A DNA stretch of 64,000 nucleotides from Lutibacter sp. Hel_I_33_5 (lineage in GTDB: Bacteria; Bacteroidota; Bacteroidia; Flavobacteriales; Flavobacteriaceae), in the NCBI RefSeq assembly GCF_007827455.1, contig NZ_VISM01000001.1, forward strand, positions 1,589,501-1,653,500, given 5' to 3'. This document shows positions 1 through 64,000 of this stretch, in pieces; within the stretch, counting starts at the first letter, position 1; each line of letters begins with the position of its first letter. Position numbers and translations under genes: made by a program. A model generated the notes under the pieces. The model did not search any database. It worked only from the letters and a program-made list of their open reading frames with translations, and was not told the DNA's origin.

Positions 1-20
1 AAACATAATTTTTAATAGTT

Positions 21-76
21 TTTAGTTGTTAGTTGTTAGTTGTTAGTTAAGACTACCAACTGCCAACTGTCAACTG
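21..76. repeat. Inverted pair of heptamer tandem repeats after atpD
   Basis: Four copies of a 7-base unit TTAGTTG (22-49, the last one imperfect) are followed by three copies of CAACTGN (57-76). The second block is largely the reverse complement of the first, sharing AGTTG/CAACT in each unit, so the two blocks can fold into a long, periodically mismatched hairpin. It lies directly downstream of the atpD stop codon, between atpD and whatever follows to the left. It may act as a transcript-end structure or be one copy of a dispersed repeat. The repeat is seen directly; its function is not known. Confidence 0.7.
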
Positions 77-77
77 T

Positions 78-1610
<1,533 letters not shown>

Positions 1611-1648
1611 TTATGTATAAAGGATTTTACACCCTAGTTTTCAGGTTG

Positions 1649-1679
1649 CAAAGGTAAATTATTTACCTTTAAATCAAAA
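1649..1679 (-). promoter_or_regulatory. Bacteroidota-type promoter of atpD
   Basis: Read on the minus strand, TTTTG (1675-1679) is followed after 18 bases by TACCTTTG (1649-1656), matching the Bacteroidota TTTG / TAnnTTTG consensus. The predicted transcript start near 1642 leaves a leader of about 50 bases before the atpD ATG at 1589. Confidence 0.7.
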
Positions 1680-1712
1680 GTATTTTTAATTTAATCTTCT
1701 GACTTTTTTATA

Positions 1713-1746
1713 TAAAAAAAAGCCTCATCAAATGATGAGGCTTTTA
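1713..1746 (-). terminator. Intrinsic terminator of the OmpA-family gene
   Basis: A perfect 10-bp stem (AGCCTCATCA / TGATGAGGCT, 1721-1742) with a 2-base loop is followed on the minus strand by eight T (1720-1713). It ends transcription from the OmpA-family gene, whose stop is at 1768. A short T run on the other side could give weak activity on the plus strand. Confidence 0.9.
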
Positions 1747-1767
1747 ATATTATTTGATTAAAAATTA

Positions 1768-3129
1768 CTAGTTAGTAACTTTAATTTCAACTCTTCTGTT
1801 GTTTGCTCTACCAGCTCTAGTTTTATTAGAGTCGATAGGATTATCTTCACCATAACCTCTAGCAGATAATCTTGAAGCGTCTACACCGTTAGAAACGAAA
1901 TATTTCATTACAGCATTAGCTCTACTATTAGATAATTTTAAGTTACTAGCTGCTCTACCTGCACTATCAGTATGACCTTCAATCGCAAAAGTAGCTCTAG
2001 CATTTGTTTTCATAATTGCAACAATAGCATCTAATCTTGCAGTAACACCTGGTTTGAAAGAAGATCTTCCAGAGTTAAATAAGATAGTTTTAGCAGACAT
2101 GTTGATTGCTTTAATAGCGTCATCTTTAATTACAGGCTCTGGACATCCATTGTTAGATGCTGGACCAACTTCATTCTTACAGTTATCATCTTTGTCTAAT
2201 ACTCCGTCTCCGTCAGTATCTGGCCAAGGACATCCACCGTTAGCAGAAGGACCTGCAACTGTAGCACATTTATCATCTTTATCAACTACACCGTCTCCGT
2301 CAGTATCAGGACAACCGTTGTTAGCTTTTGTTCCTTTAGAATTAGGACACATATCATCTTTATCGGCAACACCGTCTCCGTCAGCATCTGGACAACCATT
2401 CATAGCTGCTAAACCAGCAACATTAGGACAAGCATCATCAGAATCTTTTACTCCATCACCATCAGCATCTGGACAACCATTGAACTCTTTTAAACCAGCA
2501 ACTTCAGGACATGCATCATCTTTATCATAAACGCCGTCTCCATCAGAATCTTTTCCTCCAAATTTAAATACTAAACCTAAAGAATTTTGATAATGAGATC
2601 TTACTTTTTCACCAAAACCTAATTTACTACCATGTTGAAAATTCAAACCAAAGTTATCATTTAACCAAAGATTAAATCCTACTCCACCATGACCCATTAA
2701 TTCACTTTGGTCACTTTTTCCACTTGCTACATAATCTCCACCAGCAAAAATATATGGATCGAACATACCTGTATCACCAAATAAATTGTTTAAATCATAC
2801 TTAGCTACTGCTCCAATAGACCAAATAATATAGTCTGAGTCATTTAAAGCTATATGATGTTTAATTTTATTAACAGTACCAGCTAATTGAACAGTAAAAC
2901 CTTTATCAATGTATTTTTCAGCAGAGATTCTAGAAATAGAAGGCAATATATTCCAGTCTTTGCTTCCTAATCCATCTCTAATTTGCGATGCAAAATCATT
3001 TCCGTTATACATATCTATGGCATTTATACCAAAACCAATTACCCATGGATTATTTTCGTCCTGAGCACTTACGTTAACAACTGTTACCAACGCAAACAAA
3101 GCTATCACAGCTAATTTTAATTGTTTCAT
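1768..3129 (-). CDS. OmpA-family outer membrane protein with thrombospondin type 3 repeats
   Basis: Outer membrane protein expected to anchor the outer membrane to peptidoglycan. After a signal peptide ending near VNVSAQ there is a beta-barrel region to about residue 195, then five Ca-binding thrombospondin type 3 repeats (DxDGDGVxDxxDxC, about 195-330), then an OmpA C-terminal domain with the peptidoglycan-binding pattern GHTDSAG...LSNSRA. The repeats are visible in the DNA at about 2159-2555 as similar blocks. An upstream TTG at 3135 would add two residues; I chose the ATG at 3129 (MKQLKLAV), which gives a normal signal peptide. Single-gene unit with its own promoter (3169-3199) and terminator; likely highly expressed. 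Confidence 0.93.
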
Positions 3130-3168
3130 TATCAAATTTTTAAATTAAAAGTTCTTATTTTATACCTA

Positions 3169-3199
3169 CAAAAGTAAGTTGTTCATACTAATTAACAAA
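3169..3199 (-). promoter_or_regulatory. Bacteroidota-type promoter of the OmpA-family gene
   Basis: On the minus strand TTTG (3196-3199) and TACTTTTG (3169-3176) are separated by 19 bases, an exact fit to the consensus. The gene's ATG follows about 40 bases downstream. Confidence 0.75.
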
Positions 3200-3246
3200 G
3201 ACAAATCTACAAAAACTTATATAAAAAACAAGTTTTTTTATTAATT

Positions 3247-4440
3247 CTAAATAATTTTTAATTCTGTACCTACTGCTACAAAAGAAGAAATTGCTTTATC
3301 TAAATGCTCTTTCTTGTGAGCTGCAGAGAGTTGAACTCTTATCCTTGCTTGTTCTTTTGGCACAACAGGGAAAAAGAATCCAATAACATAGATTCCTTTT
3401 TCTAATAATTTATTAGCCATTATTTGAGATAATTTTGCATCATATAACATTACTGGAACAATTGCAGCATCAGCTCCAACTAAATCAAAACCTGCTTTTT
3501 CCATTTCTGTTCTAAAATAATTAGTATTCCATTCTAGCTTATCACGTAAAGTGGTGTCATTAGAAATTAAATCAAATACTTTTAATGACGCTCCCACAAT
3601 TGCTGGTGCTAATGAGTTAGAAAATAAATATGGTCTAGAACGTTGACGTAATATTTCTATAATTTCTTTTTTACCTGTTGTATAACCACCCATTGCACCG
3701 CCTAAAGCTTTGCCTAAAGTTCCAGTTACTATATCAACACGATCCATTACATTTTTTAATTCAACGGTTCCTCTTCCTGTTTTTCCTATAAATCCTGTTG
3801 CATGACATTCATCTACCATCACTAAAGCATCATATTTATCAGCTAAATCACATATTTCATCAAGTTTCGCAACAATTCCATCCATAGAAAAAACACCATC
3901 AGTAACAATTATCTTAAAACGATGTTCTTGTTTATTCGCTTCAATTAATTGCTCTTCCAAAGAATTCATGTCATTATTATGATAGCGATAACGCGCAGCT
4001 TTACACAAACGAACACCGTCTATAATAGAAGCATGATTTAAACTATCAGAAATAATTGCATCTTCTTTGGTTAATAAAGGTTCGAATACTCCACCATTGG
4101 CATCAAAAGCAGCAGCATATAAAATAGTATCTTCAGTTGTGTAAAATTCGGCAATCTTTTTTTCGAGTTTTTTATGGATATCCTGCGTACCGCAAATAAA
4201 ACGAACAGAAGACATTCCAAAACCATGCGTATCCATTGTATCTTTTGCAGCCTGAATAACTTCTGGATGATTCGATAATCCTAAATAATTATTTGCACAA
4301 AAGTTAATTACTTCTTCTCCTGTAGAAATTTTAATCACTGCATCTTGTGAAGAAGTTATGATTCTTTCTTCCTTATATAAACCAGCATCTTTTATCTCTT
4401 GAAGCTCCTTTTTTAAAGTATCTTTAATTTTACCGTACAT
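3247..4440 (-). CDS. kbl: Glycine C-acetyltransferase (2-amino-3-ketobutyrate CoA ligase)
   Basis: PLP enzyme that converts 2-amino-3-oxobutyrate and CoA into glycine and acetyl-CoA, the second step of threonine breakdown through threonine dehydrogenase. The 397-residue length equals the usual family length. The cofactor Lys lies in GTLGKALGG at residue 244, preceded by DECHATG (210-216); the N-terminal FCANNYLGL motif is typical of alpha-oxoamine synthases. KBL is favoured over BioF, HemA or serine palmitoyltransferase because of overall similarity and the [10 protein letters not shown]-terminus. No tdh gene is nearby. A TAACTTTG element lies 21 bases upstream of the ATG. Confidence 0.93.
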
Positions 4441-4461
4441 ATTTTATGAAATTTAAAAAAA

Positions 4462-4469
4462 CAAAGTTA
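4462..4469 (-). promoter_or_regulatory. Possible -7 element for kbl
   Basis: TAACTTTG on the minus strand fits TAnnTTTG and lies between the helicase stop (4489) and the kbl start (4440). I found no clear -33 TTG at the right spacing, so this is tentative. Confidence 0.4.
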
Positions 4470-4488
4470 CAAAGTTTACATTCTTTAA

Positions 4489-7400
4489 CTATACTTCAAT
4501 CAATGTAATTTCTTCATTAATATATACGAGTAGTTTTTTCATCACTTTAAAATGCATCGATTTTAAAACTTGCTCATATTTTAATACTTGTTGATGATGA
4601 CTTTTAGATTGATTTCCTGTTTTATAATCAATAATTGTTACTTCATTATTTTGATTGAAAACCAATCTATCTGGAATAATAATTTGTCCGTCGATAGAAA
4701 CAATTTCTCGCTCATTATATATGGTTACATTTTCGGAGAAATACTCTTTTAAACCCGAATGATTTATGATACTATATATAAGGTATAAAATATCTTGCGA
4801 TTTCTCTTTTGGCAACTCGCCAGTATTTACATAATTGGCAACAATATTCTTAACATCACTTTCAGTATTAATTTTTGACATCATCTCATGAATCAAATTA
4901 CCAAAATCAATTGCTTCTCCTTGTTTTGTATTCCATAATTTTGACGCACTTGCCAACATATAAATATTATGTTCTTGCCAAGGCGTTGAAATAAATGCTT
5001 CTTGAGTTTCTGTGAGTGATGCTTTTTCTTCCTTTTTGCTGATCCGTTTTTTATCACCAAAAGAATATTCTAGTTGCTCATTATTCCAAATATTTATTCC
5101 TTTTAAATAATTGATAAAAATTCCCGAATAATAATTTGTATTTTCATCGCCTTTGGCGGATATTTTCTTTTCTGTGATAATATATAATTGCTCTACAGAA
5201 CGTGTTAAAGCAACATATAATAAGTTAAAATTATCTAACTCTAACAATTCTCTTTGTTCTTGATAAATTTCTGCACCAACATTATTTACATACCCAATTT
5301 CTTTTGTGAAAGGAACTAATAATTCCTTAAACCCTTCAAAATTTTCTGATAAGTCGTTCAGCCAAATTTTTGGCTCTCGTTGATAATAGATATTTAAATC
5401 ATAAGGAAAAATCACCACAGGAAACTCTAACCCTTTCGATTTATGAATAGTCATTACTTGAACTGCATCAGAATTTTCTGGAGCTACAATACTTAACACT
5501 TCTTTTTTATGATCCCAAAAATCTAAAAACTCCTGAATACTCGTTCCTTTTCTTTGCTGTTCTAAAACCACATCTAAGAAAAACTGCACATAAGCATCCG
5601 AAGAATTTATCAACTTAAAACTTCTAATGATTTCTTCTACTTTTTCGTAAAACGGATACTGATGAAAAGCCGATAAACTAAAGTCTATTCCATACTTTTT
5701 TAACTGATTAAAAATTTCTTGATTTGATTGATGAATAACTTCAGAAACAAACGAATGTTTATCTTCTTTTATATATAAATGTTGATGTAAAAAGTATAAA
5801 ACATTTAACCATGTTTCTTTGTCTGTTGGATGTTGAATAACTTGTAAAACATCAATAATAAAATTGACTTTTGCACTATTTGACAACAATAATGTTTCTG
5901 AAGAAATAATATCAATTCCTTTTTCAGACAAATAATTTGCAACCGCAATTCCTTCTTTCTTTTTCCTAACTAAAACGCAAACTTCACTTAAAGAAAAATC
6001 ACCTTGAAGATTTAGAATTGTTTCTAAAACTTTCTTTGGATATTTAATTTGTTCTTCCTCTTTTTCTTCTTGCTTTTCTAAAAAAGATAGTGATACAAAT
6101 CCGCCTTTTTTATCGGTTATAAGTTGTTTATTTCCATCAACAAATAATTCTCTATACGATTGATTCTGTAAAAACTGAGAAGTATGTTGAAAAAACTGAT
6201 TATTAAAATCAATTACTTCCGAATAACTTCTAAAATTAGTTGCTAATGTTTTTGGTTCTTTTTCAATATTAAACGGATTCATAGTGCCAGAACCCAACTC
6301 TATAAACTGTTCTGCTTTTCCGCCACGCCAACGATAAATAGCTTGTTTTCCGTCACCAACTAATAACAAATTACTATTCTCTTGCACCAACGCATTGTCT
6401 ATCAACGGAATTAAATTTTGCCATTGCAACACAGACGTATCTTGCATTTCATCAATAAAATAATGCATAAATCGTTGCCCAATTCGCTCATAAATAAATG
6501 GCGCTGGTTGTTCTTTTATATTATCAGAAATTAATTGATTAAATTCTGCATTTAACCGTAAATTATTTTCTTCTTTTATAGTTGATAATTCTTGATTGAT
6601 ATTGTTTAAAACCGCTAAAGGAATAATACTTTTTAACGCCAATTTATTCAACACAAACTGCTGATATAATTGTTCAGATTTTTTGTAGAGTTCTAATAAT
6701 TCAGATAAAATTCCTTCAATAGAATTTTTAATTTCATCCGATTTAGACTTCGCATAAAAGTTATTTTCTTCAATACGTTCTCTAAGTTTACTTGCTTCAA
6801 AAAATTTGGTGTTTTCTGGATTTTTAGACAGACTCACAAAATGATTTGGTAGCATAGATCTGTAAAAATCATTATGCTCTAAATCGGTTGAAGCAATTAT
6901 TTGTAACCCATAATTCCCAATCTCTTGAAACTGTTTTTTTATCTCTTTTTGATGTTTACTGAGTTTGTTTTTTAAACTTGTGAAATCATCTAATTTTTTA
7001 TTAGCTAATTTTTTAAAATGCTTGGTATCATCTTCATTCAACAAAATTTTAGAAAACTCATTCAGTTCTCTAGAAATATCCCAAGAAGTGTCGTCATCAG
7101 CTTTATCTAATGAAAAATCAATTAATAATTTAGTTAATTTTTCATCAGTTCCAATTTTAGAAATCAATATATCAACAGCTTCGTTTAGCAAAGAAATTGC
7201 ATCCATTTCTACTTCAAAATTTAGCGATAATCCTAAATCATAAGCAAAACTTTTGATTATTTTATGTGTAAAACTATCAATGGTAGTAATTGAAAAAGCA
7301 GAATAATTTTGAAGAATAGCATCAATTATTTTTTGACTTCTATCAATAATTGTGGGTTTATCAATCGCTATTTCTTCTAAAATAATATGTAATAAATCGT

Positions 7401-7614
7401 TTTCATTTCCTTCAGAAAACGTTTTTAGATTTTCTAAAACACGTTCTTTCATTTCGGCAGCTGCTTTGTTGGTAAACGTAATTGCCAACACTTTTTGAAA
7501 CCTAAAAATATCCGAAGAACCTAACAAAACCTTTAGATACTCTTTTACAAGCGTAAACGTTTTTCCGCTTCCAGCGGATGCATTATAAACTTGAAAAGTT
7601 GATTGATTTTGCAA
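4489..7614 (-). CDS. UvrD-type helicase with C-terminal RecB-family nuclease domain (AddA/RecB-like)
   Basis: Large ATP-driven DNA helicase-nuclease expected to process double-strand breaks. The P-loop ASAGSGKT sits at residues 12-19, followed by motif Ia (AITFTNKAAAEM), motif II (FIDEMQDTS), motif III (GDGKQAIYRWRGG), motif V (MTIHKSKGLEFPVV) and motif VI (YVALTRS). The C-terminus has a PD-(D/E)XK nuclease core: IIPDR, IIDYKTG, then QVLKYEQV. The start is TTG at 7614: no in-frame ATG lies upstream, and the P-loop follows 11 residues later as in relatives. No AddB-type PD-(D/E)XK partner is seen beside it. Monocistronic, running into the kbl promoter region. Confidence 0.9.
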   Translation of the reverse strand: MQNQSTFQVYNASAGSGKTFTLVKEYLKVLLGSSDIFRFQKVLAITFTNKAAAEMKERVLENLKTFSEGNENDLLHIILEEIAIDKPTIIDRSQKIIDAILQNYSAFSITTIDSFTHKIIKSFAYDLGLSLNFEVEMDAISLLNEAVDILISKIGTDEKLTKLLIDFSLDKADDDTSWDISRELNEFSKILLNEDDTKHFKKLANKKLDDFTSLKNKLSKHQKEIKKQFQEIGNYGLQIIASTDLEHNDFYRSMLPNHFVSLSKNPENTKFFEASKLRERIEENNFYAKSKSDEIKNSIEGILSELLELYKKSEQLYQQFVLNKLALKSIIPLAVLNNINQELSTIKEENNLRLNAEFNQLISDNIKEQPAPFIYERIGQRFMHYFIDEMQDTSVLQWQNLIPLIDNALVQENSNLLLVGDGKQAIYRWRGGKAEQFIELGSGTMNPFNIEKEPKTLATNFRSYSEVIDFNNQFFQHTSQFLQNQSYRELFVDGNKQLITDKKGGFVSLSFLEKQEEKEEEQIKYPKKVLETILNLQGDFSLSEVCVLVRKKKEGIAVANYLSEKGIDIISSETLLLSNSAKVNFIIDVLQVIQHPTDKETWLNVLYFLHQHLYIKEDKHSFVSEVIHQSNQEIFNQLKKYGIDFSLSAFHQYPFYEKVEEIIRSFKLINSSDAYVQFFLDVVLEQQRKGTSIQEFLDFWDHKKEVLSIVAPENSDAVQVMTIHKSKGLEFPVVIFPYDLNIYYQREPKIWLNDLSENFEGFKELLVPFTKEIGYVNNVGAEIYQEQRELLELDNFNLLYVALTRSVEQLYIITEKKISAKGDENTNYYSGIFINYLKGINIWNNEQLEYSFGDKKRISKKEEKASLTETQEAFISTPWQEHNIYMLASASKLWNTKQGEAIDFGNLIHEMMSKINTESDVKNIVANYVNTGELPKEKSQDILYLIYSIINHSGLKEYFSENVTIYNEREIVSIDGQIIIPDRLVFNQNNEVTIIDYKTGNQSKSHHQQVLKYEQVLKSMHFKVMKKLLVYINEEITLIEV

Positions 7615-7703
7615 GATTTTTATTTTGATGCAAAATACAATTTTACATTACATTTTTTTATTATTGGTATAATAATTGTTTTCACAAAACAAACTACTTT
7701 ATT

Positions 7704-8483
7704 ATGAAAAATATTTTTACTGCTTTATTTTTTATTTCTTTTTTTTATAGCTCTTTTGCAAATAATTTTGATTGTGCAAGTTCCTTTATGAGTTTTCTCC
7801 CAGAAAAAACAGAAATAAGTATTAATTCAATATTTATAATCGAAGGGTATGGATACAGCCAAAAAACAATAAATAGTTTTCAAAATAGAAAAATCTATTT
7901 AGTAAACAACAAAAATAAAGTAGAGCTAGAATTATTAGAAATTCTTATTGGAGATATGCAATTAACCCAGGCAATATTTAAACCAAAAAGTGAGCTTAGA
8001 CCCAACTCTATTTATTTTTTAAAATATTCCGATCAAACAAAACAAGAGAGTCAAGAAATGGTGAAATGGAATTCTAAAACTGGTGAAAGAGAAAAAGTGT
8101 TTTGGAAAACAAATAATCAAAAAGAAATTAATTTATTAAACAGTGATTTAAGAATTAATTTTAAAAAAACTCAATTAATACATTATGGTTGTGGGCCTTC
8201 TTCAAATGCCATTTTTAGCATTCATAATAAAAGTAATAAAGAAATTTGGTACAAAACAGAATTGATTGATTTAACAACAAATTCAAAAAAAGTATATATA
8301 ATCAAAGAATGGAAAAATGAAATAAATGTTGGTCATGGAATGTGTTCAGGTGCTTTTAAATTTAACAATAAAGGAAAGTATAAAGTACGTTTTACACCTA
8401 TGAATACTGATGGAAAAATGAATAAAAAGACAAAATGGTATACTTTTGAAAGTCCAAATTCAAAAAATACTTTCGGCTTTTAA
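7704..8483 (+). CDS. Secreted protein of unknown function
   Basis: I do not recognise this 259-residue protein. It starts with a clear signal peptide (hydrophobic run to SSFAN), and its mature part has few cysteines (two in the first half, DCASSF and YGCGPSS, and one later in GHGMCSG). The C-terminal half looks like a beta-sandwich with a GKYKVRFTPM stretch of the kind seen in DUF-type Ig-like folds. No T9SS tail or lipobox. It stands alone between the helicase (divergent) and the ZIP transporter (convergent, 7 bases away). Export is supported; function is unknown. Confidence 0.6.
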   Translation: MKNIFTALFFISFFYSSFANNFDCASSFMSFLPEKTEISINSIFIIEGYGYSQKTINSFQNRKIYLVNNKNKVELELLEILIGDMQLTQAIFKPKSELRPNSIYFLKYSDQTKQESQEMVKWNSKTGEREKVFWKTNNQKEINLLNSDLRINFKKTQLIHYGCGPSSNAIFSIHNKSNKEIWYKTELIDLTTNSKKVYIIKEWKNEINVGHGMCSGAFKFNNKGKYKVRFTPMNTDGKMNKKTKWYTFESPNSKNTFGF

Positions 8484-8490
8484 TTATATT

Positions 8491-9327
8491 TTATCCTAAT
8501 CCAACATCCAAAGACATCATTACAATAAATCCTCCAATAAAACCAAGCGTAGCGATATCTGTGTATTTATCACGTTGAGTTTCCGGAATTACTTCTTCAA
8601 CAACCACAAAAATCATTGCTCCAGCAGCAAATGCTAATGCATACGGTAAAATTGGTGTAAAAAACGAAACTGCTAAAGCTCCTAGAACGGCTGCAACAGG
8701 TTCTACAATTGCAGATAATTGTCCGTACCAAAAACTTTTAAATCTACTTGCTCCTTGTCTTCTCATTGGCATTGCTACTGCAAATCCTTCAGGAAAATTC
8801 TGAATTCCGATTCCAATCGCTAAAGAAATTGCTGCAATTATCATTTCTGTCTGCTCTACTCCAACTAATGTTGATGCCGCTCCAAATAAAACTCCAACTG
8901 CTAATCCTTCAGGGATATTATGCAACGTAATTGCCAACACTAATAAAGTGGTTCTGTGCCAATCGGTTTTTACACCTTCGGCTTCACTTTCTTTAAAGTT
9001 GATATGTAAATGAGGTAAAATTTTATCCATTCCGAATAATGCTAAAGCACCTAATCCGAATCCAATTGCAGATGGTATTACTTTTACAAAACCTTCTCCT
9101 GGACTGTTTTCTATTGCTGGCGCTAACAAACTCCAAAAACTTGCGGCAACCATTACACCTCCAGTAAAACCAAGCATTCCGTCTAAAACGGCTCTATTCA
9201 TTTTCTTAAAAAAGAATACTAAACTTGCACCCAAAGCGGTTAATCCCCATGTAAAAAGTGATGCATATAATGCAGCTTGTATAGGATGTTCTTTTCCGAA
9301 TGCTACTAATTGATCAAATGTACTCAT
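8491..9327 (-). CDS. ZIP-family divalent metal transporter
   Basis: Inner-membrane importer of divalent metals (Zn, Fe or Mn). About eight membrane segments are visible across 278 residues. The paired metal-site helices carry HNIPEG (136-141) and QNFPEG (176-181), the hallmark of the ZupT/GufA branch, with a later EEVIPE. It is the second gene of an operon with the DtxR/MntR-type repressor, starting 8 bases after that gene's stop, so it is probably switched off when metal is plentiful. Fe, Mn and Zn cannot be told apart from sequence alone. Confidence 0.9.
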   Translation of the reverse strand: MSTFDQLVAFGKEHPIQAALYASLFTWGLTALGASLVFFFKKMNRAVLDGMLGFTGGVMVAASFWSLLAPAIENSPGEGFVKVIPSAIGFGLGALALFGMDKILPHLHINFKESEAEGVKTDWHRTTLLVLAITLHNIPEGLAVGVLFGAASTLVGVEQTEMIIAAISLAIGIGIQNFPEGFAVAMPMRRQGASRFKSFWYGQLSAIVEPVAAVLGALAVSFFTPILPYALAFAAGAMIFVVVEEVIPETQRDKYTDIATLGFIGGFIVMMSLDVGLG

Positions 9328-9335
9328 GATTTATT

Positions 9336-9992
9336 TTATGCTTTTTGTATGAATAAATTATTCGCTATTTTGTTTGATATTGATAATTGCTTATCCCCTA
9401 TTTTTATCTCTAATGAATCATCAAAAGGTTCTTTAGAAATCAGTGTGATTTTTTTTCCTAACTGAATTTCTTGTCGATCTAAAAACTGTAAAAATTCTGA
9501 TGACGAATCTTTTACGCCAACACAAATTCCACTTTCGTTTTCTTGTAAAGTTGACAGTAAACTTTTTTCAATCTTATTATAATTTCCTTCGTTATCTGGA
9601 ATTGGATCTCCATGTGGATCTTTCTTCGGAAATCCTAAAAAAGAATCCAATTCATTAATTAGTTTAGGAGATTTAATATGTTCTAATTGTTCTGCAACAT
9701 CATGTACTTCATCCCAAGAAAAGTTTAATTTATCAACTAAAAAAACTTCCCATAATCGATGTTTTCTTACAATATTAGCAGCTGTTTTTTTACCAAATTC
9801 CGTTAATGTTACACCATGATATTTTTTATAAACAATTACCTTTTTATCAGATAGTTTTTTAATCATATCGGTAACAGAAGAAGCTTTTGTAGAAAGTTTT
9901 TCCGCAATAGCATTGGTGCTAATTCCTTTATCGGAAACAGCATCTAAATGATAGATTGCTTTTAAATAATTTTCTTCGGATTGCGAAAACAT
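9336..9992 (-). CDS. DtxR/MntR-family metal-dependent transcriptional repressor
   Basis: Metal-sensing repressor. The N-terminal winged helix (TKASSVTDMIKKLSDKKVI, recognition helix about residues 36-54) is followed by the metal-binding dimerisation helices (RKHRLWEVFL, HDVAEQLEHI) and a C-terminal FeoA/SH3-like domain (about 145-218), whose start is marked by a DPHGDPIP segment as in DtxR and IdeR. First gene of an operon with the ZIP transporter and divergent from a TonB receptor. A palindrome at 10041-10066 in the shared upstream region is its likely operator, implying autoregulation. Confidence 0.9.
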   Translation of the reverse strand: MFSQSEENYLKAIYHLDAVSDKGISTNAIAEKLSTKASSVTDMIKKLSDKKVIVYKKYHGVTLTEFGKKTAANIVRKHRLWEVFLVDKLNFSWDEVHDVAEQLEHIKSPKLINELDSFLGFPKKDPHGDPIPDNEGNYNKIEKSLLSTLQENESGICVGVKDSSSEFLQFLDRQEIQLGKKITLISKEPFDDSLEIKIGDKQLSISNKIANNLFIQKA

Positions 9993-10010
9993 TTTCTTTT
10001 TTTAGATACG

Positions 10011-10018
10011 CAAATATA
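10011..10018 (-). promoter_or_regulatory. -7 element of the repressor-ZIP operon
   Basis: TATATTTG on the minus strand, 18 bases upstream of the repressor ATG (9992). It mirrors the TATATTTG at 10070-10077 that serves the divergent receptor gene. Confidence 0.6.
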
Positions 10019-10040
10019 CACTTTTAAGTTTATTTAAAAT

Positions 10041-10066
10041 AAATTTTTAGCCTTGTCTAAAAATTT
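10041..10066. promoter_or_regulatory. Candidate operator of the DtxR/MntR-type repressor
   Basis: A perfect 10-base inverted repeat, AAATTTTTAG and CTAAAAATTT, with a 6-base spacer CCTTGT. The core TTAGCCttGTCTAA resembles the TTAGG...CCTAA type of site bound by DtxR/IdeR proteins. It lies between the two divergent -7 elements and covers the -33 region of the receptor promoter, so bound repressor could block both operons. Confidence 0.65.
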
Positions 10067-10069
10067 ATT

Positions 10070-10077
10070 TATATTTG
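10070..10077 (+). promoter_or_regulatory. -7 element of the TonB receptor operon
   Basis: TATATTTG 19 bases upstream of the receptor ATG (10097). Its -33 position falls inside the right part of the left arm of the palindrome at 10041-10066, which fits metal-dependent repression. Confidence 0.6.
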
Positions 10078-10096
10078 CGTAAATATTGATGATTAT

Positions 10097-12340
10097 ATGA
10101 TGTTGAAAAAATATTTTTTATGGTTAATTTTATTGAGCAGTTCTATTCTATTTGCTCAACAAAATACTGTTTCTGGTAAGATTTCTAGTAACGGTGAAGA
10201 ATTACCATATGTGAATGTTTATTTGAAGAAAACCAAAATAGGAACATCTTCAAATGATCAAGGATTTTACAGTTTAAAAAATATACCTAACGGAAATTAC
10301 ACAATGATAATTAGTAGTATTGGTTATAAAACCAAATCACTAAACATCAACCTAAAAAATAATCAGAAACTCATAAAAAACATTTCTCTTTCACAAGACA
10401 ATTCTTTAGATGAAATTGTAATTTCAGGAACTTTAAGACCAGTTAAAAAAGCAGCAAGTCCTGTTCCTGTAGAAATTTACAGCAAGTCTTTTTTTAAGAA
10501 AAATCCTACGCCTTCTATTTTTGAATCCATGCAAAATGTAAATGGAGTTCGCCCACAATTAAATTGTAACGTATGTAATACTGGTGATATTCATATCAAC
10601 GGTTTAGAAGGTCCTTATACGTTTGTATTAATTGACGGAATGCCTATTGTCAGCGGACTTTCTACTGTATATGGTTTAACTGGAATTCCACAAGCCTTAA
10701 TAGAAAGAGTTGAAGTTGTTAAAGGACCAGCTTCTACTTTATATGGTTCTGAAGCTGTTGGAGGTATCATTAATATCATCACCAAAAAACCTACAAACGC
10801 TCCAAAATTAGCAACAGATGTTTTTGCAAGTTCTTGGGGAGAAGTGAATACAGATATTGGTTTACGATACAAAATCTCTGAAAAAACACAAGGTTTGTTG
10901 GGTGTTAACTATTTTAATTTTCAGAATAGAATCGATAATAATAATGACAATTTTACTGATTTAACGTTACAAAACCGAATCTCGATTTTTAACAAAATAA
11001 ACATCGAAAGAGAAAGTAATAAAGTATTTACAATTGCTGGAAGATATGTGTATGAAGATCGTTGGGGTGGCGAATTAGATTGGCAAAAAAAATACAGAGG
11101 TTCTGATATTAAATATGGAGAAAGTATTTATACAAACCGTTGGGAAACTTTTGGAACTTATCAATTACCAACTTCAGAAAACATCAATTTTCAATTTAGC
11201 GCCAACGGACATTATCAAGATTCTTTTTACGGAATGGATGCTTATGACGCCGAACAATTAATTGCTTTTGGACAATTTGTTTACAGCAAGCAAGTAAAAC
11301 AAAATCACGATTTATTAATCGGTTTAGCGTATAGATATACTTTTTATGATGATAATACTTTTGCTACTTTTCTAAATGATGGTATTACAAATAATCCTTC
11401 AGTTACCCATTTACCTGGAGTTTTTATTCAGGATGAAATCAGTTTAAGCAAGAGAAAAAAATTATTACTTGGCGCTCGTTGGGATTATAATAACAACCAC
11501 GGAAGTATTTTTTCTCCAAGGATAAATTATAAGTGGAATTCTAAGGATAATTCTAACATTTTTAGAGCAAGTATCGGTAACGGATTTAGAGTTGCCAATG
11601 TTTTTACAGAAGATCATGCAGCCTTAACTGGTGCTCGTGAAGTTGAATTTGAAGGCGATTTACAGCCAGAAACTTCATGGAATGCCAACATCAATTTTGT
11701 AAAAAAAATAAATACCGAAAATTCCTTTATTACTTTTGATGCAAGTGCTTTTTACACTTATTTTGATAATAGGATTTTACCTGATTACGAAACTGATTTT
11801 AACAAAATTATTTATGCAAATTTAGACGGACATTCCGTTTCTAAAGGAATTTCTTTAAATACAGATATCATCTTTACAAATGGATTAGCAATTAGTGCAG
11901 GCGCTACTTTAATGGATGTTTCAGTTACCGAAAACAACATAAAAACGAGACAATTATTAACCGAAAGTTTTAGCGGAGTTTGGTCTATTTCTTATAAATT
12001 TAATACTAATTTTAAAATAGATTACACTGGTAATTTATACGGTCCAATGCGTTTGCCTTTATTAGGTGATAAAGATAAAAGAGCAGAATTTTCTCCTTGG
12101 TTTAGCGTTCAGAATATACAATTAACAAAAAAGTTTTCTAATAGTTGGGAAGTTTATGGTGGTGTAAAAAACTTGCTAAACTTTACACCTGCAGCCAATA
12201 GTATTAATAGTTCAAATAATCCTTTTGATGTTGGTGTGGATACAGAACAAAATCCAGAATTGGCTTTTGATCCAAGTTATGTATATGCATCCAATCAAGG
12301 TATTAGAGCGTTTTTAGGTGTACGTTATACTTTATTTTAA
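10097..12340 (+). CDS. TonB-dependent outer membrane receptor, probably for metal uptake
   Basis: A 747-residue outer membrane active transporter. After the signal peptide (ending ILFAQQ) comes a carboxypeptidase-regulatory-like beta-sandwich (about 22-105), a plug domain (about 115-230, with LIDGMPI, RVEVVKGPASTLYG and GGIINIIT) and a 22-strand-type barrel ending in aromatic VRYTLF. The plug has a CNVC pair just before DIHINGLEG, which could bind metal or form a disulfide. Promoter and palindrome lie upstream, next to the metal repressor-ZIP operon, and a thioredoxin follows 9 bases downstream. A metal or metal-chelate substrate is inferred from context only. Confidence 0.88.
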   Translation: MMLKKYFLWLILLSSSILFAQQNTVSGKISSNGEELPYVNVYLKKTKIGTSSNDQGFYSLKNIPNGNYTMIISSIGYKTKSLNINLKNNQKLIKNISLSQDNSLDEIVISGTLRPVKKAASPVPVEIYSKSFFKKNPTPSIFESMQNVNGVRPQLNCNVCNTGDIHINGLEGPYTFVLIDGMPIVSGLSTVYGLTGIPQALIERVEVVKGPASTLYGSEAVGGIINIITKKPTNAPKLATDVFASSWGEVNTDIGLRYKISEKTQGLLGVNYFNFQNRIDNNNDNFTDLTLQNRISIFNKINIERESNKVFTIAGRYVYEDRWGGELDWQKKYRGSDIKYGESIYTNRWETFGTYQLPTSENINFQFSANGHYQDSFYGMDAYDAEQLIAFGQFVYSKQVKQNHDLLIGLAYRYTFYDDNTFATFLNDGITNNPSVTHLPGVFIQDEISLSKRKKLLLGARWDYNNNHGSIFSPRINYKWNSKDNSNIFRASIGNGFRVANVFTEDHAALTGAREVEFEGDLQPETSWNANINFVKKINTENSFITFDASAFYTYFDNRILPDYETDFNKIIYANLDGHSVSKGISLNTDIIFTNGLAISAGATLMDVSVTENNIKTRQLLTESFSGVWSISYKFNTNFKIDYTGNLYGPMRLPLLGDKDKRAEFSPWFSVQNIQLTKKFSNSWEVYGGVKNLLNFTPAANSINSSNNPFDVGVDTEQNPELAFDPSYVYASNQGIRAFLGVRYTLF

Positions 12341-12349
12341 ATTTGATTG

Positions 12350-12823
12350 ATGAAAAAAAACATACTTCTTTTTCTGCTTTTCTTTGGATGTTTAACCTTA
12401 AACGCCCAAAATAAAAATATTGAATTAAAAGTTCATACATTTTCTGAGGTTGAAAAATTGCATCAGCAAAACCCAAAAACATTGGTAGTGTTTATCTATA
12501 CAGATTGGTGTAAATTTTGTCATGGAATGAAAAAAACAACTTTTAAAAACGAAAAAGTAATTCAACTTTTAAATGACAACTTTTACTTTGTAACACTAAA
12601 TGCTGAGCAAAAAGAATCGATTACTTTTTTAGGAAAAACATTTGTTTTTAAATCTAATGGAAGTTCAGGCATTCATGAATTAGCAAAAGAACTCGCATTA
12701 AAAAATGGTAGAATCAGTTACCCAACAACAACTATTTTAAATAATAAATTTGAAATTGATTTACAAGTTGATGGCTATATAAATAGTAAGAAGATGACTA
12801 GGTTTTTAAAATCTTTCAATTAA
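12350..12823 (+). CDS. Periplasmic thioredoxin-family protein
   Basis: Exported thioredoxin-fold protein with a signal peptide ending LNAQN and the active-site motif WCKFC in FIYTDWCKFCHGMKK, plus a cis-Pro region SYPTTT. About 157 residues from the ATG at 12350; the in-frame TTG three bases upstream is less likely. It follows the TonB receptor with a gap of 9 bases and shares its transcript, so it may reduce or form the CNVC disulfide of that receptor, or act on an associated metal. Its stop overlaps the stop of the convergent next gene by 4 bases. Confidence 0.85.
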   Translation: MKKNILLFLLFFGCLTLNAQNKNIELKVHTFSEVEKLHQQNPKTLVVFIYTDWCKFCHGMKKTTFKNEKVIQLLNDNFYFVTLNAEQKESITFLGKTFVFKSNGSSGIHELAKELALKNGRISYPTTTILNNKFEIDLQVDGYINSKKMTRFLKSFN

Positions 12824-13419
12824 TCTCTATCCCAAAGTCTTCTTTCTAAGACTCTAGAACCAAAACTATAGACAAAACCTACAGAAACTTGGGCATGAGA
12901 TTTCATACTTTGATATTCGGCTGGAGAAAGTTTATAGGTAAATTGTGTGTTCATCCCTATATGTTGGTGAAACCAGAATGTTGCACCAGAAATAAAATTG
13001 TATGTGTTCGTTAATTTAGAACCAGGTATGGTACTCGGCGCTCCAACAAGGCTTCCACCAATTCCTATATAAGGCACAAAATTTTCGTTAGAATTGTTAA
13101 AATCGTACCGAATAGCCCCATCAATAGAAAAGTAAGAAAAAGCGTTGCCGTAAAAACCTTCAATTCTATCAATTAAACTTAAAGAGAATCCTGCATCTAA
13201 AATTAATCCTTTAGAAAAATACCTTGAAACGTTTATTTTTGTAGTCTGAAAATTGAAATTTTCGCCAATAATCTTAGCATCTTCGTCGTTAAACTTTACC
13301 ATAGCCAAACTATACCCTGCTGTCCATTTACTTTCCTCATTTTGAGAATAAATGATGCCAACACTCAATAAAAAGAACATAAAGCCAATACCTAGCTTTC
13401 CCCCGAAGCTTTTAATCAT
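12820..13419 (-). CDS. Outer membrane beta-barrel protein, function unknown
   Basis: A 199-residue exported protein: signal peptide ending GIIYSQ, then alternating beta strands (WTAGYSLAMVKF, SKGLILDAGFSLSL, FVPYIGIGGSLVG, HAQVSVGFVYSFGSR), as in the small 8-strand OmpA-like or OmpW-like barrels. The region matches the N-terminal barrel of the OmpA-family protein at 1768-3129 in style (GFGL/YIGIGG) but it has no peptidoglycan domain. It ends with a short basic tail RVLERRLWDRD. Monocistronic; convergent with the thioredoxin gene. Confidence 0.75.
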   Translation of the reverse strand: MIKSFGGKLGIGFMFFLLSVGIIYSQNEESKWTAGYSLAMVKFNDEDAKIIGENFNFQTTKINVSRYFSKGLILDAGFSLSLIDRIEGFYGNAFSYFSIDGAIRYDFNNSNENFVPYIGIGGSLVGAPSTIPGSKLTNTYNFISGATFWFHQHIGMNTQFTYKLSPAEYQSMKSHAQVSVGFVYSFGSRVLERRLWDRD

Positions 13420-13515
13420 GTAGATAGTCCTATTAGTTACTTGGTTAATTAACTATATTTCACCAAAAATATTGTTTTTTATTAGAATTAAAAGGATAAT
13501 TTCAAATTAAGAATT

Positions 13516-13523
13516 TATTTTTG
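13516..13523 (+). promoter_or_regulatory. -7 element of mfd
   Basis: TATTTTTG, matching TAnnTTTG, 17 bases before the mfd TTG start (13541). The predicted transcript start near 13530 leaves only about 10 leader bases, which supports the TTG as the true start. No strong -33 box is seen. Confidence 0.5.
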
Positions 13524-13540
13524 CACAAATATTTTTTCCG

Positions 13541-16500
13541 TTGAATACGCAGACAATTGTCAATTCATACCAAAAATCTGCAAAGACAAAGCAGGTTTTA
13601 GACCAACTTCAACAAGAACAAAACCAATTTCAGATTACGAATTTGGTCGGTTCTTCGTTGTCTTTTGTTATTTCAGAAACTTTTAAAGCCATAGAAAAAC
13701 CTTACTTATTAATTTTTAATGATAAGGAAGAAGCTGCCTATTATTTAAATGATTTAGAGCAATTATTAGGCGATAAAAACGTGTTGTTTTATCCGGGTTC
13801 TTACAGAAGACCTTATCAAATAGAAGAAACTAATAATGCTAATGTGTTATTACGTTCGGAAGTTTTAAACAGAATTAATTCCAGAAAAAAACCTGCGGTA
13901 ATTGTTACCTATCCAACAGCGTTATTTGAAAAAGTAGTTACTAAAAAAGAACTTGAAAAAAATACACTAAAAATTAGTATTGCCGATAATTTATCTCTCG
14001 ATTTTGTAAACGAAGTTTTATTCGAATATCAATTTAACCGAGTAGATTTTGTTACCGAACCTGGAGAGTTTTCCGTGAGAGGTGGAATAATAGATGTTTT
14101 TTCTTTCTCAAATGATGAACCATTTAGAATTGAGTTTTTTGGTGATGAAATTGATAGCATTAGAACTTTTGATGTAGAGACCCAACTTTCTTTAGAGAAG
14201 TTGAAGAAAGTAAACATTATGTCTAATGTAGAAAACAAATCTTTGCTAGAACGAAGAGAAAGTTTTCTAAAATACATCTCATCAAAAACTAGAATTTTTG
14301 CTAAAAATGTTGATTTACTTACAGATCTATTAGATAAATTTTATGCAAAAGCAGAAACTTCTTTTACCGAATTATCTTCAGAAATAAAACATGCAAAACC
14401 CGAAGATTTATTTTGTAATGGTGATTTTATAAAAAATCAATTGAGTGATTTTACTGTTGCTCATTTTGGTGCTACGCGTCACGCTGAAACTAGTTCAGCG
14501 TCTCAACAGAATGAGATTCCGAAACAAGTTCGGAATGACAAAATTATTTCTTTCGATACAAAACCTCAACCTTCATTTAATAAAAAGTTTGAGTTACTAA
14601 CGCAAAACTTTAACGAGTTTTCTAATGCTAATTTTACCAATTACATTTTTTGTGCCAACGAAAAACAAGCACAACGTTTTGATGATATTTTTGAAGATTT
14701 AGAAAAAGAAGTAAGCTATCAAACGGTAATTTTTCCTTTATATCAAGGATTTATAGATCTTGATGAAAAAATAGTTTGCTATACCGATCATCAAATTTTT
14801 GAGCGTTATCATAAATTTCGTTTAAAAAACGGATATGCTAAAAAGCAATCCATCACATTAAAAGAATTAAACAATCTTCAAATTGGCGATTATGTAACGC
14901 ATATCGATCATGGAATTGGAAAATTTGGCGGCTTACAAAAAATTGATGTAGAAGGCAAAAAGCAAGAAGCCATCAAACTAATTTATGGAGATCGAGATAT
15001 TTTATATGTAAGTATTCACTCGCTTCACAAGGTTTCTAAATTCAACGGAAAAGACGGAAAGCCTCCAAAAATTTACAAACTTGGTTCTGGAGCTTGGAAA
15101 AAAATCAAACAAAAAACCAAAGCTAGAGTTAAACATATTGCGTTTAATTTAATTCAATTATACGCTAAAAGAAAACTCCAAAAAGGATTTGCTTTTGGTC
15201 CAGATACGCACATGCAACACGAGTTGGAAGGTAGTTTTATGTACGAAGATACGCCTGATCAATTTTCTGCTACGCAGGATGTAAAAACGGATATGGAAAA
15301 AGAGCAACCCATGGATCGATTGGTTTGTGGAGATGTTGGTTTTGGGAAAACAGAAGTTGCTGTAAGAGCTGCTTTTAAAGCCGTTGATAACGGAAAACAA
15401 GTAGCTATTTTAGTACCAACAACCATTTTAGCTTTTCAACATTTCAAAACTTTTTCTGAGCGTTTAAAAGGCTTTCCCATCAAAATAGATTATTTAAATC
15501 GTTTTAGAACTGCAAAACAAAAAACAACAGCAATTGATGGCGTAAATAGCGGTGAAGTTGATATTATTATTGGTACACATCAACTTACAAATCAACGTAT
15601 AAAATTTAAAGATTTAGGTCTTTTGGTGATTGATGAGGAACAAAAGTTTGGAGTTGCCGTAAAAGACAAATTAAAAACCATCAAAGAAAATGTTGATACG
15701 CTAACGTTAACTGCAACGCCAATCCCAAGAACCTTACAATTTAGTTTGATGGCTGCGCGTGATTTATCGGTCATAAAAACACCGCCACCAAATCGTCATC
15801 CTATCGAAACAAACGTGATTCGTTTTTCTGAAGAAACCATTAGAGATGCTATTTCTTATGAGATTTCTAGAGGCGGTCAAGTATTTTTTATCCATAATAG
15901 AATTGAAAACATAAAAGAAGTTGCTGGCTTATTACAACGTTTGTTGCCGAGTGCAAAAATTGGTATTGGTCACGGACAAATGGAAGGCAAAAAACTAGAA
16001 GGTTTAATGCTTGGTTTTATGAATAATGAGTTTGATGTTTTGGTCTCGACCACAATTGTAGAAAGTGGATTGGATGTACCAAATGCCAACACAATCTTCA
16101 TCAATAATGCCAATAATTTTGGCTTGTCGGATTTGCATCAAATGCGTGGTAGAGTTGGGCGTTCTAACAAAAAAGCATTCTGTTATTTTATTACGCCGCC
16201 GTATCATATGATGACGGATGATGCAAGAAAACGAATTACTGCTTTAGAGTTATTTTCTGATTTAGGTAGCGGAATTAACATTGCCATGAAAGATTTAGAA
16301 ATTCGTGGTGCTGGAGATTTATTAGGTGGTGAACAAAGCGGATTTATTAATGACATTGGGTTTGATACCTATCAGAAAATACTACAAGAAGCTATTGAAG
16401 AGTTAAAAGAAAATGAGTTTAAAGAATTGTACTCATCCGAAGTTAAAAAACCAAAAGAGTTTGTAAAAGAAGTAACTATTGATACTGATTTTGAGATTCT

Positions 16501-16921
16501 TTTTCCTGATAATTATGTGAATTCAATCTCAGAAAGATTGAGTTTATATAACAATTTAGGAAGTCTTAAAACCGAAGAAGAATTATTGGTTTTTGAACAA
16601 AATTTAGTGGATCGTTTTGGTGAAATTCCGAATGAAGTGAAAGATCTTTTATATTCGGTTAGAATAAAATGGTTGGCAAAAAAACTAGGTTTAGAAAAAA
16701 TCATTTTAAAACAAAAAAGAATGATTGGGTATTTTGTTTCCGATCAACAAAGTGCATTTTATCAATCGGTACATTTTACAAAAATGCTGCAATACGTTCA
16801 GCGAAATTCTAAAAGTTGTGTGATGAAAGAGAAACAAACTAAAAATGGTTTGCGTCTATTAATTACCTTTATAAAAATAGATTCTGTAAAAACTGCATTT
16901 AATATTTTAGAGAAAATCTAA
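13541..16921 (+). CDS. mfd: Transcription-repair coupling factor
   Basis: Mfd removes RNA polymerase stalled at DNA lesions and recruits UvrA. The 1126-residue protein shows the UvrB-like N-terminal module, the RNA polymerase interacting domain (about 440-510, IGDYVTHIDHGIGKFGG), a superfamily 2 translocase with P-loop GDVGFGKT at about 596-603 and DEEQ near 697, TATPIPRTL, the QMRGRVGRS motif, and a TRCF C-terminal domain. The start is TTG; no in-frame ATG lies upstream. Residues 313-333 are encoded by an inserted palindromic repeat element (14477-14539) that keeps the frame and falls in the variable linker before the interacting domain. The stop overlaps the next gene's ATG by one base. Confidence 0.96.
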   Translation: MNTQTIVNSYQKSAKTKQVLDQLQQEQNQFQITNLVGSSLSFVISETFKAIEKPYLLIFNDKEEAAYYLNDLEQLLGDKNVLFYPGSYRRPYQIEETNNANVLLRSEVLNRINSRKKPAVIVTYPTALFEKVVTKKELEKNTLKISIADNLSLDFVNEVLFEYQFNRVDFVTEPGEFSVRGGIIDVFSFSNDEPFRIEFFGDEIDSIRTFDVETQLSLEKLKKVNIMSNVENKSLLERRESFLKYISSKTRIFAKNVDLLTDLLDKFYAKAETSFTELSSEIKHAKPEDLFCNGDFIKNQLSDFTVAHFGATRHAETSSASQQNEIPKQVRNDKIISFDTKPQPSFNKKFELLTQNFNEFSNANFTNYIFCANEKQAQRFDDIFEDLEKEVSYQTVIFPLYQGFIDLDEKIVCYTDHQIFERYHKFRLKNGYAKKQSITLKELNNLQIGDYVTHIDHGIGKFGGLQKIDVEGKKQEAIKLIYGDRDILYVSIHSLHKVSKFNGKDGKPPKIYKLGSGAWKKIKQKTKARVKHIAFNLIQLYAKRKLQKGFAFGPDTHMQHELEGSFMYEDTPDQFSATQDVKTDMEKEQPMDRLVCGDVGFGKTEVAVRAAFKAVDNGKQVAILVPTTILAFQHFKTFSERLKGFPIKIDYLNRFRTAKQKTTAIDGVNSGEVDIIIGTHQLTNQRIKFKDLGLLVIDEEQKFGVAVKDKLKTIKENVDTLTLTATPIPRTLQFSLMAARDLSVIKTPPPNRHPIETNVIRFSEETIRDAISYEISRGGQVFFIHNRIENIKEVAGLLQRLLPSAKIGIGHGQMEGKKLEGLMLGFMNNEFDVLVSTTIVESGLDVPNANTIFINNANNFGLSDLHQMRGRVGRSNKKAFCYFITPPYHMMTDDARKRITALELFSDLGSGINIAMKDLEIRGAGDLLGGEQSGFINDIGFDTYQKILQEAIEELKENEFKELYSSEVKKPKEFVKEVTIDTDFEILFPDNYVNSISERLSLYNNLGSLKTEEELLVFEQNLVDRFGEIPNEVKDLLYSVRIKWLAKKLGLEKIILKQKRMIGYFVSDQQSAFYQSVHFTKMLQYVQRNSKSCVMKEKQTKNGLRLLITFIKIDSVKTAFNILEKI
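14477..14539. repeat. Palindromic repeat element inserted in frame in mfd
   Basis: Two adjacent hairpins: CGCTGAA/TTCAGCG (14482-14500, loop of 5) and ATTCCGAA/TTCGGAAT (14516-14536, loop of 5). They are flanked by and linked through GTCA...TGAC and TCTCA...TGAGA, which also pair, so the whole 63-base unit is a double-hairpin dyad. It is relatively GC-rich compared with its surroundings. Translated, it adds 21 residues (313-333, ending KQVRND) with no stop. Double hairpins of this type are familiar as dispersed intergenic repeats in many bacterial genomes; location inside a core gene is unusual. Confidence 0.85.
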
Positions 16922-17781
16922 TGGAAAACTCGCACTTAAAAAATCTTTCTGGTTTACTTTTAGGAACACTTTTTATAAGTACTTCAGGTGTTTTAGGGCG
17001 ATATATTGACATGCCCACAGAAGTAATTATTTGGTTTAGATCTTTTTTTGCGATGCTTTTCTTATATGCTTATTGCAGGTATAAAAATATCGATTTAAGC
17101 ATTAAAAAAAGAAAAGACTACGGCCCATTTTTACTTGGCGGCATTTTTATGGCTGCGCATTGGGTTACCTATTTTTATGCGTTAAAACTTTCTAATGTAG
17201 CACTTGGTATTTTATCTTTATATACATTCCCTATTATTATTGCACTCTTAGAGCCAATCTTTTTAAAAGTGAAATTTAATCCAATTTATATTTTATTAGG
17301 ATTAATGGTTTTGGCAGGATTATATATTTTAACGCCAAGTTTTAATATCGAAAGTACCCATACAAAAGGTATTCTTTTCGGTGTTTTTTCAGCTTTTTGT
17401 TACGCAATAAGAATTTTGATTTTAAAGAAACAAGTTGCTAATTACAACGGAACAATGTTAATGTTTTATCAAGTTGTAATTATTAGCGTGCTATTGATTC
17501 CTACATTATTTTTTATGGATTTATCGAATGTGAAAAGTCAATTACCGTATTTACTACTCTTAGCTTTATTAACCACAGCAATTGGCCATAGTTTAATGCT
17601 ACATTCTTTAAAGTTCTTTTCTGCTGCAACAGCTAGTATTATAAGTAGTTTACAACCTATCTTCGGAATTATTTTAGCCTTCTTTTTCTTGAGTGAAATT
17701 CCTTCTATGAATACCTATATTGGAGGTGCATTAATTTTAGCAACAGTTATTATTGAAAGTTTAAGAAGTAAAAATCAATAA
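16921..17781 (+). CDS. EamA/DMT-family membrane transporter
   Basis: Ten-helix inner-membrane transporter of the drug/metabolite superfamily (286 residues), made of two EamA repeats (about 8-138 and 150-282). Typical motifs are present: WVTYFYALKLSNVALGILSLYTFPI in the first repeat (read as two adjacent segments) and LQPIFGIILAFFFLSE in the second. Such proteins usually export amino acids or other small metabolites; the substrate cannot be told. The ATG overlaps the mfd stop (TAATG), so the two genes are translationally coupled. Confidence 0.88.
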   Translation: MENSHLKNLSGLLLGTLFISTSGVLGRYIDMPTEVIIWFRSFFAMLFLYAYCRYKNIDLSIKKRKDYGPFLLGGIFMAAHWVTYFYALKLSNVALGILSLYTFPIIIALLEPIFLKVKFNPIYILLGLMVLAGLYILTPSFNIESTHTKGILFGVFSAFCYAIRILILKKQVANYNGTMLMFYQVVIISVLLIPTLFFMDLSNVKSQLPYLLLLALLTTAIGHSLMLHSLKFFSAATASIISSLQPIFGIILAFFFLSEIPSMNTYIGGALILATVIIESLRSKNQ

Positions 17782-18840
17782 TTATTTGGTACTAATATCT
17801 AAATAATTACGCTTTACAAAATCTAAAATTGTTTCTAATATTTCTCCCATATTATTACATTTTTTAAATGCTAAATCATTGGTGTAATTTCCTACTTCAC
17901 TTTTTAATTGCTCAATATTTTCTGGATAAGAAATACTATCATTTTTCATACATTCTATCAATTCTTCTATTCGATCTTGAAAACTAATCATTCGTTTTGC
18001 AACAATAGAACGTTCTTCAATTTTGTACTGATCTACCGAGTTTTCTTGCAGTCTTTCAGTAACCATTTTTACCATTTTATAGTTCTCTTTAAAAAACTGA
18101 AGGTTGTATACTTTTAGCTTTCCTTCAAAACATTGCTGATCAAAATCAATCGCTCTAATTTTATAAACTATATGATCAAAATCATGCGTTGGAACAACAA
18201 CATAGTTATACGAACGCATATCACCTAACAAACGAATCATTGAACGCTCATTAAATTTCACAAACTCCTTAGCTAATTGTGCTTGCTCGGAAGATGTACA
18301 TTTTGGTAAAAAATCTTTTATAAAATCGTCTCCAGGAATTCCTGCAATATGCTCTTCAATTAAAGTGTCTTTATAGACTAAAAAATTCAAATTATATGGT
18401 GATAACATATGTTCTAACTCCAATCCGTAAACACGTGAAGCATCAGTTTTTTTTACATAAAAATATGTGAAATTATCGTTTAAAATATTCCTGATTTTAA
18501 TACGAAAAGGCTTAGAATTTCCGAACGTACAATAATCAATAGCATCTACATTTAGAAATGGAATAGTATCTTCATTTCCGTTAGAATGCAAAATGGTATA
18601 GATTTTTTTAAGACTTAAATCAATTTCTATACGATCAAATTCTGAGTAATACGTTCGTATCCAAAGTGTGTCTTTATCATTTTTATCATACACTGTAATT
18701 GACCCTTGAAAACGTAATAAATCGTCATAGAAAATAGGGATTTTTATATCTCTATTATATTCTTTTAAATAGATATTCAACATTTCATTCAAAGGAAATG
18801 CTGGTTTCTTTTTAGACATTAATTTTTCTTCTGACGACAT
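17782..18840 (-). CDS. Conserved-looking cytoplasmic protein of unknown function
   Basis: I do not recognise a named domain. The 352-residue protein has no signal peptide or membrane segment. The middle part (about 165-240) reads like a degenerate kinase-type active site: NERSMIRLLGDMRSYNYVVV, then THDFDH and IRAIDFDQQ, recalling the HxDxxxxN / DFD layout of HipA-like or aminoglycoside-type kinases, but spacing is not canonical. The C-terminal third (about 260-350) is helical and could be a coiled coil. Own -7 element at 18858-18865. Abuts the EamA gene end to end with no intergenic base. Confidence 0.6.
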   Translation of the reverse strand: MSSEEKLMSKKKPAFPLNEMLNIYLKEYNRDIKIPIFYDDLLRFQGSITVYDKNDKDTLWIRTYYSEFDRIEIDLSLKKIYTILHSNGNEDTIPFLNVDAIDYCTFGNSKPFRIKIRNILNDNFTYFYVKKTDASRVYGLELEHMLSPYNLNFLVYKDTLIEEHIAGIPGDDFIKDFLPKCTSSEQAQLAKEFVKFNERSMIRLLGDMRSYNYVVVPTHDFDHIVYKIRAIDFDQQCFEGKLKVYNLQFFKENYKMVKMVTERLQENSVDQYKIEERSIVAKRMISFQDRIEELIECMKNDSISYPENIEQLKSEVGNYTNDLAFKKCNNMGEILETILDFVKRNYLDISTK

Positions 18841-18857
18841 TTATCTAGGTATATTGT

Positions 18858-18865
18858 CAAAAGTA
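18858..18865 (-). promoter_or_regulatory. -7 element of the 17782-18840 gene
   Basis: TACTTTTG on the minus strand, 17 bases upstream of the ATG at 18840; fits TAnnTTTG. No convincing -33 box. Confidence 0.45.
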
Positions 18866-18965
18866 ATAATAATTTGTTCAATAACATTTAACATTTTATT
18901 TAACATAATTTTAAAAATATTTCTTCTAGTTTTTTCTAGGTTTAGAACTCGAAACTACTAATACT

Positions 18966-19682
18966 ATGACACGTTTTTTCTTTTTTTTGCTGATTATTTT
19001 CTTTGGATGTAATCAAAAACCATCATTAACAAGTAAACAAATCTTAGAAAAAAGTATAAAAAAACACGACCCTTATAACAATTTAAAAAGTTTAAAATTT
19101 AAACTTCGAATTCAAGAACCAAGAATAAATAATCCTGAAAGATTGTCTATTGTAACTCTTAATAACTCAACAGGTGAATTTGAATTACAAAGAAATAGAG
19201 ATACACATATTTCAACACATAAAATTGATAAAAATGGGGATGCTATAACTTTTTTAGATGATAAAATTGAAAAAGATTCTTTATTAATAAAAAAATACAG
19301 ATTACAACCTAAAAGAAATTCAAATTATAGAAGGTTTTATCAAACCTTTTCTTTACTTCCTATGTCATTGAAAAACGAAAAATTTGATCTTAATGATAAC
19401 GTAGTTGTTGTTGATTTCAATTCTAAAAAAGCTTTTAAATTATCTATAGAATTACAAAAACCTATATTTTCTAAATCCTTAAATTTATTTTTTTCAAAAT
19501 CAGATTATCAATTTTTAGGATTAGAAATTATGTATCCAGAAAATTCTGGAAGAGAAGGGCAAAGAGTAATCTTTGATGGAGTTTTTAATATTGTTGATGT
19601 AAATTTCTCACGCTTTCATCATTGGTTAAATTTAAAAAATGAATACCTTGGTTCAGACATCTTTGTAAAAGAACTTAAGTAG
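18966..19682 (+). CDS. Lipoprotein of unknown function
   Basis: A 238-residue lipoprotein: short signal peptide with lipobox ending IFFGC, then a mature part starting ILEKSIKKHDPYNNL. The ILEKSI..HD..N.W/L opening and a mixed beta fold resemble the DUF6503-type lipoproteins of Flavobacteria, as far as I recall; this is not certain. No catalytic motif stands out. It overlaps the 3' end of dprA by 8 bases, tail to tail. Confidence 0.6.
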   Translation: MTRFFFFLLIIFFGCNQKPSLTSKQILEKSIKKHDPYNNLKSLKFKLRIQEPRINNPERLSIVTLNNSTGEFELQRNRDTHISTHKIDKNGDAITFLDDKIEKDSLLIKKYRLQPKRNSNYRRFYQTFSLLPMSLKNEKFDLNDNVVVVDFNSKKAFKLSIELQKPIFSKSLNLFFSKSDYQFLGLEIMYPENSGREGQRVIFDGVFNIVDVNFSRFHHWLNLKNEYLGSDIFVKELK

Positions 19683-20775
19683 CTTCAAAAACCTTTCCTG
19701 GTAGTGGTTTTATAACACCTTTTAGTTCCATTTGCAATAAAATAGATGATAATTGGCACATAGGAATTGTAGTTTCTAAAGAAATAATATCCAAGATTTG
19801 TTTGCCAGTTTTTTGTAAGTAGTTATAAATTTTTTGTTCTTTTTCTGTAAGACTTACAAATAATTCTTTTTGTCTAGGAATAGATGCTTTCGACACATCC
19901 CAATTCAACATTTTAATAATATCGGAAGCTGAAGTTAGCAAATGTGCTTTATTATTTTTAATTAAACTATTACAACCCTTACTATAAATATCTGTTGTTC
20001 TTCCAGGTACAGCAAAGACATCTTTGCTGTAAGAATTTGCAATATCTGCAGTAACTAACGAACCTCCTTTTTCTGCAGATTCTATAATAATTGTAGCTTT
20101 TGATATTCCTGCAACAATTCTATTTCTCTTTAAAAAATTTTCACGTAAAGGTTGTTCTTCACTCCAAAATTCAGTAATAAAACCACCTTTTTCATTAACT
20201 TGATTGATATACTTTTTATGAACCTTCGGATAGATTTGATCAAAACCATGAGCCAAGACTGCAAAAGTTTGTAATTTGTTTTTTATTGCAGCTTTGTGCG
20301 CACAAATATCAACTCCATAAGCAAATCCACTTACAATAATTGGATTATGTTCTGTTAAATCTTCAATAAGTTGATTACAAAAATCGCGTCCATAAGATGT
20401 TATATTTCTTGTACCAACAATCGATATTATTTTCTGATTGGAAAAATCGATATTTCCATCTTTAAAAAACAAAATTGGAGCATCAATACAGTGCTGTAAA
20501 TTGACTGGGTAATCGTCTTCTAAAAAGTAAGAATAATCAATTTTATTATCTTGAATATAATTGAGTTCTTTTTCTGCTTCTTGTAAATTTTTAGTATCAA
20601 ATAAATGATTCGTTACATGAGAACCGATTCCATTTATCTTTTGTAACGTAGTAGGTTTTTCTTTAAAAATTTGTTCTACATCTCCAACTTTAGCAATTAA
20701 CTTTTTAGCCAAAATATCGCCCACGGCCTTACTTCTTTGCAGTCTTAAAACAGCAAGCAACTTTTCTTTTTGCAT
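19675..20775 (-). CDS. dprA: DNA-processing protein DprA
   Basis: Protein that binds incoming single-stranded DNA and loads RecA during natural transformation. An N-terminal helix-hairpin-helix/SAM-like part (about 1-75) is followed by the Rossmann-like DprA core with IVGTRNITSYG, SGFAYGVDICAHKAA, a GFDQIYP segment, RENFLKRNRIVAG and GSLVTADIA, and a C-terminal winged helix (about 300-366). The longer frame opens with GTG at 20793; I prefer the ATG at 20775 (MQKEKLL), which matches the usual N-terminus. Second in line after the T9SS protein gene, 52 bases downstream of its stop. Confidence 0.93.
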   Translation of the reverse strand: MQKEKLLAVLRLQRSKAVGDILAKKLIAKVGDVEQIFKEKPTTLQKINGIGSHVTNHLFDTKNLQEAEKELNYIQDNKIDYSYFLEDDYPVNLQHCIDAPILFFKDGNIDFSNQKIISIVGTRNITSYGRDFCNQLIEDLTEHNPIIVSGFAYGVDICAHKAAIKNKLQTFAVLAHGFDQIYPKVHKKYINQVNEKGGFITEFWSEEQPLRENFLKRNRIVAGISKATIIIESAEKGGSLVTADIANSYSKDVFAVPGRTTDIYSKGCNSLIKNNKAHLLTSASDIIKMLNWDVSKASIPRQKELFVSLTEKEQKIYNYLQKTGKQILDIISLETTIPMCQLSSILLQMELKGVIKPLPGKVFEAT

Positions 20776-20827
20776 ATCATGAAATATCAACACACAAGAT
20801 ACAAAAAGGTTCTTATGACAAAGTTAC

Positions 20828-23311
20828 CTACTGTACAATAATTTTTTTGCTGATATTTTTATTGTTTTTAGTTTTAATATGCACCAAATAAACTCCTTTA
20901 GAAACTCCTGAAATATCTAAATTTTTAGCTTTAGATACTCTAATTTTTCTGCCGTTTAAATCTAAAAGAGATAACTCTCCAACCTCAACTCCAGAAATAA
21001 TTACTCTATTTCTAGTAGGATTTGGATGAACAGAAACTTTACTTGTTAAAAGTTGTTCTACTTCAATATTTAGAATACTGTTATAATCTATTTCTGGTTT
21101 AAATAACAAGCCATAATTTGTATTCATAAAAGTGGCATATTTATAATTTGAATAGCCAATAACTACCATTTTATAAATTTTAAAATCGCTTGGTAAATTA
21201 TTGAATTCAGACCCTGTAATATTTTTTGTTTTTAGTACTTCATCTGCATTAGAGTTTTTTATTCTGTTACCCACAGTACCATCTTCATGTGCTAAATAAT
21301 GCCCAAATCTTTTTCTTAAATGTTTTAAAGCATCATTTGAAGCTAGATTATCATCATGAATCCTAAAAATTCCAACAATACTATTAAAAAAAACTCCAGC
21401 ATCATCATAAATTTCATCGTCTACCCATTTATCATCAACCTCTTCTAAAGAATCTACTTCTCCATCCTTATTTTTATCAGCACTGTAAAAAAACTTAACA
21501 GGTTCATTACTTGTTTGACTTATACTTGCAATTCTTTCCCCATTATCACTAATTATATGGGCTTTTGGATTGTTTACACCATCTGAGCGTGTATCATCTA
21601 AAAATGCAATATCTCTTACAATATTTGTAACTATTTCTGAGATTAATGTTTCTAAAACTGGTGTGCCATTTCTAGTCGCTTTATCAAGTTTTATTATTTT
21701 TATTGCATTTTCGCCTGAGTTGTTTTTTTTAATAACTCCACAAACTAATTCTGTATCAGAAGTTTCTTGACAACTAAATGTAACATTGCTTGTTAAATTT
21801 CGATCATTAGCAAACATCTCTGTTGACTCACTACAAGTGTTCTCAGAAAAATCACATTCTTTATAAAATATTTTTCTATCACTACCAACAAACTCGCTAT
21901 ATACAAACTGGGCTTTTTCTGTTATAGAAAAGCCTCCTTTTTTTGTTTTAATTAAAGAGCCTGCATTAAAGTTTTCTATTGTAGTTACACTATTATCTTT
22001 ATCTACTTTTTGTATTTCTTTTTTATTGTTTGTGACTAAAAATTTGTCTTTATGAGTTAATACATCATATTGAAATGTGCTTACTGGATTTGGAATTGGC
22101 AGTGTTAGGTTTGCAAATTGTTGTTGATGAGGCGCGATATGTACATTTAAAATATTAAACCCTTTATTATTGGTAAAACCAACATCGATTGTACCAGAAG
22201 CTTTTCCTGGTCTTGTATTAAAATTTGAATATGAATTTATATTTTCTGCATCTAAATAATTAAAATCAATTTCTGAACAGGTATTATTTTTGTAATCAAA
22301 AACCATGTTTTTTGCAAGATTAAATCCTTGAAAACTTTCTATAGCCAAAATTTTAGATCCATCAGCATTATAAATTGAATGATCCATCGTATTTTTATTC
22401 ACACAATTAGTATCATCTTGTTTAAAAATTGACCAAGTGTTATTCGCTAATTCAATCCTTGTAAATCCTTGGTGACTGGCAGAATTATTTGTTGATGTTC
22501 TTACGACTACTTCATTATTATTAGGATGTATATCAACCTGAAAACATGGATAGTTTAATGTAGAATTAGGTTGTAGTTTTTCATATTTGGTAAAAACACC
22601 ATTATTCAATGAACATAAACCCCCATAACTAGTAATGTATAAAACATCATTAGCATCTAGTCCTAAATCTGTTAAACCGTTATTGTTTAACCCAGAATTA
22701 TCTTTTGTATAATTTACCCAAGAATCATTTGCAAAATCTAATACCCACAGACCTTTTGTAGCGCTAGCGAAATATACTTTTGTACCGTCTTTATTTTCTA
22801 TTATTGATGTAGGTATAAAATCAATATCTTTTTTAGCACTTAATACCCCATTCTCTAACGTTTGATAAAATTTTTTACTTCCACCAAAAATATATAGCGT
22901 ACCATTTTTAGCCCAATAGATTTTAGTATGATCAAAATTATTATTAGTAAAATCTTCTAAAGTTTCATTAAATAAAGGATATTTAATTTCATTTGTAGTT
23001 AAATTAATTTCTAATATATTTTTACGATCTGTAATGGCATACAGCAAATTATTATTTGAAGAGTTTATTGCAATTTGTTCAAGTTTTCCCACAGGGAAAG
23101 TTTGCGAAGTCAAATTTTTAAAATCTACTACTTTAAGAGTATTATCTAACTTTACATACCCCATATCGGTGCCACAATGTAGATTTCCTACACTGTCATA
23201 CTTCATGTCGTAAATTTTCTTGGGTTGCGAATATTGATACCATCCGTTTGTTTGAGAAAACAAGCAATGAGTAAAAAACAATAAACTAAGGAATAGTTGT
23301 ACTTTTTTCAT
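20828..23311 (-). CDS. T9SS-secreted beta-propeller-like protein
   Basis: An 827-residue secreted protein. It has an N-terminal signal peptide (ending HCLFSQ) and a C-terminal type IX sorting domain (about 755-827) with the typical VHPNPTRNRVII, LLDLNGRKI and GVYLVHIKTKNNKNISKKIIVQ pieces. The body repeats motifs of two-component-regulator-type propellers (KIYDMKYDSVGNLHCGT, LTDLGLDANDVLYITSYGGLCSLNNG). An EF-hand-like loop DKNKDGEVDSLEE lies near residue 600, suggesting Ca binding. No enzyme domain is recognised. Probably delivered to the cell surface; role unknown. Confidence 0.85.
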   Translation of the reverse strand: MKKVQLFLSLLFFTHCLFSQTNGWYQYSQPKKIYDMKYDSVGNLHCGTDMGYVKLDNTLKVVDFKNLTSQTFPVGKLEQIAINSSNNNLLYAITDRKNILEINLTTNEIKYPLFNETLEDFTNNNFDHTKIYWAKNGTLYIFGGSKKFYQTLENGVLSAKKDIDFIPTSIIENKDGTKVYFASATKGLWVLDFANDSWVNYTKDNSGLNNNGLTDLGLDANDVLYITSYGGLCSLNNGVFTKYEKLQPNSTLNYPCFQVDIHPNNNEVVVRTSTNNSASHQGFTRIELANNTWSIFKQDDTNCVNKNTMDHSIYNADGSKILAIESFQGFNLAKNMVFDYKNNTCSEIDFNYLDAENINSYSNFNTRPGKASGTIDVGFTNNKGFNILNVHIAPHQQQFANLTLPIPNPVSTFQYDVLTHKDKFLVTNNKKEIQKVDKDNSVTTIENFNAGSLIKTKKGGFSITEKAQFVYSEFVGSDRKIFYKECDFSENTCSESTEMFANDRNLTSNVTFSCQETSDTELVCGVIKKNNSGENAIKIIKLDKATRNGTPVLETLISEIVTNIVRDIAFLDDTRSDGVNNPKAHIISDNGERIASISQTSNEPVKFFYSADKNKDGEVDSLEEVDDKWVDDEIYDDAGVFFNSIVGIFRIHDDNLASNDALKHLRKRFGHYLAHEDGTVGNRIKNSNADEVLKTKNITGSEFNNLPSDFKIYKMVVIGYSNYKYATFMNTNYGLLFKPEIDYNSILNIEVEQLLTSKVSVHPNPTRNRVIISGVEVGELSLLDLNGRKIRVSKAKNLDISGVSKGVYLVHIKTKNNKNISKKIIVQ

Positions 23312-23410
23312 GATAAATAAATTTTATGTGTTGATACACTAAATATATTTTTTAGAAAAATCTCTCGCAAAAAATTGTGATAAGCAACACATAAAACAGC
23401 ATGAAATACA

Positions 23411-24940
23411 TTACAAGTTCTTCTTATAATGCCTAGATAAAGGAATTACTATATCAGTATGTAAGATTATCGAATTACTATTCGTTGTTTTTATATAATT
23501 TTTATTAATAATATAAGACTTATGTATGCGAACAAAATTAGAAGGTAAAGTTTCTTGTAAAGTTTTTAATTTATTTCTGTCAACAATTTTCTTCTCTTCA
23601 ATATGAAACTCAATGTAATTTCCATCAGATTTTATATACTTTAAAGAATTTAAATACACTTTACTTTTGTTGTTTAAAACAATAGCATCTGTTAAATTTT
23701 TTTGTTTCTCTTTAATTACTGAATCTACTAGTTGTTCTTTTTCATATATTATATTTTTCACCATTAAAACTAATGCAATGGTAATTAATACAATTTCTAT
23801 AAAAGAAGAATAAAGTAGTATTGGTAGATTATTAATCATTCCGTTTACAAAACCACCACTATGGTATAAAACAGAAATTACCGCACCTAAAATCATACTT
23901 AAATACGCAAATGCAAAAAGGCCATGTTTTAACTTATTTTTTTTATAGATTGTTATGATTTGATAAGCTATTATTATAGTGCCGAATAAATGAATAGTGT
24001 ACCATATTTTCATAAATATTGGTATGAAGCCTGCAAACAATTCATTAAAGAAAAAGTGGAGTAAGATTCTTAAAAAAACTGCAACTCCTAATACCCATAA
24101 TAACGTTTTATACAACTTTGGCTGATACTTTTTAGCATCTAAAAAATGTTGAGAAAACAATACAAATAAAATCAATGCAATTTCACTAAAAACCACATAG
24201 TGTTTATACTTATTCAAAACTGCATGACCATCTAAAATTACTTGTTGGAAAACACCAGAATAAGAAACAATAAACAACCCTAAAAAAAGCACATATAAAG
24301 CATAAAACAAATACATTTTATCTTTTAAAACTATTAACAAGCAAATACTTATTAAAACACAAATAAGACTTAAACCAACATAAACACCAATTAAAATATA
24401 TTCTTTAAAACTTGTGTTATTGTACGAATTATCATCCAATAATATTATGTTTGTCACCAACGGTCTACCTTTTGCTTTATTAAATTTTATTAAAAAAGTG
24501 GATGCTTCTTTTTCTTTCATTTGTATTGGAATTACAAAGTTTCTGTTTTTCTCTTTTCTTTTAAGAAAAGGATACTTTATCCCTGTTGAATCAACAATAT
24601 TTAATCCTAAATTATCTTTTTTATATAACTCAATTTCATAAATTAACGCATTAGAAAATCTTAAAAAGTATGTATTCTCTTTTTTAGATATATTTTTAAT
24701 AATAAATTTTAATAAGATTGTTTTTTGATTAAAATCGAAGTAAAAAAAATCTTTACTAGATTTATTGGTAATAAAATCAATTTCAGCAAAATCTTCTAAT
24801 AAAATATCTTCTTCAGAAGTAAAAAAAGAAGTGCTTTTAGTTAAATTAACGTTTGTGTTTTCAGTAGAAACGAAAAGTGTGTCTTGAAAAGCAAAACTTT
24901 TTAATGAAAAAAAGATAATTATAAGGAGGATTTTACGCAT
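23411..24940 (-). CDS. 7TM-DISM sensor fused to LytTR DNA-binding domain
   Basis: A membrane-bound one-component regulator of 509 residues. Signal peptide, then a periplasmic 7TMR-DISMED2-type beta domain (about 20-165), seven membrane helices (about 180-395), a short coiled coil (NIIYEKEQLVDSVIKEKQK), and a C-terminal LytTR domain (about 420-509) with the conserved ISPOR-like core YIKSDGNYIEF and FVRIHKSYIINKNYI. There is no histidine kinase or receiver domain, so the DNA-binding part is tethered directly to the membrane sensor. Target genes are unknown. Stands alone, upstream of the T9SS gene on the same strand. Confidence 0.88.
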   Translation of the reverse strand: MRKILLIIIFFSLKSFAFQDTLFVSTENTNVNLTKSTSFFTSEEDILLEDFAEIDFITNKSSKDFFYFDFNQKTILLKFIIKNISKKENTYFLRFSNALIYEIELYKKDNLGLNIVDSTGIKYPFLKRKEKNRNFVIPIQMKEKEASTFLIKFNKAKGRPLVTNIILLDDNSYNNTSFKEYILIGVYVGLSLICVLISICLLIVLKDKMYLFYALYVLFLGLFIVSYSGVFQQVILDGHAVLNKYKHYVVFSEIALILFVLFSQHFLDAKKYQPKLYKTLLWVLGVAVFLRILLHFFFNELFAGFIPIFMKIWYTIHLFGTIIIAYQIITIYKKNKLKHGLFAFAYLSMILGAVISVLYHSGGFVNGMINNLPILLYSSFIEIVLITIALVLMVKNIIYEKEQLVDSVIKEKQKNLTDAIVLNNKSKVYLNSLKYIKSDGNYIEFHIEEKKIVDRNKLKTLQETLPSNFVRIHKSYIINKNYIKTTNSNSIILHTDIVIPLSRHYKKNL

Positions 24941-25062
24941 TTCTTAGACCAGTTTTTTTTATAAACCTTTTGATAAAATTACAAAAACAATTGTAAATAA
25001 GCAGTTTACAAAATTGTGAATAAGTATTCGACCATAAACTTTATTTCTTTTACATAAATTTT

Positions 25063-25070
25063 TATATTTG
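25063..25070 (+). promoter_or_regulatory. -7 element of the HU-like/SPOR gene
   Basis: TATATTTG whose last base is only 5 bases before the ATG at 25076. With the usual 5-7 base distance to the start of transcription, the mRNA would start at or within a base or two of the ATG, so the gene may be leaderless. Confidence 0.5.
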
Positions 25071-25075
25071 TTATA

Positions 25076-25987
25076 ATGACATTAGCCAACTACATCAACG
25101 ATTTATTATACAGACATGAATGTGTTATTATTCCTAATTTTGGAGGTTTTGTAACCAATAAGATTAGTGCACAACTTCATAAAAATAAGCAACAATTTTA
25201 TCCGCCAACAAAACAAATTTCTTTTAACAGTCATTTAAAACATAATGACGGTTTATTGGCAAATTATATTGCTGAAGTTGAGAATATTTCTTTTGATGAT
25301 GCATTAAATTCAATTTCTAAAACAATTACTAGTTGGGAACAAAAATTAGTGTCAGAAACTGTAGAAATTGACTCTGTTGGTACATTATCTTTAAATGATA
25401 AAAAACAACTGATTTTTGAACCTAATACTACGATTAATTATTTAACTGATTCTTTTGGTTTAGCAGCTGTTAATTCTTCAGCAGTTACACGATTTAAAGA
25501 AAAAGTGATTCCAATTATTCCAGTAGAAAAAGAAGAAAGAAAAAGAGTTCCTGCTTTTATTAAATATGCGGCAACAGCAGCAATTTTATTAACCGTTGGC
25601 ACATTGGGATGGAAAGGGTATCAAAATGATTTACAACAAAAACAGCATTTAGCTAAAGAAGAAGCTGCATTAGAAAAGAAAATTCAATCGGCAACGTTTG
25701 TAATTTCAAATCCGCTTCCAACTATCAATTTAAATGTTTCAAAAGAGCAGCCAAAATCTTTTCACATTATAGCTGGTGCTTTTCAGTTTCCAGAAAACGC
25801 TACAAAAAAATTAAAACAATTAAAAGCGAAAGGTTATAAAGCCAGTATTATTGGTAAAAACAAATGGGGCTTAACACAAGTTGCTTTTAGTAGTTATTCA
25901 ACCAGAAGTGAAGCTACCAATAATTTGTATAGAATTCAGGATACTATTTCCGAAGATGCATGGTTATTAATTAAAAAAGCAATGTAG
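25076..25987 (+). CDS. HU-like (CCDC81-type) and SPOR-domain protein
   Basis: A 303-residue inner-membrane protein. The N-terminus (1-55, with YINDLLYRHECVIIPNFGGFV) matches the bacterial HU-like domain related to eukaryotic CCDC81; a second such unit may cover about 60-135 (VSETVEIDSVGTLSLNDKKQL). A single membrane helix lies at about 160-182, followed by a periplasmic linker and a SPOR domain (about 228-303, FHIIAGAFQFPENATKKLKQL), which binds denuded glycan at the septum. The layout suggests a link between a cytoplasmic partner and septal peptidoglycan. Stands alone, followed by the thioesterase. Confidence 0.88.
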   Translation: MTLANYINDLLYRHECVIIPNFGGFVTNKISAQLHKNKQQFYPPTKQISFNSHLKHNDGLLANYIAEVENISFDDALNSISKTITSWEQKLVSETVEIDSVGTLSLNDKKQLIFEPNTTINYLTDSFGLAAVNSSAVTRFKEKVIPIIPVEKEERKRVPAFIKYAATAAILLTVGTLGWKGYQNDLQQKQHLAKEEAALEKKIQSATFVISNPLPTINLNVSKEQPKSFHIIAGAFQFPENATKKLKQLKAKGYKASIIGKNKWGLTQVAFSSYSTRSEATNNLYRIQDTISEDAWLLIKKAM

Positions 25988-26028
25988 TCTTTTAACTTTT
26001 TTCCGAATTCCTTTACTTAACTAATACT

Positions 26029-26036
26029 TATCTTTG
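26029..26036 (+). promoter_or_regulatory. -7 element of the thioesterase-MscS operon
   Basis: TATCTTTG, 18 bases before the ATG at 26055. The element overlaps the in-frame TTG at 26034, which argues against that TTG as start. Confidence 0.5.
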
Positions 26037-26054
26037 CTCAAAATATTTCTTTTA

Positions 26055-26564
26055 ATGAGAGCAAAAACACCTAACGAATCTTTAGCAGTTTTAACCGACT
26101 TAGTTTTACCTGGAGAAACAAACTATTTAGATAATCTTTTTGGTGGCGAATTACTAGCTAGAATGGATAGAGCTTGTAGTATCGCAGCTAGAAGACATTC
26201 AAGAAGAATTGTAGTTACTGCATCAGTAAATCATGTTGCTTTTAATAAAACCGTTCCAGTTGGAAGTGTGGTGACTATTGAAGCAAAGGTTTCCAGAGCT
26301 TTTAATTCTTCTATGGAAATTTATGTGGATGTTTGGATTGAAGACAGACAGTCTGGCGAAAAAACTAAGGTAAATGAAGGTATTTATACTTTTGTTGCTG
26401 TAGATGAAACTGGGAAACCTATTAAGATTGCTCAAGTAAATCCAGAAACCGATCTAGAAAAAGAACGATATGAAGGAGCTTTAAGAAGAAAACAATTAAG
26501 TTTAATTTTAGCAGGTAAACTAAATCCTAACGAAGCTACTGAATTAAAAGCTCTCTTTAATTAA
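26055..26564 (+). CDS. Acyl-CoA thioesterase (hotdog fold, YciA-like)
   Basis: Cytoplasmic enzyme that hydrolyses acyl-CoA to free acid and CoA. The protein is 169 residues from the ATG at 26055. Hotdog-fold features: LPGETNYLDNLFGGELLARMDRACS (the NxxGG segment before the central helix, with the catalytic Asp of MD), then SVNHVAFNKTVPVGSVVTI and FVAVDETGKP. This layout fits the acyl-CoA hydrolase/YciA group. The in-frame upstream TTG (26034) lies inside the promoter and is rejected as start. Followed 10 bases later by the small MscS-type channel. Confidence 0.9.
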   Translation: MRAKTPNESLAVLTDLVLPGETNYLDNLFGGELLARMDRACSIAARRHSRRIVVTASVNHVAFNKTVPVGSVVTIEAKVSRAFNSSMEIYVDVWIEDRQSGEKTKVNEGIYTFVAVDETGKPIKIAQVNPETDLEKERYEGALRRKQLSLILAGKLNPNEATELKALFN

Positions 26565-26574
26565 ATGAATAACT

Positions 26575-27072
26575 ATGGACTTTGATTTAAATAATTATAA
26601 AATAATTCAAACATTAATTGTAATTCTTTCTACCGTTCTAGTTCGATTTATCATTCTTTTTTCTCTAAAGAGAATTTATAAAAAATTAGGTTTTCAGAAA
26701 GCAAGATTTGTTGTTGCAAAAAAAGTTTTTTCTATTATAGTTTATATAACAGCAATAGTTGTTATATCATTTATTTGGGGTGTAAATAAAAACGAATTAC
26801 TATTATTTATTTCTTCTTTTTTAACAGTTTTAGGGATTGCACTTTTTGCGCAATGGTCAATTTTATCGAATATTACAGCAGGATTAATCTTATTTATTAG
26901 TTATCCAGTAAAAATTGGAGATGTAGTAACCATCATGGAAAAAGACAATAGTATTACTGGAGAAATAAAGGATATTGGTGCTTTTTTTATCACGTTAAAA
27001 ACTGACACTGAAGAGTTAATTACGATACCCAATTCTGTAATTCTTCAAAAAACAATAAAATACAAATCTTAG
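26575..27072 (+). CDS. Small mechanosensitive channel-like protein (MscS family)
   Basis: A 165-residue membrane protein with three transmembrane segments and the MscS core: the pore-lining helix FLTVLGIALFAQWSILSNITAGL (given here as a reading across residues about 80-103) and the beta domain PVKIGDVVTIMEKDNSITGEI...LITIPNSVI. It stops after the beta domain, with no large C-terminal vestibule, much shorter than E. coli MscS (286 residues). Probably opens when membrane tension rises, but a reduced channel or regulatory role cannot be excluded. Co-transcribed with the thioesterase; ends 1 base before the convergent AI-2E gene. Confidence 0.85.
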   Translation: MDFDLNNYKIIQTLIVILSTVLVRFIILFSLKRIYKKLGFQKARFVVAKKVFSIIVYITAIVVISFIWGVNKNELLLFISSFLTVLGIALFAQWSILSNITAGLILFISYPVKIGDVVTIMEKDNSITGEIKDIGAFFITLKTDTEELITIPNSVILQKTIKYKS

Positions 27073-27073
27073 T

Positions 27074-28114
27074 TTACTTTTTCTCTAACGCTTCTATTTC
27101 ACCACTTTCAGAAAGTATCATTGCTATTGAGCGTGTTTTTTCTATTTGAGAGAAAATAATCATCAGTATCACCGTAATTGGAACTGATAAAATCATTCCA
27201 GTAACTCCCCAAATTGCTCCCCAAATAGTTAAAGATAAAATAGTGACTAAAGGACTTAAATTCAATGATTTTCCAAAAACTCTAGGCTCAATAATATTAC
27301 CTACTATCACTTGAACTAAACCAACAGCTAATAAAACAATGATGAATGGTGAAAACTCTCCAAACTGAATTAAGCTGAAAATCGCCGGAAATAATGTTGC
27401 AATTAACGATCCAATAGTTGGAATATAATTTAATAGAAAAATTAAAAAAGCCCAAAAAGGTGCAGAATCTACACCTACAATTATTAACGCTATATAACTT
27501 AATATTCCAGTTAATAAACTCATATAAGTTTTCAATCTTAAATAATTAGATATGGAATTTTCTATTTTATCTAACATCCCTTTTACATTGTTATACTGGT
27601 TATCTTTTATAAAAATCTTTCTTAATTTTTTAATAAAACTTCCTTCTTCTAAAATGATAAAAAGAGCATAAATTATAATCATAAAAGTATCACCCAAAAT
27701 ACCGCTAATACCGTTTGCAATACTCCCTAAAAAAGATCCATAATTAAAATCTCCAATAACTGACTTTACAGATTTAATAATATCTACATGAAAATAAGCA
27801 CCTAAATTATTAATAATCTTTTCAATATTGGGTTCATACCTGCTATACGACTCTGTAAGGTCGGTTATGCTAGAAGTAATAATTCCAGAAATAAAACCGA
27901 AGGCTAAAATAATTAATGTAAAAACAAAAACATTACTTAACCATTTAGGAATAAACCGTTTAGAGAAAGGAATTTTATAAATTGTTTTTCTAATTTCTCT
28001 TGTTAAAAACCAAAAAATAAGTGCAAAAATAAACGGAATTAGAATCCCTTTTCCCACAATTAAAGCCGTAATAATTGCAATAGTTACAATAATAAAGTTT
28101 GTGATATTTTTCAT
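27074..28114 (-). CDS. AI-2E family membrane transporter
   Basis: A 346-residue inner-membrane protein with about eight membrane segments, a hallmark helical domain in the middle (about 150-200, FIKKLRKIFIKDNQYNNVKGML), and the C-terminal NYIPTIGSLIATLFP and PRVFGKSLNLSPLVTILSL motifs of the family. Members include YdiK-like and TqsA-like exporters and Na/H antiporters; substrate cannot be told. Last gene of a five-gene run (nucleotidyltransferase, TPR, DUF4292, EnvC-like, this one), 19 bases after the EnvC-like gene. Confidence 0.88.
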   Translation of the reverse strand: MKNITNFIIVTIAIITALIVGKGILIPFIFALIFWFLTREIRKTIYKIPFSKRFIPKWLSNVFVFTLIILAFGFISGIITSSITDLTESYSRYEPNIEKIINNLGAYFHVDIIKSVKSVIGDFNYGSFLGSIANGISGILGDTFMIIIYALFIILEEGSFIKKLRKIFIKDNQYNNVKGMLDKIENSISNYLRLKTYMSLLTGILSYIALIIVGVDSAPFWAFLIFLLNYIPTIGSLIATLFPAIFSLIQFGEFSPFIIVLLAVGLVQVIVGNIIEPRVFGKSLNLSPLVTILSLTIWGAIWGVTGMILSVPITVILMIIFSQIEKTRSIAMILSESGEIEALEKK

Positions 28115-28133
28115 TTTTTAAAGATAAGAAAAG

Positions 28134-29351
28134 CTATCGTTTTAATATCCAATCAGATGGATTTAAACGTTTTGTGTTTTTATACAACACAAAAATAAGT
28201 TTGGTTTTACCAGTAACTTTATTAGTAAAAACATCGCCAATAGTTTGTCCTGTAATTACTTTATCACCTTTTTTTACATAGGTTTTTTCTAAATTATTAT
28301 AAGCAGTAATATAATTACCATGTTGTATTAAAACATTTTTATGACCATCAGCTGTCAATAAAATTTCAAAAACTTTTCCATTAAAAATGCTTTCTGCTTT
28401 TGCTGCTTTTTTAGTTGCTATGTGTAAACCTGTACTATTTATTGTAATTCCTCCAATTGTTGGATGCGCTTGTATACCAAATTTTCTAGTAATTAAACCC
28501 TCTTCAACTGGCCAAGGCAATCTTCCTTTATTTTGCTCAAATTTTCCTGCTAATGCTTTTGCTTCTGGTGTTAAATTAAATCCTTTAGATTTTTTTACCC
28601 CAGCTTTTCTTTTCTTATTAGAAAGCGCAATAGCATCTCTAATTAGTTTATCAATTTTAGCAGCTACCTTTTTTTCTTCTTTTAATTTATTTTGTAATTC
28701 TCTTTTAAATTTTTTCTCTTTTTTCTTAATGGTAGAAATTAACACTTCTTGCTGCTTCTTATCTTCTACAATACTATTTTTCTGCTCTTTTTCAGATAAA
28801 ATTAATGTAACTTTTAACTGTTTTTGATACACCAAAGAATCTTTTAAACTTCTTACATCATCTGTTTTTATTGCAATTTCTTCACCTTGCTTTTTTCTAA
28901 AAGAAGTATATTGTTTCATATACTGTAGCCTTTTATAAGCCTGATGAAAGTTCTGCGATGATAACAAAAACATAGTCTTACTTTGTTGCGATTTGCTCTT
29001 GTATGATTTAAAAATCATATCAGCATAATCAGCTTTTAATACTTCTAGGTTTTTAGTGAGTTTTTGGATTTCTTTTTCTGTAGTTTTTATCTCGTTTGAT
29101 AAAACTTTTGCTTCAAGATTTATAGTTCTTATCAATCTATTTCTTACATTAATTTTCTGATTTAAATCCTGTAAGTCATTTAATGCATTTTTCTCTTTTT
29201 TTATCGTTTCAAAAAGAAGTTTGTTAACTTTTTTAATTTCAGTTTTTAGCTTTTTTCGTTGACTTTCTAACTGTTTTCTAGTTTGAGCATTTATAGATAA
29301 AGCAATACATAGAAAAAGGAAAACAGATATGAAAAACCGAATATTTTTCAT
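28134..29351 (-). CDS. EnvC-like murein hydrolase activator (degenerate M23/LytM)
   Basis: A 405-residue exported protein: signal peptide ending SINAQ, long coiled coil (about 20-245, with many Lys, Glu and Leu in heptads), and a C-terminal LytM/M23-type domain (about 275-403). The zinc site appears lost: the usual HxxxD is GLHIATK and the later H-x-H segment reads ITAYNNLEKT. This is the pattern of E. coli EnvC, which activates amidases rather than cutting peptidoglycan itself. Overlaps the DUF4292 gene stop by one base (TAATG). Likely acts at the division septum. Confidence 0.88.
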   Translation of the reverse strand: MKNIRFFISVFLFLCIALSINAQTRKQLESQRKKLKTEIKKVNKLLFETIKKEKNALNDLQDLNQKINVRNRLIRTINLEAKVLSNEIKTTEKEIQKLTKNLEVLKADYADMIFKSYKSKSQQSKTMFLLSSQNFHQAYKRLQYMKQYTSFRKKQGEEIAIKTDDVRSLKDSLVYQKQLKVTLILSEKEQKNSIVEDKKQQEVLISTIKKKEKKFKRELQNKLKEEKKVAAKIDKLIRDAIALSNKKRKAGVKKSKGFNLTPEAKALAGKFEQNKGRLPWPVEEGLITRKFGIQAHPTIGGITINSTGLHIATKKAAKAESIFNGKVFEILLTADGHKNVLIQHGNYITAYNNLEKTYVKKGDKVITGQTIGDVFTNKVTGKTKLIFVLYKNTKRLNPSDWILKR

Positions 29352-30121
29352 TAAAACTGTAACTTTTTATAACCGGAAGGAATTCTAAAAGGCATACTTA
29401 AATCTGTATCGTAAACCACAGATCTCACATTTATATCAAATGTTGTAGTTTTAGTATCGTCTGAAGCCTTGATAAACATTTTACTTGGAAAAAAAGTATT
29501 GTCTTTATCAAAATAACCTGGATATGATATCGTTAATTCTTGATTTTTAATAGTTCCAAGAATTGATTGATTTTTCAACTTATAATTTATAGGATTGATA
29601 TGAAAAAAAGCCTCAAATAAATTGTTTTGATTTTTTGGCGATACTACATAAACATTTTCTACAGCTTCAACAGTTTGTTTTTCATTTTCTAAATCTGCCA
29701 TTGCCTGACCCAATAACATATTTTGTAATTGATTAAAATTAACATCAACACCTAATATTTTTTTTAACATAGAAAAATCACCTTCAAAATAATCCTTTTT
29801 ATAAGGCGAATAATAACTCACTTTTGTGGGTGTGATTTTTGCCTTAAAAACAGTAATAAACTTAGTCCCTTTTAACCAAATTACCTCATCTTTTTTAATT
29901 TTCATTCTCAAGGAAAAACCAATACTTTGCTTTGGATTTTTATAATTTACTTTAAGATTTGCATCGACAGTTTTTTTATTAAAATTAGCAGCAAGATGAT
30001 TTTTTACTACTTTTTTTACTGATAATTTTTTAACTCCAGAATCTGTACCAACAAGATCTTTTTTTGCTTTACAAGAAGTAAAAACTACAGCAATAATTAC
30101 TAAATATTTTAAAAGTTTCAT
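29351..30121 (-). CDS. DUF4292 lipoprotein
   Basis: A 256-residue lipoprotein with signal peptide and lipobox VVFTSC. The domain (about 45-255) matches DUF4292 as found next to envC in Bacteroidota; its fold resembles the LolA/LolB lipoprotein carriers (VNYKNPKQSIGFSLRMKI, then SYYSPYKKDYFEGD). Function is not established. An in-frame GTG at 30124 precedes the chosen ATG at 30121; the ATG follows the TPR gene stop by three bases. Co-transcribed with the TPR gene and the EnvC-like gene, so an envelope role is likely. Confidence 0.85.
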   Translation of the reverse strand: MKLLKYLVIIAVVFTSCKAKKDLVGTDSGVKKLSVKKVVKNHLAANFNKKTVDANLKVNYKNPKQSIGFSLRMKIKKDEVIWLKGTKFITVFKAKITPTKVSYYSPYKKDYFEGDFSMLKKILGVDVNFNQLQNMLLGQAMADLENEKQTVEAVENVYVVSPKNQNNLFEAFFHINPINYKLKNQSILGTIKNQELTISYPGYFDKDNTFFPSKMFIKASDDTKTTTFDINVRSVVYDTDLSMPFRIPSGYKKLQF

Positions 30122-30124
30122 CAC

Positions 30125-31138
30125 TTACTTTATTAACTTTTTAGCTTTATTTTTAAACTTGTTTTCTTCTATTTTATTTCCCAACCCTTTATAAGCATTT
30201 GCTATTTCTAAATAAAACTTAGCCTCTAAATTAGTATCATCTATTACAAAATCGATACCATTTTGTAAAACATCTAATGCTTTTTGATGTGATTTCTTAT
30301 TGTTTAAAGCACTCCCGTTCATTAAATAAACATACGGTTGAGCTGGAAAAAGCTCTAAACCTTCTTGGCTATACTTAAGTAAAACTTGTTTGTTTTCTAT
30401 AAACGATTTTTCTAAAAGTTGTTTTAAAAGTGAATAATTTTTATCAGATTTAAATTGACTTTCTAAACTCGCCAATGTTTTTACTGTATTCTCTTTTTTT
30501 ACTATTTCAGTTTTAGGTTGGTTATTTGATCTATTAAGATTCTCTTTAATACGCCTTAATCTAGAAGTTAACATTTTTGAATCTTCCAATTCATTCAATA
30601 TTTTCTTCGCATCTACATGATTAGAATTCATTAAATATAAAAAAACCAGTTGTTGTTTTTTCTTTGGGTGCTTTAAAGCAATCTTCTTTTGAACTCTAAT
30701 GGCATCATTAAAGTTTCTACCTTTTTTATGAATAGCTACTAAATGCTCTAACAACCAAATGTTTTCTGAATCTTTTTCTAAACTTTTATTAGCAAACTCT
30801 AACGCCTCAAAATTTTTATTAAGTTTAAAGTAATTTTTAGATAACTCGAATAAAACAGCTTTATTATTCGGAATTATTTCATTGCAATTGTCTAAATTTT
30901 CAATTGCTTTTTGATGATTATTAATCGCTTTTTCTGATAAAGCCTTAAAAAAATAGTCTTGAAATTCTAGGTTTTTTTTCTCAGAAAGATCCACTACAGT
31001 AGGAATGCTATCTTGAGCAAAAAAGAAGAAAGAAGAAAGAAGAAAGAAGAAAGAAAGCACAGCTTTAAGAAGTAAACTACTTTCTCTTCTCTCTTTTCTT
31101 TTCTCTATAAAATTTTTATGTAAGTTCTGTATAATCAC
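30125..31138 (-). CDS. Exported TPR-repeat protein
   Basis: A 337-residue protein with an unusual leader: about 24 basic residues, then a very hydrophobic Leu/Phe/Ser run (LLLKAVLSFFFLLSSFFFFAQ), then tetratricopeptide repeats (about 55-330, ALSEKAINNHQKAIENLDNC, ELSKNYFKLNKNFEALEF and others). The start is GTG at 31138, inside the end of the nucleotidyltransferase gene (23-base overlap); there is no ATG nearby. The hydrophobic run is encoded by a heptanucleotide tandem repeat (31024-31055). TPR proteins in this position probably act as envelope adaptors with the DUF4292 and EnvC-like partners. Confidence 0.85.
   Translation of the reverse strand: MIIQNLHKNFIEKRKERRESSLLLKAVLSFFFLLSSFFFFAQDSIPTVVDLSEKKNLEFQDYFFKALSEKAINNHQKAIENLDNCNEIIPNNKAVLFELSKNYFKLNKNFEALEFANKSLEKDSENIWLLEHLVAIHKKGRNFNDAIRVQKKIALKHPKKKQQLVFLYLMNSNHVDAKKILNELEDSKMLTSRLRRIKENLNRSNNQPKTEIVKKENTVKTLASLESQFKSDKNYSLLKQLLEKSFIENKQVLLKYSQEGLELFPAQPYVYLMNGSALNNKKSHQKALDVLQNGIDFVIDDTNLEAKFYLEIANAYKGLGNKIEENKFKNKAKKLIK
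31024..31055. repeat. Heptanucleotide tandem repeat in a signal-peptide coding region
   Basis: Four exact copies of AGAAGAA (31024-31051) plus AGAA of a fifth, read as TTCTTCT on the coding strand of the TPR gene. Gain or loss of one unit would shift the frame by one base, making this a possible slippage (phase variation) site. A pyrimidine-rich stretch follows at about 31081-31105. Confidence 0.75.
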
Positions 31139-32132
31139 CTATACTTACTGATGTATAATTTCCGTTATATTTTGCATGATTTCCAATCATAGCATTATCT
31201 AAATTAGCATTAGATATTTCAACATTATCCTGAATTAATGAATTCACAATAATTGAATCTTCTACTACACTATTTGTGCCAATTGATACATAAGGCCCAA
31301 TTTTAGTGTTCTTTAAAACTACATTTTCTCCCACATAACATGGTTGTATAATTTCAGAATTTTCTAATACCACATTTTCTGCTACCAGATTATTTCCATC
31401 TGCATGCTCAAACCCTAACACTTGTTTGTTCGTATCTACCGTTGGATCTTTTTTTCCACAATCCATCCATGCAGAAACTTTTCCAGGAATAAACTGTGCT
31501 CCTTGCTTTTTTAGTGATTCAAGTACATTCGTTAATTGATATTCTCCATTTTCTCTTAAATCATTATCTAGTAAATACTGAATTTCTTCTTTTACTTTCT
31601 CACCATCTTTAAAATAATAAATCCCAATAATGGCTAAATCCGACACAAAGTCTTTAGGTTTCTCTACAAAATTAGTAATAATTCCATCTTGTAATTTTAC
31701 CACTCCAAAAGCACTTGGATCATCAACTTGCTTCACCCAAATAGCACCATCTGCATTGGCATCCAATGTGAAATCTGCTTTAAATAAAGTATCTGCAAAA
31801 GCAACCACACAAGGACCACTTAACGATTCTTTTGCACAATGAATTGCATGAGCAGTACCTAAAGCTTCTTCCTGTACATACACCGAACCTTTTGCGCCTA
31901 AAGTTTTTGCAATTGCTAATAATTTTTTAGTGGTATTTGCTGGAAATCCTTTTGCTGCTGGACCAATAATAAAAGCTATTTCTTCTATAGTTTGATTGAC
32001 AACACTTGCAATATTTTCTACTAAACGTTGTACAATTGGTTTACCTGCTATTACAGTTAATGGTTTTGGAATTGTTAATGTATGTGGTCTTAAACGAGAC
32101 CCAATTCCTGCCATTGGAACAATTATTTTCAT
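31116..32132 (-). CDS. Sugar-phosphate nucleotidyltransferase with left-handed beta-helix tail
   Basis: Cytoplasmic enzyme that makes an NDP-sugar from NTP and a sugar 1-phosphate; the sugar is not clear. The 338-residue protein has the nucleotide-binding signature GIGSRLRPHTLTIPKPLTVIAGKP (here residues about 9-32), EEALGTAHAI, VAFADTLF, FVEKP and WMDCG, and a C-terminal hexapeptide-type tail (about 250-338, VGENVVLKNTKIGPYVSIG). This build fits glucose-1-phosphate thymidylyl/uridylyl- or mannose-1-phosphate-type transferases. The ATG at 32132 is preferred over a TTG one codon upstream. First gene of the TPR/DUF4292/EnvC/AI-2E run. Confidence 0.87.
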   Translation of the reverse strand: MKIIVPMAGIGSRLRPHTLTIPKPLTVIAGKPIVQRLVENIASVVNQTIEEIAFIIGPAAKGFPANTTKKLLAIAKTLGAKGSVYVQEEALGTAHAIHCAKESLSGPCVVAFADTLFKADFTLDANADGAIWVKQVDDPSAFGVVKLQDGIITNFVEKPKDFVSDLAIIGIYYFKDGEKVKEEIQYLLDNDLRENGEYQLTNVLESLKKQGAQFIPGKVSAWMDCGKKDPTVDTNKQVLGFEHADGNNLVAENVVLENSEIIQPCYVGENVVLKNTKIGPYVSIGTNSVVEDSIIVNSLIQDNVEISNANLDNAMIGNHAKYNGNYTSVSIGDYTELT

Positions 32133-32190
32133 CAATATTTTTTTATAATTTTAAAGCTGCAATATAGTATTAATAAAGGATTGAAAAAAG

Positions 32191-33852
32191 TTAAATCCCT
32201 TTTGGTATTGCATTAATTAACGCTTTTGTATAACTGCTTTTTGGTGTTTTATAAATAACATCTGCATCTTCTATTTCCTCAATTTTTCCTTTATTCATTA
32301 CTACTAATTGATCTGACATATATTTTACCACGGACAAATCATGTGAAATAAAAATATAAGTAAAGTTAAATTCGGATTTTAATTGATTTAATAAATTTAA
32401 GACTTGCGCTTGAACCGAGACATCTAAAGCTGATACCGATTCGTCACAAATAATTAATTTAGGCTGTAAAGCAATGGTTCTTGCAATTCCAATTCGTTGT
32501 CTTTGTCCACCAGAAAATTCGTGTGGATATCTATCAAAATGATTTTTTTCTAAACCAACCTTTTTCAACAATTGTAACACATATTCTTTTCGTTCTTTTT
32601 TAGATGATAAAATTCCGTGAACTTTCATGGGTTCCAAAATTGCATTTCCAACAGTAATTCTAGGATTTAATGAAGAAAAAGGATCTTGAAATATTATCTG
32701 TATTTCCTTACGCAACAATTTTAATTCAGTTTTAGAAAGCTGAGTAATATCTTTTTCGTTAAAAAAAATTGTTCCTCTTGTAGCTTTTTCTAGATGAAGA
32801 ATTGTTCTTCCCAAAGTTGTTTTTCCACAACCAGACTCTCCTACTAAACCTAGTGTTTCTCCTTCATAAATTTTAAAAGAAACACTGTCTACCGCTTTTA
32901 CAATTTCTTCCTTTTTAAACCAAGTTGCTTTGGTAATAAAATGTTTTTCTAAGTCTCTAACCTCTAATATTGGTTTTCCGCTATATATTTTTTGATGAAA
33001 ATCTGCTCTTTCTTTATCTGTATAAATTTTAGCACTTACTTTATCATTTACAAAATCATCAACCGTTGGCAACACCTTTAATCGCTCTTCTAAATTTGGT
33101 TTCGACTTAATTAAGGCCTTGGTATATTCTTTTTTTGGATTTAAAAATATTTCCTCGGAAGAACCTTTTTCAACAATATTTCCTTGATATAAAACCACAA
33201 TTTCATCTGCAATTTCTGAAACCAATGCCAAATCATGGGTAATGAATAAAATACTCATTCCTGTTTCTTGCTGAATTTCTTTCAACAACAAAATTATTTC
33301 TTTTTGTATGGTAACATCCAACGCAGTTGTTGGTTCATCTGCAATTAACAATTTTGGCTTACAAGCAATTGCCATTGCAATCATTACACGTTGTTTTTGT
33401 CCACCACTTATTTGATACGGATACGAAGAGAAAATCTGTTCTGGTCTAGGTAATTTTACTTTATTAAAAAGCGAGATTACTTCTTCTTTGATTTCTTTAG
33501 AAGTTAAATTAGTATGTTGTTCTAAAATTTCTGCAACTTGAAAGCCACAAGTTAAGGTTGGATTTAAAGAACTCATCGGTTCTTGAAAAATCATAGCGAT
33601 GTCATTTCCTCTAATTTTTTGAAACTCTTTTTCCGAATACTTAGAAATATCTTCTCCATTAAAAATAATCTCACCTTCAGAATTAGCATTTTTTGGTAAT
33701 AATCCTAAAATTGCCAACGAAGTAATTGATTTTCCACTTCCACTTTCTCCAACTAATCCTAAAATTTTATGCTTTTTTATTTTAAATGAAATGGTATTAA
33801 CAACATTTTCATCTGAAGAAAAAGAAATAACAAGATTTTTAACGTTAATCAT
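32191..33852 (-). CDS. Tandem-ATPase peptide ABC transporter protein (DppDF/OppDF or YejF-like)
   Basis: A 553-residue fusion of two ABC ATPase domains of the oligopeptide import class. Domain 1 (about 1-245) has GESGSGKS and ISGGQKQR with DEPTTALD; domain 2 (about 295-550) has GESGCGKT, FSGGQRQR and DESVSALD. Both are followed by the peptide-importer tail. The matching permeases and binding protein are not in the window; in some Bacteroidota they lie elsewhere. A TACATTTG element at 33858-33865 sits almost on the ATG, so the transcript may be leaderless. Confidence 0.9.
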   Translation of the reverse strand: MINVKNLVISFSSDENVVNTISFKIKKHKILGLVGESGSGKSITSLAILGLLPKNANSEGEIIFNGEDISKYSEKEFQKIRGNDIAMIFQEPMSSLNPTLTCGFQVAEILEQHTNLTSKEIKEEVISLFNKVKLPRPEQIFSSYPYQISGGQKQRVMIAMAIACKPKLLIADEPTTALDVTIQKEIILLLKEIQQETGMSILFITHDLALVSEIADEIVVLYQGNIVEKGSSEEIFLNPKKEYTKALIKSKPNLEERLKVLPTVDDFVNDKVSAKIYTDKERADFHQKIYSGKPILEVRDLEKHFITKATWFKKEEIVKAVDSVSFKIYEGETLGLVGESGCGKTTLGRTILHLEKATRGTIFFNEKDITQLSKTELKLLRKEIQIIFQDPFSSLNPRITVGNAILEPMKVHGILSSKKERKEYVLQLLKKVGLEKNHFDRYPHEFSGGQRQRIGIARTIALQPKLIICDESVSALDVSVQAQVLNLLNQLKSEFNFTYIFISHDLSVVKYMSDQLVVMNKGKIEEIEDADVIYKTPKSSYTKALINAIPKGI

Positions 33853-33857
33853 TCTAA

Positions 33858-33865
33858 CAAATGTA
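33858..33865 (-). promoter_or_regulatory. Possible -7 element of the ABC ATPase gene
   Basis: TACATTTG on the minus strand, only 5 bases from the ATG at 33852. No -33 box was found at the right spacing, so this is tentative. Confidence 0.3.
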
Positions 33866-33969
33866 AAACTTATTAAACAATTTTCGTTAGCTATAAAAAC
33901 TATGAATTATTAACAGTGATAGATTAATATATTTTTTAGACTTTTGTCGAAATTATTAATCCCTCAATA

Positions 33970-35919
33970 ATGCAACAGAAACTAATAAAGTGTTTAGTTT
34001 TGCTATGCCTTGTTAACGCGCCAAAAATCAGTTCTCAAGACAAAAAAGAAAGAAAAAATATTAATCAGAGTCACAATCTCATTCAACTTAAAAAGCTGAG
34101 TGAAAATTTTCAAAAAAAGGCTTTAAAAGAAAAAGAAAAGGCTCTTAAAACTGCTAGAAACAAAGATTGGAAAATTAACTATTCTAGCACGAATGGTCAA
34201 TTTACTGAGTTAATAGCCATAAAGGATGGTAATCCTGTTTATTTTACAGAAAATAATACTGATGCTTCTCATGCTACTAGAACAAGTCATTTAAATACGA
34301 ATGGTAGTTTAGGTTTAAATTTAGATGGTGAAGGAATGGTTATTGGCATCTGGGACGGTAAAATCCCAAAACAAAATCACCAAGAATTTAATAATACTTC
34401 TAACGGTAATAGAGTTTCTATTGGTGATAATAGCACAAGCTTTAATTCACACAGCACCCATGTAACAGGCACTATAATTGGTGCAGGTATTAACCCTATC
34501 GCAAAAGGCATGGCTCCAAAAGCAAAATCTATTAATTTTAATTGGTTAAATGATTTATCTGAAACCGCAAATGCAACATTAGATGGATTGTTAATTTCTA
34601 ATCACTCTTACGGTTTGTTACTTAGGGATGCTAAAGGCAAAGTAATTGTTAACGCCTATCAGTTTGGCAATTACTCGAAACGCGCTAAAAGCTGGGACAA
34701 TATCATGTATAACGCACCTTATTATTTAATGGTGAAATCCGCAGGTAATGACGGTTATGATTCTGAAGTAAATAACAACCCATTAGAAGGCAAAAGAAAT
34801 TACGATAAACTTGTAGGAAGTTCAACATCAAAAAATAACTTAGTCGTTGCAAACACCAATGATGTTGAAATTGATTCTGAAGGTAATTTAATTTCTACCA
34901 CTATTTTTTCTGGAAGCTCTCAAGGCCCTACAAACGATTTAAGAATTAAACCAGACATCTCTGGAAATGGAGTTAACATCTATTCATCCTCTTCTAAAAA
35001 CAATAGTGATTATTCTTTTTTTACAGGTACATCAATGTCTACAGCAAATGTTAGTGGCTCGTTACTCTTAATTCAGCAACATGCAAAAAACACTCGTGAT
35101 TCTTATTTAAAAGCTGCTACTCTTAAGGGATTAGCACTTCATACTGCCGATGATATAGAAGAAAATGGTCCAGACGCAAAATCTGGTTGGGGTTTATTAA
35201 ATGCTAAAAAAATGGCTGAAACTATTTCTTCTGATGGTACTAAATCGAAAGTAAAAGAACTCACACTAAAAGATGGAGAAAAATATGAGTTAACTATTAA
35301 TTCTGACGGAATAAACTCACTACAAGCTTCAATTTCTTGGACGGATAAACCTGGGACAGTTAACAAAATAATAAATTCATCCACGCCAATTTTGGTAAAC
35401 GACTTAGATATTAGAATTACAAAAAATGATGATATTTTTTATCCTTGGAAATTAACAGGTGTTACAACAAAGGATACAGGCGATAATGTTGTAGATCCTT
35501 TTGAAAGAATAGATATTAATAACGCTAAAGGAAGCTATACTGTTACTGTAACCCATAAAGGCGTATTAACTGATAACAATCAAGATTTTTCATTATTAAT
35601 AACTGGAATCACGAATGAAAGAATAATAAATAATTCTAATGATATCAACTTTAAAAAAGTAAAACTATATCCAAATCCTGTTATCAAAAATGAAAACTTA
35701 CATTTAAATTTTTCATCAAAAAATTTACAAGAAACTTTAAAAATAGTAGTTACAAATTCACTAAATCAAAAAGTTTTAACTCAAAATATTGAAGGAGCAG
35801 GAGAAAATAATTCTATTATAATTAATACAAATAATTTAAAATCTGGAATCTATTTTTTAAGAATTGAATCATTAGAATATAATATTGTAAAAAAAATCAT
35901 TGTAAAAAACCCAAATTAA
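33970..35919 (+). CDS. T9SS-secreted subtilisin-like serine protease (S8)
   Basis: A secreted protease of 649 residues. Signal peptide (ending APKISSQ), a propeptide rich in Lys and Glu (about 23-110), the S8 catalytic domain with Asp129 (GIWDGK), His161 (NSHSTHVTG), the oxyanion Asn in SAGNDG and Ser355 (TGTSMSTANVSG), then a proprotein-convertase-like beta domain (about 415-545) and a type IX sorting domain (about 565-649, KLYPNPV, SGIYFLRIES, VKKIIVKN). It is probably released or bound to the cell surface to degrade protein. A terminator follows. Confidence 0.93.
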   Translation: MQQKLIKCLVLLCLVNAPKISSQDKKERKNINQSHNLIQLKKLSENFQKKALKEKEKALKTARNKDWKINYSSTNGQFTELIAIKDGNPVYFTENNTDASHATRTSHLNTNGSLGLNLDGEGMVIGIWDGKIPKQNHQEFNNTSNGNRVSIGDNSTSFNSHSTHVTGTIIGAGINPIAKGMAPKAKSINFNWLNDLSETANATLDGLLISNHSYGLLLRDAKGKVIVNAYQFGNYSKRAKSWDNIMYNAPYYLMVKSAGNDGYDSEVNNNPLEGKRNYDKLVGSSTSKNNLVVANTNDVEIDSEGNLISTTIFSGSSQGPTNDLRIKPDISGNGVNIYSSSSKNNSDYSFFTGTSMSTANVSGSLLLIQQHAKNTRDSYLKAATLKGLALHTADDIEENGPDAKSGWGLLNAKKMAETISSDGTKSKVKELTLKDGEKYELTINSDGINSLQASISWTDKPGTVNKIINSSTPILVNDLDIRITKNDDIFYPWKLTGVTTKDTGDNVVDPFERIDINNAKGSYTVTVTHKGVLTDNNQDFSLLITGITNERIINNSNDINFKKVKLYPNPVIKNENLHLNFSSKNLQETLKIVVTNSLNQKVLTQNIEGAGENNSIIINTNNLKSGIYFLRIESLEYNIVKKIIVKNPN

Positions 35920-35941
35920 TTTAAATGCTTTTTTTAATTAT

Positions 35942-35977
35942 AAACCTCTTTAATGTAAAACTTAAAGAGGTTTTTTT
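35942..35977. terminator. Intrinsic terminator after the S8 protease gene
   Basis: A 12-bp stem AAACCTCTTTAA / TTAAAGAGGTTT (35942-35953 and 35962-35973) with an 8-base loop, followed by T residues to 35977. It ends the protease transcript before the ABC-F gene, which begins at 36003. Confidence 0.85.
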
Positions 35978-36002
35978 GTTTCTTTGAATCAAATTTATTT
36001 TA

Positions 36003-37859
36003 ATGAATTACTTAACGGTTGAAAACATATCTAAAGCTTACGGTGAACGTGTCCTATTTGAAGATATTTCTTTTGGAATAAATAAAGATCAAAAGATTGC
36101 TTTTATAGCAAAAAATGGAAGTGGAAAAACGTCTATTTTAAACATTATTGCTGGAAAAGACACTTCTGATACAGGTCAAATTGTTAGTAGAAAAGATATT
36201 CACATAGCTTATCTTTCTCAGGCAGATAATTTAGACAGTGCACTTACGATTGAAGAAACCATTTTTTCAACAGAAAATAAAATTCTATCTGTCGTAAATC
36301 AATATGAAGATGCCTTAAAAAACCCTGATGATTCTGAAGCTTATCAAAAGGCTTTTGAATTAATGGAACAACATAATGCATGGGATTTTGAAACCCAATA
36401 CAGACAAATTTTATCAAAATTAAAATTACACGATTTAACTCTTAAAGTAGGATCACTTTCTGGTGGTCAAAAAAAGAGATTATCGTTAGCTATCGTTTTA
36501 ATAAGCAAACCTGATTTATTAATCTTAGATGAACCTACAAATCATTTAGATTTAGAAATGATTGAATGGTTAGAAGCTTTTTTTGCTAAAGAAAAAATAA
36601 CATTATTTATGGTAACACATGATCGTTATTTTTTAGAACGTGTTTGTAATGAAATCATAGAATTAGACGAAGGAAAAATATATAAATACAAAGGAAATTA
36701 TTCCTATTATCTTCAAAATAAAGAAGAACGCTTGGCATTAGAAGCAACCAATTTGGGGAAAGCTAAAAGTTTATTTAAAAAAGAATTAGAATGGATGCGA
36801 AAGCAACCAAAAGCAAGAACTACAAAATCGAAGTCTAGAACCGATGATTTTTATCAAATAAAAGAAAAAGCACATCAGCGAAGAAAAGACCATACTATTC
36901 AGTTAGAAATAAATATGGAGCGTTTGGGAAGCAAAATTTTAGAGCTTCATAAAGTCTATAAATCGTTTGGTGATTTAAAAATTCTAGATGGTTTTGAGTA
37001 TGTTTTTAAACGTGGTGAGCGTATTGGAATTATTGGTAAAAACGGAACTGGAAAATCGTCTTTTTTAAATATTATTACAGAAAAATCTCCGGTAGATAGT
37101 GGAAAAGTGATTTTAGGAGAGACTGTAAAATTTGGATACTACACACAAGCTGGAATTACGATTAAAGAAGGTCAAAAAGTTATTGAAGTTGTAAGAGAAT
37201 TTGGAGATTATATTCCGTTAAGCAAAGGGCGAAAAATATCTGCTTCTCAACTTTTAGAACGTTTTTTGTTTGATAAAAAAAAGCAATATGATTTTGTTGA
37301 AAAGCTTTCTGGTGGAGAACAAAAAAGACTGTATTTATGTGCGGTATTAATACAAAACCCTAACTTTTTAATTCTCGATGAACCTACAAATGATTTAGAT
37401 GTAGTTACTTTAAATGTATTAGAAAATTTCTTATTAGATTATCCAGGTAATTTATTGGTGGTTTCTCACGACCGTTATTTTATGGATAAAATAGTTGATG
37501 CCTTATTTGTTTTTAGAGGAAATGGCTTGGTAGAAAATTTTCCTGGAAACTATTCAGATTTTAGAGTATATGATTCTTCTTTACCAAAAGAAAAAACTGA
37601 AAAAAAGCAAACAAAAGAGGTTAAAAAAGTAGCAACCAAAAATATATTATCTTATAATGAAAAACGTGAATTTGGTGCTTTAGAATCTGAAATAGAAAAA
37701 CTTCAAAAAATAAAACTTAGAATCGAAAATCAGTTCTTAAATGTTGAGATAGAACCTGATGATATTTCAAAAAAATCTGAAGAACTACAAAATACCATTG
37801 ATACTTTAGAACAAAAAGAAGAACGTTGGCTAGAGCTTTCTATGAAATTAGAAGGTTAA
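36003..37859 (+). CDS. ABC-F family ATPase (Uup-like)
   Basis: A 618-residue soluble protein with two ABC domains and no membrane segment. P-loops AKNGSGKT (about 36-43) and GKNGTGKS (about 345), signatures LSGGQKKR and LSGGEQKR, the Walker B segments LILDEPTNHLD and LILDEPTNDLD, the basic interdomain linker (about 245-300) and a C-terminal coiled coil (about 540-618, EIEKLQKIKLRIENQ), typical of Uup. ABC-F proteins act on stalled ribosomes or in DNA-related processes; which applies here is not known. Ends overlapping the convergent exonuclease gene by 4 bases. Confidence 0.9.
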   Translation: MNYLTVENISKAYGERVLFEDISFGINKDQKIAFIAKNGSGKTSILNIIAGKDTSDTGQIVSRKDIHIAYLSQADNLDSALTIEETIFSTENKILSVVNQYEDALKNPDDSEAYQKAFELMEQHNAWDFETQYRQILSKLKLHDLTLKVGSLSGGQKKRLSLAIVLISKPDLLILDEPTNHLDLEMIEWLEAFFAKEKITLFMVTHDRYFLERVCNEIIELDEGKIYKYKGNYSYYLQNKEERLALEATNLGKAKSLFKKELEWMRKQPKARTTKSKSRTDDFYQIKEKAHQRRKDHTIQLEINMERLGSKILELHKVYKSFGDLKILDGFEYVFKRGERIGIIGKNGTGKSSFLNIITEKSPVDSGKVILGETVKFGYYTQAGITIKEGQKVIEVVREFGDYIPLSKGRKISASQLLERFLFDKKKQYDFVEKLSGGEQKRLYLCAVLIQNPNFLILDEPTNDLDVVTLNVLENFLLDYPGNLLVVSHDRYFMDKIVDALFVFRGNGLVENFPGNYSDFRVYDSSLPKEKTEKKQTKEVKKVATKNILSYNEKREFGALESEIEKLQKIKLRIENQFLNVEIEPDDISKKSEELQNTIDTLEQKEERWLELSMKLEG

Positions 37860-38575
37860 TTTACATTCACAATATCTTCATCTGCAATTAATTCTTGATT
37901 ATTAAATTTCAATAAAATTTGAGCAACTGCAATGGTGTCTTTTTCACAATAAGAAACAATTCTTTCTATGTTTTTTTCTTTGTAATATACATCTGCAACT
38001 TCGCTGCCATCTATATCATCTTTTGGAGATGGAATCCCTAAAATGGACGTTAATAATTTAAGTGAAGAATAATGCTTAAAATCACCAAACTTCCATAACT
38101 CCATTGTATCCAAGTGTGCGACTTCCCATGGTTTCTTACCAAACAAATTCAATTTTTCAGGTAAATCAATACCTTTAATAATCATTCTTCGTGCAATAAA
38201 AGGGAAATCAAATTCTTTACCATTATGAGCACATAAAACATTATTTTTTTTAGCAAAATGTTTGTCGAGTAACAATTTAAAATCTATTAAAATTTTGTAC
38301 TCATTATTTCCATAAAAAGAGGTAACCCTTAGTTGATTTTTCTTTTCATTTTCTACAAAATAACCAACAGAGATACAGATTATTTTACCAAACTCTGCCC
38401 AGATTCCAGCTCGAACATAAAATTCTTCTGTAGTAATATCTTCTTTTCTTTGATAGGATGTTTTTTGCTGAAATAGTTCTTTTTTATCATCAGGTAAATC
38501 AGAAAAATCTTCAATTTCTGGAACGGTTTCAATATCTAAAAAAAGAATGTTTTTTAGGTTTACTTTTAAATTCAT
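37856..38575 (-). CDS. 3'-5' exonuclease (DEDD, predicted PolB-like)
   Basis: A 239-residue RNase H-fold nuclease. The acidic residues of the DEDD family are visible: LDIETVPE (Asp and Glu, about 14-21), HNGKEFDFPF (Asp, about 118-127) and YCEKDTIAVA (Asp, near the C-terminus). It matches the stand-alone 'PolB-like predicted exonuclease' group that removes 3' nucleotides, probably in DNA repair. No signal peptide. Divergent from the response regulator with 148 bases between, which hold the promoter at 38666-38696. Confidence 0.85.
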   Translation of the reverse strand: MNLKVNLKNILFLDIETVPEIEDFSDLPDDKKELFQQKTSYQRKEDITTEEFYVRAGIWAEFGKIICISVGYFVENEKKNQLRVTSFYGNNEYKILIDFKLLLDKHFAKKNNVLCAHNGKEFDFPFIARRMIIKGIDLPEKLNLFGKKPWEVAHLDTMELWKFGDFKHYSSLKLLTSILGIPSPKDDIDGSEVADVYYKEKNIERIVSYCEKDTIAVAQILLKFNNQELIADEDIVNVN

Positions 38576-38665
38576 AGCAACAATATTTTGTTTAAAAATA
38601 CAAAAAGTATCTTGGTTAATTTAATGTTACCTCAACTTAGCTAAGATTAAATGATTGTTAAGGAA

Positions 38666-38696
38666 TTGTTCTACAGTGGTTTTATTATTACATTTG
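38666..38696 (+). promoter_or_regulatory. Bacteroidota-type promoter of the two-component operon
   Basis: TTG (38666-38668) and TACATTTG (38689-38696) separated by 20 bases fit the consensus. The response regulator ATG is at 38723, giving a leader of about 20 bases. Confidence 0.65.
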
Positions 38697-38722
38697 AGTA
38701 TTGATAATATCAATTATAAAGA

Positions 38723-39421
38723 ATGAATAAAGGAGAGATTAAAATTTTATTAGTTGACGATGAGCCTGATATCCTAGAGATTGTTGGATATAACCTAAAA
38801 AATGAAGGTTATCAAATCTTTACTGCTTCTAACGGAAATGAGGCTATAAAATCTGCTAAAAAAAATATTCCACATTTAATATTGTTAGATATTATGATGC
38901 CAGAAATGGACGGAATTGAAGCGTGTGAAAAAATCAGAAAAATTAAATCTTTAGAAAATGTAATCATCTCATTTTTAACGGCAAGAGGCGAAGATTATTC
39001 GCAAGTGGCTGGTTTTGATGCAGGAGCAGATGATTATATTACAAAACCTGTAAAGCCTAAAGTTTTAATGAGTAAAGTAAAATCTTTATTAAGAAGGCTT
39101 AAAACAGACAAACAAACTGAAACTACTTTTACTGTTGGAGATATTGTGATTGATAGAGACGAGTACGTTGTTTTAAAAGCTGGAAAAAAAATCACACTAC
39201 CTAGAAAAGAATTCGAACTTTTTTCATTGTTAACTTCTAAACCTGGTAAAGTGTTTAAAAGAGAAGTTATTTTAGATACCGTTTGGGGAAATGAAGTTGT
39301 AGTTGGTGGAAGAACTATTGATGTTCATATTAGAAAATTAAGAGAAAAAATTGGAGATCATCATTTTAAAACCGTTAAAGGTGTTGGTTATAAATTTGTA
39401 TTAGAAGGAGCTGATAAGTAA
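38723..39421 (+). CDS. OmpR/PhoB-type response regulator
   Basis: A 232-residue DNA-binding response regulator. Receiver domain with acidic pair DDE (12-14), phospho-acceptor Asp56 (LLDIMMPEMDG) and Lys in TKPVKPK; then a winged helix (about 130-230, TLPRKEFELFSLL, GGRTIDVHIRKLREKIG). It pairs with the histidine kinase 12 bases downstream. In Bacteroidota close relatives are often annotated RprY or PhoB; the target stimulus is not known. Confidence 0.93.
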   Translation: MNKGEIKILLVDDEPDILEIVGYNLKNEGYQIFTASNGNEAIKSAKKNIPHLILLDIMMPEMDGIEACEKIRKIKSLENVIISFLTARGEDYSQVAGFDAGADDYITKPVKPKVLMSKVKSLLRRLKTDKQTETTFTVGDIVIDRDEYVVLKAGKKITLPRKEFELFSLLTSKPGKVFKREVILDTVWGNEVVVGGRTIDVHIRKLREKIGDHHFKTVKGVGYKFVLEGADK

Positions 39422-39433
39422 ATTTGCTCTTGT

Positions 39434-40474
39434 ATGAAAATAAAAAAAACCTATTCTTACGCACTTTTATCTGCATTATATTTAACACTTATTTCTGCGT
39501 TAATAGTTATAATTTCTTACTTCATTTTTTTTAAATCTTTAGGACCAGCTGCGATTATTTTTTTTATAATCATCCTTTTTTTAGCCTCCTTTTTTATCAT
39601 TCAATATAGAACAGAACATTTTATTTATCGTAGAATGAAAAACATTTACGATGAAATATCTTTTCTTGAAGCGGATGAGATTTCTAAAGTTTCTGTAACT
39701 ACCGATATAGAAACGCTCTCTAAAAGTGTACAAGATTTTGTGGAAGGAAAGCGTCTAGAAATTAAAGATTTAACCGAAAGAGACTCTTTTAGACGTGATT
39801 TTTTAGGAAACGTTGCGCATGAGCTTAAAACACCGCTTTTTACCGTTCAGGGTTATATTTTAACATTGATTGAAGGCGCAGCAGAAGACAAAGAGATTCG
39901 GACAAAATACCTTAATAGGGCTAATAACGGAGTGGAAAGATTAAACGCAATTATTAAAGATTTGGATATGATTTCCAAATTAGAAACTAACGGCGTTAAA
40001 GTTAATAAAGAAGTATTTAATATTCTCGAATTAATCCAAAATGTGATGGATTTATTTGAAATGAAAGCTAAAAAAAGAAATATTACTATACAATTTGATA
40101 AATTATACGAGTTTCCAGTTTTTGTAAAAGGTGATGTAGAAAAAATTGAGCAAGTTCTAATCAATCTTATAGTAAACTCAATAAAATATGGTAAGCCAAA
40201 CGGCACGACAGTTATTGGTGTTGAGGATTATTCTGAAGGTAAATTTATCATCAAAATCTCCGACAACGGAGAAGGTATTAAAAAAGAACATTTATCACGT
40301 TTATTCGAGCGTTTTTATCGTGTTGACCAAAGTAGGTCTAGAGAACAAGGTGGTTCTGGATTAGGACTTTCTATTGTTAAACATATTGTTGAAGCACATA
40401 ACGAAACTATCTTATTAAAAAGTATTTACGGTGAAGGCTCTGAGTTTTCATTTACGTTGGAAAAGGCTAAATAA
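39434..40474 (+). CDS. Sensor histidine kinase
   Basis: A 346-residue membrane kinase: two membrane helices (about 10-32 and 37-57) with almost no periplasmic loop, then the dimerisation/H-box with His129 (GNVAHELKTPLF), then HATPase motifs N (INLIVNSIKYGK), G1 (SDNGEGI), F (FERFYRVD) and G2 (GGSGLGLSIV). The missing periplasmic loop suggests it senses within the membrane or cytoplasm, or through a partner. Co-operonic with the response regulator. Its last 27 bases overlap the convergent MurG-like gene, so both reading frames are used there. Confidence 0.92.
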   Translation: MKIKKTYSYALLSALYLTLISALIVIISYFIFFKSLGPAAIIFFIIILFLASFFIIQYRTEHFIYRRMKNIYDEISFLEADEISKVSVTTDIETLSKSVQDFVEGKRLEIKDLTERDSFRRDFLGNVAHELKTPLFTVQGYILTLIEGAAEDKEIRTKYLNRANNGVERLNAIIKDLDMISKLETNGVKVNKEVFNILELIQNVMDLFEMKAKKRNITIQFDKLYEFPVFVKGDVEKIEQVLINLIVNSIKYGKPNGTTVIGVEDYSEGKFIIKISDNGEGIKKEHLSRLFERFYRVDQSRSREQGGSGLGLSIVKHIVEAHNETILLKSIYGEGSEFSFTLEKAK

Positions 40475-41494
40475 ACCTGAATTGAACTTAGTTTTTTCTG
40501 ATTTTAACCCTTCATAATTTTTAATTTCTGCTAATTTTTCAATTGAAAAATCGTCTTCTTTACAAAATGGAGCTAGGTTTCTTTCTTCCATATATTTTGC
40601 TAAATATTCTTGTTCAGATTGATTTTTAGTAGGAATAAAAAAAGCTTTTTTATTTAAAACCGCTAAATCCATGATAGAAGAATATCCAGATCTACAAACA
40701 ACAATTTCTGATTGATTAATTAACTTTTCTAATTCCGATGAGAGTACATAATTAAAAATTGTGATGTTATTTTCTTCTGTTATTTTTTGTTGAGATTCAA
40801 TATTTCCTTGCACTAAAACAACAGTTCCTTTAAAATTAGAAAACTTTTCAATTAATTTATATTCTAGCTTACTTCTGTTTGGTTCTGGGCCAGAAAGAAT
40901 GATTAGAATATCAACTTCTTTCGTTAACGTTTCTTTTTTAAACCGACTTAAAACACCAATATATTTCTTAGGTATTTTAATAGTTTTTGCTTGTGATAAT
41001 GTTCCTGAAAAGTCAGAATTTAGCGTATCTGGAATCCAACATTCATCAAATTTATTAATAAATTTTTGATGAATTTTACTTGTAAAAAAAGTTGTAATTC
41101 CTGATAAAACTTGTAATTGATGTGTAATATAAACCGACTTTACTTTATCGCTTGTAACACCAAATCGATTATCAGAAATTATACCAATAACCTCATCATC
41201 AGCATTTATAAAATTATTAATTACCTGTTCTTCTTTTTTTATTGCTTTTAGAATTTTTGGAGTTTGTAACAATAAATTCCATCGTAGGTTTTTACCATAT
41301 TTTATATGATAACTAGGAAGTTGGATAGTTTCTAAACTCGAGAATTCTTTTTTAAGAAATTGTAATGAATCATCGTCTGAAGCAATAATGGGCGTAAATC
41401 TATTTTCTATTAAAGACTCAATAATTGGCACACTTCTAGTAGCATGACCTAAACCCCAATTTAGTGGTGCAACAATTATTTTCTTTTTTGTCAT
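40448..41494 (-). CDS. MurG-like (GT28-family) glycosyltransferase
   Basis: A 348-residue GT-B enzyme. The N-terminal part begins APLNWGLGHATRSVPI, similar to the glycine-rich loop of MurG-type transferases, and the C-terminal part has the UDP-sugar-type VVCRSGYSSIMDLAVLNKKAFFIPT motif followed by QSEQEYLA. No membrane segment. Could act on a membrane lipid or polysaccharide; the donor and acceptor are unknown. It is distantly related in fold to PseG, relevant because PseG is missing from the locus at 54-62 kb. 3' end overlaps the histidine kinase. Confidence 0.8.
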   Translation of the reverse strand: MTKKKIIVAPLNWGLGHATRSVPIIESLIENRFTPIIASDDDSLQFLKKEFSSLETIQLPSYHIKYGKNLRWNLLLQTPKILKAIKKEEQVINNFINADDEVIGIISDNRFGVTSDKVKSVYITHQLQVLSGITTFFTSKIHQKFINKFDECWIPDTLNSDFSGTLSQAKTIKIPKKYIGVLSRFKKETLTKEVDILIILSGPEPNRSKLEYKLIEKFSNFKGTVVLVQGNIESQQKITEENNITIFNYVLSSELEKLINQSEIVVCRSGYSSIMDLAVLNKKAFFIPTKNQSEQEYLAKYMEERNLAPFCKEDDFSIEKLAEIKNYEGLKSEKTKFNSGLFSLFQRK

Positions 41495-41530
41495 TTCTTT
41501 TGAAAATACCTGAATGACAAGTTACATTTT

Positions 41531-42805
41531 TTAGACTAAATCGAAACCAATATCTTTTCTGTAATTCATTTTATCGAAATGAATTTTATTAATGCTATTA
41601 TATGATTTCTCAAGAGCTTCTTCAATAGTATCTCCAAAAGAAGTTACTGCCATCACTCTTCCTCCTTTAGATAAAACAGTATCGTTTTCTAATTTTGTAC
41701 CAGCATGATATACAATTGAATCAGACACATTCTCAATACCCGTAATCTCTTTGCCTTTTTCATAAGCTTCAGGATATCCTCCAGACACTAACATTACTGT
41801 AGTTGCTGTTTTAGAAATCACTGAAAAAGATTTTTCTTCCAATGTTTGTTTAGCAACACCTTCAAATAAATCTAATAAATCAGATTCTATCCTCGGTAAA
41901 ACAACTTCTGTTTCTGGATCTCCCATTCTAACATTGTATTCTACAACAGAAGGATTTCCTTTATCATTCATTAATCCAATAAAAATAAAACCTCGATAAT
42001 CTATTCCGTCTTTTTGTAAGCCGTTTATTGTCGGTTTTACAACCAATTCTTCTACTTTATTAAGAAAGGCATCATCCGCAAACGGAACTGGAGAAATAGC
42101 TCCCATACCACCTGTATTTAAACCTATATCACCTTCTCCAATTCTTTTATAATCTTTTGCTGAGGGTAAAATTTTGTAATTTTTTCCGTCCGTTAATACA
42201 AAAACAGATAGTTCAATTCCTTTTAAAAATTCTTCAATAACAACTGTTGATGATGCCTCGCCAAACTTTTGATTGGATAGCATTTCTTCTAGTTCTGTTT
42301 TTGCTTCATCTAAATCATTTAAAATCAACACTCCTTTTCCAGCAGCTAATCCATCTGCTTTTAAAACAAAAGGAGGTTGTAATGTTTCTAGAAACTTTTT
42401 ACCTTCATTTAACGTTAATGCCGTAAAAGATTGATACTTTGCAGTAGGAACTCCATGTTTTTGCATGAATTGCTTAGAGAAGTCTTTAGAACCTTCTAAT
42501 AAAGCTCCGTCTTTTTTAGGTCCAATAACTGGTATTTTTTTTAGCTCAATATCAGCGAGAAAAAAATCATGAACTCCTTCAACTAAAGGAGCTTCTGGCC
42601 CTACAACAACCATTTCTATTTTATTCTTTAAAACAACTTCTTTAACAGCATTAAAATCGGTTGGATTGATATTGATATTCGTTGCTACTTTATGTGTCCC
42701 AGCATTTCCTGGTGCTACAAATAATTGGTTGATTTTTTTGCTTTCAGAAAGTTTTAAAGCGAATGCATGTTCTCTACCTCCAGACCCTAAAATAAGAATG
42801 TTCAT
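41531..42805 (-). CDS. purD: Phosphoribosylamine-glycine ligase
   Basis: ATP-grasp enzyme that joins 5-phosphoribosylamine to glycine, the second step of purine synthesis. The 424-residue protein shows the GSGGREHA N-terminal motif, the ATP-grasp core (FVLKADGLAAGKGVLI, about 133-148), GDIGLNTGGMGAISP and MGDPETEVVLPR. The reading frame opens with TTG at 42829, but the -7 promoter element lies on it, so the ATG at 42805 is chosen. It sits directly after the end of the polysaccharide locus (stop of the GT2 gene at 42854) but has its own promoter. Confidence 0.96.
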   Translation of the reverse strand: MNILILGSGGREHAFALKLSESKKINQLFVAPGNAGTHKVATNININPTDFNAVKEVVLKNKIEMVVVGPEAPLVEGVHDFFLADIELKKIPVIGPKKDGALLEGSKDFSKQFMQKHGVPTAKYQSFTALTLNEGKKFLETLQPPFVLKADGLAAGKGVLILNDLDEAKTELEEMLSNQKFGEASSTVVIEEFLKGIELSVFVLTDGKNYKILPSAKDYKRIGEGDIGLNTGGMGAISPVPFADDAFLNKVEELVVKPTINGLQKDGIDYRGFIFIGLMNDKGNPSVVEYNVRMGDPETEVVLPRIESDLLDLFEGVAKQTLEEKSFSVISKTATTVMLVSGGYPEAYEKGKEITGIENVSDSIVYHAGTKLENDTVLSKGGRVMAVTSFGDTIEEALEKSYNSINKIHFDKMNYRKDIGFDLV

Positions 42806-42826
42806 TACTATTGTATTTTGTGAGTG

Positions 42827-42834
42827 CAAATATA
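42827..42834 (-). promoter_or_regulatory. -7 element of purD
   Basis: TATATTTG on the minus strand, 21 bases upstream of the ATG at 42805; covers the in-frame TTG at 42829. Lies between the GT2 gene stop and purD. Confidence 0.55.
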
Positions 42835-42853
42835 TTTAAATTCTTTAGAGAAT

Positions 42854-43612
42854 TTATACTCCCCACTTTAAATAATATTTAATTGCTGACGAAAGATGAT
42901 AAAAAAGTAATTTTATTTTTTTGGAAGAACCTCTTCTATGTTGATGGATTATTTCAACATTTGGAAAATATAATTTCTTTTTTCCAATGGCATCAATTTT
43001 TTTACAAATATCCACATCTTCCATATAAAGAAAATAACGTTCATCAAATCCATTCAACTTTATAAAATCTTCCGTTTTAAATAACATATAACATCCTTGG
43101 ATAAAATCTGGATGAAAAGGTTTATCTAAATTTCTGTCTTGATATGTATTGTGAAATATTTGTTTATTTGATATTTTTACTCTTCTATTAATTAAATCAA
43201 AAAATGTAGGGAATTTTCTACATGCAAATTGTAATGTCCCATCAAAATTTAAAACTTTAGGGGAAATCATACTTAAACTTTTATCCTTTTCTAATTCACT
43301 TATTAGTACAAAAATTATTTTTGAATTAAACACTACATCCGGATTAAGAACCAGATGAAACTCTGACTTTCCATTGATTTTATCAATTATTAAATTATGA
43401 GCTTTTCCAAAACCTAGATTTTTTCCAACAAAAATATATTCAACTTCTTTAGATTTAAAATATGTTTTAAATTTATTAACTGAAGAATTATCTATTAAGT
43501 AGAGTTTTTTACTAAAAGAAATTTGTAGAAAAGAATTAATAGTTTTTTTTAATGTTTCTAAATCCTCATTATATATAACGATAGAAGCAGTGATGGTAAA
43601 ATTAGAATCCAT
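42854..43612 (-). CDS. Glycosyltransferase family 2 (rhamnosyltransferase-like)
   Basis: A 252-residue GT-A enzyme. Motifs: N-terminal ASIVIYNED, NLGFGKAHN, the DxD-like LNPDVVF, then FIQGCYMLFKTEDF, GFDERYFLYMEDVDICKKI and a C-terminal IIHQHRRGSSKK. This pattern is typical of rhamnosyl- and related transferases of O-antigen loci, which fits the dTDP-deoxyhexose genes at 62-64 kb. Last gene of the locus; its ATG directly follows the stop of the glycosylphosphotransferase gene. Cytoplasmic, membrane-associated. Acceptor unknown. Confidence 0.88.
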   Translation of the reverse strand: MDSNFTITASIVIYNEDLETLKKTINSFLQISFSKKLYLIDNSSVNKFKTYFKSKEVEYIFVGKNLGFGKAHNLIIDKINGKSEFHLVLNPDVVFNSKIIFVLISELEKDKSLSMISPKVLNFDGTLQFACRKFPTFFDLINRRVKISNKQIFHNTYQDRNLDKPFHPDFIQGCYMLFKTEDFIKLNGFDERYFLYMEDVDICKKIDAIGKKKLYFPNVEIIHQHRRGSSKKIKLLFYHLSSAIKYYLKWGV

Positions 43613-44968
43613 TTAATAAGCTTTTTCATCTCCGTTAAAAACACTTAATACAGTTCTAATAATAATTTTTAAATCTAAGAAAAAAGACCAGTTTTCTATA
43701 TAAAATATGTCTAACCTAACTCTATTTTTTATATCAGATTTTTTAGTTATTTCACCTCTATAACCACTAATTTGTGCCAATCCTGTTATTCCTGGCTTTA
43801 CAATATGTCTTTTTAAATAATCATCTACATCTTTTTGATATTCAATAGATAAACTTTCTAAATGTGGCCTAGGCCCAACAACACTCATATCTCCTAATAG
43901 AACATTAATAAATTGTGGTAATTCATCTATGCTTGTTTTTCTTAGAAAGGAACCAATTTTTGTAACTCGTACATCATTTTTTATTGCGTGAATTTTATCA
44001 GCTTTATCATTTATCTTCATGGATCTAAATTTATAACACACAAATTCATTACCATTAATCCCTTCTCTTTTTTGTTTAAATACCAAAGGTCCATTAGATT
44101 CAAATTTAATTAATACCCCTAAAACTGGTATTAACCAAGATAGAACAAAAACACAAATTAGAATAGAAAAAACAATGTCAAAAATTCTTTTAATATAATA
44201 GTTTTCTGCAAATTCGAAAGGTAACTTTTTGATATTCAGAACCATTAACGTATCATCATAAAACTCAACGTTTTGATTTTTACTGTAAAGTTCATTTGAA
44301 TTTGGAATTAATTTTAATTTTATTCCATTTTCTGTTGCAAATTTTTTAACTGTGTTGATTTGTAATTTGTTAAAACTTGATAAAGAGCAATATATTTCGT
44401 CAACAACATTAGTTTTAATAAAATTAAAACTTTCATCAAAAGTTCCTAAATGCTTTGATTTATTATTTTTTTTATCTGAAAAATACCCTAAAAATTTATA
44501 CCCCAAGTTTGCTTTACTTTCAAAAATTTTAATTACTTTTTTAGATGAATCATCATACCCATATACAACAGTAGTCCTAAAATTATTACCTAGTGATCTA
44601 AATTTATTTAATAAAAAATACCAACAAAACTTAACAATTGTAATACTTGATATTATATAAGTGAGTATAATAAATTGATTATTTATTACTGTCCCTTCTC
44701 TAATAAGTCCAAAATAAGCAAAATAACCAAATATAAATACTAAAAACTGCCTAGTAAGAAGTGTGAAAATTCTTAGGGCATTTGTAAATCTATAAACCTT
44801 ATAAAATCCAGTAATAAAACTTATAACAAGCCAATAAACTGATATATAACTTAAAAAATAAAAATTTAAATAATCTTTATCATAAATAAAATATATGATA
44901 AAGTTTATTATAATTAAATCAACTATTATCTTTAGAGGTCTTAATAAATGTGAATATCTTTTCTTCAA
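43613..44968 (-). CDS. Polyprenyl glycosylphosphotransferase (initiating, WbaP/WcaJ-type)
   Basis: Enzyme that transfers a sugar 1-phosphate to undecaprenyl phosphate to begin the repeat unit. The 451-residue protein has an N-terminal membrane part with four to five helices (about 10-130), a CoA-binding-like Rossmann domain (about 130-235), and the C-terminal bacterial sugar transferase domain with [53 protein letters not shown] and [13 protein letters not shown]. The start is TTG at 44968; no in-frame ATG lies nearby. Likely donor UDP-glucose or UDP-galactose type; not certain. Confidence 0.92.
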
Positions 44969-44970
44969 AC

Positions 44971-46086
44971 TTATTTTTTTATAAATTTCTCAACGCAATT
45001 CTTAAAATTAATCAAGAATTTTGATTCTTTAAATTTCTCAGCATGTCTTTTTATATAATTTTTATCAAAATTACTTTCAACTGATTCAAAAAAATCAATT
45101 TCTGCTATTAGTGATTCTTTAGACTGGGTATCAAAGAAAATTCCTGTCGATTTTTTAATTTCTTTTCTGTTTTCTATTACAGTTTCTAAAGCACCACCTT
45201 TTCTATATGCTATTACAGGTACTCCAAATGACATTACTTCTAAAGGAATCATTCCAAAATCTTCTTCACCTGGAAATAATAAAGCTCTAGATTTAATTAT
45301 ATATCCTTCTATTTCATGCCATTCTAATTTACCAACAAACTTAATGTTTTTATTTGCAGTTTTTTCAAGTTTCTTCTTTTCAGATCCATTCCCAATAACT
45401 ATCAATTTTTTACCATTACTATTAAAAGTTTCTACTAAAAGGTCTATTCTTTTATATGGAGTAATAGCTCCAAAGCTTAAATAGTATTCTTTTTTTCCAA
45501 CCAAAGACAACTCTTTTTCAAATAACTTATCTTCAATTGGTGGGTAAATAACTTTAGCTTTTCTTTGGTAAAATTTTTCTACTCTATTCGCAATATTTAT
45601 TGAATTTGCGATATATAAATCTACATTGTTAATTGTTGTTTTGTCCCATGTTTTAAGCTTATTAAAAAAATATTTTGCTAATGGTCTTAATATAGGATTA
45701 ATAGTTCTTAAATATTCATCAGTATATCCCCAACAATACCTCATCGGGCTATGAATATAACAAATATGCTTTGCTGTATTGTTAATCTTAATCCCTTTAG
45801 CAGGGCCTGATTCTGAAGAAATAATTAAATCATACTCTTTTTTTAATTTTAAAGAATTTATTGCTTTTGGATATAAAGGAAATATTTTTTGATAATGTTT
45901 TCTATAAAAAGAGGTGTCAAATGAAGATGAATAGATTGTATGATTTTTTAAAAAACTTCCATATTGTTTTTTATCATAAAACAATGTATAAACATCTGCA
46001 TCTGGAAACAATTTTAAAATAGATTCAACTACTTTTTCTCCACCTCTTCGAGTAATAAACCAATAATGTATTATAGCTACTTTCAC
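44971..46086 (-). CDS. Glycosyltransferase family 4
   Basis: A 371-residue GT-B enzyme: N-terminal HYWFITRRGGEKVVE, the hinge SFGAITPYKRIDLLVETF, and the C-terminal FPGEEDFGMIPLEVMSFGVPVIAYRKGGALETV, with the EX7E-type Glu pair seen in retaining GT4 members. Close in style to WbaZ-type mannosyltransferases. The start is GTG at 46086, overlapping the preceding polymerase-like gene's stop by one base (TAGTG). Adds a sugar to the lipid-linked repeat unit on the cytoplasmic side. Confidence 0.9.
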   Translation of the reverse strand: MKVAIIHYWFITRRGGEKVVESILKLFPDADVYTLFYDKKQYGSFLKNHTIYSSSFDTSFYRKHYQKIFPLYPKAINSLKLKKEYDLIISSESGPAKGIKINNTAKHICYIHSPMRYCWGYTDEYLRTINPILRPLAKYFFNKLKTWDKTTINNVDLYIANSINIANRVEKFYQRKAKVIYPPIEDKLFEKELSLVGKKEYYLSFGAITPYKRIDLLVETFNSNGKKLIVIGNGSEKKKLEKTANKNIKFVGKLEWHEIEGYIIKSRALLFPGEEDFGMIPLEVMSFGVPVIAYRKGGALETVIENRKEIKKSTGIFFDTQSKESLIAEIDFFESVESNFDKNYIKRHAEKFKESKFLINFKNCVEKFIKK

Positions 46087-47339
46087 TATTTAAATATTAT
46101 TTTTTTATTAAAATTAATAACAAAAATTAATAAAAAACAAACCAAAATAATATATATGCCTAAGCCTCTAAGATAATTAAATGTTAACATAAAAAAGTTA
46201 ACGAAGAGTAAGAATATAAAAAGAGGTAAAAACTCATTTTTATTTATTAATATTTGATTGTACGAGTATCTTTGAAACATTCCGTAAAGAAACATAATTA
46301 TAACACCATACCAACCAAAGTCTAAAAATAATCCTCCAAAAAAAGTTATAAAAGTATAGCCTCTAGGGTGTAATAATTGAATTTTTTCTAAATCTGTGTT
46401 AGTAATTCCATACTTATTAGTGAATCTATTTAAAGTGAAAAAAGTATACTTTCCTAATGTAAGTTTATGTGGTTTATTTTTATAGAATTTCACTAAATTA
46501 TCAAATTCAAAAACACCATGTACATAATATTGAGATATTTGAAAACCAGAAACTAAGCTTTTTTTTATTGGTTGATTTTCTATTGAATGAATTTTTTTAA
46601 AAACACCTGGATTAGGTTTTAAAAATTCATTCAAATAGGAATTAGTTGTTAAAGTAGAATAATTATAATCTGTTTTGTCTGCCTCTCTACTCATAATAAT
46701 TGAAGTAGCAATAGTAAAAAGTATTACAGTAATTGACAAACTAAAAATAATATGTTTTTTTTTGAATCTAATTTTTTTAAAAAATAAAAGTATTACAAAC
46801 AATAAAATAATAGGTATAAAAAACATATTTCTACTCCCTCTGATAAACCCTTCAATAAAAGGGAATAAAAACAACATTGATGTAAGAATTATTAACTTAT
46901 TATCTTTAATTTTTTCTTTTAATATAAGAATTAGCGGGATGAAATAAAATTGTTTAAAAACAGAAGCAATTATAAAAATGATCATAGGTTTTGTTTTTGT
47001 CAACAACTCCCTATTTAACCAAACACCATTTGAAAAACTAATTTTTCTATAACAAAATAAATCAATATATCTTATAATAAAACTAATTATAGAAATACAG
47101 ATTATAATACAAATAAATGATTTACTAAATTTGGTAGAATTTCCTTCTTTGTTGTTCAAAAACTTAAGGGGAACAAAATAGCCTAAAATTAAGGAGCAAT
47201 ATGAGATAAAAATAAATCCAAAAGCTTCATTTGAAAATGGATATACAACTTTTGCTGGAAAAATTAAAAATATTAAAAACCACAAAAATACACCTCCAAA
47301 AACACTTATTAGAAAAGGAAAATGAATAGGCTTTTTCAT
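46086..47339 (-). CDS. O-antigen polymerase-like membrane protein (Wzy family), second copy
   Basis: A 417-residue protein with 10-12 membrane helices and a large middle loop (about 210-300). The C-terminal half (ISQYYVHGVFEFDNL, LHPRGYTFITFFGGLFLDFGW) aligns by eye with the polymerase-like protein at 51647-52966 (AQYYLHGVYEFGYL, PPRTGVYTSFFGPVFIDFGW), so the two are paralogues. Wzy proteins join repeat units in the periplasm. Extremely AT-rich coding sequence. Lies between the flippase and the GT4 gene. Confidence 0.8.
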   Translation of the reverse strand: MKKPIHFPFLISVFGGVFLWFLIFLIFPAKVVYPFSNEAFGFIFISYCSLILGYFVPLKFLNNKEGNSTKFSKSFICIIICISIISFIIRYIDLFCYRKISFSNGVWLNRELLTKTKPMIIFIIASVFKQFYFIPLILILKEKIKDNKLIILTSMLFLFPFIEGFIRGSRNMFFIPIILLFVILLFFKKIRFKKKHIIFSLSITVILFTIATSIIMSREADKTDYNYSTLTTNSYLNEFLKPNPGVFKKIHSIENQPIKKSLVSGFQISQYYVHGVFEFDNLVKFYKNKPHKLTLGKYTFFTLNRFTNKYGITNTDLEKIQLLHPRGYTFITFFGGLFLDFGWYGVIIMFLYGMFQRYSYNQILINKNEFLPLFIFLLFVNFFMLTFNYLRGLGIYIILVCFLLIFVINFNKKIIFK

Positions 47340-47342
47340 CTA

Positions 47343-48602
47343 TTATTTTATTAAATATAAAATGAAAATTGATAACACATAAATAGACGATATAGCATAT
47401 AACGATTTTTTAAAATAAATGTTATTTTTTCTTAATGTAATAATTTGTGTAATGTTAGTAATAAAAAATATTGTGTAAATAATAAAAGTTAAACTTAATA
47501 AAGTTATATTATTTTTAAGTAAATAAAGAACCAAAAAGGAGAATAAAAAAACGCCCAAGAAATACCAGTTATTCATTTTAGCCAAACCTTCTCTATCTAC
47601 AATATTAGAATTTAGTGCAGAACCTATCCACATTGTCATTTTACAAAAAATAACAAAAAATATAATTTTATTCTCTTCATAGGTTTCTGAAAAATATTCT
47701 GAAACATAGGGCATAATATATGGTAAAATAAAATATATAATAATAGATAAAGTAAATATAAATACATAAAAATAAGAGAAATAAGTGTCTAATTTTTGTG
47801 GTTTTAGTGTATAGATATCTTTAAAGTATCTAACAGATATAATTTGATGAATCATTACTACAATTACTGCTAATCTAAAATAAAAACCATAAATTCCAGT
47901 TGCTTCATAACCAAAAAAATGTTTTGTCAATATTCTTCCACAAACAGCAAGAAAAAATAAAAAAGATGAAGATACAAGTATATGAAAACTAAACTTTAAT
48001 ATTTTAATATAATGATTAAAAATATTATTTTTTTCGGTCTTAATAATCTTAATTAATCCAAATATCGCAAATGTAATCGCATAAAGTAAAACTCCAAAAC
48101 TAATATTATTTATTGAAGGAGAAATTAATTTACTATAATGTCCAATTACAAATACAAATAATAAAAAATAGAGTCCTGCATCTAAAAATACAGCTTTAAA
48201 AATATTCTCATGACTTTTTAATTTTGTGGAAAAATATTGTTGATTTGCAATAATATAAGATACGTTTATAGCCATAAAAAACTCTAAACTATATAGGTTA
48301 AATCCAAAAAATAAAATCTGATTGAAAATTAAAAATATTAATAACCAAATTGGATGAAGATTAAAACCATTTTTAATAGCATAATTTTTTTTTCTTAAAA
48401 TAAAATATGGATAAGCTCCAGTAACTCCTAAATTAATTATTGCATTTATTAACATTCCTACACCTGCTAACGCATACTCTAATGCTCCAAAATCTCTTTC
48501 CGATAAAATATCGGCTAATAGAATTGGCACTAAAAAAACGATTCCTTTAGCGGTAAAAAAAGAGAATAAAAATGTAATGTTTTTTTTCAAAAGATTATTC
48601 AA
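47343..48602 (-). CDS. Polysaccharide flippase (Wzx-type)
   Basis: A 419-residue membrane protein with about 12 membrane helices, beginning LLKKNITFLFSFFTAKGIVFLVPILLADIL (read as the first helix pair), typical of the MATE/PST-type flippases that carry undecaprenyl-linked repeat units across the membrane. Very AT-rich: one 60-base line at 47401 has only 9 G or C. The start is TTG at 48602, one codon after the stop of the ligase-like gene; no ATG is near. Neighbours are polymerase- and ligase-like genes, so the substrate is the same glycan. Confidence 0.85.
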   Translation of the reverse strand: MNNLLKKNITFLFSFFTAKGIVFLVPILLADILSERDFGALEYALAGVGMLINAIINLGVTGAYPYFILRKKNYAIKNGFNLHPIWLLIFLIFNQILFFGFNLYSLEFFMAINVSYIIANQQYFSTKLKSHENIFKAVFLDAGLYFLLFVFVIGHYSKLISPSINNISFGVLLYAITFAIFGLIKIIKTEKNNIFNHYIKILKFSFHILVSSSFLFFLAVCGRILTKHFFGYEATGIYGFYFRLAVIVVMIHQIISVRYFKDIYTLKPQKLDTYFSYFYVFIFTLSIIIYFILPYIMPYVSEYFSETYEENKIIFFVIFCKMTMWIGSALNSNIVDREGLAKMNNWYFLGVFLFSFLVLYLLKNNITLLSLTFIIYTIFFITNITQIITLRKNNIYFKKSLYAISSIYVLSIFILYLIK

Positions 48603-49844
48603 TTATTTTGATTTTTTATCATGATAAATTGATAATATTGAAATTAAAAAAACAAAAAACACAACTCCATGTTGTCTAGTAAATACACTTTCAATAAATA
48701 AAAATAAAAACATTACTAACAATAAATGGGTTAATAATTTATTTTTCTTTATAAATGCAGTGTAGAATAAAAACATTAAAAAAAATAAAAAAAATACTCC
48801 GCCAATAATTCCAAATTTTACAAATTCTTCTAGAAATTGATTATGAGTATTATATTTATAAACCATCCCTTTTTTAAAATCAATTTCTTCATATTTTTCA
48901 TTTAATTTAATTTGATAATCACCAGATCCAACTCCAACTAATATATTTTCTTTTACTATTTTAATAGCACAATACCATTTTATTAAACGTAATTCTAAAG
49001 AATTAGATGTCTTATCATCATAATCAAATGTGAAAACTTGATGGTTATAAATATTTTTTTCAATATTCCATTCAATTTTTGCTAATCTATAAAACTTGTT
49101 TATAAAACTTGTTTTTGTAATCATTAAATATGATGACAAGATTAAGATTGAAATTAAAATTATTTTTGAATTTCTTTTACTTCTTAAAATTTGTACCGTA
49201 AAAAAACCAATGCATACTAATAAAGCATAAAAAGTTGTAACTCTTGCACCAAGAAGTGTTATAAATATTAATAAAAAAGAAAGCTGAAAGTAACCTGAAA
49301 TTTTGTGAATACTTCCATTTTTTATTTGTTGTAAAACAAAAAACAAACAGAATATATAAAATAAAGAAAAATAAGATTGATGAATATTAGTAATAAATAA
49401 TAAAGAATGGGTTGATATTGTAGATACTGGTCCACCAACAAAAAAGAGTTTGTGTATAATTAAAAAAACAGCAAAACTTAATACCCAATATTTAAAATAT
49501 ATAAAAATTTTATTAATTTTTTCTTTAGATATTTTTTCTGAAAAAATAATAAGAGGCAAAACTAAAAAAGATAATCTAACTTCAATTTCATGAACTGCTG
49601 TCACTTTATTTTCGGAATACAGATACCCAACTAGATAAAAAAGAAAATAAATAAAAAATAGGAAAGGAATTTTTGAGTTAATCCTTTTTATCTTTAAAAG
49701 TAAGTTTATGTCAAAAAGATAAAAAACAGTAAGTAAAATTATACTTAATGCGTTAATTTTATAACCAATTACTGCCGTAAATATTACTAAAAAAAGAAGT
49801 AGAGAATATATGTTTTCTCTATTTTTAAAGATTTTTATATTCAT
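48603..49844 (-). CDS. O-antigen ligase-like membrane protein (WaaL/PglL family)
   Basis: A 413-residue protein with about 10-11 helices and a large periplasmic loop (about 255-330) that contains GVGSGDY and THNQFLEEFVKFGIIGG. The H-N-Q-F-L pattern in the loop matches the conserved His region of the Wzy_C / O-antigen ligase family. It could ligate glycan to lipid A core or to protein, or be a polymerase. Its ATG overlaps the stop of the pectate-lyase-like gene by one base (TAATG). Confidence 0.85.
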   Translation of the reverse strand: MNIKIFKNRENIYSLLLFLVIFTAVIGYKINALSIILLTVFYLFDINLLLKIKRINSKIPFLFFIYFLFYLVGYLYSENKVTAVHEIEVRLSFLVLPLIIFSEKISKEKINKIFIYFKYWVLSFAVFLIIHKLFFVGGPVSTISTHSLLFITNIHQSYFSLFYIFCLFFVLQQIKNGSIHKISGYFQLSFLLIFITLLGARVTTFYALLVCIGFFTVQILRSKRNSKIILISILILSSYLMITKTSFINKFYRLAKIEWNIEKNIYNHQVFTFDYDDKTSNSLELRLIKWYCAIKIVKENILVGVGSGDYQIKLNEKYEEIDFKKGMVYKYNTHNQFLEEFVKFGIIGGVFFLFFLMFLFYTAFIKKNKLLTHLLLVMFLFLFIESVFTRQHGVVFFVFLISILSIYHDKKSK

Positions 49845-50902
49845 TATTTAATTATTAAACCAACTTTTACACCTGTGTTTTTCACAAAACGAATTGGTAA
49901 TGTTCTATTAAAATTTTCAACTTCTAAATTTTGAATTATGACAGGTTTTTTCAAATCTCCTTCATCAAAATTAGCTGTAAAAAAACCTTTAGAATCTATA
50001 TTATTTATATAGATATTATTAATAATAGAGTTGTAGCATTTATTAATCCACACTGCCGAAAATAATTTTTCCTCAATTAAATCTGCATCTTGCATTGGCA
50101 ACATATAATTAGAACTACCAACTCCAAATTTATCTATAACAATATTTCCAATAAAATGATTTTCTCCTGTAATATATACTCCATGTCTATCAGTAGATTT
50201 TATATAAACTTTATCTATTAAAACATTTTTAGGTTGGTTACCCATTCCATCAATTGTTAAAGCAGCATGATTATTACTATATCTTTTATCTCCAGATCCA
50301 AAATCATATATCTCCAAATACTTAATTGAAATATATTTACTACCATAATAAATATGACAACCTCTTGCTCTCATTTTAAGTGCACTTTTTACTATATCTG
50401 ATTTAATAATAATTGTATCTATTTTGACATTATTAGCCCCAGATATTCCTAATTGATCAAATGAAATTATAGTCCCTTTAATTTCAATATTTTTGGGTTG
50501 CTTTTTAGTTTTTGGGTTTATGGTAATATGTATAATATCGAATTCAGCACTATCTGAATTTATTTTAATATTTTCTCTAGAATCTAATATAAGTGGTAAA
50601 TTATAGTGTCCTTTAGGAAAAAAAAGCTCTACTCCTTCATTTTCTGCTATATCTAAAACGTCTGTGATTTTAGGATTATTAGTTAATGGATGCCTGTATA
50701 AGTTAGCACTATCTGGAAAAATACCATATCGTCTTACATCTCCAATTTTATATTTTTTATGTAATGAAAGTTGGTTTTCAGTATATGTTTTTTTTGTCAA
50801 TAAAGTTGGTTCAATTTTTTTTGACTTTTTTTTAAGTTGTTCTTTACTATTGCAAGAAAAAAAAACAATCGAAAAAATAATTAAAAATATATGGTTTTTC
50901 AT
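49844..50902 (-). CDS. Pectate-lyase-fold lipoprotein in the glycan locus
   Basis: A 352-residue lipoprotein: signal peptide with lipobox FFSC, then GDVRRYGIFPDSAN...ITDVLDIAENEGVELFFPKGHYNL, the entry pattern of the Pectate_lyase_3 right-handed beta-helix family (DVR.YG..D...N...I..A......V.FP.G.Y). Repeated beta-helix turns follow (ALTIDGMGNQPKNVLIDKVYI, and later GVYITGENHFIGNIVIDKFG). It may bind, cut or trim the locus's own polysaccharide at the envelope. No catalytic residues can be assigned by eye. Fully embedded in the operon with one-base overlaps on both sides. Confidence 0.75.
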   Translation of the reverse strand: MKNHIFLIIFSIVFFSCNSKEQLKKKSKKIEPTLLTKKTYTENQLSLHKKYKIGDVRRYGIFPDSANLYRHPLTNNPKITDVLDIAENEGVELFFPKGHYNLPLILDSRENIKINSDSAEFDIIHITINPKTKKQPKNIEIKGTIISFDQLGISGANNVKIDTIIIKSDIVKSALKMRARGCHIYYGSKYISIKYLEIYDFGSGDKRYSNNHAALTIDGMGNQPKNVLIDKVYIKSTDRHGVYITGENHFIGNIVIDKFGVGSSNYMLPMQDADLIEEKLFSAVWINKCYNSIINNIYINNIDSKGFFTANFDEGDLKKPVIIQNLEVENFNRTLPIRFVKNTGVKVGLIIK

Positions 50903-51642
50903 TACATCTTATTTTTACTGTAGATTTCCTCGATTAAACCTTCTGTTGTTATTCTTTTAAAATTTTGTTTAGCATTATCAATATTGATTTTTAAATATCT
51001 TAAAGCTTGATTTACATACATTCCTGGTTCTTTTAAATCTTTAGAAATAACTGAATTACCACCAATATTTATAGAATCTGCAACAGTAACTCCAGGATTA
51101 AATAAACACCTTGAACCAATGTAAACATTATTCCCTAAAACTATTTCACCATCAATTCTAATTCTTTCTATGCCTTTGTCTGCATGTATATAACCATGAG
51201 TCCAAAATTGTGATGATGATCCAGCAACTTGACAGTGTTCCCCAAAAATTATACTATTCGTTAAATCAAAAAAATTAGAATTTGTAATTCCAGTCCCTTT
51301 CCCTAATTTTAATAATTGTTCTCCATATGTAATTGGAAAGTATCCTGAAGTGAATTTATTATTTTTATTAATGATACTTTTTTCATCTAAAAAAATTTTA
51401 AAAGGGCCTTTAAATAAATTTAGCAAACCTATGATAGAGTTTTTTTTTAAATGAATAGATTTAGTTTTAATAAAATTAAAATGCCCTATTCTAGAATCTT
51501 TATCTAAAATAATTTCATCAACATAAATAAAAGAAAAACCAATATTAGCACCCAAACTCACTTTATGTCCAATAAGTTTTAGAAATAAAACAGCTATTTT
51601 ACTTGGTAATAAGCATATTAAAAGTGTAGATATTTTTTTCAT
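50902..51642 (-). CDS. Left-handed beta-helix acyltransferase
   Basis: A 246-residue hexapeptide-repeat protein. Repeats of the [LIV]-G-x4 kind run through about 30-215 (SLGANIGFSFIYVDEIIL, VLGNNVYIGSRCLFNPGVTVADSINIGGNSVISKDL). A probable catalytic His lies in FWTHGYIHADKG. It would acetylate or otherwise acylate a sugar of the repeat unit. It starts with a short hydrophobic segment (LLICLLPSKIAVLFLKLIG), which may peripherally anchor it. ATG at 51642; its stop overlaps the next gene (TAATG). Confidence 0.82.
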   Translation of the reverse strand: MKKISTLLICLLPSKIAVLFLKLIGHKVSLGANIGFSFIYVDEIILDKDSRIGHFNFIKTKSIHLKKNSIIGLLNLFKGPFKIFLDEKSIINKNNKFTSGYFPITYGEQLLKLGKGTGITNSNFFDLTNSIIFGEHCQVAGSSSQFWTHGYIHADKGIERIRIDGEIVLGNNVYIGSRCLFNPGVTVADSINIGGNSVISKDLKEPGMYVNQALRYLKINIDNAKQNFKRITTEGLIEEIYSKNKM

Positions 51643-51646
51643 TTTT

Positions 51647-52966
51647 TTATAATATTTTTACATACTTCTTATTATCACCTTCTTTTTTTAATATTAATTT
51701 TCCAGTTAAAACTTTATATATTATTGAAAAAATGATAAAGGTTGTAATGATATAAAGACCTTGAGCCCCATTAATAAAATTAAAAACTGGCATAAAAAAA
51801 TTAATTATTAAAAAATAAAAAAGTAATGGTATAAATTGAAACCTACCTTCTAAGCATTTATTATAAATTGTTTTTTGAATAGCACCGAAAAAAAACATAA
51901 AAATAAACGTAAACCAACCAAAATCAATAAACACTGGCCCAAAAAAACTTGTATATACTCCTGTTCTTGGAGGTGAATTCTCAACTTTTTTTAAATCGAT
52001 ATTTGTTCTAAAAATTATATTGATAAACTTAACAAAAACATTAAAAGTATATGCCCCAAAATAATGTTGCTTATTATAATTTCTGTATAAATATCCAAAT
52101 TCGTAAACACCATGTAAATAATATTGAGCAAAATTAATTACTCCCAATTTTACCGCTTGTGATGTTTTATTTTTTGTTTTTATTATATTATTTTTAGTTG
52201 AATTTCTGGGTGTTATCGTAAAATTATAACCTGAGTGTTTCAAAATATGATTAATAGCTATTTTATCTGTTTTTGCAAAATCTCTTGTTCTTTCTAAAAA
52301 TAGTTTGGTAGAAGCCATTCCTAAATATGCTAATACAAAAATTACTATAATAACTTTTATTGGATTAAGTTTCAATTTTTTATAATAAAAAAGGTAAAGC
52401 CCTAGTAAAATTATAATAACAAAAATACCTGAACGAGATCCCATCATTAAAAAATCAATAGTAGGAGAAAAAAAAAGCAAAATACTAGTAAAAAACCATA
52501 ACAAGTTTTTTTTGGGTAACTTATAATAAAGAAATAAAGGTAGAAAACTAAAAGGTGTTGTCAAAGCAGAAATTATACTGATAATAGAAGGCCCTGAATT
52601 TTCTAATATTATTCTGTTATAAGATATAGTATATAAAAACGAAGCGCCCCTTATATAAAACTTATCAATTATTTTTAATAAAAAACCAAATAAAGCTATA
52701 ACAACAATAACATAAAAAAAACTCTTTAAAACTTTAGAGTTAATTGAATCAGTATAGTTGTTTAAGTTTTCTTTTTTTGTAGTTGTTATTATTTTTAATC
52801 CAATTAAAAAAGATAAATAATTTAAAATTAAAAATAATGATGGAAAAATTCCTAAAGGTTGCTTTATATTAAAAGGAACTAAAAAAAACAATATTAACCA
52901 AAATAACAATCCATATAATGTAGCTTTAACCAAATTATTATTTTTAATAAAAGCTATATTATTCAT
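51647..52966 (-). CDS. O-antigen polymerase-like membrane protein (Wzy family), first copy
   Basis: A 439-residue protein with about 12 membrane helices and a large periplasmic loop (about 225-330). The conserved GSRSGI near 178 and the C-terminal HGVYEFGYLYRNYN...TGVYTSFFGPVFIDFGW match the polymerase-like protein at 46086-47339, which makes the locus hold two paralogous candidates. Very AT-rich (for example runs of T and A throughout). Lies directly before the KpsC/KpsS-like transferase gene with 2 bases between. Confidence 0.8.
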   Translation of the reverse strand: MNNIAFIKNNNLVKATLYGLLFWLILFFLVPFNIKQPLGIFPSLFLILNYLSFLIGLKIITTTKKENLNNYTDSINSKVLKSFFYVIVVIALFGFLLKIIDKFYIRGASFLYTISYNRIILENSGPSIISIISALTTPFSFLPLFLYYKLPKKNLLWFFTSILLFFSPTIDFLMMGSRSGIFVIIILLGLYLFYYKKLKLNPIKVIIVIFVLAYLGMASTKLFLERTRDFAKTDKIAINHILKHSGYNFTITPRNSTKNNIIKTKNKTSQAVKLGVINFAQYYLHGVYEFGYLYRNYNKQHYFGAYTFNVFVKFINIIFRTNIDLKKVENSPPRTGVYTSFFGPVFIDFGWFTFIFMFFFGAIQKTIYNKCLEGRFQFIPLLFYFLIINFFMPVFNFINGAQGLYIITTFIIFSIIYKVLTGKLILKKEGDNKKYVKIL

Positions 52967-52968
52967 TT

Positions 52969-54297
52969 TTATATTGGATTATTATTTCTTGAATCTAATA
53001 TTATTTTAAAAGCAATTAATAAATCTTCTATATTACTCTCATTTATACAATTAGGATCTGAAAAAGGGTCTGAAACAATTCCTTTAAAGCTCGTTTTATT
53101 TAATTCATTAATAAAATTCACTTTTTTATTCATATCAATTATAGGGAAAGTTTCATTCAAAATAGTTTTTATTACTTTAGGAATTTCAGATATTGAAGAA
53201 ATATATTTACAATTCTGACAATAATCGTTTATGGATTCAACAAGAGTAATAATTGGAACATTACTTAATATACACTCTATTGCAACCGTTCCAGTAACTG
53301 TAACAACTAAGTCTACTTTTGATAAAACATCTTCCATTTTACTTAAATGATGTAAATGAATGACATTATTTTCACTTTCTACAAAATCTAATAATTCTTG
53401 GGTTAATTCTAAATTAGATTTTGGGTTGGGTTTTATAAATAGTTCACAATTCTCTGGTAAACTTTTATATATTTCTTTTATTAAATTCGTTTGATCTATA
53501 AAATCTTTTCCATACACATCAATACTAGATTCTGGCTGCATTTGTAAAGGGTACAAAACCTTAAACTTTTTATCTTTTTCATTAATTTTAGTAACTGATT
53601 TAGAATTCCAGTTAGTGATTTTAGTTTTTCTTTTTTTCTCTTTTAAAAATTTTACAATTGGATTAGGAGTATTATATCTTTCTCCTCTTACATAAGATTT
53701 AACTTTTAAATACTTATCATATACAATTCCTATTTTGTTAACCTTTAACGGGTTCATGTAATTTGGAATTATACTTCTTTGAATAATTGAGTTAACAATT
53801 TTTTCTGCTTCTTTATCTTCTAATATTTCGTTACTGCCTAAATAAGGGATTAATGTATCATTTAAGTAAAAAGAAAATCTTCCAACTGGATAACGACATG
53901 ATGAAGGATTTAAAAATAAAATTTGCTTTTCTTGACAGTATTTTATTGTTAATAATTCATGGAAAACTGTAGCCTCGCCAAAAATAAAATTTGGTTTAAT
54001 CTCATTTAAAATTTGTTCAATTTTTTTATCATAAAAATAAAAATAAGATTTTTCTTTTTTATTGAAATGATTTTGTTGTCTATCTATTTTTATAATCTCT
54101 TCAATTAAAGGATCATTTTTTTCAACTGAGCCTTTTTCAGGGAATGGTAATACATGATTTTCAAATTCATTAGATTTTGGAGAAAACTCTTTGTTTTGAA
54201 TTAACCAATGAATTTTATAACCCAGCTTTTTTAATTCAAGTGCTATAGGTTCATATAAAAAAGTTTTATATCTATTTTCAATAAAAACTATTGTCAT
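52969..54297 (-). CDS. KpsC/KpsS-like capsule glycosyltransferase, possible nonulosonic acid transferase
   Basis: A 442-residue soluble protein. The C-terminal part (about 245-400) has the pattern of Kdo/nonulosonic acid transferases of capsule synthesis: LYPLQMQPESSIDVYG, FIKPNPKS (with the K-x-N/H-P motif), VIHLHHLSKMEDVLSKVDLVVTVTGTVAIECIL. The N-terminal part starts IVFIENRYKTFLYEP. Position directly after pseI supports a role in moving the CMP-activated nonulosonic acid onto the glycan; this is inferred, not shown by the sequence. Confidence 0.75.
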   Translation of the reverse strand: MTIVFIENRYKTFLYEPIALELKKLGYKIHWLIQNKEFSPKSNEFENHVLPFPEKGSVEKNDPLIEEIIKIDRQQNHFNKKEKSYFYFYDKKIEQILNEIKPNFIFGEATVFHELLTIKYCQEKQILFLNPSSCRYPVGRFSFYLNDTLIPYLGSNEILEDKEAEKIVNSIIQRSIIPNYMNPLKVNKIGIVYDKYLKVKSYVRGERYNTPNPIVKFLKEKKRKTKITNWNSKSVTKINEKDKKFKVLYPLQMQPESSIDVYGKDFIDQTNLIKEIYKSLPENCELFIKPNPKSNLELTQELLDFVESENNVIHLHHLSKMEDVLSKVDLVVTVTGTVAIECILSNVPIITLVESINDYCQNCKYISSISEIPKVIKTILNETFPIIDMNKKVNFINELNKTSFKGIVSDPFSDPNCINESNIEDLLIAFKIILDSRNNNPI

Positions 54298-54299
54298 AT

Positions 54300-55319
54300 T
54301 TAATTTTTAATCATTTTTAAATTAAAAGCTTCTCCTTTCTCTAAGTCTCTTATCGCTTTTTTTCCTATAATTTGATGTAGATATTTTGGATGTAATCCTG
54401 CATTTGGTCTTTTTGATTTAACATTTATTGTTGTTATAGTATCTCCTACTTTTATATCTTCACAAACAAATAATGATCTAGAAAATATCCTACTAGACAT
54501 CTTCTTATCTGTCATTTCATAATCTACTTTTCCAATTAACCTTTCGGTTAATCGTACCGCATCAACCATTTGCGTAAATTCTTTTTCATCTAATGAAAAA
54601 TGAGCATCTGGACCACCAATATTTTTGTTTAAGATAAAATGTTTTTCTATAACTTTTGCTCCTAATGCAACTGCAACCATAGGAGCTTCAACACCCATGG
54701 TATGGTCAGATAAACCAGATTTTACCTTAAACTTTTCTATGATATCTGGTATAGTGATTAAATTTGCATCTTTTGGATCTGCTGGATATGCAGATGTACA
54801 TTTCAAAATAGTTATATCATTATTCCCAACCTTTTTACAAGTATTTATAGCTAATTCAATATCTTCAATAGTAGCAATTCCTGTTGAAATAATTATTGGC
54901 TTTTGTTTTGAAGCTACATACTCAATAAGAGGTATATCTGTAATTTCAAAAGAAGCAATTTTATAAATTGGAGTTTCTAACTCTTCTAAAAAATCTACCG
55001 CTGTAAAATCAAATGGAGATGAAAAACAAACTAAACCTTCTTCTTTAGCTATATCAAATAATTCTTTATGCCACTCCCATGGTAAAGAAGCTTCTTTATA
55101 TAAATCATAAAAATACTGTCCATCCCATGCAGTTCCTTGATTTATTTTAAATATATCAGACTTGACATCTAATGTTATAGTATCTGCTGTATAAGTTTGT
55201 AGTTTAATCGCATCGGCACCAGCACGCTTTGCAGCCCTAATTGTCTCTTTTGCAATTTCGATATCACCACCATGATTCGCAGATAATTCTGCTATTATAA
55301 AGACACTATTTTGATTCAT
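54300..55319 (-). CDS. pseI: Pseudaminic acid synthase (NeuB family)
   Basis: Enzyme that condenses a 2,4-diacetamido-2,4,6-trideoxyhexose with phosphoenolpyruvate to form a nonulosonic acid. The 339-residue protein has the NeuB TIM barrel with IAELSANHGGDIEIAKE, AIKLQTYTADTITLD, SSPFDFTAV, ILKCTSAYPADP, LSDHTMGVEAPMVAVALGAKVIEKHF, then a C-terminal SAF (antifreeze-like) domain (about 280-339). The NHGG and YTADTITLD motifs are typical of PseI rather than NeuB or LegI. Its 5' end overlaps the tandem-GNAT gene's stop by 14 bases. Confidence 0.93.
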   Translation of the reverse strand: MNQNSVFIIAELSANHGGDIEIAKETIRAAKRAGADAIKLQTYTADTITLDVKSDIFKINQGTAWDGQYFYDLYKEASLPWEWHKELFDIAKEEGLVCFSSPFDFTAVDFLEELETPIYKIASFEITDIPLIEYVASKQKPIIISTGIATIEDIELAINTCKKVGNNDITILKCTSAYPADPKDANLITIPDIIEKFKVKSGLSDHTMGVEAPMVAVALGAKVIEKHFILNKNIGGPDAHFSLDEKEFTQMVDAVRLTERLIGKVDYEMTDKKMSSRIFSRSLFVCEDIKVGDTITTINVKSKRPNAGLHPKYLHQIIGKKAIRDLEKGEAFNLKMIKN

Positions 55320-56328
55320 ATCTATACAAATTAGCTAATTCTTCATTAATTTTTACTTCTTTGTTAAAAATAAAACCTGCTCTTTCAAATGATTTACTGG
55401 ATGCAATATTTGACTTTTTTATATAAGCAAATATTGGATTAGAATTTTCTTTCAAAAACATATTACAAGCAATTTTCAAAAATTTTGAGGAAACTTTACT
55501 TCCTCTAAAATTAGCGTCAATATTAATTCCTATTACAGCATTATCTTCACTACCAATGTCGAATCTGATCAATCCTGCATCTTCTTTATTAATCTGACAA
55601 ATATAATAATTAGATTTCTCATCAAGTAGTTTATTTTGAAACCATATTTTATGCTTCTCTAAAGTAATTTTTTTTGATTGAAAAGAGTTTTCACGTGCTT
55701 GGCTTTCATTCGCTAAATTGTACAAATAAATAACATCATTCTTCTCAATTTTTCTTAAACTTAAATACCTATTTGTCTTTGAATGTATAATGACATCTAT
55801 ATAATTATTTTCAAATAAACAATGTTCTTTTAAAATCGCTTCTTTTTTATAATCACATTGTTCTAATGAATCATATAAACGGGGTCTAAGATCAAAAGCA
55901 TAAGTAAATATTTTATGAAAATTAAGAATATTAAAAGCGACTTCCTCTATACGATTTAAGAAAGTTTTCCAATGAAATTGAAACGCTGTTTTTTCTAATG
56001 ATGTATTCATTATAAATGAAATTTCCGCATTCCTATCAACCCAATTTAGATGTACTAAACCACCATATCCAATACAGGTTTCTCCTTTTAAATAAGAAAA
56101 AAGTAATTGATTTGGTTTTTCTTCACTAAATAGCGGTTTAATTGTTTTTAAAAAGTAATTCTCTTGGTCAACTTGTGTTAATTTCTTGTCTTGCCTTAAA
56201 TGATAAACTTGTTCATTCCTCCAATTCATAATATCTAATCTATCTTCATATCTTATTGGAACAATAGAATAATCTTCAATAAAAAAAGAACTTTTAGATA
56301 AACATAAATATTCGATTGGAAAAGTCAT
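55306..56328 (-). CDS. Tandem GNAT acetyltransferase (PseH-like)
   Basis: A 340-residue protein made of two GNAT domains. The first (about 18-185) opens YSIVPIRYEDRLDIMNWRNEQV and has FSYLKGETCIGYGGLVHLNWVDRNAEISFI. The second (about 188-338) has LRKIEKNDVIYLYNLANE, IGINIDANFRGSKVSSKFLKI and KSNIASSKSFERAGFIF. PseH, a single GNAT, N-acetylates the 4-amino group of the UDP-sugar before PseI. The second domain resembles the GNAT tail often fused to PseG. Which half does the PseH reaction is not clear. Lies between the class III aminotransferase and pseI. Confidence 0.8.
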   Translation of the reverse strand: MTFPIEYLCLSKSSFFIEDYSIVPIRYEDRLDIMNWRNEQVYHLRQDKKLTQVDQENYFLKTIKPLFSEEKPNQLLFSYLKGETCIGYGGLVHLNWVDRNAEISFIMNTSLEKTAFQFHWKTFLNRIEEVAFNILNFHKIFTYAFDLRPRLYDSLEQCDYKKEAILKEHCLFENNYIDVIIHSKTNRYLSLRKIEKNDVIYLYNLANESQARENSFQSKKITLEKHKIWFQNKLLDEKSNYYICQINKEDAGLIRFDIGSEDNAVIGINIDANFRGSKVSSKFLKIACNMFLKENSNPIFAYIKKSNIASSKSFERAGFIFNKEVKINEELANLYRYESK

Positions 56329-56330
56329 AA

Positions 56331-57638
56331 TTAATTTAATCGTTTAAAACCTCCATGACACACTGGACTTTCCAACAAATCATCAATCCTTAAATTTTCA
56401 TTCTCACACTTTTCAATAGTTAGAAATACTGTGTGTAATTCTTCTAAATATAAATCAATTATTGGTATTGTATGAGCTGTACAACTATATAATACAGTTG
56501 ATGCTAAATATCCTTTTTTTAATAACTCTTGGGTTATAAAAGTTTTATATTTCAATGCATCTTCGGAGGCAAAAGAAAATCCTGTAAGTGCCGGGATACC
56601 AAAAGTATTAATCTTTAAATTTGTATTATCAGCTATTTCTTTCCATTTTTTTGTAATATAACCTCCTAGTTCAGTTATATATTCCCATGGTTTTTCTCTT
56701 TCAAAAACTTCTAACGTTTTTAAAGCAGCCGAGGGACCAATCCTTTCAGTCCAAAAAGTTGAACTGATAAAAGTATTTTGTGCAGCTTCCATCACTGCTC
56801 TTTTACCTACTACTGCTGTTAATGCATATCCATTAGCTATCGTTTTACCGAATACTGTCATATCTGGTTCTACACCATATTTTTTAAAAATGGGTCCATA
56901 TGTCTCTCTAAAGCCAGAAGTACATTCATCAAAGATTAAAACGATATTGTTATCATCAGCTAACTTTCTAACTTTCTGTAAATACCCTTCTTTTGGTGAT
57001 TGATTTCTTTGAACTTCCATCTTAATAACACCGATATCATGGTTTTTTACTAAGTTTTCTAACTCTTCATAATCGTTGTATAAAAAAGGTAATGTGCTTC
57101 CTTTTAAATGATTTGGAACTCCTACTGGGTTTAGCCCTGGAAGTAAGTGCTGATCCAGTCCTTCATCATTCCCCAAATTAGTAGATAAATACCAATCATG
57201 CCATCCATGATACCCACATATAGCAACCTTATCTTTTCCACTTGCTGCTCTAGCTATTCTTATAGCAATAGCATTCGCTTCTCCACCAGACCTAGCAAAC
57301 CTAACCATATCTGCCCACGGATTTATTTCAATTAACTTTTCTGCAAGGTATACTTCTTCAGGGCAATTGAATGTAGACATGTTACCAGTTTTAACAACAT
57401 TAGAAACAACTTCATCAATTTCTTTATTCCCATAACCTAAAATATTTGTTCCAATACCCATAATTGAAACATCAGTATACTTATTTCCGTCTAAATCCCA
57501 CACATAACATTCTTGAGCTTTAGAATAATAAGATGGCCATTTTTCTGGCAAAAACATTTCTGGTCTTTTAGACAACAACATGGTTCCGCCTGGAATAATT
57601 TTCTTTGCTTTTTTATATAAATTTTGACCTTTGTTCAT
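56331..57638 (-). CDS. Class III PLP aminotransferase (GSA-aminomutase-like)
   Basis: A 435-residue PLP enzyme of the glutamate-1-semialdehyde aminomutase/aminotransferase class. Motifs: KKIIPGGTMLLSKRPEMF at the start, RFARSGGEANAIAIRIAR, ICGYHGWHDWYLSTN, FDECTSGFRETYG, and the PLP Lys in FGKTIANGYALTAV (about residue 276). It is not expected to be the heme enzyme HemL because it is buried in a glycan operon and ends with an unrelated ESPVCHGGFKRLN tail. It probably aminates a keto-sugar or side-chain carbonyl. Overlaps no neighbour; 7 bases after the methyltransferase. Confidence 0.88.
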   Translation of the reverse strand: MNKGQNLYKKAKKIIPGGTMLLSKRPEMFLPEKWPSYYSKAQECYVWDLDGNKYTDVSIMGIGTNILGYGNKEIDEVVSNVVKTGNMSTFNCPEEVYLAEKLIEINPWADMVRFARSGGEANAIAIRIARAASGKDKVAICGYHGWHDWYLSTNLGNDEGLDQHLLPGLNPVGVPNHLKGSTLPFLYNDYEELENLVKNHDIGVIKMEVQRNQSPKEGYLQKVRKLADDNNIVLIFDECTSGFRETYGPIFKKYGVEPDMTVFGKTIANGYALTAVVGKRAVMEAAQNTFISSTFWTERIGPSAALKTLEVFEREKPWEYITELGGYITKKWKEIADNTNLKINTFGIPALTGFSFASEDALKYKTFITQELLKKGYLASTVLYSCTAHTIPIIDLYLEELHTVFLTIEKCENENLRIDDLLESPVCHGGFKRLN

Positions 57639-57645
57639 TAAACCA

Positions 57646-58320
57646 TTATTTTAATTTAAATAAACCTGAAAATGTCCAATTGTAATCATTATTTTCAATT
57701 GAAGAGTCTATTAAAGAAATTTTATCTTGGAACAAATAATTTTTTAATTTTCTATTATCCCATAACCTAAAATCTTGAAGATTAAATTCATTCAATTTTT
57801 GAATATAAAAATCTAAATTTCTTTTATATACTTTAAATTTTTTATTATGAAAATCTTCATTTTCTATCATCTTTCTTGTTAAAAAATCATATATAAAAAT
57901 ATATCCTCCTTTTTTTAATTTTTGTTTTGTATTATTAAGTAATATATTAAATTCCTCATTAGATAACATATAAGTAAAAAATCCAAATATAATCACATCA
58001 TATTTTCTCAATGATTCAAATTGATCACCCAGGTCTACATGTTTACCATCAATATTTTCAATACTCTTTTTTAAATTCTTAAGATTTAATATAGACTTTT
58101 TTGAACCATCATAGCCATCAATTTGTTTAGCATAATTGCTTAGAAAACGTATATTATTACCTCGCCCAACACCAAATTCAGCGATTGAGGAATTTATTAA
58201 ATAATTTCTTGGCATAATATCCACAAAATAACTGGTAAAACAATTGTGATTTAAGCTACAATTTCTTTCATACCACTTATCTGCATCTTTCTTAATATAT
58301 TCTTTTCCTTGTTTAGTCAT
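57646..58320 (-). CDS. SAM-dependent methyltransferase-like protein
   Basis: A 224-residue protein with a class I methyltransferase fold. The SAM-binding glycine-rich strand loop reads SIAEFGVGRGNNIRFLSNYAK, followed by IDGYDGSKKSI (acidic end of the second strand) and DVIIFGFFTYMLSNEEF. Downstream half contains an KLKKGGYIFIYDFLT strand typical of such enzymes. Substrate is unknown; the setting suggests O- or N-methylation of a sugar in the pathway. Its ATG overlaps the end of the SpsF-like gene by 8 bases. Confidence 0.75.
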   Translation of the reverse strand: MTKQGKEYIKKDADKWYERNCSLNHNCFTSYFVDIMPRNYLINSSIAEFGVGRGNNIRFLSNYAKQIDGYDGSKKSILNLKNLKKSIENIDGKHVDLGDQFESLRKYDVIIFGFFTYMLSNEEFNILLNNTKQKLKKGGYIFIYDFLTRKMIENEDFHNKKFKVYKRNLDFYIQKLNEFNLQDFRLWDNRKLKNYLFQDKISLIDSSIENNDYNWTFSGLFKLK

Positions 58321-59071
58321 TTTTTAATGATTTTTGGTAGCCTTCATTTCTTAAAATATTTTTATTCAAAATTGATATTTGTGAATTTTTTAGATAAGAT
58401 TCTGCATAGTCTCTCCAGCCTCTATCAGCACCTAAAGATTCAATTAACAATTTTATTACTTCAAAATCTGAAGTTTCATCAACTGTCATCCTAATATCTT
58501 TATACTTTAATTCTTTTGATTGATAATTAAATGCTCTAAAAATTTCTTTATTGAAAAAAGAAGAATTATTTCTAATATAAGGCGTTACATGCTCTCTTTC
58601 AGAAATTAATTTAGCATTTTTCCAAGCTTTTTCTAAAGCAAAAAAAGTTAATACTTCAATATCCTGACCGTCAGGAAACGTATTCAAAAGAACATTAGAA
58701 CAATAATCTACTTTTTTATCTATAGCAGATTGAATAACAGAATCAATTAATTTAGGGTCAAGTAAGGGACAATCAGAAGTTACACGAACTATATAGTCTG
58801 GTTTATCATCTTTTACAGCAAAATAAAATCGATCTAAAACATCATTTTCAGAACCTCTAGAAAAAGGAAAACCTAATCGTTTTGCTTCTTTTTCGATTAA
58901 ATCGTCTTCACTATTAATTGTTGTTGCAACAATAATCTTTGTTGCTAATAAACTTTTTTTTATTCTTTCTAAATGAATTTCTAACAAAGATTTACCTTTT
59001 ATGACTTTTAACACTTTATTTGGCAATCTTGTAGAACCTGTTCTTGCTTGTGTAACAATAAAAATCTTCAT
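58313..59071 (-). CDS. SpsF/NeuA-like cytidylyltransferase
   Basis: A 252-residue nucleotidyltransferase. N-terminal QARTGSTRLPNKVLKVI and the later VRVTSDCPLLDPKLIDSVI (Asp pair for metal binding) match the SpsF group of CMP-sugar-type transferases. In Bacillus-type and other loci SpsF works with SpsE (PseI-like) and other sps proteins. It would be the enzyme that makes the CMP-activated nonulosonic acid here, since no canonical PseF (longer, with different N-terminus) is seen. Overlaps the aldo/keto reductase stop by 4 bases (ATGA). Confidence 0.82.
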   Translation of the reverse strand: MKIFIVTQARTGSTRLPNKVLKVIKGKSLLEIHLERIKKSLLATKIIVATTINSEDDLIEKEAKRLGFPFSRGSENDVLDRFYFAVKDDKPDYIVRVTSDCPLLDPKLIDSVIQSAIDKKVDYCSNVLLNTFPDGQDIEVLTFFALEKAWKNAKLISEREHVTPYIRNNSSFFNKEIFRAFNYQSKELKYKDIRMTVDETSDFEVIKLLIESLGADRGWRDYAESYLKNSQISILNKNILRNEGYQKSLKND

Positions 59072-59946
59072 AGCTTCCAGTTTGACGGATTTAGTAATTC
59101 AGTTTCATTAAAATTAATATTGTCTATCGTTTCAATCTGTTTTTTTGAAATTGATTTGTTAATTGAATATAAATTTTGCTGTAATTGCTGAACTGTATCT
59201 ACACCAATTAAAACGTTATTGATATTCTTTTGTTGATAAACATAATTTAATGCTAAATCATTCATCTCATATCCCTTACAACAAAGGTTTTTAAGTTTTA
59301 TAATTGAAGATTTTAGTCGTATTAAATTCCCATGAAATTCATCAGTTTTTTTAAAAAATAAACCTTGTAAAAAAACAGATCTAGTATGTATTTCAATTTC
59401 CTTTTTTTTTGCTTTAGAGATTATCTCACCTCTCTTTGATTTATTATCTAATAAGTTAAATGGTAATTGAATTACTTCAACTTCATTAAATTTAAGCACT
59501 TCTTCTAATTCATTGTTAGAATAAATAGACACTCCTATTTTTCTGATTATTTTTTCTTTTTTTAAAACCAATAATTCTTTTCTATATTTTGCAAAATAAG
59601 TTTTAAAATCAGAAAAAGAGTGAAACATATAACAATAAAGACTATCGATTTGTAATATTTCTAAGTTTTTTAAAACTCTTTCTCTAATATTAGAAGGTAA
59701 AAATTTAACGGAAGCACTAAATTTAGTAATTATTTGAAATGCATTCTTAGATTTTCGATGATATTCTCCAATTACTTTTTGCGAATCACCATAGGCTTCT
59801 GCGGTGTCTAATATTTTGATTTTATTCTCAAATGCAGTATCTAATATTTCTTTTACCCTTTTGCTTGACGGTTTGCCTCCTTGGTTATTGATTCCATAAT
59901 TTAAACCAAATTGGACTGTACCTAGTATTAATTTATTTTCAATCAA
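59068..59946 (-). CDS. Aldo/keto reductase
   Basis: A 292-residue TIM-barrel NAD(P)H-dependent reductase. Opening LILGTVQFGLNYGINNQGGKPS, then AEAYGDSQKVIGEY with the catalytic Tyr, and QIITKFSASVKF. A later QLPFNLLDN and NNVLIGVDTVQQL strand are typical of the family. Start TTG at 59946; no upstream in-frame ATG was found. In a sugar pathway it would reduce a keto-sugar or an aldehyde intermediate. Position between pseC and the SpsF-like gene suggests it modifies the nonulosonic acid precursor or the CMP-sugar. Confidence 0.85.
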   Translation of the reverse strand: MIENKLILGTVQFGLNYGINNQGGKPSSKRVKEILDTAFENKIKILDTAEAYGDSQKVIGEYHRKSKNAFQIITKFSASVKFLPSNIRERVLKNLEILQIDSLYCYMFHSFSDFKTYFAKYRKELLVLKKEKIIRKIGVSIYSNNELEEVLKFNEVEVIQLPFNLLDNKSKRGEIISKAKKKEIEIHTRSVFLQGLFFKKTDEFHGNLIRLKSSIIKLKNLCCKGYEMNDLALNYVYQQKNINNVLIGVDTVQQLQQNLYSINKSISKKQIETIDNINFNETELLNPSNWKL

Positions 59947-59957
59947 AAGATAAAAAT

Positions 59958-61097
59958 TTAATTAACAAATTCTAAAACTTTTTCAATAACAAAATTTTGC
60001 TCAGTAACTGTTAATGTAGGAAACATAGGTAAACTAATACATTTCGAATAATAATTTTCAGCATTTTCCAAGCTTGCATCTCCATAACCAATACTTTGAT
60101 AATAAGGTAGTTTATGAACTGGTATGTAATGTATTTGAGCAAAAATACTATGAGCTCTTAAAAAATCATATAAACCTTTTCTCTCTTCTACTTCAATAAC
60201 AAATAAATGATGCGCATTAAAACTACGCTCTGGTAAACTTTGATACTTTATTCTATTTTTAAATTCTTTTTTATATTTATTTGCGATCTCATTTCTTCTA
60301 TGAACTCCATCATCATTCTTTGCTAGTTGTGTTATTCCGAGTGCTGATTGAAAATCAGTTAATCTATAATTAAAACCTAATTCTTGCATTTCATAAAACC
60401 ATCCTCCATGATTTTCACTCATATTCTCTCTAGAAATACCATGAGTTCTTAAAAGAGATAATTTATTATATATATCCTTTGAATTTGTAGTAATCATTCC
60501 ACCTTCACCACAAGCAATATGCTTTACAGGGTGAAATGAAAAAATTCCAACATCTGCATATTTACCATTTCCACATTGCTGTTTTCTATCTTTTGAATCA
60601 ACGAAATAACCCCCTGGAGCATGGCACGCATCTTCAATTATCCATAAATCATGTTTTTTTGCAAGTTCTCTGAAATTTTCTAAATTTACAGGCAATCCTG
60701 CAAAATCTACAGGAATAATTCCTTTAAAAAAGCCTTTAGGTTTACTCTCAATTAATTTTTTTACACTATTAATAGAAAGTAAATATGTGTTAGGATCTAC
60801 ATCTGCAAACCAAACTTCTCCTCCAGCATAACGAACACAGTTAGCAGATGCCGCAAAAGTTATTGGTGTAGTTATAACTCGCTCTCCTTTTTTTAAACCG
60901 AGAGCTAAAACAGACAAATGTAATCCTGCTGTTGCATTATTAACTGCAACTGCATATTCTGTTCCTATATAAGATGCAAATTTTTCTTCAAACTCTTTAA
61001 CTTTTGGGCCTTGAGTTAAAAAATCTGCTTGTAAAGTCTCTAATACTGTATCAATATCTTTTTGATCAATGTGCTGTCTTCCATAGGGTATTTTCAT
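59958..61097 (-). CDS. pseC: UDP-4-amino-4,6-dideoxy-N-acetyl-beta-L-altrosamine transaminase
   Basis: PLP aminotransferase (DegT/DnrJ/EryC1 family) that converts the 4-keto product of PseB to the 4-amino sugar, using Glu as donor. The 379-residue protein has the N-terminal PYGRQHIDQKDIDTVLETL, AVNNATAGLHLS (phosphate loop), VDFAGLPVN and ACHAPGGYF, and the PLP Lys in FSFHPVKHIACGEGGM (about residue 192). The length and the first ten residues match PseC rather than the sugar 3-aminotransferases. Its ATG overlaps the PseB stop by one base. Confidence 0.93.
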   Translation of the reverse strand: MKIPYGRQHIDQKDIDTVLETLQADFLTQGPKVKEFEEKFASYIGTEYAVAVNNATAGLHLSVLALGLKKGERVITTPITFAASANCVRYAGGEVWFADVDPNTYLLSINSVKKLIESKPKGFFKGIIPVDFAGLPVNLENFRELAKKHDLWIIEDACHAPGGYFVDSKDRKQQCGNGKYADVGIFSFHPVKHIACGEGGMITTNSKDIYNKLSLLRTHGISRENMSENHGGWFYEMQELGFNYRLTDFQSALGITQLAKNDDGVHRRNEIANKYKKEFKNRIKYQSLPERSFNAHHLFVIEVEERKGLYDFLRAHSIFAQIHYIPVHKLPYYQSIGYGDASLENAENYYSKCISLPMFPTLTVTEQNFVIEKVLEFVN

Positions 61098-62128
61098 TAG
61101 ATAGTAAATTTAGAATCTACATGTTTCTTTACTAATTCTCTTAAATTCTCAATGGATTCCCAATCAGAATTTGTTCCAGAATCATACGAAAATCCTTCTG
61201 TAACATCTTTAGCATTAAAAGCTTCTTTATAATCTTCTTTAGTATAAGTTGTATATGGTGATTTTTGTGGTAAAATAGCATAATACCTTCCCAAATCTAC
61301 AGTATTATAAGAATCAGAAGAAGTAATCATTTCTTCATGAAGTTTTTCTCCTGGTCTAATTCCAATTACTTTTTGTTCTAATTCTGGAGCAATAGCTGTA
61401 GCTACATCTATAACTTTATAGGAAGGTATTTTTGGAACAAAAACTTCACCTCCCCAAGCTTTTTCGATAGCATAAAAAACCATTTCACATCCATCTTCTA
61501 AAGATATGTTGAAACGTGTCATATCAGGGTCTGTAATTGGTAAAAAAGGATCTCCTTTTTTTCTTTTATTAAGGAAAAAAGGCATTACTGATCCATTAGA
61601 ACCCATAACATTACCGTATCTAACTACAGAAAATTTAATATCTCTTTTGCCTTTAATATTATTAGCTGCAATAAATAGCTTATCGGAAGCTAATTTAGTA
61701 GCTCCGTATAGATTTATTGGCGCGGCTGCTTTATCTGTTGATAATGCAACAACATTATTAACACCACATTTTAATGCCGCAGTAATTACATTTTCAGCTC
61801 CATTAATATTTGTCTTTACACACTCCATTGGATTATATTCAGCTAAATGAACATGTTTCATTGCTGCAGCATGAATTACAATATCTATATCTTCAAAAGC
61901 AATTTCTAACCTTTTAGGATCTCTAACATCACCAATAAAATAGCGTATTTGAGGATATTCTGATTCTGAAAACTCTTGTGCCATTTGAAAATGCTTTTGT
62001 TCATCTCGTGATAAAATCACCAACTTTTTAATTGTTGGATGATTTTTTAAAATTAATCGAGTGAACATTTTTCCAAATGAACCAGTACCTCCAGTAATTA
62101 AAACTGATTTATTGTTTAAGTTTAGCAT
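61097..62128 (-). CDS. pseB: UDP-N-acetylglucosamine 4,6-dehydratase (5-inverting)
   Basis: SDR enzyme that turns UDP-GlcNAc into UDP-2-acetamido-2,6-dideoxy-beta-L-arabino-hexos-4-ulose, first step to pseudaminic acid. The 343-residue protein shows the NAD-binding GGTGSFGKMF (about 13-22), STDKAAAPINLYGATKLASD (the catalytic YxxxK, about 130-150), RYGNVMGSNGSV and FNISLEDGCEMV, and the GEKLHEEMI segment. Alternatives such as the non-inverting FlaA1-type membrane dehydratases are larger. The start at 62128 overlaps the rfbC gene by 20 bases. Confidence 0.94.
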   Translation of the reverse strand: MLNLNNKSVLITGGTGSFGKMFTRLILKNHPTIKKLVILSRDEQKHFQMAQEFSESEYPQIRYFIGDVRDPKRLEIAFEDIDIVIHAAAMKHVHLAEYNPMECVKTNINGAENVITAALKCGVNNVVALSTDKAAAPINLYGATKLASDKLFIAANNIKGKRDIKFSVVRYGNVMGSNGSVMPFFLNKRKKGDPFLPITDPDMTRFNISLEDGCEMVFYAIEKAWGGEVFVPKIPSYKVIDVATAIAPELEQKVIGIRPGEKLHEEMITSSDSYNTVDLGRYYAILPQKSPYTTYTKEDYKEAFNAKDVTEGFSYDSGTNSDWESIENLRELVKKHVDSKFTI

Positions 62129-62678
62129 CTTCTATTTTTATATATTCATCAAAATTTAATAATTTTTTATCTTTATTTGATATAATTATTTCTTCTTCTT
62201 TTAATATCCAATTAATATTTAGTTGTTTATCATTGTATCTAATACCACTCTCAAAATCTTTGTTATAATAACAGTCACATTTATAAGAAAAAATTGTATT
62301 ATCTTCTAGAACTAAATAGCCATGAGCAAATCCCTTTGGTATAAAAAGTTGCTTTTTATTTTCTTCAGATAAAATACATGAAAATGTTTTTGCAAAGGTT
62401 TTAGAGTTTTTTCTTAAATCCACCACTACATCTAAAACTTTACCTTTAATTACTCTTACTAATTTTGCTTGAGCATATTTCCCTGTTTGAAAATGTAATC
62501 CTCTAAGAACCCCTTTATTAGAAAATGCTTCATTATCTTGAACAAATTTAACATTTATTCCTAACAACTCTTCAAAATTCAATTTATTAAAACTCTCATA
62601 AAAATATCCTCTTGTATCAAAAAATAATTTCGGTTCAATTACAAAACAACTATTTAAATATGTTTCTTTTACTTTCAT
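62109..62678 (-). CDS. rfbC: dTDP-4-dehydrorhamnose 3,5-epimerase
   Basis: RmlC enzyme that epimerises dTDP-4-keto-6-deoxyglucose at C3 and C5. The 189-residue cupin protein has the RGLHFQ motif with the catalytic His (about residue 61), LVRVIKGKVLDVVVDLR, and FIPKGFAHGYLVLED. Length is close to the usual 180-190. No RmlD (rfbD) reductase is visible downstream, where pseB follows with a 20-base overlap; rfbD could lie upstream off-window or elsewhere. Second or third step of the dTDP-rhamnose branch. Confidence 0.93.
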   Translation of the reverse strand: MKVKETYLNSCFVIEPKLFFDTRGYFYESFNKLNFEELLGINVKFVQDNEAFSNKGVLRGLHFQTGKYAQAKLVRVIKGKVLDVVVDLRKNSKTFAKTFSCILSEENKKQLFIPKGFAHGYLVLEDNTIFSYKCDCYYNKDFESGIRYNDKQLNINWILKEEEIIISNKDKKLLNFDEYIKIEDAKLKQ

Positions 62679-62684
62679 TTTAAT

Positions 62685-63539
62685 CTACATATTCAATAGT
62701 TGATTACCATATCCGCTCTTTAAAAGTTTTTTAGCTATTTTTTGCAATTCCAATTTTGAAATAAACCCTGACCTATAAGCAGCTTCTTCGACTGAACCAA
62801 CTTTTAATCCCTGTCTTTCTTCAATAACTTCAACAAACTGACTTGCTTGCATTAAAGATTTAAATGTACCAGTGTCTAACCAAGCAGTTCCTCTATCTAA
62901 TATTCTAACAGATAATCTTTCTTGTTCTAAGTATACTTTATTTATATCTGTAATTTCTAATTCACCTCTATTACTTGGTAAGATATTTTTAGCTATATCA
63001 ATTACAGAATTATCATAAAAATAAATTCCAGGCACGGCATAATTCGATTTCGGTATTATTGGTTTTTCTTCTATTGACATTGCTTTTCCTTTTTCATCAA
63101 ATTCAATCACTCCATATCTTTCAGGATCATTAACATGATAGGCGTATACAATTCCGCCTTCTGGATCGTTATTTGCTTTTAACAAATCTGACAAACCAGT
63201 ACCATAAAAAATATTGTCTCCCAAAATTAAGGCAACTTTGTCTTTTCCGATAAAAGCTTCTCCAATAATAAAAGCTTCAGCTAATCCTTTAGGGTTTTCT
63301 TGAACTATATACTCAAATTTACAACCAATTTGATCCCCATTTCCTAATAACCTTTTAAATAATGGTAAATCTTCTGAGGTAGAAATAATTAAAATTTCAT
63401 TAATCCCAGCCGATATTAAAGTAGAAATAGGGTAATAAATCATAGGCTTATTATAAACAGGCATTAATTGTTTACTCACTGCCAATGTTATTGGATATAA
63501 CCTAGTCCCAGTACCTCCAGCTAAAACAATTCCTTTCAT
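62685..63539 (-). CDS. rfbA: Glucose-1-phosphate thymidylyltransferase
   Basis: RmlA enzyme that makes dTDP-glucose from dTTP and glucose 1-phosphate. The 284-residue protein has the signature [38 protein letters not shown] (GLA), LGDNIFYG with the metal Asp, and [10 protein letters not shown] and [13 protein letters not shown] at the C-terminus. Length and motifs match RmlA (about 290), not the longer RffH. Starts inside the end of rfbB (ATGA overlap of 4 bases) and ends 6 bases before rfbC. Confidence 0.95.
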
Positions 63540-64000
63540 GGTTTTTTATATTTTTTTAAATACCATTGAATCGTTTTTAAAATTCCAGTTTCAAAATTTT
63601 CTACGGCATTCCATCCTAATTCATTTTCAATTTTAGCAGCATCAATTGCGTATCTAAAATCATGTCCAGGTCGGTCAGAAACAAAGTTAATTTGATTTTT
63701 ATAAGAAACTTTTTGAGGATAAACTTTATCTAATATTTCACAAATAGTATTTGCTATATATAAATTATTTCGTTCATTTTTACCACCAATATTATAAGTA
63801 TTACCAGATTTTCCTTTTCTATAAACCAATTCTATACCTTTACAATGATCTAAAACATACAACCAATCTCTAATATTTTTTCCATCTCCGTAAATTGGAA
63901 TACACTCGCCTTTAATAGCTTTTTTTATTATAGTTGGGATTAATTTTTCATTATGCTGTTTTGGCCCATAATTATTTGAACAATTAGTGGTAACAACATT
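63536..64000 (-). CDS. rfbB: dTDP-glucose 4,6-dehydratase, C-terminal part (gene runs off the right edge)
   Basis: RmlB turns dTDP-glucose into dTDP-4-keto-6-deoxyglucose. The visible 154 residues begin [20 protein letters not shown], followed by [20 protein letters not shown] and [15 protein letters not shown], all classic RmlB motifs of the second half. The frame is open from the stop at 63536 to the window edge at 64000, so the true start lies outside; an apparent Met start at about 63862 is internal. The N-terminal NAD-binding domain is not seen. First visible gene of the long minus-strand polysaccharide locus. Confidence 0.92.

Follow-up and report, generated by a model that had tools for sequence, protein, structure and literature searches.

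Rickettsia palindromic elements (RPEs) are reportedly the subject of Ogata 2000 and Ogata 2002. CGTC-tagged REPs were described by Di Nocera et al. 2013 (PMC3733652), who name Bacteroidetes among five phyla. These REPs have a terminal CGTC tag (TGTC and CCTC also occur), a stem of 8-9 bp with a loop of 4-5, A-T almost invariably at the first and second stem positions and a short unpaired tail, which is mostly CCA; head-to-head dimers predominate, and the repeats are multi-copy, mainly intergenic and without a dedicated transposase (PMC3733652). Repair genes are frequent among the REP-tagged genes of that paper, a mutator effect is speculated, and as a single case two Xanthomonas species are reported to carry different REPs at nearly one position of recB; the main text makes no mention of mfd. 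For Rickettsia, a paper on R. japonica (PMC3767692) reports different RPE groups at the same loci; hotspots were not excluded there and a common origin was favoured. In our literature search, in which subscription journals were thinly covered, neither a paper on palindromic repeats in mfd nor one on REPs in Polaribacter or Tenacibaculum was found.

The window analysed here is a stretch of 64,000 nucleotides from Lutibacter sp. Hel_I_33_5. The genome (G000) is a single contig of 3.10 Mb and the relatives of its Mfd carry Polaribacter and Tenacibaculum names. In-gene REPs are already known; new here is the recurrence, with several repeat families occupying one loop of a core gene in different members of a genus, unlike the single recB case of PMC3733652.

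A palindromic repeat dimer within mfd

The gene, the element and their parts are located in the window as follows:

13541..16921, + strand: mfd, transcription-repair coupling factor, 1126 aa, with a TTG start in the ORF list
14447..14566, + strand: length-variable loop (landing pad), residues 303-342, bounds taken from the 150-genome alignment
14477..14539, + strand: dimer of the CGTC-type repeat, Mfd residues 313-333, recognised by sequence, blastn and covariance model
14478..14505, + strand: left half-unit with arms 14481-14488 and 14494-14501 and a tail to 14505, the C at 14477 completing CGTC; model match at G000:C1:1603978-1604005 (E 1.2e-5)
14512..14539, - strand: right half-unit, reversed, with arms 14516-14523 and 14529-14536; model match at G000:C1:1604012-1604039 (E 2.7e-8)
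14876..15043, + strand: RNA-polymerase-interacting domain, residues 446-501 (PF02559)

An earlier note on this DNA had described a 63-base unit of paired arms with a TCTCA/TGAGA joint and GTCA/TGAC ends, and the sequence reads as claimed. The stretch is a dimer of a CGTC-type palindromic repeat, whose halves differ in their stems and whose tags face outward; each half is a 28-bp unit made up of a GTC tag, an 8-bp stem, a 5-nt loop and a four-base tail. The terminal tags are CGTC on the left (14477-14480) and TGTC on the right, and the GTAG tag of GTAG REPs is absent from the ends. As RNA, the dimer forms a closed cloverleaf with three hairpins. The RNA fold of 14470-14546 has an energy of -23.8 kcal/mol (z -4.6) and the DNA fold of the same cloverleaf strand a z of -4.9; in both cases none of 200 shuffles was equally stable. 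The ORF is open throughout, and the dimer is translated into RHAETSSASQQNEIPKQVRND. Its left half reads RHAETSSAS and was scored for frame only as an ambiguous reverse core, because its loop is changed.

Mfd of the window genome contains the Pfam domains TRCF, UvrB_inter, CarD_TRCF_RID, DEAD and Helicase_C. The earlier note had placed the element in the linker region before the RNA-polymerase-interacting domain; the loop is not adjacent to that domain but sits well upstream, by ~110 residues. It had also counted 21 residues added in frame. That 21 residues are encoded in an open frame was confirmed, but the net gain is ~16, since the loop has 40 aa in the window genome, whereas its median length is 24 (range 22-39) in the 106 genus members lacking a recognised element. 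In the AlphaFold model, which is poor overall (mean pLDDT 54.4) and was used for the local loop only, residues 311-332 form a low-confidence loop between strands 305-309 and 335-342, the blocks of these strands scoring 82 and 73. The loop could not be aligned with Mfd of E. coli, where the HMMER alignment ends at query 228-233 and restarts at 397-401.

The 77-bp stretch around the element was found by blastn at 18 places in the genome. A covariance model was built from 14 copies (12 distinct), two of which are the mfd halves, and matched the 28-bp half-unit at least 32 times at E<=1, at least 24 of these at E<=0.01; the counts are lower bounds, because 150 of 4311 first-look candidates were scored, and the E-values are rough. 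In the 14 copies 99% of the stem cells were paired, compared with 21-57% in slid controls, and three pairs had changed on both sides. The first stem pair is A-U in 11 of the 12 distinct copies and the second is U-A in 8, A-U in 3 and C-G in 1, the left mfd half having AC. Most of the aligned copies carry the GTC tag and a tail of CTCA or CACA (CCCA in one). Among the 24 matches at E<=0.01 there were three outward-tag dimers, the remainder being single. Eighteen lie outside ORFs of >400 aa, at least nine of them with an ORF end no more than 20 bp away, and six lie in frame within such ORFs: two in mfd, one in BshC (TIGR03998), one in a FabF-like ketosynthase, a weak one (E 0.0099) in an oxidase-like ORF named by eye and a doubtful one in a K/E-rich ORF. 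The stretch 14477-14539 thus belongs to a genome-wide repeat family.

Like the CGTC REPs of PMC3733652, this family has the GTC/CGTC tag, the 8-bp stem and the 5-nt loop, is mostly intergenic, forms dimers, has in-frame genic copies, including in repair genes, and has no linked transposase; unlike them, its tail is mostly CTCA or CACA instead of CCA. The likeness to Rickettsia palindromic elements drawn in the earlier note proved apt, as RPE-6 and RPE-4 are placed in the CGTC superfamily (PMC3733652). With RPE-4, RPE-6 and RPE-7 (PMC3767692) the element shares that palindromes lie in frame in unrelated proteins and that different groups occur at one place of orthologues, but phylum and sequences are different, its relatives by sequence being in Polaribacter/Tenacibaculum, and it is not classed as an RPE.

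Contents of the Mfd loop across the genus

To compare the loop among relatives, as the earlier note had proposed, a set of 150 genomes with Polaribacter/Tenacibaculum names was used in which the loop was read; 74 of them had >800 aa of Mfd. The loop region was matched in 157 of 166 genomes and not in nine, and seven matched genomes (G059, G110, G129, G149, G160, G166 and G167) were left out of the set. The match to the loop region is split in two in G059, G149, G160, G166 and G167, which might reflect larger inserts. Locus finding by motif missed 14 of 177 loci, and the 150-genome tree set was built by alignment instead. At G028:C1:2507327-2510703, mfd matches as two overlapping pieces with a TAG and is maybe broken or affected by a sequencing error.

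Most relatives are without the residues and others hold different repeats. The refuting condition of the earlier note, residues shared by relatives together with a single-copy unit, thus fails in both parts. A recognised repeat was found in the Mfd loop of 44 of the 150 genomes; the repeats fall into six types, and three genomes are mixed:

Type A, the CGTC unit: 22 genomes
Type B/C, GTCATTCCGAAC..AG.GAG: 10 genomes
Type D, TCTCGA..TCGAGA: 6 genomes
Type E, ACAAGGTTT..AAACCTTG: 6 genomes
Type F, CCTGCTAGGTTT..AACCTAGTAGG: 2 genomes
Type G, TTCGACT.CGCTCAG: 2 genomes, a weak type

The loop of G015 contains F, E and A in a row, and in G173 an A dimer has a D element where its first arm would be. 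Outside the loops, these genes amount to 267.5 kb; at the cut-offs used, the cores of A-F had no match there, and type G had two, as many as in the loops. For B-G, both cut-offs and cores had been set after the loops were inspected. The covariance model of the window genome (R1), run on the mfd loci and flanks of 74 other genomes, is an independent test of the loop bias. All of its 27 matches, from 17 genomes, were inside the loop, which makes up 7.0 kb of the 339.2 kb of mfd loci searched.

The loop is nearly the sole length-variable place of Mfd in the genus. Among 50 full-length Mfds it occurs in 16 length classes, and outside of it there were a 1-aa change near ORF residue 979 (8/50) and one 8-aa insert, in G026. 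This separate insert at ORF residue 248 is repeat-like and resembles EPFDSAQDK of type G. On the mfd tree, built from the same genes with the loop excluded, the loop states need at least 28 changes when branches with <0.9 support are collapsed; not all of these changes are gains.

The abundance of the types in their hosts was determined in whole genomes, the mfd copy included. Type E gave 6-31 forward-strand matches in five of the six mfd carriers and type B/C 3-9 matches in five of the ten carriers, and both gave none in G000. Each of the six genomes tested for type D had 1-6 exact sites, G000 having most, and the sole exact copy of G173 is the one in mfd; type D therefore fails to show a link to the host, because it is as frequent in G000 as in hosts and in G173 occurs in mfd only.

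Of the three open frames of the A unit, two are hydrophilic (H-S-E-L-V-S-E-S and E-I-L-K-Q-V-Q-N-D). At <=2 mismatches, all 17 forward and all 15 reverse units were in these frames, and the third frame, VILNLFQNL, was used by none of the 32, which do not equal 32 events because related genomes are not independent. Worn copies stay in frame while their stem pairs decrease from 8/8 in G096 to 6 in G172 and 5 in G183. Whether the worn copies form one clade was also considered and rejected; the smallest clade containing them has 38 genomes (support 0.79), so that they are a series of states and not one lineage. Length variation, frame use and worn copies together point to tolerance, filtering by frame and decay. 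How intergenic repeats give rise to protein segments can thus be traced and tested in a single gene of many species, with copies ranging from intact to worn.

Origin of the inserts

The best-supported reading, judged from the sequence comparisons, is near-neutral capture: a resident CGTC-type dimer was probably fixed in frame in a tolerant loop of Mfd, as one instance of repeated capture followed by decay. Resident repeat families of a species would spread or be copied into genes at random and gene-breaking copies would be lost. Copies that enter the Mfd loop in a hydrophilic frame would cost little and survive, and they would then lose their palindrome by ordinary substitution with the frame kept, or be replaced by a later repeat. 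Since captured copies survive in frame and decay, repeats may be raw material for new loop sequence; the suggestion of the earlier note that the element enters genes and may seed protein segments was borne out by the other in-frame copies, the worn in-frame copies and the recurrence at the site. As the loop holds other repeats in related species, the supply of new protein stretches by repeats seems to be ongoing. Counting against near-neutral capture, loop length differs (22-39 aa) even among genomes in which no element was recognised. No near-identical strain pair with a filled and an empty loop was found, and hence neither an insertion event nor a target duplication was seen.

The alternative of one old insertion, in which a single ancestral mfd palindrome gave rise to today's inserts as divergent descendants, is unlikely. 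In its favour, one pair of stems recurs in the type A dimers of G000, G184, G134 and G067; these dimers may be of common descent, although they are not grouped on the tree. A common origin was also favoured for RPE-4, RPE-6 and RPE-7 of Rickettsia (PMC3767692). However, the cores of A, B/C, D and E are unrelated, intermediates are missing, and E and B/C match families which are multi-copy in their hosts and absent from G000. Furthermore, sister genomes differ in type within well-supported clades, for example one of support 1.0 with D in G060 and G066, E in G013 and none in G001 and G021. Because families that are unrelated share a single site, and two of them are multi-copy in the tested hosts and absent from G000, a hotspot set by protein tolerance is favoured. 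The choice between a hotspot and one old insertion was left open for Rickettsia (PMC3767692), and the mfd loop bears on this question.

That the insert is selected for altering Mfd, for example for a mutator state as speculated in PMC3733652, agrees with the frequency of repair genes among the REP-tagged genes of that paper, and the earlier note, too, had remarked that the copy lies in a core repair gene. But the peptides in the loop differ, are unrelated to one another and become worn, and mfd does not stand out for being a repair gene, since the repeat is also present in the ketosynthase and BshC of G000. Selection of this kind is thus very unlikely, and a mutator effect of insertion becomes less convincing as the reason why repair genes are hit. 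We give hardly any credence to a role of the element as DNA or RNA hairpin (transcript stability, pausing, binding of gyrase or other factors) with only incidental translation: the cloverleaf is stable (z -4.6), but worn copies lose their stems and keep the frame, and elements with other folds lie at the same place. A chance palindrome in an ordinary variable linker, with which the length variation of loops without a recognised element would agree, has practically no probability left, being refuted by a family that is multi-copy and covarying, as the genome search proposed in the earlier note revealed, and by the 27 of 27 model matches in the loop.

Other genes and candidate movers

The 22-aa dimer peptide, searched against 166 genomes, was found at 14 places distributed over 11 genomes; those in long ORFs were all in mfd, in four genomes. 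That mfd is the sole gene hit was nevertheless rejected, as the half-units in BshC and the ketosynthase show that the dimer-peptide search was too narrow. The in-frame CGTC unit of the FabF-like ketosynthase (L256, G000:C1 near 2029124-2029151) is the best-scoring copy of the genome. Among the 120 best homologues (P0241-P0360), the corresponding loop has 13 aa in 64 and is longer in 56; 40 loops match the repeat peptide patterns HSELVSES, GRAQSR or PFDSAQ, and 12 long ones match none. The two other length-variable places of the ketosynthase contain the repeat-like peptides EISPQGRND and SFDKAQD. The ketosynthase loop thus appears to show the same pattern as the Mfd loop at the peptide level, the evidence being protein matches to patterns written post hoc, with a query that itself carries the insert.

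In BshC the repeat was found in one of 30 copies, which counts against generality, and 28 full-length copies had no other internal length change. Of the genes beside mfd, both named by eye, the EamA gene (24 loci) had only a 1-aa indel and the outer-membrane-like gene (20 loci) ordinary indels and no repeat. In Flavobacteriaceae beyond the genus, peptides like types A or G were present in 21 of 113 Mfd loops found in a search from a Maribacter-named sequence; none were seen by eye in 20 loci from the order's other families.

With a little less than even confidence, we suggest that palindromic-repeat capture is a main route of loop lengthening in conserved proteins of this marine Flavobacteriaceae clade: a few tolerant loops (Mfd 303-342 and three places of the ketosynthase) would be repeatedly refilled by resident families in hydrophilic frames, and the inserts would then decay into ordinary sequence. 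If true, protein segments that arose from non-coding DNA would be available in natural series.

A Y1_Tnp match, by which RAYT genes were sought, was absent from the window genome (controls positive 5/14), for which reason a RAYT of this genome was rejected as the mover, and was found in 77 of the 166 genus genomes. It was present in 30 of 44 insert carriers versus 42 of 106 non-carriers (Fisher p 0.002, uncorrected for relatedness or genome size), which is a hint only of a link between Y1_Tnp and carrying an mfd insert; of the type E carriers, 6/6 had it. Nine RAYT-like loci with the motif LKNHFH (L403 and L418-L425) had palindromes with an AGGTTT..AAACCT core, eight on both sides and one on one side. 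The palindromes flanking these genes read GACCTCACAGGTTTT..AAACCTGTGAGGTC. Gene and flanking palindromes are a likely REP-transposase unit of the genus, as known for RAYT-associated REPs (PMC6006769), in which palindromes likewise flank the genes. Types E and F resemble the palindromes flanking this RAYT-type tyrosine transposase, and since they share the AGGTTT..AAACCT core, RAYT likely mobilises them. The window genome is unlike the RAYT-associated systems (PMC6006769) in having no Y1_Tnp match, and the CGTC unit in having no RAYT link in 40 loci.

In these 40 loci no type A pair flanks a Y1 gene. The view that type A is absent beside all RAYT genes had to be dropped after a wider scan, which found type A cores near Y1 genes in 2/40 loci, at a distance of 660 bp in one and nested within a RAYT-flanking palindrome in the other. 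The latter is L424, the RAYT-like locus with the AGGTTT..AAACCT palindrome on one side, where the other flanking palindrome has the type A core in its loop (L424:698-750). Together with the A-D hybrid of G173, this nesting is a hint that older palindromes may be entered by repeats, and a filled site may therefore attract the next repeat.
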